Shown here piece by piece: positions 1 to 55,365 of a stretch of DNA of 55,365 nt. The DNA lies in assembly GCA_024762975.1 (NCBI GenBank), contig JANTGJ010000005.1, positions 1 through 55,365 on the forward strand, written 5' to 3'. Source of the stretch: Candidatus Krumholzibacteriia bacterium. GTDB lineage: Bacteria > Krumholzibacteriota > Krumholzibacteriia > LZORAL124-64-63. A program made the translations under genes and the position numbers. The notes beneath the pieces were generated by a model, which was not told where the DNA came from, made no database searches, and was given only the letters and a program-made list of their open reading frames with translations. How positions within the stretch are numbered: the first letter of the stretch is position 1; every line of letters starts with the position of its first letter.

Positions 1-790
1 GTTCTCCGGTGAGGGGTGCGGTTGGTTCCGTGCCCTCCTGAGCGTCCGTGTCGGTCTTGTCGTTTTCGGCCGCTTTCTCGGCAGCGCGCTCCTTCTCGGC
101 ACTTGCGATCGCTTTCTGCTCGACCGAACGGGTCAGAATCAGGAACGTGCAGATCAGGGCGACGGCCGTGATGCCCGTGTAGACCCAGAAGGCACCGGTG
201 ATTCCGACCGCGTGCCGGATGGGGCTGAAGAACGAGGGGAGCCAGCCGCCCAGGTTCATCAGGGCGTAGAGCATGGCGTAGCCCATGGCAGCCGTTTTTC
301 CACTGGTAAACTGCCGCACACCGGCATAGGCCGCCGGTTGATACATGCCATAGCCGATCACGACCAGAACGATTCCCACCAGGGTCATCAGGTGCAAATT
401 GCTCCACAAACCGGGTTCGGGAAAGATCAAGGGGGCAGCGGACCAGACGATACGGCCAGCCAACAGGAAGAGGAAGGCGGTCAGCAGTGTGTTGCGTACT
501 CCTCGCTTATCCGCCACCGACCCCAGGAAGAACATCGAGATGGTAATTCCGGCGGTCAGGACCATGACCATATGGTGTGAATTCACGTCAGGATTCGGAA
601 TGCCGGCAAATATGTAATCCGAGAAGTGCATGGCCAGATAGCCCAGCATGCCGAAGTAGACCCAGCCTTCCAAAAAATAGGCCAGGTTGATGCCCCACAA
701 CGCGCGAGGTGCGTGTACCAGGTCGATAAACGGTTGGATGATCTCCTGGAGGGGACTCTGCTGTTTGTCCGGAGGGGCTGCTTGGGCCAT
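1..790 (-). CDS. MFS transporter, N-terminal half (cut by window edge)
   Basis: This minus-strand reading frame is open from an ATG at 790 to the window edge, giving 263 residues with no stop. I count about six hydrophobic segments (around residues 31-53, 74-94, 103-120, 135-155, 168-190 and 200-220). Between the second and third lies GSVADKRGVR, which fits major facilitator motif A in the cytoplasmic loop. After the sixth segment the sequence turns strongly charged and Ala/Glu/Asp rich, as expected of the central loop joining the two six-helix halves, so the second half lies beyond the edge. It should be an inner-membrane secondary transporter. The substrate cannot be read; the FLEGWVYFGMLGYL segment is faintly reminiscent of peptide (POT) transporters. 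The ftcD gene lies upstream on the same strand, 142 bases away. Confidence 0.8.
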   Translation of the reverse strand, partial: MAQAAPPDKQQSPLQEIIQPFIDLVHAPRALWGINLAYFLEGWVYFGMLGYLAMHFSDYIFAGIPNPDVNSHHMVMVLTAGITISMFFLGSVADKRGVRNTLLTAFLFLLAGRIVWSAAPLIFPEPGLWSNLHLMTLVGIVLVVIGYGMYQPAAYAGVRQFTSGKTAAMGYAMLYALMNLGGWLPSFFSPIRHAVGITGAFWVYTGITAVALICTFLILTRSVEQKAIASAEKERAAEKAAENDKTDTDAQEGTEPTAPLTGE

Positions 791-903
791 GGTCGTGCCT
801 TTCGATTGCGGTTTGTATTCGGTCCGGCCGGACCGGGCCTGGCGATGGAACCGAGTCGGGGACCATAGCAGATCCCCGGCCCCGATACATCTGGATTTCA
901 CAC

Positions 904-920
904 CGCGGTAGGGAACCGCG
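904..920 (-). other. Small inverted repeat between ftcD and the MFS gene
   Basis: CGCGGT at 904-909 is complementary to ACCGCG at 915-920 with a 5-base loop. It lies just after the ftcD stop on the minus strand and could be a weak terminator, but no T-run follows it. I see no clear promoter for the MFS gene in 791-932. Confidence 0.25.
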
Positions 921-932
921 ATGACACGAACA

Positions 933-2654
933 TCAACGGTCGAGAGCGTCCTCGAGCTGTCCACGGATCCGTTTCCGGTGACGGGCCGCCGTCTCTTCGC
1001 AAATCGTCATCGTTTCCCGTGCCGAAGACAATGTCCGGTCCAGGAAATCCGGTTGGGCGCTCTGGTCCAGTTCCTTGAGGCCCTCGAGATTGATCAGGAC
1101 ATTGTAGTAGGCACCCTCGGCCGCCGTCAGCGCGGTCAGGATCGCCACGCCGGCGTCCGACAGGGAGGCCGCATTGCCGATTCGGGCAATCTCGCCGGCG
1201 AGTTCCAGCAACTCCGGGATTTTCTCCAAAACGGACGCCGGGACGCGGGTCGCACCGCGGGTGGCCTCGGCTATCGCCAGATTGCGGGCCTTCAGTTGCG
1301 CCTCGGTATTCTTGGGCAGGGCAAAGCAGTCCATGACAGCGTTGAAGCTGTTCGTATCGTCGTCGATGGCCTGCAGGAAGAAGTCCTTCAACTCCTGGCC
1401 GCGCTCGGCGATTTCCTTCACCCGGTTTTGGACTTCTGCGTACTTTTTCTTGCCGACGGACAGGTTGCCGACCATGGCCGTCAGTGCGGCCGCCTGGGCT
1501 GCGCACAGGGCGGCGACCGAACCACCGCCGGGCGCAGGCGAGTCGGTGGACAATTCGTCGGCGAATTCTCGATTGGTCATCGATACCAGGGGACCGTCGA
1601 CCAGCCCGGCGCGGTACTCGATGATCTTGTCGTCGGCATCGAAGGGACCCAGTTCCCGCAGACCGAGACTCTGGATCGCGGTCTCGATGATCATCTGGCG
1701 GGGAATGCCGGCCGACATTCCGGCCTGGCGCAGGTAGTGCTTGCCGGCTTCGAGCAGATCGCCCTCGGGAATCAATCCGACCAGTTCGCTGCCGGTGACT
1801 CGCACCCCGCGGTCCGTGGCGCTCTTGCTGCAGGCGTCGAATGCCTGGTGAGGCTTGGTGATCGCGGTGTTGACCAGATTAATGGAGACCTGGGCCCGGT
1901 CGTACTCCTCGATGGTCCAGCCAACGGCCTTGCAGGCGGCCAGCCGGTAGGGGCCGGGCACGAGGATGTTCTTACCCTTCTCGTCCTTGACCAGTTTCCC
2001 GGTGTCGTCGCGCTGGGCGCGGCCTGCTTCCTTGATATCGAGGGCGATCTGCGATGCGATCTTCTTGTAGCGGGTGTTCAGGTTCACGTTGTAGGCAACC
2101 AGAAAACCACGCGCGGAAACATTGGTTGCCCCGGTCCTGCTCGATCGGTCATTCCAAACGTTCGGGCCGTAGTCGGGTTTCCACTCGTCGGTACCCAGTT
2201 TTTCGGGCAGGGCCTCGTATTCGCCTTTGCGCACATAGGCCAGATTGCGGCGCTCTGGGAGAGTGGCTGCCTCCTCGTACAGGTAGACCGGGATCTCCAG
2301 CTCGTTGCCGATGCGATCGCCCACCTGGCGCGCGATCTCGACACACTCTTCCATGGTCACGCCCGCAACAGGAACGAAGGGGCAGACATCCGTGGCACCG
2401 TGCCGCGGATGGGCGCCCTTCTGCTTGCTCATGTCGATCAATTCGGCAGCACGTTTCACGACACGGAACGCGGCCTCGCCGACCGAATCCGGAGAACCAA
2501 TGAAGGTGATCACGGTGCGATTCGTATCAGCGCCGGGATCCACGTCGAGCAGATGGACGCCGTCCACTTCCTCGATGACCGAAGTCACGGAATCGATGAT
2601 GGCCTGATCGCGGCCTTCGCTGATATTGGGAACACATTCGACGAGCTTCTTCAT
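933..2654 (-). CDS. ftcD: Bifunctional glutamate formimidoyltransferase / formimidotetrahydrofolate cyclodeaminase
   Basis: A 573-residue protein transfers the formimino group of formiminoglutamate, the last intermediate of one histidine degradation route, to tetrahydrofolate and then deaminates it to 5,10-methenyl-THF. The N-terminal transferase domain (about 1-320) opens with MKKLVECVPNISEGRD and has His82 in AHPRHGATDVCPF, at the position of the catalytic His of mammalian FTCD. The cyclodeaminase domain (about 365-573) carries DSPAPGGGSVAAL and is mostly helical. Length and order match the fused enzyme of animals and some bacteria. The ATG at 2654 was chosen because the family N-terminus starts there; the frame stays open upstream by 47 unlikely codons. 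No other histidine-utilisation gene (hutH, hutU, hutI) is visible nearby. Confidence 0.95.
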   Translation of the reverse strand: MKKLVECVPNISEGRDQAIIDSVTSVIEEVDGVHLLDVDPGADTNRTVITFIGSPDSVGEAAFRVVKRAAELIDMSKQKGAHPRHGATDVCPFVPVAGVTMEECVEIARQVGDRIGNELEIPVYLYEEAATLPERRNLAYVRKGEYEALPEKLGTDEWKPDYGPNVWNDRSSRTGATNVSARGFLVAYNVNLNTRYKKIASQIALDIKEAGRAQRDDTGKLVKDEKGKNILVPGPYRLAACKAVGWTIEEYDRAQVSINLVNTAITKPHQAFDACSKSATDRGVRVTGSELVGLIPEGDLLEAGKHYLRQAGMSAGIPRQMIIETAIQSLGLRELGPFDADDKIIEYRAGLVDGPLVSMTNREFADELSTDSPAPGGGSVAALCAAQAAALTAMVGNLSVGKKKYAEVQNRVKEIAERGQELKDFFLQAIDDDTNSFNAVMDCFALPKNTEAQLKARNLAIAEATRGATRVPASVLEKIPELLELAGEIARIGNAASLSDAGVAILTALTAAEGAYYNVLINLEGLKELDQSAQPDFLDRTLSSARETMTICEETAARHRKRIRGQLEDALDR

Positions 2655-3017
2655 GGGAGCGAACCCTTCGGATTGGAACGGCCCGGGCGGGCCGAGCTCT
2701 ATGCCTGGCATTGCATGGTACCGGCACCACGACGGGCGGTCCGGCGAAGTCCGTAGGGGAAAATAGCCCGACCGCCCCGGATTTTCCAGCGACATCGATT
2801 CGCCGTCAGGTGCCGGGACTTATTCTCTACCACGATGGAATCGGCAGTACCATCATGTCTCCTTTGTAACCGTACCGAAAACTCGCGCGATTGCCGGGGA
2901 TCGTACATCTCCCGGCCCCTCTCGAATCATGGCTTCGCGAGGGGGAGGAGCGGCGATTCCGCTCGTATCTGATTCTGGAATGAAGCGTTGTGAAAAGGGG
3001 AAAGAACACAAATCAAA
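2655..3017. other. Divergent intergenic region, no gene seen
   Basis: This stretch separates ftcD (minus) from the NYN gene (plus). I see no plausible gene; the short frames here have poor composition and no convincing ribosome-binding site. It holds one imperfect hairpin: CCCCTCTCG at 2916-2924 pairs with CGCGAGGGG at 2936-2944 with one mismatch and an 11-base loop. The ftcD promoter must lie here but no convincing -35/-10 pair was found on the minus strand. Confidence 0.4.
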
Positions 3018-3046
3018 TTGCAAGGCTCCCACTACGAGAGTATATT
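3018..3046 (+). promoter_or_regulatory. Candidate sigma-70-type promoter for the NYN gene
   Basis: TTGCAA (3018-3023), a 17-base spacer, then TATATT (3041-3046) followed by TTCG. The region around it is A/T richer than the surrounding DNA. Transcription would begin near 3053, leaving about a 105-base leader. Confidence 0.55.
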
Positions 3047-3106
3047 TTCGATATTCAGCGCTCCGAGTTGCTCTCCCAGCGGGCAGTCTTGGTTCGTTCC
3101 CTCGCC

Positions 3107-3120
3107 CAGCCGGCCGGCTG
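3107..3120. repeat. 14-bp perfect palindrome in the NYN gene leader
   Basis: CAGCCGGCCGGCTG is its own reverse complement. It lies about 55 bases after the predicted transcription start and 38 bases before the start codon, where it could bind a dimeric repressor or form a leader hairpin. Chance occurrence in GC-rich DNA is possible. Confidence 0.3.
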
Positions 3121-3157
3121 ACCGGTCCGTGATTGATGAACTCGAAGGTGGACGGTG

Positions 3158-3766
3158 ATGTACACTCCAAATTCGCATGACCGCGTAGCAATCTTTATTG
3201 ATGGTGAGAATATTCATTATAGCGCCAAGCATATGAACATGCGTTTGGACTATTTGAAGCTGTGCCGAAAGCTGGCGGGTCCTCGCCGCCTGGTGCGCTC
3301 CTATTTCTACACGGCCATCAGTAACCAGTCCGAGGGCAAGATCGACTTTGTGAATTTCCTGAAGCTGAATGGTTTCAAGGTGGTCACCAAGGAGATCCGG
3401 GCCTACAACGAAGGCGAAGGTTCGAGCCGCAGTGTGCGCTCCAGCCTGGATATGGAACTGGCTATCGATGCACTCGAATTATTGCCGAGCCTCGATTCGG
3501 TGATTCTTTGCACGGGCGATGGAGACTTCCGGGCGCTGGTCGATGCGATCGGCCGTCACGGTGTGCACGTCGAGGTCTGTGCTCTGCGCGAAATGACCAG
3601 CACCGATCTGATCGCCGCAGCGGACGTCTATACCGATTTGGCCTCGCTGAAGGACGAGATCGCGTTGGCGGGTTTGCCGCCCCGCGAGATCAAGAACGAC
3701 TTGCCGCCGGCCGACCAGGACGACTTCAATTCCTTCAAAAGCCAGGACACGAGTTTCGATTTCTAA
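3158..3766 (+). CDS. NYN domain (LabA/DUF88-type) putative ribonuclease
   Basis: A 202-residue protein with the PIN-like NYN fold. The acidic residues expected of the metal-binding site are visible: Asp15 in VAIFIDGENIH, the Asp residues of SSLDMELAIDALEL, and TGDGDFRALVDAIGRHG. The C-terminal 30 residues are polar and Asp-rich, probably disordered. Proteins of this family are cytoplasmic and are thought to act as RNA nucleases; the target cannot be inferred. The ATG at 3158 sits 6 bases after AAGGTGG; a GTG three bases earlier is in frame but too close to that site. The gene stands alone behind its own promoter and converges with the aminotransferase gene downstream. Confidence 0.85.
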   Translation: MYTPNSHDRVAIFIDGENIHYSAKHMNMRLDYLKLCRKLAGPRRLVRSYFYTAISNQSEGKIDFVNFLKLNGFKVVTKEIRAYNEGEGSSRSVRSSLDMELAIDALELLPSLDSVILCTGDGDFRALVDAIGRHGVHVEVCALREMTSTDLIAAADVYTDLASLKDEIALAGLPPREIKNDLPPADQDDFNSFKSQDTSFDF

Positions 3767-3809
3767 CCGGTGAGATTTTCCGATGAGACCGTCCCGCGGG
3801 TCCGGTGCC

Positions 3810-4697
3810 TCAGGCGCCGGATCCGTGTTCGTACAGCAGGCGCTCGATCAGAGCACGGTAGCCACGCTGGATGCGCCGAGTCAGGGGGCCGGGGGTGCCG
3901 TCGCCGACGATGTGCCCGTCCGTGCGGATCACCGGGACGACTTCCCGAACGCTGCCGACGACAAAAACCTCGTCGGCGGCAGCCAGGTCGGCGCGGTCGA
4001 GGTCCGATTCAACGGCATCGATTCCCAGCTCTCCAGCCAGTCTTAGGATCTTTTCCCGCGTCAGTCCGGCCAAAAAACCGGCGCCTACCGCGGGCGTGGC
4101 CAGCGCGCCGTCTCGTACCAGGAAGATGTTGCTGGTCGCTCCCTCGAGTAGGCGTCCATCCGTCGCAGTCAACAGTGCTTCGGAGCAACCGGCTCGGGCC
4201 GCCTCGCGTAGGGCCAGGATTGCGGGCAGCGTATTGAGAGTCTTCAATTCGGGAATATTTCCGCGGGAGAAGCCAGCATCCAGGGTGATCGCCGCAATGC
4301 CGTCGCGGTGCCATTCGGGCAATACGGCCGGGACCGGTACGAGAGTGATCAGCAGCACCGACTCGATCGCAGCGAGATGGGCCAGCGGCAGGGGATTGTC
4401 GGGTGTACCGCCCCGGGCGATCGTGATCCGCATCCTGCCGTCGGTGTCGGTCATGGAGTTGGCGCGGGACAGTTCCCGGATGGTGTCCTGCAGGCGTTCC
4501 GGATTCGTGGGCAGGGGGAGCGCCAAGGCTGCGGCCTGGGTGCTTAAGCGGTCCCAATGTGCTTCCAGATCCAGGGGAATGCCGCGATACAGTCGCAACG
4601 TGGTATAGACACCGTCTCCGTAGAGGAAACCGCCATTCCATACGGAAATCGAGGCGGTGTTTGCGTCCTGGATCCGGTGGTTCAGGGATACGAACAT
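3810..4697 (-). CDS. Class IV PLP-dependent aminotransferase / aminodeoxychorismate lyase-like
   Basis: A 295-residue fold-type IV PLP enzyme. The family marks are VWNGGFLYGDGVYTTLR near the N-terminus, the PLP lysine in PELKTLNTLPAIL, and EGATSNIFLV near the C-terminus. The family includes branched-chain aminotransferase, D-amino-acid aminotransferase and 4-amino-4-deoxychorismate lyase (PabC, which makes p-aminobenzoate for folate). Its length fits PabC or D-amino-acid aminotransferase slightly better than IlvE, but the sequence alone does not decide. ATG 4697 is preferred to an in-frame TTG two codons upstream. Its stop codon lies in the loop of an imperfect hairpin at 3801-3821. It is probably followed in transcription from the TPR gene side, 147 bases away. 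Confidence 0.85.
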   Translation of the reverse strand: MFVSLNHRIQDANTASISVWNGGFLYGDGVYTTLRLYRGIPLDLEAHWDRLSTQAAALALPLPTNPERLQDTIRELSRANSMTDTDGRMRITIARGGTPDNPLPLAHLAAIESVLLITLVPVPAVLPEWHRDGIAAITLDAGFSRGNIPELKTLNTLPAILALREAARAGCSEALLTATDGRLLEGATSNIFLVRDGALATPAVGAGFLAGLTREKILRLAGELGIDAVESDLDRADLAAADEVFVVGSVREVVPVIRTDGHIVGDGTPGPLTRRIQRGYRALIERLLYEHGSGA

Positions 4698-4844
4698 GGG
4701 CAATCCGTCCGTCCGGGGCCTTGCGATCCTGTGGCGAAGTCGCGGTGCGCGGCGTCTCCAGAATCGTACAAGCCGGCGGCGGAAGCAAGGGGCACGCGCA
4801 GGCTCCGGCGCGGCGGTTCGGAGCCCGGGCGGAATCGACGAAGT

Positions 4845-5606
4845 CTAGGCGTGAGCCTGATCCTCGGCGGCGGTCAAAGCGTTGCGCGCCTGGATCAGGC
4901 GCCCGAGTTCGAGCCTTGCTGCCTGGTTCTGGCCATCGGACTGCAGCAGAACCTCGGCTTCACGGCTGGCGCGTTCCAGTGCGCTGCGGCATCCGCTGCT
5001 GAGAAGATTCAGCAAGCGGCGCCGGACTTCCAGGCTGTTGTGCTGCGCGAGAAAGCCCTCGCAGTGATCGATCGCCTGGGAATGTCTGCCCTCGGCTTCC
5101 TCGACGTCGCAAAGATTCAATACGACGTTGCAGTGCGCCGGATCGAATTTTCTCGCCTTGAGGAAGTGCTTGCGGGCCTGCTTCAGGCGACCCTGCGCGA
5201 ATTCGAGAACCCCCAGATTATTGTGGATATCGGCATCCCGGGGGCTGGCTTTCAATGCGTGCTGGAAATCATCCCGTGCTTCGATGAACTTTTCCTGACG
5301 GGAGCGCACGACGCCACGGTTGTACAGGATATTGGGGTTTCCCGGTAGAATCGCCAGGACCCGGTCGAACGCCGTTTCGGCCTTTTGGAATTCACCCAGT
5401 GAAGAATACAGTGCGCCCAGATTATTGTGCCCTTCGGGATGTTCGGGAAAGGCATCAATGACCTGCTCGAAGCATTCCAGGGCAGCGCGCAGGTCGCCGG
5501 CCTCGAGAGCATCGGCACCTTGCTGGACCATGGCGGTCAGATCATTCCCAGGAGTGGCGGTGGGCGCCGCGTTCGATTCGGTGGCTTCGCAAGTGGCGTG
5601 GGTCAT
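4845..5606 (-). CDS. Tetratricopeptide repeat protein
   Basis: A 253-residue protein made largely of TPR units. At least four consecutive 34-residue repeats run from about residue 25 to 165, each with the pattern of small and aromatic residues seen in HPEGHNNLGALYSSLGEFQKA and ADIHNNLGVLEFAQGRLKQA. The C-terminal third is helical and less regular. There is no signal peptide, so it is likely cytoplasmic and acts as a protein-binding scaffold. ATG 5606 follows GGAGAG at a good distance; upstream in-frame codons give low-complexity Arg/Pro sequence. It is divergent from nuo and lies upstream of the aminotransferase on the same strand. Confidence 0.85.
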   Translation of the reverse strand: MTHATCEATESNAAPTATPGNDLTAMVQQGADALEAGDLRAALECFEQVIDAFPEHPEGHNNLGALYSSLGEFQKAETAFDRVLAILPGNPNILYNRGVVRSRQEKFIEARDDFQHALKASPRDADIHNNLGVLEFAQGRLKQARKHFLKARKFDPAHCNVVLNLCDVEEAEGRHSQAIDHCEGFLAQHNSLEVRRRLLNLLSSGCRSALERASREAEVLLQSDGQNQAARLELGRLIQARNALTAAEDQAHA

Positions 5607-5933
5607 GGATCTCTCCGATTTCTCTGCTGTGTCGACGACGAAAACAGCCCCGGAGGGCGTTCTCGGACTCTCTGGGGATTGGGAGAGGCAATGAGCGTGC
5701 CAGCGAGCGTGATTGGATCCGGTGACGAGCCTCCGCTTCGGGACCTGCAACGCGTTCAGGGATAAGGACTACCCTCATGCTTGTGGGGGCCTCCGGTTAC
5801 GGCCTGTTGACCTGGGAGCGGCAGGTGGCTGAAAAGTGGCCAGGCAAGGTGGAGAATTGGGCCGCGAACGGCAACTCTCCAAGCCATTGCGGGCATTCGA
5901 ACTTGGGATTTCGGAAGCAGGATAAACCGGCTG
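5607..5933. other. Intergenic region between TPR gene and nuo operon, no gene seen
   Basis: This divergent spacer carries no gene I can support. A frame runs from here into nuoA but its translation has no family resemblance and begins far upstream of the true nuoA start. No convincing promoter for the TPR gene could be picked on the minus strand. Confidence 0.35.
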
Positions 5934-5963
5934 TTGACACGGCCCCCGGCTCTGTTACTTTTG
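5934..5963 (+). promoter_or_regulatory. Candidate promoter of the nuo operon
   Basis: TTGACA at 5934-5939, a 16-base spacer, then TACTTT at 5956-5961 followed by TG, so the -10 region also reads TACTTTTG and matches the Bacteroidota TAnnTTTG element. The 12-mer GTTGACACGGCC around the -35 box recurs at the nfu promoter. Predicted start near 5969, leaving a leader of about 105 bases. Confidence 0.5.
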
Positions 5964-6043
5964 CAACAAAACGGCTTCGAAAAATCGCAGATCATTCCGC
6001 AGTACCCACGATCTGTTCTTTCTCGAGCCTTGAATTTGTCGTT

Positions 6044-6055
6044 CTGAACGTTCAG
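6044..6055. repeat. 12-bp palindrome in the nuo leader
   Basis: CTGAACGTTCAG is its own reverse complement and lies in the untranslated leader, 18 bases before the nuoA start codon. It could be an operator for a dimeric regulator. Confidence 0.35.
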
Positions 6056-6060
6056 CCCCC

Positions 6061-6073
6061 GCAGGGAGCCTGC
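6061..6073 (+). promoter_or_regulatory. Hairpin sequestering the nuoA ribosome-binding site
   Basis: GCAGG (6061-6065) pairs perfectly with CCTGC (6069-6073) across a GAG loop, directly before the nuoA ATG. The Shine-Dalgarno AGGGAG lies inside the stem and loop, so folding would reduce initiation at the first gene of the operon. Confidence 0.4.
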
Positions 6074-6445
6074 ATGTACGAACAATTCCTCCCCGTGCTG
6101 ATGGTCCTGGCCGTTGCCGCCGTGTTTTCCGCGGCGTTCCTGGGGATCAGTTTCTGGCTCGGCCCCAGCCGGCCGACCGCCCTGAAGAATTCCGCCTACG
6201 AATGTGGGGTCCCGGTCCGGGGGAACACCCAGATCCGCTTCTTCGTGCGCTTCTTTCTCGTGGCGCTGTTCTTTCTGCTGTTTGATCTGGAAGCGGTCTT
6301 TCTCTACCCGTGGGTCCTGCTCTTCAATCACCTGCACGCCGCCGGACACGGCGTCTTCGCGCTGGCCGAGATGGGCTCCTTCGTTGCCGTGTTGCTCGTC
6401 GGATTCGCCTACATCTGGAAGAAGGGAGGGCTGGAATGGCAGTAG
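6074..6445 (+). CDS. nuoA: NADH-quinone oxidoreductase subunit A
   Basis: A 123-residue inner-membrane subunit at the junction of the membrane and peripheral arms of complex I, close to the quinone site. It has three hydrophobic segments (about 7-29, 62-84 and 93-113). The conserved loop ALKNSAYECGVPV carries the Cys-containing NuoA/ND3 signature, and the FDLEAVFLYPW segment has the conserved acidic residues of the second helix. The ATG at 6074 follows AGGGAG at five bases. It overlaps nuoB by ten bases, so translation is probably coupled. It is the first gene of a complete thirteen-gene operon. Confidence 0.97.
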   Translation: MYEQFLPVLMVLAVAAVFSAAFLGISFWLGPSRPTALKNSAYECGVPVRGNTQIRFFVRFFLVALFFLLFDLEAVFLYPWVLLFNHLHAAGHGVFALAEMGSFVAVLLVGFAYIWKKGGLEWQ

Positions 6446-6984
6446 ACCTGGAACAGCCCAGTAATTTTCTGACATCCCGTCTGCGCCAGGCCGTCAACTG
6501 GGGACGCAAGTATTCCCTGTGGCCGCTGCCCTTCGGTACCGCCTGCTGTGCGATCGAGTTCATGAGCACGGTTTCATCCTACAACGATATCAGTCGCTTC
6601 GGGGCCGAGCTGGTGCGCTTCTCGCCACGACAAAGTGATCTGATGATCGTCGCCGGTACGATCAGCTACAAGCAGGCGCCCATCCTGAAAACGGTCTATG
6701 CCCAGATGGCCGAGCCCAAGTGGGTCATCGCCATGGGCGCGTGTGCCAGCACCGGTGGATTCTACAAGAACTACGGCACGCTGCAGGGGGCCGATCAGGT
6801 GATTCCGGTCGACGTCTATGTCGCCGGTTGCCCTCCGACGCCGGAGAACCTGCTCAATGCATTGACGCAGATCCAGGACAAGGTGGAGAAGGAGGGCCTC
6901 GTGCCCTCGTCGGTCCGGCACGCGACCCACGAACAGGTAAAGAATCAGATCCGGGACCAGGCCGGGAATCAGGCCCGCGGATGA
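6436..6984 (+). CDS. nuoB: NADH-quinone oxidoreductase subunit B
   Basis: A 182-residue peripheral subunit that holds cluster N2, the last Fe-S centre before quinone. The four ligands are visible as the paired Cys37-Cys38 (TACCAIEF), Cys103 (GACAS) and Cys132 (GCPPTPE). The C-terminal tail after residue 150 is rich in Gln and Arg and likely flexible. ATG 6436 lies within the end of nuoA and is preceded by GGGAGGG at 6424-6430. A 73-base gap with no feature separates it from nuoCD. Confidence 0.97.
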   Translation: MAVDLEQPSNFLTSRLRQAVNWGRKYSLWPLPFGTACCAIEFMSTVSSYNDISRFGAELVRFSPRQSDLMIVAGTISYKQAPILKTVYAQMAEPKWVIAMGACASTGGFYKNYGTLQGADQVIPVDVYVAGCPPTPENLLNALTQIQDKVEKEGLVPSSVRHATHEQVKNQIRDQAGNQARG

Positions 6985-7057
6985 GCCGCGCGATGATCCA
7001 GCACGCGTTTGAACCCTCTTCAGCGAACGGAGCCCCGGGGGCCCGCCGCAGGGACGG

Positions 7058-8785
7058 ATGAGTATGAGCGAGAAGCTGGTCGAAAGACTGCAGCAGGAAT
7101 TCGGGGCCGATATCCTGGCCACGAGCAATCGCCTGGGTGATGAGGTGGTTACCGTCGCGCCGGACAAACTGGCGACCGTGGCTGCCCACCTGCGGGATCG
7201 GGAAGGTTGCGAGCAGCTTTCCGATGTGGTGGGTATGGACTTCCCCGATGCCGAGCAACGGTTCGAGGTGAACTACCTCTTCCGTTCCTGGAAGAACAAG
7301 GCCCGGATCCGGGTGAAGGTACGGGTCGATGAGGACGAGTCGGTTCCGACGCTGTCGGATCTGTACCATTCGGCCAACTGGCACGAACGCGAAGTCTACG
7401 ATCTGTTCGGCGTGCCGTTCAGCGGCCACCCGGATCTGCGGCGCATCCTGACGCACCATGAATTCGAGGGACACGCACTGCGCAAGGATTACGATATCGA
7501 GCGCGGACAGGAATGTTCCGAGCCCGAAAAGCTCTTTTCGGATGAGGATATCGCACGCGCTGCCGAGCGCGCCACCAACCTCGTGGTCGAACGGCAGGGT
7601 ACTCTGGACGAAATCCACCCTTCGGATCTGTTGACGGTCAACATGGGGCCGAGTCACCCGGCCACCCACGGTGCGTTGCGAATCGAACTGCTGCTCGACG
7701 GTGAGACCATCGTCGAGGCCCGGCCCGAAATCGGCTACCTGCACCGATGCTTCGAGAAAGAGGCCGAGGATCATACCTGGGCCGAAGTCATGCCCTATAC
7801 CGACCGGCTGAACTACTGCTCCGCGATGCTGAACAACTGCATCTACGCCGGCGCGGTGGAGAAGATGTTGGGGGTCGAGATCACGCCGCGTACCCGCGTG
7901 ATTCGCGTCATCGTCAGCGAGCTGTCGCGGATCATCGACCACCTGGTCTGTGTCTGCACGAATCTCGTGGATATCGGTGCGCTGACGAACTACTGGTACC
8001 TCTACAATGTGCGTGAAAGTATCTACCAGATTCTGGAGCAGCTGTGCGGTTCGCGTCTGACGACCAACTACGCGCGTATCGGCGGCATGAGCCACGATCT
8101 GTACGATGGTTTCGAGGACGAAGTCCGGGTCAAGATGGATCAATTGAAGAAAGCCCATGAGGATGTGCTGCAGTTGATCGCGCGCAACCGGATCTTCCTG
8201 GACCGCACCGTGGGCGTGGCGCCGATGAGTACCGAGGAGGCGCTCAGCTGGGGGTGGACCGGCCCCTGCCTGCGCTCGACCGGAATGGCGGCCGACCTGC
8301 GCAAGGACTCCCCCTACCTGGGCTATGAGGAATTCGACTTCGACGTGCCCACCGGCAGCAATGGTGACACTCACGATCGCATCATGGTGCGTCTGGCGGA
8401 AATCGTGCAGAGTCGCTCGATCGTGCTGCAGGCCCTCGAGCGTCTGCCCGAAGGTCCTTTGATGATCGACAATCCAGCCGTCGTGATGCCTCCGAAGGGC
8501 AGTGTCTACGGCAGCATCGAAGGCGTGATGAATCAGTTCAAGCTGGTGTACGAGGGAATTCATGTCCCTGCCGGCGAAGGCTACGGATTCGGCGAAGGGG
8601 CCAACGGCGAGCTTGGATTTTTCTGTGCCTCGGATGGTTCAGGACGGCCGTACCGGGTCAAGGTACGCCCGCCATGCTTCCCGATCTTTTCCTCGTACCG
8701 GAAATTGATCGAGGGGAAAATGATCCCCGATGCCATCGCTACGCTGGGCAGTATCAACATCATCGCCGGCGAACTGGATCGCTGA
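7058..8785 (+). CDS. nuoCD: NADH-quinone oxidoreductase fused subunits C and D
   Basis: A 575-residue fusion. Residues 1 to about 150 are NuoC (30-kDa subunit; SANWHEREVYDLFGVPFSGHPDLRR is its signature) and about 190-575 are NuoD (49-kDa subunit; MGPSHPATHGALR, EIGYLHRCFEK, and a C-terminus ending GSINIIAGELDR). NuoD forms most of the quinone pocket facing cluster N2. The same fusion occurs in E. coli and some other lineages, while many bacteria keep two genes. The linker around 150-190 is charged and helical. The start may be 7058 or the ATG two codons later; AGGGA lies 4 or 10 bases away respectively. Confidence 0.97.
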   Translation: MSMSEKLVERLQQEFGADILATSNRLGDEVVTVAPDKLATVAAHLRDREGCEQLSDVVGMDFPDAEQRFEVNYLFRSWKNKARIRVKVRVDEDESVPTLSDLYHSANWHEREVYDLFGVPFSGHPDLRRILTHHEFEGHALRKDYDIERGQECSEPEKLFSDEDIARAAERATNLVVERQGTLDEIHPSDLLTVNMGPSHPATHGALRIELLLDGETIVEARPEIGYLHRCFEKEAEDHTWAEVMPYTDRLNYCSAMLNNCIYAGAVEKMLGVEITPRTRVIRVIVSELSRIIDHLVCVCTNLVDIGALTNYWYLYNVRESIYQILEQLCGSRLTTNYARIGGMSHDLYDGFEDEVRVKMDQLKKAHEDVLQLIARNRIFLDRTVGVAPMSTEEALSWGWTGPCLRSTGMAADLRKDSPYLGYEEFDFDVPTGSNGDTHDRIMVRLAEIVQSRSIVLQALERLPEGPLMIDNPAVVMPPKGSVYGSIEGVMNQFKLVYEGIHVPAGEGYGFGEGANGELGFFCASDGSGRPYRVKVRPPCFPIFSSYRKLIEGKMIPDAIATLGSINIIAGELDR

Positions 8786-8828
8786 TTCGATGGACGGCAG
8801 GCGGGAAAGGTTCGCCAAGGAGAACGCG

Positions 8829-9371
8829 ATGAAGAATTCGCAGCAAGTGAAGCAGGATTTCCAGGCGACCCCGGAGACGGAGTCGCGGATTGAAAAACTG
8901 ATTCAGCAGTACCCGACCAAGGCCAGTGCGCTGATGTCCTGCCTGTGGGCGATCATGGACCAGGAGGGCTGGGTTTCGAGTGACGCGGTCGATTACCTGA
9001 CCGAGCGCCTCGAGGTCACCCGGGCCCGGGTCTACGAGATCCTGACCTTCTATACCATGTACCGCACCGAGCCGCAGGCGGACCACGTGTTGCAGGTCTG
9101 CCACAATATCAGCTGCCACATCATGGGGGCGCGAAACATCATCGCACACCTGGAAAAGCGGCTGGGAGTGCGCCTGGGCGAGACTACGCCTGACGGCAAG
9201 TTCGCCATCGAGGGAGCGGAGTGTCTGGGGGCGTGCGGCCACGGGCCGTGTCTGCAGTTGGGCAAACACCTGTACGAAAATCTGACCGCTGCGAAAGTCG
9301 ACGACCTGTTGGAGAACCTGCGTCGGGACGAGGTGCCGCGCGCGGACACCGACCGGGAACTGGAGGACTAA
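8829..9371 (+). CDS. nuoE: NADH-quinone oxidoreductase subunit E
   Basis: A 180-residue thioredoxin-fold subunit carrying the [2Fe-2S] cluster N1a. Ligands are Cys91 and Cys96 (CHNISC) and Cys132 and Cys136 (ECLGACGHGPC). The N-terminal helical bundle contains the typical ALMSCLWAIMDQEGWVS segment. ATG 8829 follows AAGGAGA at five bases. Upstream in-frame starts exist, at 8790 and earlier, but they overlap or abut nuoCD and lack a better site. One base separates it from nuoF. Confidence 0.96.
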   Translation: MKNSQQVKQDFQATPETESRIEKLIQQYPTKASALMSCLWAIMDQEGWVSSDAVDYLTERLEVTRARVYEILTFYTMYRTEPQADHVLQVCHNISCHIMGARNIIAHLEKRLGVRLGETTPDGKFAIEGAECLGACGHGPCLQLGKHLYENLTAAKVDDLLENLRRDEVPRADTDRELED

Positions 9372-9372
9372 G

Positions 9373-10677
9373 TTGAGCCGCAACGATACACGGATCCTCT
9401 CGCAACGCTTCGGACGCAAGGACAGCCACAAGCTGAGCGTTTACGAGGCCGAGGGAGGCTACAAAGCCCTGCGTAAGGTGCTGCAGGAGATGCAGCCGGC
9501 GGAGGTGCGCGAAGAGGTCAAGGCCTCCGGCCTGCGCGGTCGCGGGGGGGCGGGCTTCCCGACCGGAGTCAAATGGGGCTTTGTGCCCCAGGACGCCGAG
9601 GAAATTTACTTCTTCGTCAACGCGGACGAGTCCGAGCCGGGAACCTTCAAGGATCGCTACTGTCTGGACTACGATCCGCACCAGACGATCGAAGGCACGA
9701 TCATCAGTTGCTTTGCCGTGCGGGCCCGAACGGCCTTCATCTACATTCGCGGCGAGTTCGGCTGGCTGGTCGATCGAGTTCAGAAGGCTGTCGACGAAGC
9801 CTACGCCGCAGGGTTCCTGGGCAAGAACATCCTGGGCAGTGGGTACGACCTGGAAATGATCGTCCATAAGGGCGCGGGTGCCTATATCTGCGGCGAAGAG
9901 ACCGGTCTGATCAATTCGGTTACCGGGAAGAAAGGCCAGCCCTCGTTGAAGCCGCCGTTCCCTGCGGTCTCGGGTTTCCTGGGCAAGCCGACCATCGTCA
10001 ACAACGTCGAGTCCGTCGCTACGGTTCCCTGGATCATCAATCACGGCGCTGCCGCCTACCAGGAATTCGGCACCGAGAAATCCCGCGGCACGAAACTGTT
10101 CTCGGTCAGCGGACCGGTCAGGAATCCGGGAGTTTTCGAGATCCCCCTGGGTATGCCCTTCCGCGAGTTTTTCCATGATGTTCTCGGTGGCATGATCGAC
10201 GGTGAAGAGCTCAAGGCGGTCATCGTCGGCGGCAGCTCGGTGCCGGTGCTGCCGGCGGCTGAAGTGATGAATATCAATCTGGACTACGAATCGACTTCAC
10301 AGGCGGGAACGATGCTGGGCTCGGGCGGGATGATCATCATTCCCGAGAGCAGCGACATGGTCGAATTGATCCAGGTATTGATGCACTTCTATTTCGATGA
10401 ATCGTGCGGACAGTGCACGCCGTGTCGAGAGGGAACGGGGTGGTTGCACAAGATCGTCAAGCGGCTGCGCGGGGGGAAGGGTACGCTCGATGACCTCGAG
10501 CTCCTGGAGCATGTCTGCAGCGGCATGGCGGGGCTGACCATCTGTCCACTGGCCGATGCCGCAGTGATGCCGATGCGCAGTTTCCTCGACAAGTTCCGCC
10601 CCGAGTTCGAAGCCCTCATCCAGGAGACCGCGACGGCCGGCGCTACGAGCCGCTGGCCGCGGGGTGAGCAGGAGTGA
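9373..10677 (+). CDS. nuoF: NADH-quinone oxidoreductase subunit F, NADH-binding
   Basis: A 434-residue subunit that binds NADH and FMN and carries cluster N3. The glycine-rich LRGRGGAGFPTGVKW is the FMN/NADH loop, followed by VNADESEPGTFKDR. The N3 ligands are in ESCGQCTPCREG plus the later Cys in LTICPLADA. The start is TTG at 9373, six bases after GGAGG at 9362-9366, immediately after the nuoE stop; no ATG nearby fits the family N-terminus. The C-terminus overlaps the ribosome-binding site of nuoG. Confidence 0.97.
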   Translation: MSRNDTRILSQRFGRKDSHKLSVYEAEGGYKALRKVLQEMQPAEVREEVKASGLRGRGGAGFPTGVKWGFVPQDAEEIYFFVNADESEPGTFKDRYCLDYDPHQTIEGTIISCFAVRARTAFIYIRGEFGWLVDRVQKAVDEAYAAGFLGKNILGSGYDLEMIVHKGAGAYICGEETGLINSVTGKKGQPSLKPPFPAVSGFLGKPTIVNNVESVATVPWIINHGAAAYQEFGTEKSRGTKLFSVSGPVRNPGVFEIPLGMPFREFFHDVLGGMIDGEELKAVIVGGSSVPVLPAAEVMNINLDYESTSQAGTMLGSGGMIIIPESSDMVELIQVLMHFYFDESCGQCTPCREGTGWLHKIVKRLRGGKGTLDDLELLEHVCSGMAGLTICPLADAAVMPMRSFLDKFRPEFEALIQETATAGATSRWPRGEQE

Positions 10678-10682
10678 ACGGA

Positions 10683-12257
10683 ATGGCCAAACTGACCATC
10701 GATGGCAAGGAACTGGAAGTCCCCGACGGGACCCGGTTGTTCGATGCCTGCACCGAGGCGCGCGGCAAACCGCTCCCTCATTTCTGCTACCACCCGGACC
10801 TGTCGGTAGCCGGTGTCTGCCGTCTGTGCCAGGTCGAGATCGAGGGAATGCCAAAACTGGCAATCGCCTGCAACACGATCGTGAACGATGGCATGGTGGT
10901 GCACACGAACAACGAGCGGGTGCGCAAGGCCTCCGAGCAGATCCTGGAGATGCACCTGATCAATCATCCGGTGGACTGCCCGATCTGTGATCAGGCGGGT
11001 GAATGCGGGTTGCAGAATCAGTATATGGAGTACGGGCTGTACGACTCCAAGGTCGAGATGGTCCAGAAGACTCACAAAAAGAAGGCCAAGGTCATCGGAC
11101 CGCAGGTCATCCTCGACCAAGAGCGTTGTGTGCTGTGCAGTCGTTGCGTGCGATTCTGCAACGAGGTCACCGGGACGGGCGAACTGGGGATCTACAACCG
11201 CGGCGATCGGGCGGAGATCGATACCGCACCCGGAGTGGATCTGGACAACAACTACAGTCTCAATACGGTGGATATTTGCCCGGTGGGCGCCTTGACCAGC
11301 CGCGATTTTCGTTTCCAGAAGCGAGTCTGGATGTTGAAGGCCGCCGAAAGTATCTGTCCGGGGTGTTCCACCGGTTGCAACGTCCGCATCGATTACGAAG
11401 GGTCCCGCATCTACCGGTTGAAGCCCCGTTTCAACCCCGATGTCAACCGGCGCTGGATGTGCGACAAGGGGCGCATGCTGTACAAGGCCGTCCACGACGA
11501 AAAGCGGCTGACCGAACCGATGAAGCGCAGCGGCGGTGAATTGCAGACGCTGGGCTGGCAGGAAGCGAGTGAAACCGCGGTAGGCATGCTCAAGCCGGGG
11601 AGAGTGGATCTGGTGCTGGGCAGTCCGCATCTGTCGCTCGAAGAGGCGGTCCTGTTGCGCCGCCTGGGACTCAAGCTGGCGGGCGAGGATCAATTGGTCG
11701 GCGGAGTTGCCGGGGCCGAGGTCCGCCCGGGCGATGATCTGCTGCTGAATTCCGATCGAACGCCCAATCGGGCGGGCCTCCGCATGGCCGGCTGGCAGGA
11801 ATTGCCGGTGGCGGAGCTGGTTGCGAAGCTGCGTGAAGCGCGCGGAACCGTACTTGTGCACGGAGGCAACCCGGCCGCGGACGAGTCCGTGCGCGAAGCG
11901 CTGGCCGGTTGCCAGCATGTCCTGTACATCGGGACCCATCGCAATGAGACGGCCGGGACGGCGGCCTTGGCGCTGCCCGGCGCTGCGTGGGCCGAGAAGG
12001 CCGGCATCTTCGTCAACAAGGATGGGCGCCTGCAGGCTTTCAAGTCGTCCATCGTCCGGCCGGGACAGGCACGCGAGGACTGGCGGGTCTTGTCCGAGTT
12101 GCTGGCTGCGGCGGGCGAAGAAGAGGCTCCCGGCAGTCTGCGCGCGCTGCGAAAATCGGTCGGTGCCGACTTGTTCCCGGACGTCGAATTCAATCTGGTC
12201 GCCCTGCCCGCGCGGGGTGTAAACCCGACGGCTCCGGTCGCCGGAGGAGAGGGCTGA
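10683..12257 (+). CDS. nuoG: NADH-quinone oxidoreductase subunit G, short form with N7 ligands
   Basis: A 524-residue iron-sulfur subunit, clearly shorter than the 750-900 residues of many NuoG proteins. All cluster ligands are present: N1b (Cys35, 46, 49, 63), N5 (His95, Cys99, 102, 108), N4 (Cys149, 152, 155, 199) and the extra N7 cluster as Cys225-x2-Cys228-x3-Cys232-x27-Cys260. The following 260 residues are a reduced remnant of the molybdopterin-type domain, ending with a recognisable PGAAWAEKAGIFVNKDGRLQ segment. ATG 10683 is eight bases after AGGAG; an in-frame GTG at 10674 overlaps that site and was rejected. It shares one base with nuoH. Confidence 0.95.
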   Translation: MAKLTIDGKELEVPDGTRLFDACTEARGKPLPHFCYHPDLSVAGVCRLCQVEIEGMPKLAIACNTIVNDGMVVHTNNERVRKASEQILEMHLINHPVDCPICDQAGECGLQNQYMEYGLYDSKVEMVQKTHKKKAKVIGPQVILDQERCVLCSRCVRFCNEVTGTGELGIYNRGDRAEIDTAPGVDLDNNYSLNTVDICPVGALTSRDFRFQKRVWMLKAAESICPGCSTGCNVRIDYEGSRIYRLKPRFNPDVNRRWMCDKGRMLYKAVHDEKRLTEPMKRSGGELQTLGWQEASETAVGMLKPGRVDLVLGSPHLSLEEAVLLRRLGLKLAGEDQLVGGVAGAEVRPGDDLLLNSDRTPNRAGLRMAGWQELPVAELVAKLREARGTVLVHGGNPAADESVREALAGCQHVLYIGTHRNETAGTAALALPGAAWAEKAGIFVNKDGRLQAFKSSIVRPGQAREDWRVLSELLAAAGEEEAPGSLRALRKSVGADLFPDVEFNLVALPARGVNPTAPVAGGEG

Positions 12258-13582
12258 TGGACATCATTCTGGAAACCCTGTCGAAGATCGGCTTCATGTT
12301 TGCCGTGATCATGGGCATGGTCGTGGTGCTGATCTGGATGGAGCGCAAAGGCGCGGCCTTTATCCAGGACCGGACCGGACCGAACCGGGCGGCGATCCTG
12401 GGTGTGCGCCTGGCGGGCCTGGTCCATCCCGTGGCGGATGTGTTCAAGCTCCTGTTCAAGGAAGATATCCAGCCCTCCGGCAGGCACCGGGCCTTCTACA
12501 ACCTGGCCCCGTGGCTGGTGATGACCGTGGCCCTCAGCACGTACGCCGTGATTCCGTTCGGTGACTACCTGACGGTGGCCGGCCGCAAGGTGGCCCTGGT
12601 CACGGCCGACCTGAATGTCGGACTGCTGTACATCCTGGCTGTGGCATCGCTGGGCACCTACGGGGTGGTCATGGCCGGTTGGGCGGCCAACAACAAATAC
12701 ACCTTCCTGGGGGGCGTGCGGGCCACCGCCCAGATGATCTCCTACGAGATCAACATGGGGCTGGCCCTGATGGGCCTGGTGCTGGTGTTTTCGCACACCG
12801 CGACACCCGGGTACCTGCGGGAGTTCCTGGGCACCGACTTCCTGTCCGGCCTGCGTCTGACCCATCTGGTGGCCGGCCAGGGCGAACTGCTCTGGGGCTT
12901 CCTGCCCAAGTGGGGCATCGTCGTGCAGCCACTGGGCTTTCTCCTGTTCATTACCGCGGTCTATGCCGAAACCAACCGCAACCCCTTCGACCTGCCCGAA
13001 GGTGAATCCGAGATCGTGGCGGGATACCATCTGGAATACAGCTCGATGAAGTTTGCTTTGTTTTTCATGGCCGAGTACGCGCACATGGTGATCGGTGCGG
13101 CCCTGATCGCGACATTCTATTTCGGGGGATACCAGATTCCCTGGATGCCGCGTCCGGTTCTCGAGGCGCATGCCGGTATGTTGCTGACCCTCAAACTGAT
13201 CGCGGTGGCGGCGGTCGGTTTTCTGTTCGCCCTGCTTTTCCTGCGCCGCACGCAAAGGGAGAAGGGGAAGTTCGGCGACCTGCGGGACAACGAACCCCGG
13301 TTGGGAGCAGGCTTGTGGCTGATCGTGGCCCTGGCGGCCCTGGGCGGCCTGGCTTTGCGGCCCTGGACCCTCGGACCCGAGGGAGCTTCGCTTTTCGCGA
13401 GCCTGATGCAGGTCGGGGCCTTCCTGGCCAAACTGGTGTTTTTCGCCTGGCTGTTCATCTGGGTCCGCTGGACGCTGCCGCGTTTCCGGTATGACCAGTT
13501 GATGGGCCTGGGCTGGAAGGTCATGCTGCCGCTGGGCGTGGCCAACCTGGTCGTCACGGCCGTGGTTTTGACGATCGTCTAG
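12257..13582 (+). CDS. nuoH: NADH-quinone oxidoreductase subunit H
   Basis: A 441-residue membrane subunit linking the quinone site to the proton-pumping arm. Family marks are MERKGAAFIQDRTGPNR near the N-terminus and ETNRNPFDLPEGESEIVAGYHLEYS, the acidic loop near the quinone cavity. About nine to eleven hydrophobic segments can be counted. It is longer than the E. coli protein (325 residues), with extra length in the loop at about 185-215 and a C-terminal part with additional hydrophobic segments. The start forms TGATG with the nuoG stop, implying translational coupling. Confidence 0.96.
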   Translation: MDIILETLSKIGFMFAVIMGMVVVLIWMERKGAAFIQDRTGPNRAAILGVRLAGLVHPVADVFKLLFKEDIQPSGRHRAFYNLAPWLVMTVALSTYAVIPFGDYLTVAGRKVALVTADLNVGLLYILAVASLGTYGVVMAGWAANNKYTFLGGVRATAQMISYEINMGLALMGLVLVFSHTATPGYLREFLGTDFLSGLRLTHLVAGQGELLWGFLPKWGIVVQPLGFLLFITAVYAETNRNPFDLPEGESEIVAGYHLEYSSMKFALFFMAEYAHMVIGAALIATFYFGGYQIPWMPRPVLEAHAGMLLTLKLIAVAAVGFLFALLFLRRTQREKGKFGDLRDNEPRLGAGLWLIVALAALGGLALRPWTLGPEGASLFASLMQVGAFLAKLVFFAWLFIWVRWTLPRFRYDQLMGLGWKVMLPLGVANLVVTAVVLTIV

Positions 13583-13661
13583 AGGTCCCTGAAGGGATCG
13601 AACCGTTGAGTTTCGTTTCCGGCGTGGCCGGATCCAGATAGCGCTCACACCGAGGAGTGTC

Positions 13662-14168
13662 ATGAGTTTCGAAGGATTGCCCAAGGGAACCGGTGCCAAG
13701 AAGGCCTCGTTCCGCGACGCGATCTACTTCTGGGAGATCCTGCGCGGATTGGGTGTGACCATCAAACACCTGGTGTACAACATCTTCCACACGGCGGAGA
13801 TGCCGACGATGCAGTATCCGGAGGAGAAGCGCGTCTACAGTGACCGCTTCCGCGGGCGCCACCGTCTCATGCAGCGCGAGGACGGTACGCCTCGTTGTGT
13901 TGCCTGCCAGATGTGCTCGACCGTCTGCCCGGCCGACTGCATCGCCATCCAGGGTGCGGAACACCCGGACAGTGAGATCGAAAAGTTTCCTGAAACTTTC
14001 GAGATCGATCTGTTGCGGTGCGTTTTCTGCGGACTGTGCGAGGAGGCCTGTCCCTGCGATGCCATCCGTCTTGATACCGGTATCTACGAGATCGCCGCGG
14101 ACAGCCGCGAAAAATTTATCGTGCAGAAGGACTTCCTGTTGAACAACAAGGAAGACGGCACCTACTAG
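13662..14168 (+). CDS. nuoI: NADH-quinone oxidoreductase subunit I
   Basis: A 168-residue ferredoxin-like subunit holding clusters N6a and N6b. Two complete CxxCxxCxxxCP motifs are visible, CVACQMCSTVCP and CVFCGLCEEACP. The N-terminal amphipathic segment IKHLVYNIFHTAEMPTMQYPEE is typical and sits on the membrane. A GAGGAG ribosome-binding site precedes the ATG. The 79-base gap from nuoH is the longest inside the first half of the operon and holds no obvious promoter. Confidence 0.97.
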   Translation: MSFEGLPKGTGAKKASFRDAIYFWEILRGLGVTIKHLVYNIFHTAEMPTMQYPEEKRVYSDRFRGRHRLMQREDGTPRCVACQMCSTVCPADCIAIQGAEHPDSEIEKFPETFEIDLLRCVFCGLCEEACPCDAIRLDTGIYEIAADSREKFIVQKDFLLNNKEDGTY

Positions 14169-14215
14169 ACCAGGAAATGATCCGGGCCCCGGCCCGGGAA
14201 GGGGACTGATTCGGC

Positions 14216-14731
14216 ATGGAAGGATTTCTGTTCTGGTTCTGCGGCATCCTGATGTTCCTGGGCGGACTGATGATGGTCGTCCAGCGCAGCGCCGTGGTAT
14301 CCGCCGTTTGGCTGGTGTTCAGTTTTCTGTGCACGGCCGGCATTTTCGCCCTGCTCTCGGCTCCGTTTCTTGCCGTGATGCAGGTGCTGGTGTACGCCGG
14401 CGCCATCATGGTCCTGTTCCTGTACGTCATCATGATGCTGCATGGGCCGGTACTGGAGGATGAGCTGATTCCATCGAACAAGGCCCTTTGGCCGCTGATT
14501 GCGATACCGCCCGCTGCGGTCGTGATTTTGCTGGTCGGGTGGGTCAAGGGTGAGGGGCTGCGCACCATGCCTGACTCGATTGCTGCGGACTTCGGTACTG
14601 CGGAACACGTCGCGCAGTTGCTGCTGGGCCGCTATCTGTTGGCCTTCGAGCTGATTTCGATCGTACTGCTGGTTGCCATCATCGGCGCCCTGGCGATCGG
14701 TCAGCGGGAGAGGAAACTGCCGTGGAAATAA
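14216..14731 (+). CDS. nuoJ: NADH-quinone oxidoreductase subunit J
   Basis: A 171-residue integral membrane subunit with five hydrophobic segments. FLAVMQVLVYAGAIMVLFLYVIMM is the conserved helix 3, which contains the pi-bulge in known structures, and the C-terminal helix LISIVLLVAIIGALAIG is also typical. AAGGGGA lies nine bases before the ATG. The last ten bases overlap nuoK. Confidence 0.95.
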   Translation: MEGFLFWFCGILMFLGGLMMVVQRSAVVSAVWLVFSFLCTAGIFALLSAPFLAVMQVLVYAGAIMVLFLYVIMMLHGPVLEDELIPSNKALWPLIAIPPAAVVILLVGWVKGEGLRTMPDSIAADFGTAEHVAQLLLGRYLLAFELISIVLLVAIIGALAIGQRERKLPWK

Positions 14732-15027
14732 CCCTGAGCCATTACCTGCTGCTGGCGGGCGCCGTCTTTACGACGGGAATGGTGGGCTTCGTCATCCGGC
14801 GCAACGCGATTGTCATGTTGATGTGTGTCGAGTTGATGCTGAGCTCGACCAATATCGTGTTCGCGGCTTTCTCGCGTTTCCACGGCAATGCCGATGGTCA
14901 CGTTTTCGTGCTGATGAACTTCGCCGTCGCCGCCGCCGAGGCGGCCATCGGCCTGGCGATCCTGGTCGAAATCTTCCGCAGACGCCGCACGGTGAACGTG
15001 GATGATTTCAAAACCCTGATGGAGTAG
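14722..15027 (+). CDS. nuoK: NADH-quinone oxidoreductase subunit K
   Basis: A 101-residue three-helix subunit. The conserved glutamates of the proton path are present in CVELMLSSTNIVFAAFS and in the helix FAVAAAEAAIGLAILVEIFRR. It starts at GTG 14722 inside the end of nuoJ, with GAGAGGAAA upstream. No in-frame ATG would preserve the first helix. Confidence 0.96.
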   Translation: MEITLSHYLLLAGAVFTTGMVGFVIRRNAIVMLMCVELMLSSTNIVFAAFSRFHGNADGHVFVLMNFAVAAAEAAIGLAILVEIFRRRRTVNVDDFKTLME

Positions 15028-15031
15028 ATTC

Positions 15032-17014
15032 GTGGAGAGCCACTCGACCGAAATTCTCCTGCGATGGATCGTGCTGATCCCCCTGTTGGGGGCGGCCGTT
15101 AACGGCCTCTTGAACCGCAAACTGCCTCGGCAGGTGGCGGGACTGCTGGCCTGTACCACAGTGGGTATCAGCTTTGCGTTGTCGATCGTCGTGTTCCTGC
15201 GCCTGCTGGGGATGGAAGCGGAGCATCGTTTCCTGACCGATACGGTGGCCACCTGGATCGGCTATGGCAACCTGAGCGTCGATCTGGGATTTGCCATCGA
15301 CCCGCTGAATGCCGTGATGGCCCTGGTCGTCACCGGGATCGGCTTTTTGATCCACGTCTATTCGCTCGGTTACATGGCACACGACCAGGGCTTCCAGCGC
15401 TTTTTCGCCTACCTGAACCTCTTCATCTTCTCGATGATGACGCTGGTTCTGGGTGAAAATCTGCTCATGCTGTTCGTGGGCTGGGAAGGCGTGGGCCTTT
15501 GCTCGTACCTGCTGATCAGTTTCTGGTTCAACGACGAGGCCAATGCCGCCGCGGGCAAGAAGGCCTTCATCGTCAACCGGATCGGCGACTTCGGATTCCT
15601 GATCGGCATGTTCCTGATCGGTGCAACCCTGCTGCCGCATCTACAGGGGGGCGAGGGCCTCTTCTCGTTCCAGACGCTCCAGCACCACACCGACCTGCTG
15701 GCGCCCGTGGCAACGGTGATCTGTCTGCTGCTGTTCGTCGGCGCCACCGGCAAGAGCGCCCAGATCCCGTTGTATATCTGGTTGCCCGACGCCATGGCCG
15801 GCCCGACGCCCGTCAGTGCGCTGATCCATGCCGCGACAATGGTCACCGCCGGTGTGTACATGATCGCCCGCATGAATTTCCTGTTCGTGATGTCCGATAC
15901 CGCGATGCTGGTCGTGGCGATCGTCGGCGCCGCGACGGCGATTTTTGCGAGCTCGATCGCGCTGGTGCAGAACGACATCAAGAAGGTACTGGCCTATTCG
16001 ACCGTCTCGCAGTTGGGGTACATGATGCTCGCCTGCGGAGTGGGTGCTTTCGGTGTCGGCATTTTCCATGTCATGACGCATGCCTTTTTCAAGGCGCTGC
16101 TGTTTCTGGGTTCCGGTTCGGTGATCCATGCCATGAGTGACGAGCAGGATATGCGCGTCATGGGGGGGCTGAAGAACAAGCTGCCGATCACCTACTGGAC
16201 CTTCCTGATCGGTACCCTGGCCATTGCGGGAGTCTTCCCGGCTGCCGGGTTCTTCTCGAAGGACGAAATCCTCTGGAAGGCGTGGAGCAGCGGCCACCAT
16301 ATCCTGTGGGGCGTGGGATTCCTGGCCGCCGGGATGACGGCGTTCTACATGATGCGCCTGGTCGCGATGACGTTCTATGGGCAGAACCGCGCCAGCGCCG
16401 AGGTCAAGAGCCACATCCACGAATCACCCGCCACGATGACGATCCCGCTGATCGTGCTGGCGGGACTGGCGCTTGTTGGCGGCTGGATCGGCTGGCCCCA
16501 TTTCCTGGGCGGTGGCGCCTGGTTCGAGGCCTGGCTGGAACCGGTATTCAGCGGAGGACACGCCGCCCACGGCGCGGTCGTCCATTCGGCCGGCGAGGCT
16601 CACGTTGCCCACGATGTTGCGATGGAATGGACTTTGGCCGGCGCTTCGCTGGCCTGGGGAATCCTGGGCCTGGGGGTCGGCTGGTTCATCTACACGAAGA
16701 AGCTGGCCACGGCCGACTCGTTCAAGAAATTCGCCGGTGGATTTCCGCACCGCGTACTGCTGAACAAGTACTACGTGGATGAGGGATACGAGGCGGCGTT
16801 TATTCGTCCCGGTTTCCGTCTCAGCAAGACGGTGCTGTGGAAGGTGATCGATGCCGGAGTGATCGACGGGTTGCTGGTCAACGGTGCGGCCCTGGTTGTT
16901 GCCGTCGTCGGTTCGGTGCTGCGGATCTTCCAGAACGGGATGGTTCGATTCTATGCCTGGTCGTTCACCATCGGGGTGACGGTCTTCATCCTGTACCTCA
17001 GTTTCTCGGGCTAG
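15032..17014 (+). CDS. nuoL: NADH-quinone oxidoreductase subunit L
   Basis: A 660-residue antiporter-like proton pump subunit at the distal end of the membrane arm. The conserved EGVGLCSYLLISFW helix contains the key glutamate, and KSAQIPLYIWLPDAMAGPTPVSALIHAATMV includes the lysine helix. The C-terminal part, which includes the long lateral helix, follows a His/Ala-rich stretch around residues 500-530. It starts at GTG 15032, seven bases after GGAG and four bases after the nuoK stop. Confidence 0.97.
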   Translation: MESHSTEILLRWIVLIPLLGAAVNGLLNRKLPRQVAGLLACTTVGISFALSIVVFLRLLGMEAEHRFLTDTVATWIGYGNLSVDLGFAIDPLNAVMALVVTGIGFLIHVYSLGYMAHDQGFQRFFAYLNLFIFSMMTLVLGENLLMLFVGWEGVGLCSYLLISFWFNDEANAAAGKKAFIVNRIGDFGFLIGMFLIGATLLPHLQGGEGLFSFQTLQHHTDLLAPVATVICLLLFVGATGKSAQIPLYIWLPDAMAGPTPVSALIHAATMVTAGVYMIARMNFLFVMSDTAMLVVAIVGAATAIFASSIALVQNDIKKVLAYSTVSQLGYMMLACGVGAFGVGIFHVMTHAFFKALLFLGSGSVIHAMSDEQDMRVMGGLKNKLPITYWTFLIGTLAIAGVFPAAGFFSKDEILWKAWSSGHHILWGVGFLAAGMTAFYMMRLVAMTFYGQNRASAEVKSHIHESPATMTIPLIVLAGLALVGGWIGWPHFLGGGAWFEAWLEPVFSGGHAAHGAVVHSAGEAHVAHDVAMEWTLAGASLAWGILGLGVGWFIYTKKLATADSFKKFAGGFPHRVLLNKYYVDEGYEAAFIRPGFRLSKTVLWKVIDAGVIDGLLVNGAALVVAVVGSVLRIFQNGMVRFYAWSFTIGVTVFILYLSFSG

Positions 17015-17026
17015 GAGGAAGCTGGT

Positions 17027-18616
17027 TTGTCGTTCATCAACGACCATATCCTGACTCTGGTCACTTTCGTTCCGCTGGCCGGTTCGCTGGCGCTGTGGAC
17101 GGTGATCCGACGCGACGGCCTGGCGCGCATCTTCGCTCTCGTCGTCGCGCTGATCGATTTCGTGCTCTCGCTGCACCTGTGGTTCCACTTCGATCCCGGC
17201 CGCGGCGACGATCAATTCGTCGAGCGCTTCGCCTGGCTGCTGTCGGGCGAGGTCACCTACCACCTGGGGATGGACGGGATCAGCCTGGTGCTGGCCCTGC
17301 TGACCACCTTCCTGGGGCCGCTGGTGATCCTGTCGACCTGGTCGGCGATCACCAAGCGCGTGCCGGGTTTCCTGGGTTTCGTTCTGTTCCTGCAGACGGC
17401 CATGCTGGGAACCTTCTTTGCCCGGGACATGCTGCTGTTCTACGTATTCTGGGAAGCCATGCTGATCCCGATGTACTTCATCATCGGGATCTGGGGCGGC
17501 CAGCGACGGATCTATGCCTCGGTGAAGTTCTTCATCTTCACGATGGTTGGTTCGGTGTTCATGCTGGTCGGCATTCTTTGGCTGTTTTTCCAGGCCGGCA
17601 GTATGGCTCTGACGGATTTCCTGAATCTGCAGATCGGGCATGAACAGCAGTTGTGGTTGTTCGCGGCATTCTTCCTGGCCTTTGCGATCAAGGTGCCGGT
17701 ATTTCCGTTGCACACCTGGCTGCCGGACGCTCATGTCGAGGCGCCCACGGCGGGCTCGGTGATCCTGGCCGGTGTCCTGCTGAAGATGGGAACCTACGGC
17801 ATGCTGCGATTCGCGATGCCGCTTTTCCCGGACGGCGTCACCTTTTTCGCACCGGCGATCAGCATTCTCGCGGTCATCGGAATCATCTACGGAGCCCTGG
17901 TTGCCATGGTGCAGCCCGATGTCAAGAAGCTGGTGGCCTACAGTTCGGTCTCGCACCTGGGTTTCGTGGTGCTGGGACTCTTCTCGCTGACGCCGATGGG
18001 CGTGGCCGGCGGGATCTTCCAGATGCTGGCGCACGGCCTGTCCACGGGCGCGTTGTTCCTGCTGGTCGGGGTGATCTATGACCGCCGTCACACGCGCGAG
18101 ATTTCCGAGTTCGGCGGACTGGCCCACCAGATGCCGCTGTACGCGACGTTCTTCATGATCGCCACGCTCGCCTCGGTTGGCTTGCCGATCCTGGCGGGCT
18201 TTATCGGCGAGTTCATGATCCTCTTCGGTACTTTCCACAGTTCGACGCTGGTGCACGCGAAGCTGTTCGCCATCCTGGCTGCGACGGGTGTCGTGCTCGG
18301 CGCCATCTACATGTTCTGGATGTACCAGCGGGTATTCCTGGGCAAGCTGAGCAATGATAAGAACCGGAACCTGCCGGATCTGAACCTGCGCGAGATCGTC
18401 GTTCTGGTGCCGATCCTGGTTTTCATCTTCTGGCTGGGCGTGCAACCCGGTTTCATCCTCGACAAAATCGAGACGAGCGTGGAACACGTGCTGGCTCCCC
18501 TGGGAGTGGAGCAGCACCACGAATCGCAAACCAGCGAAAGTCATCATGCACGGATCCTGCCGGCAGGCGGGACCGGTTCCCCGAACTTCGTTGTTCTTGA
18601 AGCGGAGAGTCACTGA
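17027..18616 (+). CDS. nuoM: NADH-quinone oxidoreductase subunit M
   Basis: A 529-residue antiporter-like subunit. The YVFWEAMLIPMYFIIGIWGG helix carries the conserved glutamate, and FAIKVPVFPLHTWLPDAHVEAPTAGSVILAG is the second signature. The C-terminal tail after the last helix (about 495-529) is His- and Ser-rich. Translation starts at TTG 17027 behind AGGAGGA, twelve bases after nuoL. The stop overlaps the nuoN ATG by one base. Confidence 0.97.
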   Translation: MSFINDHILTLVTFVPLAGSLALWTVIRRDGLARIFALVVALIDFVLSLHLWFHFDPGRGDDQFVERFAWLLSGEVTYHLGMDGISLVLALLTTFLGPLVILSTWSAITKRVPGFLGFVLFLQTAMLGTFFARDMLLFYVFWEAMLIPMYFIIGIWGGQRRIYASVKFFIFTMVGSVFMLVGILWLFFQAGSMALTDFLNLQIGHEQQLWLFAAFFLAFAIKVPVFPLHTWLPDAHVEAPTAGSVILAGVLLKMGTYGMLRFAMPLFPDGVTFFAPAISILAVIGIIYGALVAMVQPDVKKLVAYSSVSHLGFVVLGLFSLTPMGVAGGIFQMLAHGLSTGALFLLVGVIYDRRHTREISEFGGLAHQMPLYATFFMIATLASVGLPILAGFIGEFMILFGTFHSSTLVHAKLFAILAATGVVLGAIYMFWMYQRVFLGKLSNDKNRNLPDLNLREIVVLVPILVFIFWLGVQPGFILDKIETSVEHVLAPLGVEQHHESQTSESHHARILPAGGTGSPNFVVLEAESH

Positions 18617-20130
18617 TGAATGAATTTTTCATTCCCGCCGTCGGATCCCAGGCCGGGCCTTTGCTGCCCTACTTGATCGTCGCGGCCGGGGGCCTGCTCG
18701 TGATGCTGGTGGACTCCTTCGTCAAGACCTTGAAGAAGGACCACCTCTCGTATCTGACACTGTTCGTCCTGCTCGGTGCGATCCTGGTACAGATCACGCG
18801 GGTACCGCAGGACGGGCCGGTGCTGGGCGGGATGATGCTGATCGGCGCCTATGCCCGCTTCTTCAATTTCCTGTTCCTCGGCGTCGGCGTGATGACCACC
18901 ATTTTCGCCACCGGCGGCTTTGACCGTGACGGTCTGTATCGTCCGGAGTTCTACCCGCTCCTGTTGTTCTCGATTCTGGGCATGATGGTCCTGGCCGCGG
19001 CGAACGACCTGCTGACCGTGTTTCTCGGGATCGAGACGATGAGTCTGTCGGTGTACGTGCTGGCCGGAGGAGTCCACGGAAATGTCCGCAGCTCCGAGGC
19101 GGGTTTCAAGTACCTGGTTCTCGGCGGGTTCTCGTCCGCATTCCTGCTGATGGGCATGGCCCTGTTGTACGGTTTCGCGGGCGGTACGGGCTTCGCTGAC
19201 CTGACTGCGGCACTGCGCGGTGACAGCCCTGATATCACTCTGCTGACGCTGGGTTCCGGTCTGGTACTGGTCGGAATGGGCTTCAAGGTGGCGATGGTTC
19301 CGTTCCACATGTGGACTCCCGATGTCTACGAAGGGGCTCCGAGTTACATCACCGGTTTCATGGCCACGGCCGTCAAGGCGGCGGGCTTCGCCATCCTCGT
19401 GCGCTTCGTTCTGTTGCTGCAGCCGCAGACTGCCTTTGCCTGGTATCCCGTGTTGACGGCTTTGACGGTGATCACGATGACTCTGGGCAACCTGGTGGCG
19501 CTGGCCCAGAGCAACATCAAACGCATGCTGGCCTGGTCTTCGATTGCTCACGCAGGCTACCTGCTGCTGGGTGTCGTGACGATGATTTCGCCGGCGGCGG
19601 GCGACAGTGAGATGATGCTCCGCTCGAGTGAGATCGGCGGTTCCGCCGGGTCGGCAATCCTGTTCTATCTGATCGCCTACACGTTGATGAATCTGGCCGC
19701 GTTCGGGATCATCAACATCCTGGGCAAGGGTCGGGGTGAAGATGGTGAGGAGATCCACCGGTACGCCGGCCTGTACCACCGCAATCCCGTGGCCGCTGCA
19801 ACGTTGACCGTAGCGTTGCTGTCGCTGGCCGGCATCCCGCCGATGGTCGGCTTCATGGGAAAATTCTACCTCTTCTCGGCGGTTGTCCGTGCGGGCCTGA
19901 TCCCGCTGGCGATCATCGGCGTGGTCAACTCCCTGATCTCGGTCTACTACTACCTGCGCGTCATGGTCATGATGTATATGAAGGACGAAGAAGAGGATAC
20001 CTACTCAGGAACCGAATGGGTGTCGGTGGTCACCTCCGGAATGCTGGCGCTACTGGTAATTTATCTGGGCATTCAGCCCAACGCTTTCCAGAGGGCGGCC
20101 GAAGTGATTTTTCGACAGATCACGTTTTGA
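18616..20130 (+). CDS. nuoN: NADH-quinone oxidoreductase subunit N
   Basis: A 504-residue antiporter-like subunit next to NuoK. LTVFLGIETMSLSVYVLAG contains the conserved glutamate, and FKVAMVPFHMWTPDVYEGAPSYITGFMATAVKAA the lysine/histidine helices. It closes the complex I operon, so all peripheral and membrane subunits are present. No separate terminator is visible after it, and transcription may run into the CsgG-like gene. Confidence 0.97.
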   Translation: MNEFFIPAVGSQAGPLLPYLIVAAGGLLVMLVDSFVKTLKKDHLSYLTLFVLLGAILVQITRVPQDGPVLGGMMLIGAYARFFNFLFLGVGVMTTIFATGGFDRDGLYRPEFYPLLLFSILGMMVLAAANDLLTVFLGIETMSLSVYVLAGGVHGNVRSSEAGFKYLVLGGFSSAFLLMGMALLYGFAGGTGFADLTAALRGDSPDITLLTLGSGLVLVGMGFKVAMVPFHMWTPDVYEGAPSYITGFMATAVKAAGFAILVRFVLLLQPQTAFAWYPVLTALTVITMTLGNLVALAQSNIKRMLAWSSIAHAGYLLLGVVTMISPAAGDSEMMLRSSEIGGSAGSAILFYLIAYTLMNLAAFGIINILGKGRGEDGEEIHRYAGLYHRNPVAAATLTVALLSLAGIPPMVGFMGKFYLFSAVVRAGLIPLAIIGVVNSLISVYYYLRVMVMMYMKDEEEDTYSGTEWVSVVTSGMLALLVIYLGIQPNAFQRAAEVIFRQITF

Positions 20131-20233
20131 TGCGGAATCAAGACGGAACGGGCAGTACAAGTTGAAGCCATCGCACCGGGAGGCAAGACTTGTCCCAAAT
20201 ACAGTTTCCTGGTGACGACCCAGGGGGTAGAAG

Positions 20234-21148
20234 ATGCGTAGAATGATCGTATGGCTGGTGCTGGTCCAACTTGCACTGGGCCTGATGGTCTCCATTGCGA
20301 CGGCCGGCGACGAGGCGGGAATCAAATTCCGCGTCATCGTAGGCGAGTTCGAGGACAAGGCCGAGCACGGCTGGTATCACGGTCCGGGACCCGGGCAGGG
20401 AATGGCCGATATGCTGACCACCGCCCTGATGAAGAGCGGAAAGTTCCGGGTTTTCGAACGGGCGGCCCTGGACGAACTGCTGGCGGAAAAGAATCTGAGT
20501 ATGTCGGATCTGGCCAATCCGGGCGCCAATGCCGGGCAGAAACTGGAAATCGGGGACATCCTGATCAAGGCCGTCATCACCGAATTCGGGTACAAGGAGA
20601 GCAAGACCAAGGGGGGACTGATTTCCGGTGCCCTGAAGAAGGCCTCCGTCGGCTCCTATACCGGGCGCGTGGCGGCCGATATCCGGATGATCGACATCGG
20701 CACGGGCGAAGTCCTCTGGGCCGAATCGGTGAACAAGAGCGAGACGAGCCGCTCCCTGGGCATCACGACCAATGACTTCTCCTTCGGGAACCAGAAATCG
20801 TTCGATGATCATGTGGTCGGCAAGGCGACGCGCAAGGTCATCAACGCGGTAGTCAAGGAACTCTCCAAGCAGGTTCAGAACAAGCCGTGGCAGGGCGTCC
20901 TGATTACGGCCGACGAATTCCTGTTCATCGATGGCGGAACCGAACTGGGGCTGAAACCCGGCATGAAGTTCGAAGTGCTTCGCCAGGGCCGCGTCGTCAA
21001 GCATCCGAAGACCGGAAAGATCCTGAAGGTGATCACCGACAAGATCGGATTGGTAGAGGCCACCGAAGTCGAGGATGGCGTGACCACGGTTATCGCCAAA
21101 GAGGGCCAGGGCTTCGAAACCGGTGATCTGGTTCGAATCCGCAAGTGA
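20234..21148 (+). CDS. CsgG/HfaB-family exported protein, apparently not lipidated
   Basis: A 304-residue protein with a signal peptide (hydrophobic core about 4-19, likely cleaved after ATA-24). The mature part begins FRVIVGEFEDKA, followed by GMADMLTTALMKSGKFRVFERAALDELLAEKNLS and the VAADIRMIDIGTGEVLWAES segment, all typical of the CsgG fold, which forms outer-membrane secretion rings for curli in E. coli. Unlike E. coli CsgG there is no lipobox cysteine. The C-terminal ~80 residues look like a small beta domain (GTELGLKPGMKFEVLR). No other curli gene is nearby, so the role is uncertain. The AGGGGG site is six bases before the ATG. Confidence 0.82.
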   Translation: MRRMIVWLVLVQLALGLMVSIATAGDEAGIKFRVIVGEFEDKAEHGWYHGPGPGQGMADMLTTALMKSGKFRVFERAALDELLAEKNLSMSDLANPGANAGQKLEIGDILIKAVITEFGYKESKTKGGLISGALKKASVGSYTGRVAADIRMIDIGTGEVLWAESVNKSETSRSLGITTNDFSFGNQKSFDDHVVGKATRKVINAVVKELSKQVQNKPWQGVLITADEFLFIDGGTELGLKPGMKFEVLRQGRVVKHPKTGKILKVITDKIGLVEATEVEDGVTTVIAKEGQGFETGDLVRIRK

Positions 21149-21154
21149 CACTCG

Positions 21155-21166
21155 CCGGTGCACCGG
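21155..21166. repeat. 12-bp palindrome CCGGTGCACCGG
   Basis: A perfect palindrome between the stop of the CsgG-like gene and the terminator hairpin. It may add to the terminator structure; there is no other clue. Confidence 0.25.
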
Positions 21167-21172
21167 TGAATG

Positions 21173-21202
21173 AAAGGGACCGGCCGAAAAGCCGGTCCCT
21201 TT
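21173..21202. terminator. Bidirectional terminator hairpin
   Basis: AAAGGGACCGGC (21173-21184) is perfectly complementary to GCCGGTCCCTTT (21191-21202), with loop CGAAAA. The stem begins with AAA and ends with TTT, so each strand presents a short T tract. It lies between two convergent genes, the CsgG-like gene and glutaryl-CoA dehydrogenase, and probably ends both transcripts. Confidence 0.75.
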
Positions 21203-21220
21203 GCAGGATGGGGAGCGTGG

Positions 21221-22384
21221 CTAGCGGTAGGCCGGCAGGCCGGTGATTTCGGCGCCGATGATCAGGGTGTGGATATCGTGGGTGCCCTCATAGGTGTACA
21301 CCGATTCCAGATTCGCCATGTGCCGCCCGGGCGAGAATTCGTCCGTGATACCGGCGGCTCCCAGGATTTCCCGTGCCTGACGCGCACAATCCAGGGCCAT
21401 CGCCACGTTGTTCCGCTTGGCCAGACTGGTCAGCGGGGTTTCGTGGGTCCCCGAGTCCTTCAGCCGTCCCAATTGCAGAGCCAGGGCCTGGGCCTTGGTG
21501 ATCTCGGTGAGCATCGTGACCAGTTTCTGCTGTACCAGCTGGAATCCGGCGATGGGTTTGCCGAATTGCTCGCGCTGCCTCGCATATTCCAGTGCGACGT
21601 GGTAGCAATCGGAAGCGGCGCCGATCGCACCCCAGGCGATGCCGTAGCGGGCCTCGTTCAGGCAGGACAGGGGAGCTTTCAGGCCCCGGGCACCAGGCAG
21701 CAGCGCCGAGGCGGGCAGGCGCACTTCGTCGAACGCCAACTCGCCCGTGTCGCTCGCGCGCAGGGAAAATTTGCCGCCGATGGGGTGGGCAGTAAATCCC
21801 GGGGTGCCGGCTTCGACCAGAAATCCGGCGACGCCTTCCTCGGTACGGGCCCAGACCACGGCTACGTCCGCCACGTCGGCATTCGTGATCCACATCTTGT
21901 TGCCGGTCAGGATCCATTCGTTGCCGTCGCGTACCGCACGCGTTTTCATCGCCCCGGGATCCGAGCCATGGTCCGGTTCGGTCAGGCCGAAACAGCCAAC
22001 CCGTTTGCCGGCTGCCAGCTCGGGCAACCATTTCTGCTGTTGCTCAACGGTGCCGAAGGTCGCGATCGGCCACATCACGAGGCTGCCCTGCACCGAGACG
22101 AAACTGCGCAGGCCACTGTCGCCGCGTTCCAGCTCGCGGCAGATGAGGCCGTAGATCGTCTGGCTCATCCCGGGGCAGCCGGGTCCATGGACCGCGGCTC
22201 CCAGCAGACCCAGTCCACCCATTTCCGGGGACAATTCCATCGGGAAGGTGCCCTGGCGGAAGTGTTCCCTGATATCAGGCGCAAAGCGATCTTCGACGAA
22301 CCGACGGACCGTCTGCACCACGCCACGTTCCTCGTCGCTGAGGGTTTCATCGAGGCGGTAGAAATCGACTCCGGAATAGGTCAT
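21221..22384 (-). CDS. gcdH: Glutaryl-CoA dehydrogenase
   Basis: A 387-residue FAD-dependent acyl-CoA dehydrogenase. It most resembles glutaryl-CoA dehydrogenase, which oxidises and decarboxylates glutaryl-CoA to crotonyl-CoA in lysine and tryptophan breakdown. Supporting segments are RELERGDSGLRSFVSVQGSL, GCFGLTEPDHGSDPG (flavin/substrate contacts), KAPLSCLNEARYGIAWGAIG, and YTYEGTHDIHTLIIG with catalytic base Glu366. The ATG at 22384 is one base after the nfu stop, so the two genes are co-translated. No other step of glutarate metabolism is seen here; electron-transfer flavoprotein must be encoded elsewhere. Confidence 0.92.
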   Translation of the reverse strand: MTYSGVDFYRLDETLSDEERGVVQTVRRFVEDRFAPDIREHFRQGTFPMELSPEMGGLGLLGAAVHGPGCPGMSQTIYGLICRELERGDSGLRSFVSVQGSLVMWPIATFGTVEQQQKWLPELAAGKRVGCFGLTEPDHGSDPGAMKTRAVRDGNEWILTGNKMWITNADVADVAVVWARTEEGVAGFLVEAGTPGFTAHPIGGKFSLRASDTGELAFDEVRLPASALLPGARGLKAPLSCLNEARYGIAWGAIGAASDCYHVALEYARQREQFGKPIAGFQLVQQKLVTMLTEITKAQALALQLGRLKDSGTHETPLTSLAKRNNVAMALDCARQAREILGAAGITDEFSPGRHMANLESVYTYEGTHDIHTLIIGAEITGLPAYR

Positions 22385-22385
22385 C

Positions 22386-22604
22386 TCAGATCTGCTCGAC
22401 GGAGACGACCTCGGGAATCCGTTCCTTCATGCGCGCTTCGATGCCCTGCTTCAGGGTCATCATGCTCATCGGGCAGTTGCCGCAGGCGCCCTGCATGCGC
22501 ACGAGCACGATTCCGTCCTTGTAGTCGATGAACTCGACGTCGCCGCCGTCGGCCTGCAGTGCGGGGCGGATCTCGTCCAGGACAGCTTCAATCTGATCTT
22601 TCAT
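22386..22604 (-). CDS. Nfu-type iron-sulfur scaffold (NifU C-terminal domain)
   Basis: A 72-residue protein consisting only of the NifU C-terminal domain. DEIRPALQADGGDVEFIDYKDGIVLVRMQGACGNCPMS includes the CxxC pair that holds a transferable [4Fe-4S] cluster. It is a cytoplasmic Fe-S carrier. Its coupling to a flavoprotein gene rather than to isc or suf genes is unusual. A good promoter lies immediately upstream on the minus strand. Confidence 0.93.
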   Translation of the reverse strand: MKDQIEAVLDEIRPALQADGGDVEFIDYKDGIVLVRMQGACGNCPMSMMTLKQGIEARMKERIPEVVSVEQI

Positions 22605-22649
22605 CGGGATACCTCAGGGTCAGGGAAATTGGACCGTCTCTTCCCCCAC

Positions 22650-22677
22650 AAGCTACCGTACCAATCGGCCGTGTCAA
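22650..22677 (-). promoter_or_regulatory. Candidate promoter of nfu-gcdH (minus strand)
   Basis: On the minus strand TTGACA (22677-22672), a 16-base spacer and TAGCTT (22655-22650). The -35 region GTTGACACGGCC is identical over 12 bases to that of the nuo promoter and the spacer length is the same. The leader would be about 40 bases. Confidence 0.5.
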
Positions 22678-22712
22678 CCTCGGTTCAACGGATTCGCGCG
22701 GTGCGATAGCGG

Positions 22713-22741
22713 TTGTCCGCTCCCCGCGCGGCGGGTATCAT
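22713..22741 (+). promoter_or_regulatory. Candidate promoter of the suhB-nhaC-DUF62 operon
   Basis: TTGTCC (22713-22718), 17 bases, TATCAT (22736-22741). The -10 box matches five of six consensus positions. It is back to back with the nfu promoter, about 36 bases between the two -35 boxes. Confidence 0.55.
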
Positions 22742-22815
22742 GTCTGCACTGCGGGGGGTCCAGGATCGGCCCGCATTTTTATCATCCCTCACCCTTTGCA
22801 GCGACAGGATACGCG

Positions 22816-23685
22816 ATGAATCCCGAGGCCGGAATCGATGGCGGCGAGCTCTTGAGAAATATTCGCATGTGGGCTCTGGAAGCGGGAGGGATGCTGCTTG
22901 CCGGAATGGAAGATGTCCACGAAATCGACGCGAAGGCCGGTACCGAATTTGTCACCGAGATGGATCGTCAGGTCGAGGACTATCTGCTGGAGCGCATCGG
23001 GACCGCCTACCCGGAGGACCGGATCGCCGCCGAAGAGAGCGGTTGGAGCGGAAAAGCGGGGAAGCGAACCTGGTATGTCGACCCGCTGGACGGCACGACG
23101 AACTACGCTCATGGCTATCCCATTTTCGGAGTCTCGATCGCCTGTGCCGAGGCGGATGCGGTTCTTGCCGGCGGTGTATTTGCTCCCTATCTGGATGAGC
23201 TGTATCTGGCCGAGCGCGGCGCCGGTGCGCGGGTTCAGCGACCGTCTCACGGTACTTCACGCCGGTTGTCGCGGCCCGAGACCAGAACCCTGACCGAATC
23301 GCTGGTGGCCACCGGATTCCCCTACGAACGAGATCAACTGGTGGACAAGAATACGGAATTGGCTGGAGCATTCCTGAAGCAATGCTGTCACGGTCTGCGT
23401 CGGGGGGGCAGTGCGGCCGTGGACCTGTGCCACGTGGCGGCCGGCAAGTTGGATGGTTTCTGGGAATTCAAGCTGCGGCCCTGGGATACGGCAGCCGGCA
23501 CGCTGATCGCACGCGAGGCGGGGATTCGGGTCACCGACTTCGCAGGTCAGGAATCGCCGATCCACACGGCGACGATCCTGGCCGCGGTCCATGGACTGCA
23601 CGGCGAGATGCTCTCGATTCTGGCAGAACATGACGCCCGGGGATGCGCACCTTCGGCCGCCAGCTACCCCGGAGGGATGCCATGA
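22816..23685 (+). CDS. suhB: Inositol-1-monophosphatase family protein
   Basis: A 289-residue Mg-dependent phosphatase of the IMPase family, which hydrolyses inositol-1-phosphate and related sugar phosphates. The metal sites are visible: the Glu of AAEES, WYVDPLDGTTNYAHG, and the C-terminal LRPWDTAAGTLIAREAGI. The GGSAAVDLCHVAAGKLDGFWE segment is also typical. The last 25 residues extend beyond the family fold. The name suhB is used by similarity; other IMPase substrates are possible. Its stop overlaps the nhaC start (ATGA). Confidence 0.9.
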   Translation: MNPEAGIDGGELLRNIRMWALEAGGMLLAGMEDVHEIDAKAGTEFVTEMDRQVEDYLLERIGTAYPEDRIAAEESGWSGKAGKRTWYVDPLDGTTNYAHGYPIFGVSIACAEADAVLAGGVFAPYLDELYLAERGAGARVQRPSHGTSRRLSRPETRTLTESLVATGFPYERDQLVDKNTELAGAFLKQCCHGLRRGGSAAVDLCHVAAGKLDGFWEFKLRPWDTAAGTLIAREAGIRVTDFAGQESPIHTATILAAVHGLHGEMLSILAEHDARGCAPSAASYPGGMP

Positions 23686-25283
23686 GTTACGACTGGGTTT
23701 CCGTTCTTCCGCCATTGTTGGCAATCGGGTTGGCGCTGTGGACCCGCCAGGTCATCGTTGCGCTCTTCATCGGGGTGTGGGTGGGCGCTTCCCTGGTCAC
23801 GGGCAATCCGGCTTCGGCACTGCTGCGTGTCGGAGACGAGTATCTGGTTGGTGCCCTGGCCGACAACTCCCACGCGGCGATTATTCTGTTCACTTCCATC
23901 CTGGGCGGGATGGTGGGGATCCTCTCGCGCAGCGGCGCCACTGAAGGTGTGGTTCATTGGCTCAGCAAGCGCATCGACAGCCGTCGCAGCGGACAGGTAT
24001 CCACAGCAGGCCTGGGAACGATCATCTTCTTCGATGACTACGCCAATACGCTGCTGGTGGGTTCGACGATGCGCCCGTTGTCGGATCGGTTGCGCATTTC
24101 GCGAGAGAAACTGGCATGGCTGGTCGATTCGACGGCCGCGCCGGTGACCACGGTGGCGGTGATTTCGACCTGGGTCGGATTCGAGATCGGCTTGATCCAG
24201 GATGCGATGGCCCAATTGCAGGACGGTCGCGCTGCCTACACTTTCTTTCTGCAGTCGATTCCCTACAGCTACTACCCGCTGCTGACGTTGCTGATGGTCT
24301 ACCTGGTGGCGATCACCGGCCGGGACTTCGGCCCGATGCGCGCCGCCGAGGAGCGCGCCCTGCGCACGGGCAAGGTCCTGCGCGACGGCGCCCGCCCGGC
24401 CAACGAGTTGCCCGGTAGGGTGGAAGATCCCGAGGATTCCGATCCGGCGCCGCCCTACCTGGCCGGCCTGCCGATTCTGGCGGTCATCCTCACGACGGCG
24501 GCCGGGTTGTATTTTGGGGGCAGGAAAGTCGCTCTGGCGGAAGGAATTTCGTCCCCGGGAATTCGCGAAATCCTGAACCATTCCGATAGCTTCGCCGTGC
24601 TTTCCTGGGCTGCCCTGATCGGTGCTTTGCTGGCCGTCTTCCTGGTGGTGGCGACGCGGCGTCTGAGTCTGGTCGAGGCCCTGGACGGTTTCCTCGAGGG
24701 TGTCAAGGCCATGCTGATCGCAGTGACCATTCTGGTGCTGGCCTGGAGCCTGAGCGCGGTTTGCGAAAAACTGGGCACGGCCGATTTCCTGATCGAGATC
24801 AGCCGTCAGGCGCTTTCGGCGCGGTTGTTGCCGGTGGTGATGTTCACGCTGGCTGGTGCCGTCAGCTTTGCTACGGGTACGAGTTGGGGGACGATGGCGA
24901 TCCTGATGCCGTTGGTCTATCCCCTCGGTGCGGACCTGCCGATCGCAGCCGGTCTGGATGCGACCACGGCGCAGCACATCCATCTGGCGGCGGTCAGCGC
25001 GGTTCTGGCCGGGGCGGTCTTCGGGGACCACTGCTCGCCGATCTCCGATACGACAATCCTCTCGTCGCTGGCCTCGGGCTCGGATCATGTCGATCATGTC
25101 AGGACGCAGCTGCCCTATGCCCTGTCGGTGGCTGGTGTGTCCGGAGTCTGCGGATACCTGCCGGTCGGATTCGGTGTTGCGCCCTGGATCTCGTTGTTGA
25201 TCGGGGCTGCGGCGGTGGTCGGTCTGGTCTTCGGGCTGGGACGGACTGTGAGTGTGGCGCCCGACGAAAGCGATGCGAGATGA
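23682..25283 (+). CDS. NhaC-family Na+/H+ antiporter
   Basis: A 533-residue inner-membrane protein with around 11-12 hydrophobic segments. Typical NhaC-type segments are STAGLGTIIFFDDYANTLLVGSTMRPLSDRLRISREKLAW, AGAVSFATGTSWGTMAILMPLVYPLG and AGAVFGDHCSPISDTTILSSLASG. It should exchange Na+ for H+, or transport a related substrate (some members carry amino acids or organic acids). The hydrophilic stretch around residues 225-265 is a cytoplasmic loop. ATG 23682 overlaps the preceding stop and follows GGAGG at six bases; the stop overlaps the next gene in the same way. Confidence 0.9.
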   Translation: MSYDWVSVLPPLLAIGLALWTRQVIVALFIGVWVGASLVTGNPASALLRVGDEYLVGALADNSHAAIILFTSILGGMVGILSRSGATEGVVHWLSKRIDSRRSGQVSTAGLGTIIFFDDYANTLLVGSTMRPLSDRLRISREKLAWLVDSTAAPVTTVAVISTWVGFEIGLIQDAMAQLQDGRAAYTFFLQSIPYSYYPLLTLLMVYLVAITGRDFGPMRAAEERALRTGKVLRDGARPANELPGRVEDPEDSDPAPPYLAGLPILAVILTTAAGLYFGGRKVALAEGISSPGIREILNHSDSFAVLSWAALIGALLAVFLVVATRRLSLVEALDGFLEGVKAMLIAVTILVLAWSLSAVCEKLGTADFLIEISRQALSARLLPVVMFTLAGAVSFATGTSWGTMAILMPLVYPLGADLPIAAGLDATTAQHIHLAAVSAVLAGAVFGDHCSPISDTTILSSLASGSDHVDHVRTQLPYALSVAGVSGVCGYLPVGFGVAPWISLLIGAAAVVGLVFGLGRTVSVAPDESDAR

Positions 25284-26119
25284 AACCGATCCTCACCCTG
25301 CTGACGGATTTTGGTCGGACCGACCCTTGGGTCGGTGCCGTACGGGGAGTGCTCTGCACCGAATGGAGCCGCTGGCCCGGCGAGACCCTTCCGCCGCACG
25401 TGGTGGATCTTGGACACGAGGTGCCCCGCGGGGATGTGGAGGCGGCGGCGTGGTTTCTTTCGTACGTCGCTCCCGAGTTTCCGGCCGATACGGTCCACCT
25501 TGCGGTGGTCGATCCGGGGGTGGGCGGAGACCGGTTGCCGGTCGCGCTATCGGCCGGCGGCCAGATCTATGTCGGGCCCGGCAACGGACTGTTTCGGCCG
25601 ATTCTCGACGACGCAAAGCAACGGGGTGAGAACGTGGCCGTGGTACAGCTGGACAACCCGCTCTATCGTCGCGATGTCGAACGGAATTCGGCCACTTTTG
25701 ACGGTCGTGACGTTTTCGCACCCGCGGCAGCGCATCTGGCACTCGGCGTACCGCTGGAACAGGTAGGCTCGCCGTGTGACGATTCGGCGATCGGCCAGGT
25801 GCCGGGACAGGGATTTCCCGCCGGCAGTGGTGCCGGAGGGCGCCGGTTCCGGGTTCGCTGGATCGATCGCTTCGGCAATGCAATCACTGATCTGGAAAGG
25901 GAGTCCGAGGTGGGGGCGGCGCTGACGGCGGGCCGCGAGGTGGAGATCGCCGGCGCCCGGATCCCCGGGCCGCTGCGTTCCTATGTTCACGCCGAGCCGG
26001 AAACCCCATTCTGGTACTGGGGAAGTGGGGGAACTCTGGAAATCGCGGTACGCGATGGGGACGCCGCCGCCCGGCTGGGCCTGGAACGGGGGCTGGCCCT
26101 GTACGTGCCGGGACTGTAG
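25280..26119 (+). CDS. SAM hydroxide adenosyltransferase (DUF62), atypical triad
   Basis: A 279-residue member of the family that includes SAM hydrolase (adenosine-forming), fluorinase and chlorinase. Signatures are ILTLLTDFGRTDPWVGAVRG, VVDPGVGGDRLPVA, YVGPGNGLFRPI and RWIDRFGNAITDL. Members of DUF62 use an Asp-Arg-His triad to activate water. Here the Asp and Arg of DPGVGGDR are present, but the usual TFHGRD motif reads TFDGRD, with Asp141 in place of His. The enzyme may therefore be altered in activity. ATG 25280 overlaps the nhaC stop, making the third gene of a coupled operon. Confidence 0.88.
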   Translation: MKPILTLLTDFGRTDPWVGAVRGVLCTEWSRWPGETLPPHVVDLGHEVPRGDVEAAAWFLSYVAPEFPADTVHLAVVDPGVGGDRLPVALSAGGQIYVGPGNGLFRPILDDAKQRGENVAVVQLDNPLYRRDVERNSATFDGRDVFAPAAAHLALGVPLEQVGSPCDDSAIGQVPGQGFPAGSGAGGRRFRVRWIDRFGNAITDLERESEVGAALTAGREVEIAGARIPGPLRSYVHAEPETPFWYWGSGGTLEIAVRDGDAAARLGLERGLALYVPGL

Positions 26120-26184
26120 TTTTAGATCAATCGGCGGCTCGACCGCCCTACTGTACTCCCCGGCGTCAGGTGGAGGCGCACCGA

Positions 26185-26955
26185 ATGACACGGATTTCCA
26201 AACGCAACTTGCAACCGGTCGCCCTGCTGATCGCCGGCGCGGCCATCCTGCTGGTGGCCGGTTGTGGCCGCACGGGAAATATCAACATCGACTATCCGGC
26301 CGAGCAGGTCGATTTTCAGATCCAGGGAGGGCGAGTTCCCGGACTGTACATCGAGCGTGTGGTCGATCTGCGACCATTGGCGCAGAAGCGCGGCGGCGGA
26401 TATTTTTTCGAGATCCGCTATCCGAAGGACAAGGACTGGGCGCGGGATCCGGCCGAGTTGTACGCCGAAGCCCTGGCACGGGATCTCGAGCAGACGCACC
26501 TGGTGGAAATGGTCCCGTTGCGCGCCCAGGCGGATTACGTCCTGGAGGCCGATGTCCTGCAGCTGGGGTGCCGCTTTCAAAGATCGCTGAATTCATTCCT
26601 GGTTCCGGGAATCCTGGGCGCCGGGGTTGGAGCTTTCTTCGGTGATGATTTCTCGGGGAGGGCCAAGCGGGGCGCGGTGGGCGCGGTGCTGGGCATCGTG
26701 GCCATTCCCATGCCGTCGAAGAATCACGCAGTGGCCGAAATCCGGCTGACCTTGCGCGACAACACGGGCAACCAGCTGTGGCAGGAGCGGTGCCTCGGCG
26801 AGGTCGATGAGCGACTGTCGGCCACCGCGACCTCGCGCAGCGATCAGAAGTGGCTGAACCGGACCTTGCCCCGGGCGATCAAGAAGGCCAACGGCTGTCT
26901 CGTGGGACAGTTGCGGCGGAAGATGATCGAGCTCGGCGAGAGCGAGCCGCGCTAG
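26185..26955 (+). CDS. Lipoprotein of unknown function
   Basis: A 256-residue protein with a clear lipoprotein signal: a charged N-terminus, a hydrophobic core, and LLVAGC with lipidated Cys27. The mature part has a beta-rich pattern with VDLRPLAQKRGGG and then a glycine-rich, possibly membrane-associated stretch (SFLVPGILGAGVGAFFGDDFSGRAKRGAVGAVLGI cut around residues 135-180), recalling YajG- or glycine-zipper-type outer-membrane lipoproteins. I cannot assign a function. The ATG at 26185 is eight bases after GGTGGAGG; an in-frame GTG at 26170 lies within that site. It converges with phoH. Confidence 0.8.
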   Translation: MTRISKRNLQPVALLIAGAAILLVAGCGRTGNINIDYPAEQVDFQIQGGRVPGLYIERVVDLRPLAQKRGGGYFFEIRYPKDKDWARDPAELYAEALARDLEQTHLVEMVPLRAQADYVLEADVLQLGCRFQRSLNSFLVPGILGAGVGAFFGDDFSGRAKRGAVGAVLGIVAIPMPSKNHAVAEIRLTLRDNTGNQLWQERCLGEVDERLSATATSRSDQKWLNRTLPRAIKKANGCLVGQLRRKMIELGESEPR

Positions 26956-26962
26956 CCCGTTC

Positions 26963-26988
26963 CGAAAACGAGTCGCGAAAACGAGCCG
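26963..26988. repeat. Tandem 13-bp repeat, two copies
   Basis: CGAAAACGAGTCG is followed directly by CGAAAACGAGCCG, differing at one base. It sits just after the lipoprotein stop and before the phoH terminator. It is probably a local duplication. Confidence 0.5.
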
Positions 26989-26990
26989 CA

Positions 26991-27022
26991 GAACGAACAA
27001 GCGCCGCCCCTCCGGACGGCGC
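26991..27022 (-). terminator. Rho-independent terminator of the phoH gene
   Basis: On the minus strand a 9-bp stem GCGCCGTCC / GGGCGGCGC (one T-G wobble) encloses the tetraloop GGAG and is followed by TTGTTCGTT. It lies about 20 bases after the phoH stop. In the plus direction no T tract follows, so it serves mainly phoH. Confidence 0.65.
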
Positions 27023-27042
27023 CCGTTCCTCGAGGAATTCGT

Positions 27043-28401
27043 CTACAGGAGTTCGGCAGCCAGGCTGGCCAACTCGCTGCGCTCGCTCTTGGCAAGCGTA
27101 ATGTGGCCGTGGATCGCCTGGTTCTGGAAACGTTCAACCACATAGGTCAATCCGTTCGAAGAGGCATCCAGGTAGGGATTGTCGATCTGGTAGGCGTCCC
27201 CCGTCAGCACCACCTTCGCATCCTCGCCCGCCCGCGATACGACGGTCTTGACTTCATGCGGCGTCAGGTTCTGCGCCTCGTCGATGATGATGAATAGTTT
27301 GGGCAGGCTGCGCCCGCGGATATAGGTAACGGCCTCGACTTCGACCACTCCGGTATCGTACAGGTACTGCACCTTGTCCGAGGTGTTCTCCATCTTCGGG
27401 TCGACCAGAAATTGCAGGTTGTCCGATACCGGCTGCATCCAACTCTCGAGTTTCTCGTCCTTGCTGCCCGGCAGGTAGCCGATGTCCTTGCCCAGCGGCA
27501 TGATCGGGCGGGAAACCATGATCCGCCGATACCGTTTCTCCTCGGCGACCAGTTGCAGGCCTGCCGCCAGCGCCAGCAGGGTCTTTCCGGTCCCGGCCTG
27601 TCCCAGCATCGTGACCAGACGGATGTCCGGTCGCAGGAGCAGCTCGAGCGCGAACTGCTGCTGGACATTGCGGGGGCCCAGTCCCCAGGGGCGGGCGTCT
27701 CCATGTTGGAAGGGTTCGACCAGGCCCGAATCGGCACGATAGATTCCCCGGGCGCTGTGCTTCGGGTTGGCGGCATCCTTCAACAGGACTCCCTCGTTGG
27801 GATAGCATTCATCGTCCAGCGTGGTCGGCGTACCCTGATAGAAAGAGTCCACGACATCGCCGGGAACCTCGCGTTCGCTCCACCCGGTATACAGCTCGTC
27901 AAAATTCACCCGGGTGCGCAGAAAATCGTCGGCCTGGATGCCGAGGGCATCCGCCTTCACCCGTGCATTGATATCCTTGGACACGAAGTGTACGTCCGTG
28001 CCGGCCTTCTGCAACGCGCAGGCGACGGCCAGAATGCGGTTGTCGGCCACCGAACGGTCCATGTCCTTGGGCAGGTACTCGGTGTAACTCTTGACGACGA
28101 CATAGAGCTTGCCCCCCGTGGGCATTTCGACACCCTGGCTGAGCGGCCGCCCATCGCGCAACGAGTCGATGGTGCGGATCACACGACGTGCATTCCGGGC
28201 CTTTTCGTCGTTGCCGCGCTTGAATCGGTCGAGCTCCTCAAGCACGTCGACGGTCAGAATGAGGTTGTTCTCTTCGAAGGAAGTCAGCGAATCGGCGTCG
28301 TGCAGAAGCACGTTGGTGTCGAGCAGGAAGGTTCGTCCGGTGGGAGCCGGAACCGTGCTCGCGTCGTCGAGCCAATGGCTGGTGGTGATTTCCATCTCCA
28401 T
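27043..28401 (-). CDS. PIN domain-PhoH ATPase (YlaK type)
   Basis: A 452-residue protein joining an N-terminal PIN nuclease domain (about 22-150; Asp28 in FLLDTNVLLHD, further acidic residues in TVDVLEELDRFK and VADNRILAVA) to a C-terminal PhoH ATPase domain (Walker A GQAGTGKT, Walker B LFIIIDEAQN). PIN-PhoH proteins act on RNA, combining unwinding with cleavage; the cellular role here is unknown. ATG 28401 is five bases after GGGAGG. Upstream codons are open for 49 residues but look non-coding. Confidence 0.93.
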   Translation of the reverse strand: MEMEITTSHWLDDASTVPAPTGRTFLLDTNVLLHDADSLTSFEENNLILTVDVLEELDRFKRGNDEKARNARRVIRTIDSLRDGRPLSQGVEMPTGGKLYVVVKSYTEYLPKDMDRSVADNRILAVACALQKAGTDVHFVSKDINARVKADALGIQADDFLRTRVNFDELYTGWSEREVPGDVVDSFYQGTPTTLDDECYPNEGVLLKDAANPKHSARGIYRADSGLVEPFQHGDARPWGLGPRNVQQQFALELLLRPDIRLVTMLGQAGTGKTLLALAAGLQLVAEEKRYRRIMVSRPIMPLGKDIGYLPGSKDEKLESWMQPVSDNLQFLVDPKMENTSDKVQYLYDTGVVEVEAVTYIRGRSLPKLFIIIDEAQNLTPHEVKTVVSRAGEDAKVVLTGDAYQIDNPYLDASSNGLTYVVERFQNQAIHGHITLAKSERSELASLAAELL

Positions 28402-28492
28402 GACGGCCTCCCGGGGCGCGGCCCTATCCGGTACCAGCGCCGCAGTTGGGGGAATCCTTTCCGGGCTTGTCGGTAGAATCGGCAGTTCCGGC

Positions 28493-28521
28493 TTGTAGCC
28501 TGAATCCTTTCTCGGTAGTCT
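28493..28521 (+). promoter_or_regulatory. Candidate weak promoter for the M23 peptidase gene
   Basis: TTGTAG (28493-28498), 17 bases, TAGTCT (28516-28521), 49 bases before the start codon in the divergent region shared with phoH. The -10 box is a poor match. Confidence 0.3.
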
Positions 28522-28569
28522 GCCCGCAAAACATGGGCTTCCCAACACGATCCAGCGTACGAGGGATTG

Positions 28570-30486
28570 ATGATCCAGCGACTGAACACACCATATGCAG
28601 GGCCGGCTGGCCGGTCAATCGCCGCCTTGGTCGGATTGCTTCTTGTTTTCGGAGGGGCGCCGGGATTGCGGGCCGGAGCGGATCCGGACTCGGCGCAGAC
28701 GCGGGTCTGGCCGCTGGATCTGCCGGAGCACTACCTGACCAGCAACTTCATGGAGTACCGCCCGGGGCGCTACCACGCCGGCCTGGACTTCAAGACCCGT
28801 TCGCTACCCGGTTTCGTCGTGCGTGCGGTGGAAGATGGCTACATCGAGCGGATACGCGCGACTCCGGGGGCGTATGGAAGGGCGATCTATCTGCGAGGTG
28901 ATTCGGGTCGGACCTTCGTGTACGCCCATCTCGGTCGATTCAACGATGTCCTGCGCCGGCGGCTGCAGGCGGTGCGCACGCGGACCGGTCGCTATCGTGC
29001 CCGGCTGGAGTTTCAGCCGGGTGAAATCCCGGTCACGGCCGCAGATGTGCTGGGCCTGTCCGGTCAAAGCGGCACCCTGGGGCCGCACCTGCATTTCGAG
29101 GTGCGAGATGCGGGGCAGCGCCCGATGGACCCGCAAAGCGAGGGCTTTGCCGTGCCGGATCACATCGCGCCGGTTATCCACCATGTGCGAGCGGTGCCGG
29201 CCCAGGCCACCGCAACGGCGGGGGGAATGTCTCTGGCAGTACTGTGCCCGTGCGCAGAGCGCGATACCCTGCCGGCGCTGGCCATCGAGGGGCCTGTGGC
29301 CTTCGCAGCCCGTATCACCGAGCAATCCGACCGGATGGGGCATGTGCTGGAGCCGGCGAAGATCGAAGTCCGATTGGATGGAGCGGTCGTCTACTCCACC
29401 AGGAACGAGCGCTTTGCATTCGACGAGGTAGGTCAACAGCGGCTCGAATGGTTGGAGATACCGGCGCACGACGGTCGGGCGAGGATTCGGGAGCGCTGGC
29501 TGCATCGGCGTCCCGAAAATCATTTGCCGGGACGCAGCGGCGGTTTGTGGTACCTCGGAGCGGAGGGGGAAGGACTCGCCGCAGGGCGGCACGAACTGTC
29601 GGTTACCGCCACGGACCGGGCGGGGAATCGGGATCGGGTGATCGTTCCCTTGATCGTGGGCGCCGCGACGCCAGGTGAGGGTTGGGAAGAGGCTCCGGCC
29701 CTGGCCTGCTTGAGCGATGCAACTGGCATGAATACAAACTGTTTGACGCCATTCTTTCAGGTGAAGAGTGAGGGTGGCCAGGCGGCATCTGTGCGAACCT
29801 TTTCTGCCCAGTTCGATGATCCGGTGCTAGCGCCGGTCCAGGTCCTCTGGGATTGGTTGCCCCAGGATGCGGGACAGCGGACGGCCGCGGCTCAACAGGG
29901 GCTGCTGGGAAGTGGGCCGTGCCTGCGCATTACCGCAGCCGATTGGCCCCTGGACGGTAAGCTGGCTTTCGCCTGGCCGGACTCCGCCCCGGTTCCGGAC
30001 GCGGCGGACTCCGCTCTGGGCGTCTACTCCTGGGATGGCCAGGAGTGGGACTGGGAGGGAAGCCCGCTGCGCCCGGGGCCCGCGAATCTCCAGTTGGGCA
30101 TTGCCCGGCGTCGAGCCCATACATTGTTGGCTGATTTTCGGCCGCCGCGTCTGCCGGAGGCGTCGATCGACACGATCTCGTTCTCTCGTGGACCGGTTTC
30201 GCCGGATCCGGCGGTGACCCTGCCCCGCTGGGAGATTCGGCCCCTTGCCGTGGTGGATGACGGCTCCGGCATTCAGTCCTCGTCGATCCAGCTCGATCTG
30301 GGGGGGCGACGACTGATCCCCGAGCCGGATCTGGTGCGGGACCGGATCCTGATTCAATTGCCGGATTCCTGTCGTGCCGGTTCCACGTACGAACTGGTGC
30401 TGACGGTGGCGGATCGGGCCGGCAACCGGGTCCAGGCTTCCTGGGCCGCCAGTTGCCGGGTGGACTCGGACGGTGGGGCACGCTAG
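28570..30486 (+). CDS. M23-family metallopeptidase with C-terminal Ig-like/beta domains
   Basis: A 638-residue exported protein with a signal peptide (core about 16-31, cleavage near LRA-35). The N-terminal domain is an M23 peptidase with intact residues: His69 and Asp73 (RYHAGLDF), His120 (VYAHLGRF), and His173/His175 (GPHLHFEV). M23 enzymes cut peptidoglycan cross-links, though some are structural. From about residue 190 onwards there are beta-rich Ig-like domains, including ELSVTATDRAGNRDRVIVP and a similar YELVLTVADRAGNRVQ near the end. A periplasmic or surface role is likely. ATG 28570 follows GAGG; a TTG immediately upstream is possible. Confidence 0.88.
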   Translation: MIQRLNTPYAGPAGRSIAALVGLLLVFGGAPGLRAGADPDSAQTRVWPLDLPEHYLTSNFMEYRPGRYHAGLDFKTRSLPGFVVRAVEDGYIERIRATPGAYGRAIYLRGDSGRTFVYAHLGRFNDVLRRRLQAVRTRTGRYRARLEFQPGEIPVTAADVLGLSGQSGTLGPHLHFEVRDAGQRPMDPQSEGFAVPDHIAPVIHHVRAVPAQATATAGGMSLAVLCPCAERDTLPALAIEGPVAFAARITEQSDRMGHVLEPAKIEVRLDGAVVYSTRNERFAFDEVGQQRLEWLEIPAHDGRARIRERWLHRRPENHLPGRSGGLWYLGAEGEGLAAGRHELSVTATDRAGNRDRVIVPLIVGAATPGEGWEEAPALACLSDATGMNTNCLTPFFQVKSEGGQAASVRTFSAQFDDPVLAPVQVLWDWLPQDAGQRTAAAQQGLLGSGPCLRITAADWPLDGKLAFAWPDSAPVPDAADSALGVYSWDGQEWDWEGSPLRPGPANLQLGIARRRAHTLLADFRPPRLPEASIDTISFSRGPVSPDPAVTLPRWEIRPLAVVDDGSGIQSSSIQLDLGGRRLIPEPDLVRDRILIQLPDSCRAGSTYELVLTVADRAGNRVQASWAASCRVDSDGGAR

Positions 30487-30503
30487 TCGTTGGAGACCCT
30501 GAC

Positions 30504-30532
30504 TTGGATTCGCGCGGACGATTCCCTACTTT
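30504..30532 (+). promoter_or_regulatory. Candidate promoter for the small barrel gene
   Basis: TTGGAT (30504-30509), 17 bases, TACTTT (30527-30532) followed by TCG. The -10 extension TACTTTTC is one base from the Bacteroidota TAnnTTTG pattern. The start codon is at 30575. Confidence 0.45.
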
Positions 30533-30574
30533 TCGCCCAGACCCCTGCACTGGCGGCCTCGGTACGGAGAACGA

Positions 30575-31342
30575 ATGATGAAATGGTATCAATCGAGATG
30601 GTGGATTCTCTTTCTGGTGACCGTACTGTCGTTGCCGGGCGGCATGGGTGCCCGGGCTGCGGATTCCTATACGGGGTGGTATCTGAGCGCCGGGGCGAAT
30701 CTGCTGCTGATGGACGGGACCGGCAGCTGGGGCGGGGTCGACTTTGACCCGACGGCCGCAAGCTTTGACGGGGGAACCGGTACCCAGGGGTTGAACTGGA
30801 GCGAGAAACTGCTGCTGGGCGGGAAGCCGAATCTGGGCTATCGCTTCAACGAGCGCTTCGCAATGCAGTTCGGATACAGCTATCTGTTTCCCAAACGTTC
30901 CGCACAGTATTTTACCCAGCAGATCGGCACCGCGACCACCCAGGACCGGCTGGACTGGGAGTGGCGTCATTCCACGTTGGATCTGGTCGGGGTCTACTAC
31001 CCCAGCGACGAATGGAATGTCCATTTCTATGCCGGCGCCGAGAGGGTCCTGGCTGAACTGGATGCCGTTCCGTCGCGCAGTGCCACGTTGCCCGACCTTT
31101 TCGGCGGGGCCACCTCGCAGACCGACTCCGAGTTCTGGACCGACACGGTCCGGGCCTGGGGTGCCGTTGTCGGGGCCGGGTTGGAAATGCCGTCCGAGAA
31201 CCTGAATGTCTCGACCGTGGTTACCCTGCAGTATTCCACTTCGCGGGCGCGGCAGCAGCTTTTCGTGACGCCGGACTTCGATCTTGGAGTGGGAGGCTTT
31301 GCCCTGTTTGCCGGCTTGAAATGGTACTTCACGGCGGAATAG
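30575..31342 (+). CDS. Small outer-membrane beta-barrel protein
   Basis: A 255-residue protein with a signal peptide (hydrophobic core about 10-22, likely cleaved after GARA). The mature part alternates polar and aromatic residues in strand-like stretches such as TGWYLSAGANLLLM, FAMQFGYSYLF, STLDLVGVYYP and GGFALFAGLKWYF, which suggests an 8- to 10-stranded outer-membrane barrel of the OmpA/OmpW size class. The C-terminal strand ends WYFTAE, slightly unusual because most barrels end in an aromatic residue. Function unknown. It has its own candidate promoter and lies between the M23 gene and dnaE. Confidence 0.75.
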   Translation: MMKWYQSRWWILFLVTVLSLPGGMGARAADSYTGWYLSAGANLLLMDGTGSWGGVDFDPTAASFDGGTGTQGLNWSEKLLLGGKPNLGYRFNERFAMQFGYSYLFPKRSAQYFTQQIGTATTQDRLDWEWRHSTLDLVGVYYPSDEWNVHFYAGAERVLAELDAVPSRSATLPDLFGGATSQTDSEFWTDTVRAWGAVVGAGLEMPSENLNVSTVVTLQYSTSRARQQLFVTPDFDLGVGGFALFAGLKWYFTAE

Positions 31343-31373
31343 GTTTCCGGCAGAGCCGTTTCCGTGGCGCCGG

Positions 31374-31402
31374 TTGTCCCGGCACGGTTTCCCTGCTATC
31401 CT
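31374..31402 (+). promoter_or_regulatory. Candidate promoter of dnaE
   Basis: TTGTCC (31374-31379), 17 bases, TATCCT (31397-31402). The same -35 hexamer and spacing occur at the suhB promoter. The leader to the start codon at 31473 is about 65 bases. Confidence 0.45.
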
Positions 31403-31472
31403 ACCTGGGATCCGCCGCGACATCGATTCCGGCCTGACCCGAAACACCAACGCGAAGAACTGCAGACTCCAG

Positions 31473-34400
31473 ATGTCAGTCTCTGTGCCCCCAGACAATT
31501 TCGTGCACCTGCACAATCATTCGCACTATTCGCTCCTGGACGGAGCGATGAAACCCAAGGACATGGCCGCCCGGGCGGCCGAGTTGGGGCAGCCGGCGCT
31601 GGCGCTGACCGATCATGGCAACATGTTCGGCGCGGTGGAGTTCTTTCTCGCCTGCAAGAAGGCGGGGATCAAACCGATCGTCGGATCCGAAGTCTATATT
31701 ACGGCCGACCGGCAGAATCGGGTCGCCGACAAGGTGCACAATCGCAGTTATCACATGGTGCTGCTGGCGGCAAGCGAGACGGGCTACCACAATCTGGTCA
31801 AGCTTTCCTCGTATGGTTACCTGGAGGGATTCTACTACCGCCCGCGCATCGACAAGGAATTGCTGGCGCAGTACAGCGAGGGGCTGATCGGACTGTCGGC
31901 GTGCATGAGTGGCGAGCCGAATTTTCATCTGCGCACCGGAGACGTCGAGAAGGCGACCGCCGCCGCTGCCGAGTACCGTGACATCCTGGGCGCGGAGAAC
32001 TATTTCCTCGAGATCCAGAACCACGGGATCGAGGAAGAAGGCCGAATCCGCCAATTGATGCCGCAGGTCGCCGACGCCGTGGGCTGCGGAATCGTTGCGA
32101 CGAACGACTGCCACTTCCTGGACCGTGCGCACCATGAGGCCCACGACATCCTGCTGGCCATCCAGACGGGCAAGACCCTCAACGATCCGAACCGCTGGCG
32201 CAGCAACACGCCCGAAGTCTACTTCAAATCGACCCAGGAAATGCTGAAGCTTTTCCAGGATTGGCCCGATGCGGTTTCCAATACGTTGCGTATTGCCGAG
32301 CGGGTCGATTTCGAGATGCAGCTGGGTAAACTGCTGCTGCCCGAATTTCCCTTGCCGGACGAGTTCGATACACCCGACGAGTATGTAGCGAGCCTGTCGC
32401 GCAAGGGATTGAAAGAGCGATACGGCACCATCACCGAAGAAATGGAGGAGCGCCTCGCCTACGAACTGGGAATCATCCAGCAGACCGGGTATGCCGGCTA
32501 CTTCCTGATCGTTTGGGATTTCATCGATGCCGCGCGCAGGATGAAGATTCCGGTCGGGCCGGGGCGGGGATCCGCCGCCGGCTCGCTGGTGTGCTACTGC
32601 ATGGGAATCACGGATATCGATCCGTTGCGGCATCAGCTGCTGTTCGAGCGTTTCCTGAATCCAGAACGGATCTCGATGCCGGATATCGATGTGGATTTCT
32701 GTTTTGAGCGGCGTGGCGATGTGATCGAGTACGTGGCGCAGAAATACGGGCGTGAAAACGTCTCCCAGATCATCACTTTCGGCACGATGGCAGCCAAGGC
32801 CGTGCTGAAGGACGTCGCCCGCGTGCTGGACATGCCGTTTTCCGAAAGCAATCGGATCTCCGGTCTGGTGCCCGAGGAAGTCGGCATGACGCTGGGCAAG
32901 GCACTCGATTCGGCGCCGGGTCTGAAAGAGGTCGCTGATCAGTCCGACGAACACGCGATGCTGATGCGCAATGCCCTGGTTCTGGAGGGCCTGAACCGCA
33001 ATACCGGAATTCACGCCGCCGGAGTCCTGATCACGCCATCGCCGCTGATCGAACATGCGCCGCTGTATCGCAATACGAAGGGCGATATCACGGTCCAGTT
33101 CGACATGACCATGAGCGAAACCCTGGGCCTGTTGAAGATGGACTTCCTGGGCCTGCGCACGCTGACGGTCATCGACAAGGCACTGGATCTGGTGGCGGCC
33201 ACCACCGGCAAGAGAATCCTGGCCGAGGAAATTCCGACCGATGATGAGGCAACCTACCAGTTGCTGCAGGACGGACGCACCGTGGGCGTCTTCCAGCTCG
33301 AGAGCAGCGGTATGCAGGAACTGGTGCGCAAGCTGGCTCCGACCTGTTACGACGACATCACAGCCATCTGTGCGCTGTATCGGCCCGGGCCGCTGGGCGC
33401 GGACATGGACAAGGTCTATGTCGAGCGCAAGCACGGCCGCCAGCAGGTCGAGTACAAGGATCCCTGCCTCGAACCCATCCTGAAGGACACCTATGGCGTG
33501 ATCCTGTACCAGGAGCAGGTGATGCAGATCGCCTCGAAGATGGGTGGCTTCACCATGGGCGAGGCCGACACGCTGCGCAAGGCCATGGGTAAAAAGAAGC
33601 TCGACATGATGGCCGAGATGAAGGTCAAGTTCCTGGCCGGCGCCCAGGCCGGCGGATACGACGAGCGCGCGGCCCGCGAAATCTACGAGGAAATGGAGTT
33701 CTTCGCCCAGTACGGATTCAACAAGAGCCATTCGGCGGCGTACGCTCTGTTGTCGATCCAGACGGCCTGGCTGAAGGCGCATCATCCGGCCGAGTTCATG
33801 GCTGCGACCATGACCACCGAGATGCGCAAGTCCGATCGGATCACGCAGCTGATCGACGAGGTGAAAGCGCTTGGACTGGAAATTCGCCTGCCGGACATCA
33901 ACCATCCCAGTTCCCAGTTCGGGGTCAGCGATGGGCAGATCGTTTTCGGCATGGGCGCGGTCAAGGGAGTCGGCGCCGCCGCAATCGACGTGATCGCCGC
34001 GGCACGCGAGGAACTCGGGCGCGATTTCACCGATCTGTTCGATTTGTGTGAGAACGTCGATCTGCAGAAGGTCAACCGCAAGGTGATCGAAGGGTTGATC
34101 AACGCCGGCGCCATGGATCGATTGCCGGGGCACCGGCGCCAGTTGCTGGCGAACCTGGATCGCGCACTGGCCTTCGGGCAGCGGGCGGCCCGGGAGAAGG
34201 CTGGCGGTCAGGCCTCCCTTTTCGGAGGCGGCAGTGATGCGCAGTTGATGCGACCGACACTGGCCGAATGCGGCCCGTTCGACCCCCTGGTCGAGTTGTC
34301 GAAGGAGCGGGCGGCGGTGGGGTTTTTCCTCTCCGGCCATCCCTTCGAGGAGTACCGGGAACTGATGGCCTCGTTGCCGACGGGGTCGACGGCCGCAGCT

Positions 34401-35078
34401 CACCAGCGTGGAGAGGGGACCTGGGTCGATCTGGTCGGAGTGATCACGTCGCATACGAAACATCGCGACCGGCACAAGCGCGTCTACGCCCGGGCCAACT
34501 TCGAGGACAAGAGCGGAGTGATCGGTTTGACGATCTATTCGCAGCAATACGAACTGGCGCAGCATCTGGTCGCCAGCGATCACATTCTGGTCGTCGGCGG
34601 ACGGGTGCAGGTGCGCAGTGACGGCGCCCGCGAGATTGTCGTCGACCGCCTGACGGATATCGATCAGGTCCTCGGTACCTGGACGCGGGATCTCTTCCTG
34701 CAGCTGGATCTCGAGAGTGCAGGTGCCGCTGCCATCGAGAGTCTGGGAGATTTGCTGCGGGATTTCGGCCGTCCCCTGGAGATTCGCGCTCCGCAGGATC
34801 CGGATATCCCGGAGCCCGACGAGCCGGAGGTGGACGAGGCCGTCCTCGAGGCCGGCGGCGAGCCCCCAATGCCATTGATGGCGCAGCCGATTCCGGTGAT
34901 TGTCGAAGTGCAACGCGGAGATCGGACCTGGCTGTTGCAATCCGGAGGAAATAGCCTGGCCCTGACCCTGGATTGTCTACGCCGTTTGCGCCAGGTGCCC
35001 GGCGCTGCCGGATTGCGTCTGCGCGTGGTGTTGCCCGCACCGGTCGAGGCCAAGCGACGCTTCCAGGGACGAGGTTGA
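31473..35078 (+). CDS. dnaE: DNA polymerase III subunit alpha
   Basis: A 1201-residue replicative polymerase. The order is: PHP domain (about 10-280), polymerase palm with the catalytic aspartates in MPDIDVDFCFERRGDV, thumb and fingers with IHAAGVLITP and ALYRPGPLGADMDKVY, helix-hairpin-helix region, and OB fold (about 990-1080, DLVGVITSHTKHRDRHKRVYA). The PHP metal-binding motifs are intact (HLHNHSHYSLLDG, LTDHGNMFGAVEF, GSEVYI, TNDCHFLDRAHHEAHDIL), unlike E. coli DnaE where they have decayed. No intein is evident. ATG 31473 matches the family N-terminus; the Shine-Dalgarno is weak. The upstream 33 in-frame codons are not part of the protein. Confidence 0.97.
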   Translation: MSVSVPPDNFVHLHNHSHYSLLDGAMKPKDMAARAAELGQPALALTDHGNMFGAVEFFLACKKAGIKPIVGSEVYITADRQNRVADKVHNRSYHMVLLAASETGYHNLVKLSSYGYLEGFYYRPRIDKELLAQYSEGLIGLSACMSGEPNFHLRTGDVEKATAAAAEYRDILGAENYFLEIQNHGIEEEGRIRQLMPQVADAVGCGIVATNDCHFLDRAHHEAHDILLAIQTGKTLNDPNRWRSNTPEVYFKSTQEMLKLFQDWPDAVSNTLRIAERVDFEMQLGKLLLPEFPLPDEFDTPDEYVASLSRKGLKERYGTITEEMEERLAYELGIIQQTGYAGYFLIVWDFIDAARRMKIPVGPGRGSAAGSLVCYCMGITDIDPLRHQLLFERFLNPERISMPDIDVDFCFERRGDVIEYVAQKYGRENVSQIITFGTMAAKAVLKDVARVLDMPFSESNRISGLVPEEVGMTLGKALDSAPGLKEVADQSDEHAMLMRNALVLEGLNRNTGIHAAGVLITPSPLIEHAPLYRNTKGDITVQFDMTMSETLGLLKMDFLGLRTLTVIDKALDLVAATTGKRILAEEIPTDDEATYQLLQDGRTVGVFQLESSGMQELVRKLAPTCYDDITAICALYRPGPLGADMDKVYVERKHGRQQVEYKDPCLEPILKDTYGVILYQEQVMQIASKMGGFTMGEADTLRKAMGKKKLDMMAEMKVKFLAGAQAGGYDERAAREIYEEMEFFAQYGFNKSHSAAYALLSIQTAWLKAHHPAEFMAATMTTEMRKSDRITQLIDEVKALGLEIRLPDINHPSSQFGVSDGQIVFGMGAVKGVGAAAIDVIAAAREELGRDFTDLFDLCENVDLQKVNRKVIEGLINAGAMDRLPGHRRQLLANLDRALAFGQRAAREKAGGQASLFGGGSDAQLMRPTLAECGPFDPLVELSKERAAVGFFLSGHPFEEYRELMASLPTGSTAAAHQRGEGTWVDLVGVITSHTKHRDRHKRVYARANFEDKSGVIGLTIYSQQYELAQHLVASDHILVVGGRVQVRSDGAREIVVDRLTDIDQVLGTWTRDLFLQLDLESAGAAAIESLGDLLRDFGRPLEIRAPQDPDIPEPDEPEVDEAVLEAGGEPPMPLMAQPIPVIVEVQRGDRTWLLQSGGNSLALTLDCLRRLRQVPGAAGLRLRVVLPAPVEAKRRFQGRG

Positions 35079-35107
35079 ACCGCTGTGCCCGGCGCGGCGA
35101 CTTGGGC

Positions 35108-35137
35108 TTGACACTGGCCCGGTGAGATGACTAAATC
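35108..35137 (+). promoter_or_regulatory. Candidate promoter of accA
   Basis: A consensus TTGACA (35108-35113) is followed after 18 bases by TAAATC (35132-35137). The -10 match is mediocre. It would let accA be expressed apart from dnaE. Confidence 0.38.
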
Positions 35138-35188
35138 CCTTTTTGCGAACCGTTTTCCATGCGGGAGAACGGCTTTTCCGCAGGGACC
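35138..35188 (+). promoter_or_regulatory. Structured accA leader / attenuator-like hairpin
   Basis: CCGTTTTCC (35150-35158) pairs with GGAGAACGG (35164-35172, one T-G wobble) across loop ATGCG and is followed by CTTTTCC. Flanking CCCT and GCG on the left can pair with CGC and AGGG on the right to extend it with bulges. It could terminate dnaE transcripts or attenuate accA. Confidence 0.42.
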
Positions 35189-35225
35189 GGAGGTGCACCG
35201 GCAACCCTGCCATGAGGCGATACCC

Positions 35226-36206
35226 ATGGATTGGAAGAAGAAAGCCCTGTGGCTTGATTTTGAATTGCCCCTGGTCGAACTGGAGGAGCGAATCCAGACC
35301 CTCCAGGATTCGGCCGATGTGCGCGGCATGGATGTACAGGAAGAGGTCGCGCGATTGCGCGCCAAGGCCGAAAAGCTGGGGCGCGAGATTTTCGAGAAGC
35401 TGGAACCGTGGCAGCGCGTGCAACTGGCCCGGCACCCTCGTCGGCCCACCACCGTCGACCTGATCGGCTACATCTTCACGGATTTTCAGGAGTTGCATGG
35501 CGACCGGATGTTCCGCGATGATCCGGCGATCGTGGGGGGCATGGCGACGCTGGGCGAGCGAAAGATCATGCTCATCGGTCACCAGAAGGGGCGAGACACC
35601 AAGAGCAATATCAAACGCAATTTCGGAATGGCCCACCCCGAAGGATACCGCAAGGCACTGCGCCTGATGGAAATGGCAGCCCGCTTTGAGCGCCCCGTGG
35701 TCACCTTCATCGATACGCCCGGCGCCTATCCGGGGCTGGGGGCCGAGGAGCGGGGTCAGGCCGAGGCGATTGCCCGCAATCTGCGGGAGATGGCTGCCCT
35801 GCCGGTTCCGATCGTCGTGGTCGTGACCGGGGAAGGCGGCAGCGGCGGCGCGCTGGCATTGGGAGTCGGGGACCGGATCTACATGCTGGAAAATTCGATC
35901 TACAGTGTGATCAGTCCCGAGGGCTGCGCGGCGATTCTCTGGCGCGACGGCGCCAAGAGCAAGGAAGCCGCCAAGGCCATGAAGCTGACCAGCGCCGATG
36001 CCCGACGTCTGGGTGTGATCGACGGTGTGATCAAGGAACCGATCGGCGGAGCGCACCGGGACCACGAAGGCATGGCTGCAAGCATCCAGGGCCAGATCCA
36101 GGACGCCCTGGCGGAACTGGAGCAACTCCCGGTGAATGACCTGCTGGACCGGCGTCTACAGAAATTCCTGGATATGGGGGACTTCGAGGATGCGGGTCGT
36201 TCGTGA
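35226..36206 (+). CDS. accA: Acetyl-CoA carboxylase carboxyltransferase subunit alpha
   Basis: A 326-residue protein, close to the 319 residues of E. coli AccA. With AccD it transfers carboxylate from carboxybiotin to acetyl-CoA, the committed step of fatty-acid synthesis. The N-terminal helical region [16 protein letters not shown] and the crotonase-like core [65 protein letters not shown] (cut by family loops) are typical. ATG 35226 follows GAGGCG at about seven bases. The dnaE-accA neighbour pair is also seen in E. coli. The gene is followed by a 252-base gap with a strong promoter. Confidence 0.96.
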
Positions 36207-36264
36207 CCGTTTGCCAGTTGATGCGACGAGTTTTGGGATTTTGTTCGAAAATGGCAGGATGGGG

Positions 36265-36293
36265 TTGACGAAAGGTTGGTATTGTCGTAATAT
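36265..36293 (+). promoter_or_regulatory. Candidate promoter of the secretion locus
   Basis: TTGACG (36265-36270), 17 bases, TAATAT (36288-36293), in the most A/T-rich part of the accA to Trm112 gap. The transcript would start near 36300 and carry the Trm112-like gene and the 1474-residue fusion gene. Confidence 0.55.
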
Positions 36294-36458
36294 CTTCAAG
36301 CCAACCTCTTCCAGAATCTGGATCCTCTTCCGGCCGCCCCCGATCCATTGTGATCTGTGGGTTATTTCTTTATGGTACCTATTGATCCATCAGGTGGATG
36401 GTGCCGTCGGTTCGCTCCCGTTTTCCCATTGGTTTCGCAAGGTTTGAGGAGGCGATTC

Positions 36459-36647
36459 ATGCTGGATCCGAAGTTGCTCGAAATTCTCGCGTGTCCCGTT
36501 TGCCGGCAGTCGGTCGAAGCCGACGAGAAGCAGGAGTGGCTGTTGTGCCGCAAATGCTCGGTACGGTACCGTGTCGAGGGTGACATCCCCATCATGTTGC
36601 CTGAAGAAGCCGAGAAGATTCCCGGTCCCCATCGTGAGGGAGAGTAG
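36459..36647 (+). CDS. Trm112-like zinc ribbon protein (UPF0434)
   Basis: A 62-residue protein starting MLDPKLLEILACPVCR and containing a second CRKC pair, which together form a zinc ribbon, then VRYRVEGDIPIMLPEEA. This is the UPF0434/Trm112 family (E. coli YcaR type), small cytoplasmic proteins; eukaryotic Trm112 activates methyltransferases, and the bacterial role is poorly known. A strong GAGGAGG ribosome-binding site precedes the ATG. Six bases separate its stop from the next gene, so the two are co-transcribed although their functions seem unrelated. Confidence 0.9.
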   Translation: MLDPKLLEILACPVCRQSVEADEKQEWLLCRKCSVRYRVEGDIPIMLPEEAEKIPGPHREGE

Positions 36648-36653
36648 CGGACC

Positions 36654-39600
36654 ATGTGTCTTTTCACTCATTTTGCCGCGGGAGCGTTGACCGGTGCCGC
36701 GACCGGAAATGTGGGCTGGGCGGCCGTGGCCGGAACCGCGTCGCACGCCGTACTGGATGCGATTCCTCATTACGACCACCCCGATTGGCGGGTCGAATTG
36801 GCGGGGGGAGTTGCCGCACTGCTGTTGCTGCTGCTGATGCCCTTTGTCAGTCCCGCTGCCGTAGTGGGGGGGATCTGCGGCATGCTGCCCGATCTGGAAA
36901 ATTTGTTTCAAAAGTTGGGGTGGATGGACCGGAAACGACGTATTTACCCTTCCCACAACGGTTGGGTCCCGCACGGGCGTTCGTTGGGTCCTCGTGCGAT
37001 TCTGTGGCAGTTCGCAATTTTTGCCGCCTGTTTCCTCGCCCTCGGGCTATTCAACCCGGGAACAGCTCTGGCCGCTGCCGGAACCGATGTCGCGCGGATG
37101 GACCGCCCGCGGGTGACGGTGGTCAGTGGCGACCGGGATCAAACGGTGCTGCGTCTGGATTTCCCCGTACTGCAGATGCCGACGGACTGGGACCGGATTT
37201 CTGTCGAGCAGGTCGACTTTGCGTTGCCGTCCACGATCGAGGAATCCGTGCCGGAGCAGGTCGAGATTCTGCCGCCGCGGATGTTCGTCAGTGTGGCCAT
37301 CCCGTCGAGAAAAGCCCCGCAGGTCGAAGTACTGGGCGCCCGTTGGTGGAAGGAGCCGCTGGCGGAGGTGGCAACCGACGACCTGGTTTCGTTCTCTCTT
37401 CCTTCCGTGTACCGATCCGTTCCCATCAGTGGCGCACGGATTCCTCTGGCCGCCCGGGGTGGTGTTCTGCGATCGCTCACCGTACGCCTGGATCACCAAG
37501 CCGACTCGCGCTGGCTGGCAGAGGAATCGGCAGCCAAATCCTTGACCGAACCCGCCACGAGAACCTGGCGGGAGACGCCGCCCATGGGGCTGGCCAATCG
37601 CTCTCTGTTCGAACAGATGCGGGACACTTCGCGTCGCGCTTCCCTGGCGCGTGTGGCACAGAAATCATCGTTGCCCGAGTTGTTTTTTCTGACCGATCAC
37701 TGGGCGCGGTTGGAGATCGACGAAACCGGGGTCTATTCGGTGTCCGGACAGGACCTGCATCTGGCCGGCGTGACCAATACCTCGGTCCATCCCGCGTCGT
37801 TGCGACTGTATCGGGGGGGCGGATTGTCCCTGATGGCCGACCCGAGTGCCCCGGATTCGTTGCAAGCCGATCGCATCGGCTTGAATGAGGTCGCCATCGA
37901 GGTCCTGGGCGCTGAGGATGGCGAGTGGAACCTGGATGACGAGCTGCATTTCTACGGCGTAGCTACCAGTGCCTGGAGTGATCGCCTGGGCGCCTCGCCC
38001 GACCCGCTCGAACACTATGATCATCCGTACGCCGCGCAGGCAGTCTACTGGTTGACCTGGGATTCTACTGCCGTTTCTCCCTTGCCCGGCAGCCCGCGGC
38101 GCCTGGTAACCGATGCCGCAACGCCCCGCGGGAGCGAGATCCTCTCCACGGCACGGTTGCGTGGGCACCATGAACAACAGTTGCATTCGGACATCGGCCG
38201 GGTCGCGGACGATTTCGTCTGGTACAACGCGATCAACGCCAGCGTGACGGAGAATTTCAATCTTCCGGGAGTCGTGGCCGATTCCAGTGCCTTCTTCGTC
38301 GTGGACTGGCGCGGCGTGACGGACGAGAATTCGAGTCGCTACGACACCGCCGAAGCAGCCGCCTGGGCCAATGGTTCCCTCGCCACGCGGGTGGCGACCG
38401 GGTTTGCGATCACCGCCCAGGAGGATAGCCTGCGCGTCCGCCTGGCAGGACCGTTCACGCCTCTGGCAGACCAGCCCAACAGCATCAGCCTGCAGCGTAC
38501 CGGGGGCGATGGTGACCTCTGCCTGGACAGTTTCGATATCCTGTATTGGGCGGATCTGGACCTGCGGGTGCTCCCGGGCCAAACCGAGATCCCGATCTGG
38601 GCCGAGACCTCGACTGCCGACCAGGCCGATCTGGTCGTGGCCCCGCCGGCGGGGCAGCAGGTCCGGTTGTGGAATGTCACGGATCCCTCGACTCCGCGTG
38701 CATTGACCGGCGCGGCCTCGGGCGCCTACACCGGACGGACTGGATTCGGAATCGACCTGCCGCCCGGGCAGCACACCTATTTTGTCGCCTTCACATCGGA
38801 ACGGATGCTGGATGTCGGGCCGATCCAGGTGAGCAGTCCCGACCCGATCCGGTTGGACCCGAAGGGGGTGGACTATCTGGTCATCTACCCCGGAGAGTTT
38901 GCGCCGGCGGCCCGTGCGCTGGCCGACTTCCGCTCCACGATGCTGCCGGATACCGATTCGCCGGTGGCGGCGAGTTACAACGTGCAGGAGATCTACAACA
39001 ACTTCTCCGGTGGACAGAAGGACTGGCGCGCCATCCGCAACTTCATGCGCTATGTATACCAGAATGGTGGACAGCGTCTGCGGTACGTCTGTCTGATCGG
39101 CAACGCGTGCCGGGACTACCGCAATTACCTGGGGCGTACGCCGCAGGTCGATCTGTACTACGACTTCCTTCCTACTGAAGTACGCACCCCGTTCCCGGAC
39201 AATCCGACCTACGACCTCAGGGAATCGCCCTACGCGACGGACGACGGGCTGGTGTCTTTCGATCCTCCGGCCCTGCTGGATGTCGATTATCCCGATGTCG
39301 CCGTGGGCCGATTGCCGGCCGTGAACCTGGCCGAGGCCGAGTTGATGGTGGCCAACACCATCGCCTACGAGACCGAGACGGAGCCGGGCGCATGGCGCGA
39401 TCGGATCCTGATGGTGGCAGACGACACCCATAAGCGCGGCGTGATCCCCTACTCGGGAGAGCACAAGCATACGGTCGAGGCCGAGATGCTTTGCGAGAAT
39501 CTGGTTCCCACATCGATCGACGCCGTAAAGATCTACGCCGTTGCCTATGATCTGCCGCCCGGTAGTACCAACAAGCCCGAGGTTCGGGCCGATATCAACA

Positions 39601-41078
39601 TCGGTTTGAATGAGGGCACCACGATCTACCACTATATCGGCCATGGATCGCAGGACAGCCTTGCCGATGAGCGGATTTTCGAGATCGAGGACATCCCGGC
39701 ATTGACCAACGGAATGAAACGGGGCCTGTTCGTGGCCTTCAGCTGCGACGTGGGCGTATACGACAGCACGAATCGGCGTTCGATGGGCGAGGTCTTCCTG
39801 ACCAGCGACGCCGGCGGCGCGATCGGGTCGATCACCGCCAGCCAGGTCAGTTACAGCACCGAGAACGATGTGCTGACCAACGCCTTCTACCGGGAGCTGT
39901 TCCCGGACCGTGAAGTGGATCTGACGCAGGGTATCGGACAGGCCCTGCAGCGCGCGAAGGCGGAGATGTACTACTTCAACGCGCGTCGGAATTCCCAGCG
40001 CTACAACCTGATGGGCGACCCGGCCCTGGTGCTGCCGCACCCGCGCAATGATCTGCAATTCGCTTCCGACAGCCTGGATTCCCTGATGACCGGCAGACGG
40101 CACCAGGTGCGTCTGGGAGAGGCCGGCGACCTGCTGATGCCCGAAGCCGGGGACAGTTACGACCTGCGGGTGGAAGAGTCATCGGTCACCCGATACTACG
40201 AATTCGTCTACTATCCGAACCCGGATTCCCTGCTGAGCTACGTCGAACGTGGCGAAGCCGTTTTCCGGGGTACGGGGACCGCCGACGGGGACCAACTGGC
40301 CGTGGATTTCATGGTACCCAAGCAGATGCGCTTTGGTCCGGATGCCCGCGTTCGGATGGTCCTGACGACTCCCGAGGGAGAGCACGCCGCGGAGGTCCGG
40401 GTGCCGGCCGTCCGCTCGCCGCCGACGGCGAATGAAGATGTCCACGGGCCGAGCATCGAACTGGCGTTCGCTGACCACCTGCAGAGTGTCCGCTCCGGGG
40501 CCCTGCTCGAGGCGCAACTGAGCGATCCGAGCGGGATCGCGATTCTCGGGACCAGTCCCATCACGAGCATTCTGCTGGAGTTCGATGAGACGGGATTCAT
40601 GACCGATATCACGCCGTCCTTCCGCTACGATCCGGACAGTTATACGACCGGCCGGATCGGCATGGCCCTGCCCGCGGACATGGAACCCGGAGAACATGTG
40701 GTTTCGTTGTATGCGGCGGATGCGTTGGGAAATGTCGGCAGTGATACGCTGTCCTTCCGGATCCAGGATGAAATCACGACGGGCATCGCTTCGGTGGCGC
40801 TTTTTCCTAATCCGACCCACGGCCCCTGCCGATTGGTATTCGATCTCGGAGAACCGATGCACCTGCGGTGGGACATCTACACACTGGCGGGACATTGCAT
40901 CCGTACGATCGAGGCCGATTTCGAGGAGGCCGGGCGTTCCCAGATCGAGTGGAACGGGCGGGACGACCAGTCGGACGAGATCGCCAATGGTACCTATCTA
41001 TATGTGCTGAGAGGACGAAGCGCGAGCGATCCGGAACACCCATTCCACCATACGGGCAAACTCGTGCTCATGAGATAG
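36654..41078 (+). CDS. porU: YdjM-like membrane domain fused to PorU-like C25 peptidase with sorting-like C-terminus
   Basis: A 1474-residue protein. Residues 1-135 resemble small YdjM-like membrane proteins (FTHFAAGALTGAATG, SHAVLDAIPHYDHPDW, LPDLENLF, PSHNGWVPHGR) with three hydrophobic segments (about 5-30, 50-75, 115-134). The third runs into GTALA-140, a plausible signal-peptidase site. Then comes a large beta-rich region (140-740) and a peptidase C25 domain (about 740-1130) with VDYLVIYPGEFAPAAR, VAVGRLPAVN, catalytic His997 (YIGHGS) and Cys1031 (AFSCDVG). The end (about 1385-1474) is a FlgD-Ig/type-IX-sorting-like domain with SVALFPNPTHGPC and a GNGTYLYVLRG-like strand. The next gene is a PorV-family barrel, matching the porU-porV order of Porphyromonas. 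An internal ATG at 36924 (residue 91) has only an abutting GGGGTGG. The reading frame is continuous through the junction. Confidence 0.8.
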   Translation: MCLFTHFAAGALTGAATGNVGWAAVAGTASHAVLDAIPHYDHPDWRVELAGGVAALLLLLLMPFVSPAAVVGGICGMLPDLENLFQKLGWMDRKRRIYPSHNGWVPHGRSLGPRAILWQFAIFAACFLALGLFNPGTALAAAGTDVARMDRPRVTVVSGDRDQTVLRLDFPVLQMPTDWDRISVEQVDFALPSTIEESVPEQVEILPPRMFVSVAIPSRKAPQVEVLGARWWKEPLAEVATDDLVSFSLPSVYRSVPISGARIPLAARGGVLRSLTVRLDHQADSRWLAEESAAKSLTEPATRTWRETPPMGLANRSLFEQMRDTSRRASLARVAQKSSLPELFFLTDHWARLEIDETGVYSVSGQDLHLAGVTNTSVHPASLRLYRGGGLSLMADPSAPDSLQADRIGLNEVAIEVLGAEDGEWNLDDELHFYGVATSAWSDRLGASPDPLEHYDHPYAAQAVYWLTWDSTAVSPLPGSPRRLVTDAATPRGSEILSTARLRGHHEQQLHSDIGRVADDFVWYNAINASVTENFNLPGVVADSSAFFVVDWRGVTDENSSRYDTAEAAAWANGSLATRVATGFAITAQEDSLRVRLAGPFTPLADQPNSISLQRTGGDGDLCLDSFDILYWADLDLRVLPGQTEIPIWAETSTADQADLVVAPPAGQQVRLWNVTDPSTPRALTGAASGAYTGRTGFGIDLPPGQHTYFVAFTSERMLDVGPIQVSSPDPIRLDPKGVDYLVIYPGEFAPAARALADFRSTMLPDTDSPVAASYNVQEIYNNFSGGQKDWRAIRNFMRYVYQNGGQRLRYVCLIGNACRDYRNYLGRTPQVDLYYDFLPTEVRTPFPDNPTYDLRESPYATDDGLVSFDPPALLDVDYPDVAVGRLPAVNLAEAELMVANTIAYETETEPGAWRDRILMVADDTHKRGVIPYSGEHKHTVEAEMLCENLVPTSIDAVKIYAVAYDLPPGSTNKPEVRADINIGLNEGTTIYHYIGHGSQDSLADERIFEIEDIPALTNGMKRGLFVAFSCDVGVYDSTNRRSMGEVFLTSDAGGAIGSITASQVSYSTENDVLTNAFYRELFPDREVDLTQGIGQALQRAKAEMYYFNARRNSQRYNLMGDPALVLPHPRNDLQFASDSLDSLMTGRRHQVRLGEAGDLLMPEAGDSYDLRVEESSVTRYYEFVYYPNPDSLLSYVERGEAVFRGTGTADGDQLAVDFMVPKQMRFGPDARVRMVLTTPEGEHAAEVRVPAVRSPPTANEDVHGPSIELAFADHLQSVRSGALLEAQLSDPSGIAILGTSPITSILLEFDETGFMTDITPSFRYDPDSYTTGRIGMALPADMEPGEHVVSLYAADALGNVGSDTLSFRIQDEITTGIASVALFPNPTHGPCRLVFDLGEPMHLRWDIYTLAGHCIRTIEADFEEAGRSQIEWNGRDDQSDEIANGTYLYVLRGRSASDPEHPFHHTGKLVLMR

Positions 41079-41138
41079 TCGACAACGAACGGTCCGCCCA
41101 AGGGGCCTGAACGATGGACATAACGGAGGTAGAGCGGA

Positions 41139-42170
41139 ATGAGCAGGAAAATCATGATGGCGGCCCTCGGCGCGCTGATGATCTGCGGTCTGGCACAGGA
41201 GGCCACGGCCGGCGCCGGCGCCGGTGCCATTGATCTGACCTTTCCCGTCGGCGCGCGCTACAACGCCATGGGCGAGGCCGGCGTAGCCCTGTCCCAGGAT
41301 GCGACGGCGCTGTGGTGGAATACGGGGGGGCTGGCTTTCCTGCCGACCCGGGCGCGCAACAAGGACGTGCAGATGATGACGTCGAAACTGGCCGAGGGCC
41401 TGGCCGACGACATCCGTCTGACCTGGTTCGGCGCTGCCCGCCCGCTGGGCGATATCGGTGCGATCGGAGCCAGTATCAACTATCTCGACATGGGCTCCCA
41501 GATGGGCGTGAACGAGGACAATCAGGAAACGGGTGAGTTTGCCTCGTACATGTTCTCGGTCACCGCAGGCTATGGGGTCCGTATTGCGCGGACTTTGGGT
41601 GTCGGTGTCGCGATCAAGTATTTCCGCGACGATCTTGCACCCGATCAGACGATTCAGGACGGTGTTGCGGGCGGTGGCAGCGGTGACAGCTTCGGTGTGG
41701 ATTTCGGCGCCCTGTGGAAGATTCCGCAGCTCAAGTCGATGGTCGGCATCTCCGTGGCCAACCTCGGCCCGGACATTACACACGTCGACGCGGCCCAGAG
41801 CGATCCGATGCCCCGGAAGGTAACCGTGGGCGGGGCGATCAGTCTGGTCAACAGCGAGTACGGCGGAGTCCTGATGGTGGCGGACATGCTCGTGCCGCTC
41901 TACAAGTGGAAAGGCAATGACTACGCGATCGGGTTGGAATTCGACCAGAAGGAATACGGAGCGGGCTTCGAGGCCAACTACGACTACTCGCTCTTCCTGA
42001 GGCTGGGTTACAAGAACGCCAGTTACGGTGACATTGCCGATCTGACCTATGGCATGGGTGTGGATCTGGAGAAGTGGACCGGCCGGGCCTTTGTCTTCGA
42101 TTTCGCCTGGGTTCCCCAGGCCGAGGGACTGCCCCATGTCTCGCGCCTGTCGGCCGGATATCGATTCTAG
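41139..42170 (+). CDS. porV: PorV/PorQ-family outer-membrane barrel
   Basis: A 343-residue protein with a signal peptide (core 6-18, cleavage near EATA-24) and the family signature FPVGARYNAMGEAGVALSQDATALWWNTGGLAFL at the start of the mature part (residues about 34-68). Repeated strand-like segments follow, including GVRIARTLGVGVAIKYFRD and FRLGYKNASYG-like stretches, ending RLSAGYRF with a C-terminal Phe typical of barrels. PorV shuttles type IX cargo to the cell-surface sortase PorU, and its position directly after a PorU-like gene supports that role. GGAGG precedes the ATG; 60 bases separate it from the upstream gene. Confidence 0.85.
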   Translation: MSRKIMMAALGALMICGLAQEATAGAGAGAIDLTFPVGARYNAMGEAGVALSQDATALWWNTGGLAFLPTRARNKDVQMMTSKLAEGLADDIRLTWFGAARPLGDIGAIGASINYLDMGSQMGVNEDNQETGEFASYMFSVTAGYGVRIARTLGVGVAIKYFRDDLAPDQTIQDGVAGGGSGDSFGVDFGALWKIPQLKSMVGISVANLGPDITHVDAAQSDPMPRKVTVGGAISLVNSEYGGVLMVADMLVPLYKWKGNDYAIGLEFDQKEYGAGFEANYDYSLFLRLGYKNASYGDIADLTYGMGVDLEKWTGRAFVFDFAWVPQAEGLPHVSRLSAGYRF

Positions 42171-42264
42171 CGGACGCGGGTCCGCAACCGTTCCGAGAAC
42201 GGCCCATGAAGCGGTTTCGGGAAAAGACCGCGACGGGACGGGGAAGCCGACGGGAGTTTCCCCG
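42170..42264 (+). promoter_or_regulatory. Three-hairpin leader before the M6 metalloprotease gene
   Basis: The 168-base gap holds three stems in a row: GCGGAC/GTCCGC (42170-42185), CCGTTC/GAACGG (42188-42202) and CGGGGAA/TTCCCCG (42239-42264). None is followed by a T tract. They may slow transcription or shape the leader; no good promoter is seen in the gap. Confidence 0.35.
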
Positions 42265-42338
42265 ACCCACAGCATCGCCACTGGGCTTCCGGCCCGGCGG
42301 TACCTATCACAAGGCGTCACCCCGGGAAGCCAAGGAGC

Positions 42339-45300
42339 ATGGAATTGATCTCCAGGTCATTGAATTCCGACCGGAAGCAGCGGTCTGCACGGCGCATCAC
42401 GCGCCTGGGCTGGTGGTTTTGGATCGCGGGCGCGCTGGTGCTTGCGTGGACTACTCCCGTCACGGCGCAGCCGGACGGGGACGATCACGGCCACTCCTAT
42501 GAACACGTCCCGGTCTGGGGCCGGGGGCTGGAAGATCTGAAGATCCTTCCGGATGGGCAGGAACGCATCGACGCCGAGCTGCACCGGCAGGGAAAGTATG
42601 CCGAACGCTGGCGTGAGATCCATGAACTGCTCGGAGCGAGCCATGTCTCGCACAAGGGACAGGCGTTGCTGGAACGGCGGGGCCTGGGCAGGGCTTTGCT
42701 TCGGAAAACTCCGGGAGCGCCGGTCGCGGACAAATCGGGGGAACCGGATCGCCTGCGGGTGCTCATCGTCCGTATTTCGTTCGAGGAAAATCGACTGCCG
42801 AATCTGACGACGATTCCCGCCGACGGCGATTTCATGCTCGATCCGTTGGAGGAACCGGGACCGATCGAAGTGGATCCGCCGCCGCATGATCGAGCCTATT
42901 TCCAGGCCCACCTGCAAGGACTTTCCGAGTACTACCAGTACCAGTCCGGCGGCCGTTTGATCATCGAGGGGGACGTGCTGCCGCACGATCCCCATGGCTC
43001 CTACAAGCTGGGCGACATTGCCGACTATGGCCCGGGCGAGGGCCGTAGCTGGGGCGATGGATACCTGGATGATCTCGAGCGCCTGGTTCATGACATGATC
43101 GCCGTGACCGACTCGACGACCCAAGCCAACGGCACGGTCAATCTGGCCGAGTACGATGACGACAATGATTTCACGTACGTGATCTTCGTGCACTCGGGCA
43201 GTGACTGGCAGAGCGACGTGAACGGCGACTCGCCGAACGACATTCCGACCTTCTTCATCACCCTCGGCGAGCCCGTGGAATTGCTGGGTACGGATCCCGA
43301 GACGCAGACACGCGGCCTGTTGGGCGAAGTCTCGGTCATCCCCGAGACCACCAACCAGGATGGCTACCCGGGCAGTATCGCCGCCGCTCTGTATCATGAA
43401 TTCGGCCACGCCCTGGGTCTGGTGGATGTCTACAATACGGAATATGGCACACCCAATGCGGGCATCTGGGATCTGATGGATTCGGGCACGAACCTGCCGG
43501 TGACCCTGGGTGATATTTCCGACACGGGAGATACCACGATCGTTACGGCCGTCGGGGTTCTGCCGCCCTCGCTGGGAGTGTGGAACAAGTGGTTCCTGGG
43601 CTGGCTCGAGATGGGCGAAGTCGACGGCCGGTCCGGAAGCTACTACCTGCCGCCGGTCTGGGTGCCGCGCGAACAATACGGCAATTACGGGCTGAATACG
43701 AGTTGGCCGCAAGCCCTGCGTGCCGGGATCTCGCCGCGTGAATTCTTCCTGTTGGAAAACCGCTGGGTGCCCGATTTGACGACCGAGGAGGTGCCGTTCA
43801 ACCAGGTATTCTTCAGCCGTGATCCGGACACTCAGGTGATCCTCTTCCTGGGGGGCGAGTGGGGCGGTACCGAGGGCAACACCGGCATGTATGACTACTT
43901 CCTGCCGCCGGGTGGGGTCCTTGTCTGGCATGTGAACCAGGATCGCATCGAAGCGGGCCTGGCCGACAATACCATCAACACCGAATGGGACGGACTCCGT
44001 CTGGTCGAAGCGGACGGGATCGAGGATATCGGAGTCCTGGATTCGTTCGTGTTGGGCTGGTATGGAACCTCCAACGATCCCTTCGCCGAGCACAATGGAT
44101 TCCAGAACCTGTATGTCGACGGCTATCCGAACTCGCGCGCGTTTGATCGTTCGTGGACCGGACTGCAGTTGAGCGACGTGCGGCAGAATGGTCTGCGCAG
44201 CGCCAAGACGATGCGCTTCGAAGCGACGATCCACCACGGGGTTCCCGGCTTTCCCTGGGAAGCGGCGCCGATCGATTCGGTCGAAGCCGAGAGCACTGAT
44301 GGTTTCGAGGGACCGCGCGGAATCGATCCGACCTCGTTGACGGTGGCGAGCATCAACGGTAGCGATGTACTGGTCTTTGCCGATCAGGCGCCCGATACAC
44401 TGACCGGCCAGGGTCTGCCTGCCTATGACCACTTCCCGACCGCGCTCTACGCGTTGCGGACCGACGGGCATCCGGCTCTGCCGCTGCTGGCCGATCGTCC
44501 GGTGGGGGCTTTCCTGACCCTGGAGGCGCCGCTGGCCGGACCGCCGACCTTTACCATGCCTGAGGGTGGGCCCTCGTTGCTCCAGTTCGGGACGAAGCAG
44601 GGGATGGCCCATAGCTTCTACCTGTTGTACGGAGCCGCACCGGTCGAGCGTTGGAGTACCTCGGCGGGGGATACCCTGCTGCACGCACTTCTGCCGTTGA
44701 CCGTCAACGAAGGTCAGTTCGGCTGGCTGGCTGCCACCGAGGGGGTGTTGCGGATCCTGGCCGACAGTGACGGTTCGCCACTTCCGGAGTCCTACAACTA
44801 CACCGATGTTGTTTTCGACCCGGCTTTCGCCGGGCCGAACGAGCTCGTGTGTGCTCCGCAGATCCTGTCTTTCGGAGATGGCAGCGACCAGATCGCCGCG
44901 ATCACCCAGGCGGGTTGGCTGCGGATTCGACCCGGTCTCAACACGATTTCGGACGTCCATCCCTTCGCTCGTTTCCCGCTCGAAGCACCGGTCTATGCGG
45001 CGGTGCTTCCCGACGGCGACGATCTGCAGTTGCACGTATTCGATGCGCGCGGCGATGTGGGCGCGTGGGAGTTGGGACCGGACGGTTCGGTGCGCGAAAT
45101 GGAAGACCGGCTCGATTTCTCGGACCCACTCGTGACCGCCCCGGCGGTAGCCGATGTCGATGGCGACGGACGGCACGACCTGGTATTGGCCACGGCGACC
45201 CGCATCAGCGCATTCGGACCGAGCGGTACCGGTGCGGTCGGTTATCCACTGGCCTTGCGCGATCTGTTCCCGTTGGCGGACAGCACTCGCGTCCGCGGCC

Positions 45301-45962
45301 CGTTGATCGTGGCCGATGCGACCGGCGATGGAGTCGGTGAAGTATTTTTCCAAACCAGTGGGGGCCATCTGTTCGGCATTGCGCCAGGTGGGCGACTGCT
45401 GCCCGAAACGCCCCTGCGCTGGGCGGATCGCAAGGATGCCGGATTTGTCGTCGGCAGCAGCGCTGTAGAAGGGGAGCGGGCGCTCTGGATGGCCACGCCG
45501 GGGGGCTATACGGGACCGCCCCTGGACCGTGGCTACGTCAATGGCCGCATCATGGGGTTCGATCTGGGACCGGCGGCGCCGCCGAACGAGAGATCGAGCG
45601 AGTGGTTGGGCCTGTACGGCGGATCCGCTCGCTCGGGTGTCGTCGGAACACCACAGGGAATCGAGGTCGCCGGTCTTCAGCAACCGGAACAGACGGGTGC
45701 CTACTTCTATCCCAATCCCTTGCGGGATGATACCGTGACCTTGCGTTTCTACGGACAGGGAACCGGCCAGGGCCTGTTCACGCTGCACACGCTGGAGGGC
45801 GAAGAGGTCACTCGCCGCGAGTTCCAGGTTGACGAGGGAATCGTCAATGAGCTCGAGATTTCTCTGCCGCGGATTGCCAGCGGCATGTACATCGGCCGGC
45901 TCCTGGCTCCGAGTGGATCCGGCACCGAAACCACGACCTTGACCCTGGCTGTCGAACGGTAG
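42339..45962 (+). CDS. M6-like secreted metalloprotease with C-terminal sorting domain
   Basis: A 1207-residue exported protein. The signal peptide has a charged N-region and a hydrophobic core (24-38), with likely cleavage at VTA-43. The M6 (immune inhibitor A-like) peptidase domain carries His353-Glu354-x2-His357 in YHEFGHALGLVDVYN and the Met-turn-like GIWDLMDSGTN. After about residue 640 the protein is beta-rich, with an FG-GAP/propeller-like AVADVDGDGRHDLVLAT. The last 85 residues begin GAYFYPNPLRDDTVTLRFY and include IASGMYIGRLL, resembling a type IX C-terminal signal. Placed directly after porU-porV, it is a likely cargo of that machinery. AAGGAG precedes the ATG. Confidence 0.85.
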   Translation: MELISRSLNSDRKQRSARRITRLGWWFWIAGALVLAWTTPVTAQPDGDDHGHSYEHVPVWGRGLEDLKILPDGQERIDAELHRQGKYAERWREIHELLGASHVSHKGQALLERRGLGRALLRKTPGAPVADKSGEPDRLRVLIVRISFEENRLPNLTTIPADGDFMLDPLEEPGPIEVDPPPHDRAYFQAHLQGLSEYYQYQSGGRLIIEGDVLPHDPHGSYKLGDIADYGPGEGRSWGDGYLDDLERLVHDMIAVTDSTTQANGTVNLAEYDDDNDFTYVIFVHSGSDWQSDVNGDSPNDIPTFFITLGEPVELLGTDPETQTRGLLGEVSVIPETTNQDGYPGSIAAALYHEFGHALGLVDVYNTEYGTPNAGIWDLMDSGTNLPVTLGDISDTGDTTIVTAVGVLPPSLGVWNKWFLGWLEMGEVDGRSGSYYLPPVWVPREQYGNYGLNTSWPQALRAGISPREFFLLENRWVPDLTTEEVPFNQVFFSRDPDTQVILFLGGEWGGTEGNTGMYDYFLPPGGVLVWHVNQDRIEAGLADNTINTEWDGLRLVEADGIEDIGVLDSFVLGWYGTSNDPFAEHNGFQNLYVDGYPNSRAFDRSWTGLQLSDVRQNGLRSAKTMRFEATIHHGVPGFPWEAAPIDSVEAESTDGFEGPRGIDPTSLTVASINGSDVLVFADQAPDTLTGQGLPAYDHFPTALYALRTDGHPALPLLADRPVGAFLTLEAPLAGPPTFTMPEGGPSLLQFGTKQGMAHSFYLLYGAAPVERWSTSAGDTLLHALLPLTVNEGQFGWLAATEGVLRILADSDGSPLPESYNYTDVVFDPAFAGPNELVCAPQILSFGDGSDQIAAITQAGWLRIRPGLNTISDVHPFARFPLEAPVYAAVLPDGDDLQLHVFDARGDVGAWELGPDGSVREMEDRLDFSDPLVTAPAVADVDGDGRHDLVLATATRISAFGPSGTGAVGYPLALRDLFPLADSTRVRGPLIVADATGDGVGEVFFQTSGGHLFGIAPGGRLLPETPLRWADRKDAGFVVGSSAVEGERALWMATPGGYTGPPLDRGYVNGRIMGFDLGPAAPPNERSSEWLGLYGGSARSGVVGTPQGIEVAGLQQPEQTGAYFYPNPLRDDTVTLRFYGQGTGQGLFTLHTLEGEEVTRREFQVDEGIVNELEISLPRIASGMYIGRLLAPSGSGTETTTLTLAVER

Positions 45963-45988
45963 AGACGGTCGTCCGGGAGGGACACGAT

Positions 45989-46972
45989 ATGATTTGTGGA
46001 ACGAACCGAATGATGCTGTGTGGGGTGCTGGTGCTTCTTGCGGCCGTGGCCGCTCCGGCCGCGCGAGCTGACACCGGCGACACCATCCAATCGCGCGCAG
46101 CGTGGATGCTGGACCGCATGGCCGACGGGTCGTTGGATGCGGCCACCGGCCGCGCCCTGCAGCGCGATGAATTCGGCAGCAACATCGCTCCGGTTGTCCC
46201 GCAGGAAGAGGGACCCCGTGGCATCAAGAGTTCTCCCTGGTTGATGCTGGCTTCGGCCATTGTGCCGGGTTCGGGCGAACTGGCGATGGGCCACTGGATT
46301 CGGGGTTCGGCGCTTCTGGCGGCAGATGCCTTCAGCTGGTATCAGTGGAAGGACGCGGGACAGGAAGGCGACGACCTGGAAGATGAATACTACGAGTTCG
46401 CCGATGCCCATTGGTCCGAAGAGAATCTCTTTGAAGGCTATTTCGCCTCGAGTACCGATCTGATGCGCGGCGGAGTCGGCCTGGTCTACTTCGACCTGTC
46501 CGATGAGGACGGAAATCCCATTTCGCAGATGACCAGCGTCGATGATCTGCACTACCTGTCGCTGTGGGTGAGTACCGAGGACGATCGGCGCGAATATTAT
46601 GAGAATCTGGGCAAATGGGACCAGTTCGTCTTCGGTTGGGATGACTTCCGCAACCCGAATGCGCCTCCGGCAGGGATCGAATACACCCCGGACCTGACCC
46701 TGAGCGATCTGCGTCAGCCGTGGACCTCGAAGAATCGTGAGGCCTATCGGGATCTACGCGAAAAGTCGAATGATGCCTTCAAGCGCCAGGACCGCTACCT
46801 GTACGTCAGCCTCGGACTGCGTGTTTTCAGCCTCCTGGAGGTCGCTTATCTGCAGGGATGGCTCGGTGGTGGCGAGAAGGACGCTGTCGAGGTCGCCGGA
46901 CACGAAGTTCGTCTGCTGGCAACGCCCAATACCGGAGGCCAGGGGCTCCTGGGAGCACAACTCTCATTCTGA
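45989..46972 (+). CDS. DUF5683-like exported protein, first of a tandem pair
   Basis: A 327-residue protein with a signal peptide (core 9-22, cleavage near ARA-27). The central segment SSPWLMLASAIVPGSGELAMGHWIRGSALLAADAFSW matches the pattern of DUF5683 (an S-x-hydrophobic-PGxGQ-type turn followed by two hydrophobic helices). The region after it is very acidic (EGDDLEDEYYEFADAHWSEE). Near the C-terminus NREAYRDLREKSNDAFKRQDRYLYVSLGLRVFSLLEVAYL parallels the next gene, so they are diverged paralogs. It begins 26 bases after the M6 gene and is probably in the same transcript. Function unknown; likely membrane-associated. Confidence 0.75.
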   Translation: MICGTNRMMLCGVLVLLAAVAAPAARADTGDTIQSRAAWMLDRMADGSLDAATGRALQRDEFGSNIAPVVPQEEGPRGIKSSPWLMLASAIVPGSGELAMGHWIRGSALLAADAFSWYQWKDAGQEGDDLEDEYYEFADAHWSEENLFEGYFASSTDLMRGGVGLVYFDLSDEDGNPISQMTSVDDLHYLSLWVSTEDDRREYYENLGKWDQFVFGWDDFRNPNAPPAGIEYTPDLTLSDLRQPWTSKNREAYRDLREKSNDAFKRQDRYLYVSLGLRVFSLLEVAYLQGWLGGGEKDAVEVAGHEVRLLATPNTGGQGLLGAQLSF

Positions 46973-47011
46973 TCACAACGGGCCCGGTCGTTACCGGGAC
47001 GGGAGGCTGTT

Positions 47012-47863
47012 TTGAAGATTTCATCGAGTTACGCCGTGGCTGGAGTGGTCGGCGTCCTGGTCGGACTGATGCTGCCGGTGCTGGCTGCCGGCGCGGCGCC
47101 GACGGACTCGTTTCTGCGCAGTGAATACGAGGTGATGGGTGCATCCGCCTCGAACACGGCAGCCGGCGTGTTGGCCGCGGACCGGGAACCTCAACGCGAC
47201 CGCAGCGGCCGCAAGAGCGAGTTCGATGTCGGCGGCGACGAAGACCACGAATCCCAGGGCGGCGATCGCCAACTGGGCCGGAAGGTCAAAGCGACGCTGC
47301 TGTCCGCCGTCCTGCCCGGTGCCGGACAATGGTACAACGGCGACCGCAACAAGGCCTATTGGATGGGCGGCATCGAGGTCGGCATCTGGGGTGCTTTCCT
47401 CGTTTTCGACCATCAGGGCGACAGCTGGAAAGATTCGGCCACGGACTACGCCGGCATCTACGCCGGAACCGAAGGCGAGCACAATGACGCCTACTGGATC
47501 ACCGTCGGATCGTTCTCCGATAGCGATCGCTACGACGACAGTCGGCGCCGTGAGGCCCGGGCGCTGCAGGAACCGTATCCGGACCCGACCAGCGCCGCGG
47601 ATTCTTGGCAATGGGTGAATGATCAGCGTCGCCAGGAGTTCTGGCGTTTGTGGGGTGACGCCCACGATTCCTACGATCGTCGGGACTACATGTACATCGC
47701 TGCGCTGATCAATCGCGTCGTCTCGATGGTGGACGCCGCGCTGGGAGTCGATCGCGTCGACGGTTCGCTGGAAACGAGTGTGCTGGGACTGGACATGCGT
47801 CTGGCCGTCGATCCCGGTCTGCGGGAACCCCGTGCCCGCTGGTCTTTCGCCCGGAGCTTCTGA
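47012..47863 (+). CDS. DUF5683-like exported protein, second of a tandem pair
   Basis: A 283-residue protein starting at TTG 47012, five bases after GGGAGG. It has an N-terminal hydrophobic segment (8-28) that may be a signal peptide or anchor, then a charged linker. The DUF5683 core is KATLLSAVLPGAGQWYNGDRNKAYWMGGIEVGIWG (residues about 93-127). The C-terminal part RQEFWRLWGDAHDSYDRRDYMYIAALINRVVSMVDAAL aligns by eye with the previous gene. A perfect hairpin CCCGGT/ACCGGG (46983-46998, loop CGTT) lies just before its ribosome-binding site. The stop shares TGATG with the next start. Confidence 0.78.
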   Translation: MKISSSYAVAGVVGVLVGLMLPVLAAGAAPTDSFLRSEYEVMGASASNTAAGVLAADREPQRDRSGRKSEFDVGGDEDHESQGGDRQLGRKVKATLLSAVLPGAGQWYNGDRNKAYWMGGIEVGIWGAFLVFDHQGDSWKDSATDYAGIYAGTEGEHNDAYWITVGSFSDSDRYDDSRRREARALQEPYPDPTSAADSWQWVNDQRRQEFWRLWGDAHDSYDRRDYMYIAALINRVVSMVDAALGVDRVDGSLETSVLGLDMRLAVDPGLREPRARWSFARSF

Positions 47864-48882
47864 TGGGGACGGGGCGCCGGCTTCCCCTCCGTCCGCTCCT
47901 GCGGCTGATCGCGTGCGCCCTGCTGATTCCCTGTGTTGCCGGACTCACCGCCTGCGTGGTTCCCGCTCCCGAATCCTCGCGATTGGCGGCGGGGCCTGCG
48001 TTGGCCGGGCGCCACGGCAGTCAGGTCGTGGCTCTCGAGTTCGTGGCCGCCTATGAGAACGACGCCTCCGAACCGTACTACCCTCTCGAACGGCTTGCCG
48101 GTTGCGAATACGCCCCGGACGGAACCCTCATCGTTTGCGATGATTTGCGCGGCAAGGTGCATGGTCAGGATCCGCGAACGCTGCGCTGGTTCGAATTCGA
48201 CACTCCCTATGGCGGTGGATTCCAACCGGTCGATGTGCGCGTCGACGGGTTTCGGGTTCTCGTGCTGGATCAGGGCGGCGGAGCGATTCATCACCTCGAC
48301 CTGTCGGGAGCCTATCGGGACGAATTGGTCGATGTCCGACAGTTGGACCCGGGGGCCGTGGTGCAGCCGACCTCCTTCGATATCGACCGCGACGGGCGCA
48401 TGGTGATCGCCGATGCCGGTCAGCAGGAAGTCCTCTTGCTCGACACCTTCCTGAGCTTGCATACCCGCGTCGGTGGGCCCGGTCCCCTGGATGACCAATT
48501 CCAGTTCCCGGCCGGAATCGTTTTTCGGGACGACGGCAGTTTCGTCGTGGCAGACCGGGGCAACAGTCGCCTGGCCCTGTACGGCCGCAACGGTTTCTTC
48601 GAACGCAGTGTGGGAGGCTCATTCGATCCGGTTGCCATGCTTTCGGCTCCCGGGGGTGTGGACCAGGATCGACATGGCAATCTTTTCGTCGCGGACCCGG
48701 GGTCGAGCCTGATCCACATTTTCGATGCCGCTCTTCGGCCGGTTTTCAGTGCCGGCCGCGAGTTCACTCCCGAAGGCACTCCGCTGGCGCCGGTCGACGT
48801 GGCGGTCGGGCCGGATGGGCAACTGGCGGTCACCGACCGGGCCCGCTCGGCGATCCTGGTGTACCGCATCATCTACCAGTGA
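47863..48882 (+). CDS. NHL-repeat beta-propeller lipoprotein
   Basis: A 339-residue protein with a lipoprotein signal, LTAC with lipidated Cys31. The mature part has repeats of the NHL type, each with a hydrophobic-G-hydrophobic pattern and a short DxxGxxxVADxxxxRI-like core, for example QFQFPAGIVFRDDGSFVVADRGNSRLALY, LSAPGGVDQDRHGNLFVADPGSSLIHIF and PLAPVDVAVGPDGQLAVTDRARSAILVY. Five to six blades can be counted, so it should form a beta-propeller anchored to a membrane, probably the outer membrane. Overlaps with both neighbours (TGATG and GTGA) imply tight translational coupling with the preceding DUF5683 gene and the following barrel gene. Confidence 0.82.
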   Translation: MGTGRRLPLRPLLRLIACALLIPCVAGLTACVVPAPESSRLAAGPALAGRHGSQVVALEFVAAYENDASEPYYPLERLAGCEYAPDGTLIVCDDLRGKVHGQDPRTLRWFEFDTPYGGGFQPVDVRVDGFRVLVLDQGGGAIHHLDLSGAYRDELVDVRQLDPGAVVQPTSFDIDRDGRMVIADAGQQEVLLLDTFLSLHTRVGGPGPLDDQFQFPAGIVFRDDGSFVVADRGNSRLALYGRNGFFERSVGGSFDPVAMLSAPGGVDQDRHGNLFVADPGSSLIHIFDAALRPVFSAGREFTPEGTPLAPVDVAVGPDGQLAVTDRARSAILVYRIIYQ

Positions 48883-51800
48883 GGGCCCCCCCGGCGCTCC
48901 TGTTTCTCCTGGGCGCTGTGGTGCTCACTACCTGTCTGTGCGTGGGGATTCCTGCCCACGCGTCGGATGGTCCTCTGGCCGACGAACGCGAAATCCACCT
49001 CCTGGAAGCTGGTACCCAACCGCTGAAACTCGCTCACGGATTGATCGACCGTACCGATGTGGCGGTGTACGTGGATGGTCGGCGCTGGCTTCTGGATGAG
49101 GATTTCCAGCTCCAAAGCCGCAGCGGAAGGATTCAGCCCCTGCGCGATTGGCACTCCGACCGGGATGCGAAATCTCCGGACGAGTCCGCCCTGGTCATCG
49201 TAATCTACCGATTCCACCCTGTGGCGCTGTTGCCGCGCATCGATTTGCGACCAACGATGTCGCCGCCGAAAGCGGTCAGTGGTTTCATCCATTCGGGCGG
49301 TATCTCGCCGGACCCCGGACCGCTGACGGCCGGGATGTCCGGTGCCTCCGATCTGACGGTTCGCGGCAGCAAGTCGGTGCAGGTCTCGTCCGGCAGTCGG
49401 CGTGAAATGACGGTCGATCAGAATCTGCGTCTGGATATCAGCGGCAGCCTGACGCCCGAAATCGCGGTACGTGCCTTCATGACCGACGACAATTTGCCGG
49501 TGGTGCCGGAAGGAAACACGGAAGAACTGCGTGACATCGACAAAGTGTTGGTGGAGATCCAGGGTCCGGCGTGGCGCGCGACGCTGGGAGATTTCGTGGC
49601 GCGTCGCGAGGGATCGGTGTTCGGCCGCTACCGGCGCAAACTGCAGGGGATCTCGTTGGCAGCGGATCCGGGCGCTGCCCGGCTGGAAGTCCTGGCCGGT
49701 TCGCCTCGCGGTCGCTACCGCAGCCTGCAGGTGCAGGGGCAGGAGTCCAATCAGGGGCCCTACTACCTGGGCGCAGATGCCGGCGCCGAGAACCTGTTCA
49801 TCGTCGCCGGGAGCGAACGGGTCACCCTGGACGGCACGCCACTGGTCCGCGGGGCCGACCGCGACTACGTCATCGACTACCTGCGCGGCTCGGTGACCTT
49901 CACCTACCGCCGCCTGATTACCGCCGAATCCAATATCGTGGTTGAATTCGAACAGGGCGAGGGTGCCTATTCGCGCACGGTCCTGGGAGGGGGCGGCGGC
50001 GCACATGCGGTGGCTTCCCGCTGGAGAATCCCGTTCGACCTCTCCGTCCGGGTCGTTCGCGAGAAGGATGATCCCGGACGCCTGCGAACCGGGGAGTTGA
50101 GTGATCAGGATGAGGCGACCCTGGCGGCCGCGGGCGATGATCCGCGACGCGCCGTAGCTTCGGGAATCACCGAAACGGCAGTCGGCGAGGGGTTGTATTC
50201 CCGCCAGGTTACGGCGGGAGATACGATCTATGTTTTCCAGGAGAACGGAGAATACAATCTCCAGTTCTACTACGCCGGCGGTGGGCTGGGAGACTACGAA
50301 CTGTTGCGGTTGGACGAGTTGGGGCGCCGCGTCTTTGCTTACCGGGGCGAGGGTCTGGGCGCGTATCGCATCGGACGGCCGTTGGAGCGGCCGGAGTCGC
50401 AGAGTCTGGCCACTCTGGTCGGAAGCGTGGGCGACTCGACAGGATCGAATCTGCAAGCCGAATGGAATGTTTCCTCGGTCGACCGGAATCTGCTCTCCTC
50501 TGCGGACGACGGCGACAATTCCGGAGGCGCCGGCCGCCTGAGTGGACACCTCGCTGCGCAGGATCTCGCCGTTGGCGGTCGAAATCTGGGTCGAGTGTCC
50601 TCCGACATTTTTCTGGAGACCCGGCAGAGCCGCTTTCGGCCGTTCGAGTTGCGTCGCAATCGCTTCGACTACGAACGGTGGGGGCTCGGGGATCGCGCCC
50701 GGCGCGATGGGTTTTTGGAGGAATTCGACCGGGAATTGGGCTGGGACGGCCGATGGGAAGCCGGTTCCGATCGACGGCGAGCGTCGCTGACCGGTCGCCT
50801 GGGCAGTCTGGACCACGGTGTTTCGCTCGAGGCCGGGCAGTGGGCCGTCGATAGCGAGTGGCAATGGGGCGGCGCGCGCGGTCGCCACCGCGAACAGCGG
50901 GCCACGGCTTCCGACCGTGTCGAACCGCTGGATATCCGGAGGGAGAATCGTGCGCATGAAATCGCGTGGTCCATCGGACCGGTCGTTCCCTCCGCCCGCT
51001 GGAAGCGCTCCCAGTGGCGCGACGAAGCCCGGTCCCCGGAAACCGCGGCGGGCTATCGCCTCTCCGAATTCGGATATGGAATGAGTTCGGCTGCAAGCGG
51101 AGGTCTGGCCTGGCGTGCGGATTTTGCCCGGGCGCTGGCTGATTCCCTGTACGACGGGACCTGGCGGCGGGAGCGTGACAGCAGAACCCTGCAGGGAGGA
51201 GTGACGACCGGCAGATGGTGGGGTATGCGCTGGGTCGGTGAGGGTACCTGGCGCCGCACGGTGCGCCCGGCAGGCCAGGAGGAATCGACACGCCTGGGCC
51301 GCCTGGATCTTTCCGGAGTCTGGCCTCATCTGCACAGCGACTGGTCCGTCGGCTACCGACTGGATAACAGTCGAGCCCGGGTGCTGGATCGCCAAATCGT
51401 CTACATCGGACTTCAACAGGGCGATTACGATCAGGAAGGGCGCTATCTGGGCATCGATCAGGGAGACTACGATGTCCTCCTGGCCGCTACCGATTCGCTC
51501 GTCGCCACGACGGCGGTACAGACGGACCTGCGCTGGCGACAGGGGTTCGGCTTTCTGGGAAAGGATCGCTGGACCGGCGCCTGGACCGCGGTAACCCGCG
51601 CAACCGTGCAGGGACGCAGTACGACCGAACGGATCCGCGAGCTGTTGCTGCTCCAGCGGGGGGTCCTGTTCGATCGGGATCAGACGGTGCTGACCGAGAT
51701 CCGATTCTCCGAGGAGATGATCGTTCTGCAGCACCTGAAACGTTGGGATCTGCGGGGGCGCTTTGATTACGAGGAAGCTCTGGACCGGCAGTTCTCCCAG

Positions 51801-52302
51801 CATCCGGAGGATCGGGTTCGGCGCGGGTACCTCCTGAATTCCACCTGGACGGCATCGAAGCGCTTCTCCCTGCGTGGGCGGTGGCAGTTGGAAGACGACC
51901 GACGATCTTCGGACGAGAGTCTGGCCAGCGTTCGGCGCAGCTACTCCGTCACGACCCGCACGCACGAACTGGGCGGTGTGTTTCGTGCCTCGGCGGCCAG
52001 TCGAATGTCACTGCAGGGCGAGTATCTGCTACGCGATGATGCCGTTACCGGGGTCGAACAAACCGAATATGCGCTGCGCCCCGAAACCCGTCTGCGTCTT
52101 TCGGGATCGTGGAGCCTGCAGGGCCTGCTGCGAGTCGCGGAGGTGGATTCGCGTGGCGCAAGCGTGTTCGCCCGGCCGTGGTTCTTTCCCGAGCCCGGCC
52201 GCAACGTCGAGTCTTCGCTCCGGCTGAGCTGGGAGCCGACGCGATACCTGACGGTGGCCGGCAACTGGTTTGCCCGCAAACGTGGCGAGGGGAGGTGGGA
52301 GC

Positions 52303-55365
<3,063 letters not shown>

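Follow-up and report, generated by a model that had tools for sequence, protein, structure and literature searches.

A single reading frame that joins a polytopic membrane domain to PorU, the sortase of type IX secretion, raises the question of what the gene produces: a sortase held in the inner membrane, or two proteins cut from one precursor. Such a gene is found in the window, the 55,365-nucleotide stretch of Candidatus Krumholzibacteriia DNA that was analysed here. The reading favoured below, with a probability of about 0.8, is that of a two-product precursor, in which signal peptidase I would cut after Ala140, the membrane protein would stay in place and PorU would go to the surface.

The fused gene and its PorU part

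The gene and its direct neighbours are the following.

36456..36647, + strand: Trm112-like gene upstream of the fused gene (PF03966; gene order)
36654..41078, + strand: fused gene, membrane domain (suggested YdjM relative) and PorU sortase, 1474 aa
41139..42170, + strand: PorV-family gene downstream of the fused gene (NF033709, 171.5 bits against a cut-off of 90)

The uninterrupted frame of 1474 codons reported by the first-pass annotation was confirmed: it starts with ATG and contains no internal stop. A purine-rich stretch, GAGGGAGAG, lies upstream of the ATG, which follows the trm112 stop at a distance of 6 nt. The PorV-family neighbour passes the subfamily cut-off (NF033709) and falls below the PorV equivalog cut-off. 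Across relatives the order accA - trm112 - [membrane gene] - porU - porV is conserved.

Within the PorU part, four features were located.

38874..40034, + strand: peptidase C25 domain, residues 741-1127 (PF01364, E 7.7e-81)
39642..39644, + strand: catalytic His997 codon, aligned to PDB 6za2
39744..39746, + strand: catalytic Cys1031 codon, aligned to PDB 6za2
40872..41009, + strand: C-terminal Ig-like stretch (PF13860 FlgD_ig; type IX CTD region of PorU)

The PorU model NF033707 gives the fused protein 499.9 bits against a cut-off of 420, from position 4 to 1094 of its 1095 positions, on residues 347-1472 (37692-41069). The only solved relative returned by sequence search is P. gingivalis PorU (6za2), whose corresponding residues are matched by His997 and Cys1031. 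Judged from the full model coverage and these residues, the PorU part is intact, and its earlier description as a PorU-like C25 sortase with His997 and Cys1031 holds. It shares with ordinary PorU (NF033707; 6za2) the C25 domain, the catalytic His/Cys pair, the C-terminal Ig-like domain and the porV neighbour. However, it does not begin with an N-terminal signal peptide of its own; a five-helix membrane protein precedes it in frame.

The membrane domain and its suggested relation to YdjM

36654..37052, + strand: membrane domain, residues 1-133, five predicted helices (alignment, AlphaFold)
36915..36995, + strand: loop 88-114, putatively cytoplasmic, with invariant H101 and H107

The first-pass annotation had described a three-helix protein. 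AlphaFold predicts five helices instead, at residues 3-17, 20-35, 45-61, 67-87 and 115-132 (pLDDT 88.7), and also five in a stand-alone homologue, where the fifth is confidently packed. Loop 88-114 has on average 5.2 Lys/Arg in the fused relatives, and these residues are almost absent from the rest of the domain. This confinement would make the loop and the N-terminus cytoplasmic and put the end of helix 5 on the periplasmic side, in agreement with the positively charged cytoplasmic loop noticed earlier before the last helix. The alignment of the domain has 28 invariant columns, including a set of His, Asp and Glu common to the stand-alone proteins. Invariant residues are H6, S30, H31, D35, P38, H39, D41, E48, P79, D80, E82, N83, K87, H101, H107, G108 and Q119. 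Among them, H6, H31, D35, H39, D41, E48, D80, E82, N83, H101 and H107 would all be at the cytoplasmic side, a placing derived from the predicted helix ends.

The domain is the best conserved large part of the precursor, its core being 89-93% identical with omega values of 0.04-0.16 in close pairs. This bears on the proposal that the domain does no work of its own, being simply an elaborate export signal. Some genera of family f1 indeed do without it, and their PorU carries an ordinary signal peptide. But the strong purifying selection and the invariant columns argue against a mere passenger, and the proposal is considered distinctly improbable. The domain would rather be a stationary inner-membrane partner of PorU. 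As to what it resembles, a fold search of PDB and BFVD with the predicted model gave nothing significant, a sequence search of solved structures gave no match, NCBIfam gave no meaningful family and tblastn against plasmids gave no homologue.

The N-terminus had been taken as plainly YdjM-like, a statement that has to be weakened, since the domain stays below every curated cut-off. With the Pfam YdjM profile (PF04307), the domain of the window gives no match up to E=10, and the best relative obtains 13.6 bits against the Pfam cut-off of 29. Sub-threshold matches come in swapped order, with residues 50-104 on profile positions 8-64 and residues 25-38 on positions 96-109. Likewise, the motifs that YdjM arranges as PDxDH - HRGxTHS - SHxxxD are present in the domain in permuted order. 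Profiles were compared with hhalign against a YdjM family built by hand, a small and hand-picked set of 14 proteins taken from E. coli, from plasmids and from one relative. The native order aligned over 18 columns (probability 24%), whereas a circular cut at residues 37-49 gave 86 columns with a probability of 87% and a score of 39.7, the omission of the last helix and the choice of the cut point giving this test added freedom. Control scores were at most 12.7 for reversed profiles and 17.1 for shuffled columns. In the permuted alignment, which concerns residues 1-113 (36654-36992) and the stand-alone relatives, the C-terminal H-x-G and the N-terminal FTH are placed on the HRG-FTH of YdjM. The domain and the YdjM/DUF457 'membrane-bound metal-dependent hydrolase' family (E. 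coli YdjM) are both polytopic membrane proteins with the motifs PD(I/L)(D/E), H-x-G, FTH and SHxxxD in common, but those of the domain are circularly permuted, with the break falling between HRG and FTH. A circularly permuted relative of YdjM is well suggested by these comparisons, not proven.

Fused and split forms among relatives

Full-length fused homologues, 44-55% identical over their whole length, were found in several genera of the same family when 38 whole genomes were searched. A profile of the N-terminal domain (A1) has matches in 46 of 80 genomes of the phylum. All 22 f1 genomes with the domain have it in a longer frame, and none has it as a free gene (0/22); the fused frame reaches at least 1468 codons in 16 of the 22, the others being shorter open frames, partial where checked. 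The genome of the window is a draft of 265 contigs, in which two genes might have been merged by assembly or by a frameshift. Such an artefact is excluded because relatives carry the same fusion, in many independent assemblies and in several genera, and chance is excluded as well. The in-frame fusion claimed in the first pass is therefore real. It also withstands the refuting conditions set there: the frame is intact in these assemblies, and no close relative having the domain encodes it separately, although some have no domain at all. A separate gene is restricted to other families of the class Krumholzibacteriia.

Absence from other phyla is taken from one scan, in which two short patterns were run against 84,980 named species. 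It returned 32 loci, whose records bear the names Krumholzibacteriota or Krumholzibacteriia, unclassified bacterium, Latescibacterota or Gemmatimonadales. The four records with Gemmatimonadales or Latescibacterota titles (L057, L061, L064, L065) are probably mislabelled; L064 groups with family f7 of Krumholzibacteriia in the PorU tree.

The free membrane gene, of about 135 codons, occurs in families f3 and f7 and in one f6 genome. Sixteen genomes have the split pair on one contig, with the membrane gene directly upstream of porU: the domain ends 639-722 bp before the NF033707 match begins. At the junctions that were read, the stop of the membrane gene overlaps the start of porU, mostly as ATGA, once as TGATG and in L066 as TTGA. 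A GGAG-like stretch is usually found within the last codons of the membrane gene, and porU starts with an ordinary signal peptide. The stand-alone proteins end a few residues past their fifth helix. The two genes are probably translationally coupled, and since the split gene is directly upstream of porU in three other families, the fusion would have joined a conserved pair. The split form would then have preceded it.

Translation from an internal start would be another way to obtain two proteins from the fused gene. The ATG at 36924 (Met91), which the first pass had named as an alternative start, is followed by charged residues and then by a hydrophobic helix. However, it is not conserved: the corresponding codon is CTT, TAT or TAC in L053, L056, L058, L059 and L062, and could not be used as a usual start. 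Moreover, no Shine-Dalgarno-like sequence is found upstream of it, in contrast to the GGAG-like stretch that goes with most true starts. PorU made from such a start is thus highly unlikely.

In six f1 genomes (L035-L040) and in several other families, porU carries a signal peptide of its own and no membrane gene intervenes. The PorU tree places the complete fused sequences in one f1 subclade (20 rows, SH-aLRT 99). Just outside, at an open fork, are the unfused g13 genera and G004, in which the 5' end of the fused gene is on a different contig; the split genes form a single clade. Locus L048 (493-10443) carries a tandem porU pair with trm112 between, one copy fused and the other with an ordinary signal peptide, the frames having the same lengths and places as in G060:C121. 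The unfused copy belongs within the fused clade, and aligns with the fused one just after the A-x-A site. One fusion followed by later loss is the simplest reading of this distribution, not an established one.

The fifth helix and the probable fate of two proposed products

36996..37073, + strand: fifth helix and c-region, residues 115-140, putative internal signal peptide
37065..37076, + strand: putative signal peptidase I site A138-L139-A140, cut before A141; fits relatives
37074..41075, + strand: presumed mature PorU, residues 141-1474 (NF033707; PDB 6za2)

The fused protein has no separate PorU signal peptide, and helix 5 stands in that place. An A-x-A-type site was seen by eye behind helix 5 in 20 of 20 fused relatives, mostly after Pro or Gly; the pattern carries little weight in proteins so rich in Ala, and common descent links the 20 sequences. 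Of 24-aa stretches drawn at random from these proteins, about 28% contain a loose A-x-A pattern. The helix and cleavage stretch, 46-75% identical, is the fastest-evolving part of the precursor, with hydrophobicity and site kept. Drift of this stretch beside a conserved core is as expected of a signal peptide. The AlphaFold confidence is 95-96 in helix 5 and drops to 67 and 52 over residues 131-150. Helix 5 appears to replace the signal peptide of PorU. The earlier idea that the last helix took over this job is supported by the A-x-A site and by the ordinary signal peptides of split relatives, and Ala140, then proposed as the peptidase site, fits the sites of the fused relatives.

The first pass had hesitated between a cleaved precursor and a sortase tethered to the inner membrane. 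In the latter case, the fusion would remain uncut and PorU would be held by the five-helix domain. Because the fifth helix of the stand-alone homologue is also confidently packed, helix 5 could be a plain membrane anchor. But the cleavage-like site recurs in every fused relative checked, the split relatives and the unfused L048 copy have cleavable-looking signal peptides, and in P. gingivalis PorU and PorV act together on the cell surface (PMC8545088), the porV gene being adjacent here. Cleavage fits the data much better, and tethering is judged unlikely.

The two-product precursor would be processed as follows. Translation would first yield an inner-membrane protein of five helices, its N-terminus cytoplasmic. 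Helix 5, starting in the cytoplasm, would pull the downstream part through the membrane via Sec, and signal peptidase I would cleave right behind it, at A138-L-A140 before A141. The membrane protein would retain helix 5 and remain in the inner membrane, its His/Asp/Glu cluster facing the cytoplasm. The freed PorU, with its C-terminal Ig-like domain, would reach the surface and act there with PorV as the type IX sortase. Two overlapping genes, probably coupled, would have been supplanted by one, and the ratio of their products fixed at 1:1.

It speaks against this reading that the last helix of a membrane protein seldom serves at the same time as a cleaved signal. A comparable case is the Bradyrhizobium cytochrome b/c1 precursor FbcH, which is encoded by one gene and cut by signal peptidase at an internal signal sequence. 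Both there and here, one gene specifies first an inner-membrane protein and then an exported one, the split point of the present precursor being the candidate A-x-A site. However, the proteins are unrelated, and both FbcH products stay in one inner-membrane complex whereas one product is here expected to leave for the outer membrane. If cleavage occurs as proposed, the gene would offer a naturally occurring example of a helix with two jobs, as last membrane helix and as export signal of the next protein.

Through adjacency, gene overlap and fusion, the type IX sortase is tied to a membrane protein that is conserved but uncharacterised, and this tie makes a role in surface anchoring directly testable. 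One may guess that the domain helps to make the surface anchor. A more precise and rather doubtful proposal is that it is an undescribed partner of the sortase, a permuted YdjM-type metal enzyme on the cytoplasmic face that would prepare or trim the lipid-linked anchor, to which cargo would afterwards be attached by PorU. In that case, coupling and then fusion would keep anchor enzyme and sortase in step. LpxE of P. gingivalis, whose activity is type IX-dependent, was considered as an analogue and ruled out, being a PAP2 protein.

The PorU of P. gingivalis, for which a signal peptide (M1-A23) is predicted, is located at the surface, where PorV anchors it, and couples cargo to A-LPS (PMC8545088). 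The usual description of type IX secretion confines it to Bacteroidetes (PMC7463736), and no paper in the library that was searched combines type IX terms with Krumholzibacteriota. A system test that covered translocon, PorV and cargo found all three in the source genome: pieces of Sov/SprA over the cut-off on contigs C69 and C73, the PorV-family gene and 62 Por_Secre_tail matches. Because of these genes, the PorU of the fused gene plausibly works as in P. gingivalis, as a surface sortase.

Further along the window, an M6-like protein with FG-GAP repeats (42339-45962) adjoins porV and matches NF052323 (T9SS-dependent inactivated M6) with 156 bits, below the cut-off of 600. A protein of 1152 aa (48879-52337) shows no more than a short SprA-like patch (28.9 bits) and no Pfam match; the end of its gene is overlapped by an Omp85-family gene (52270-54156).
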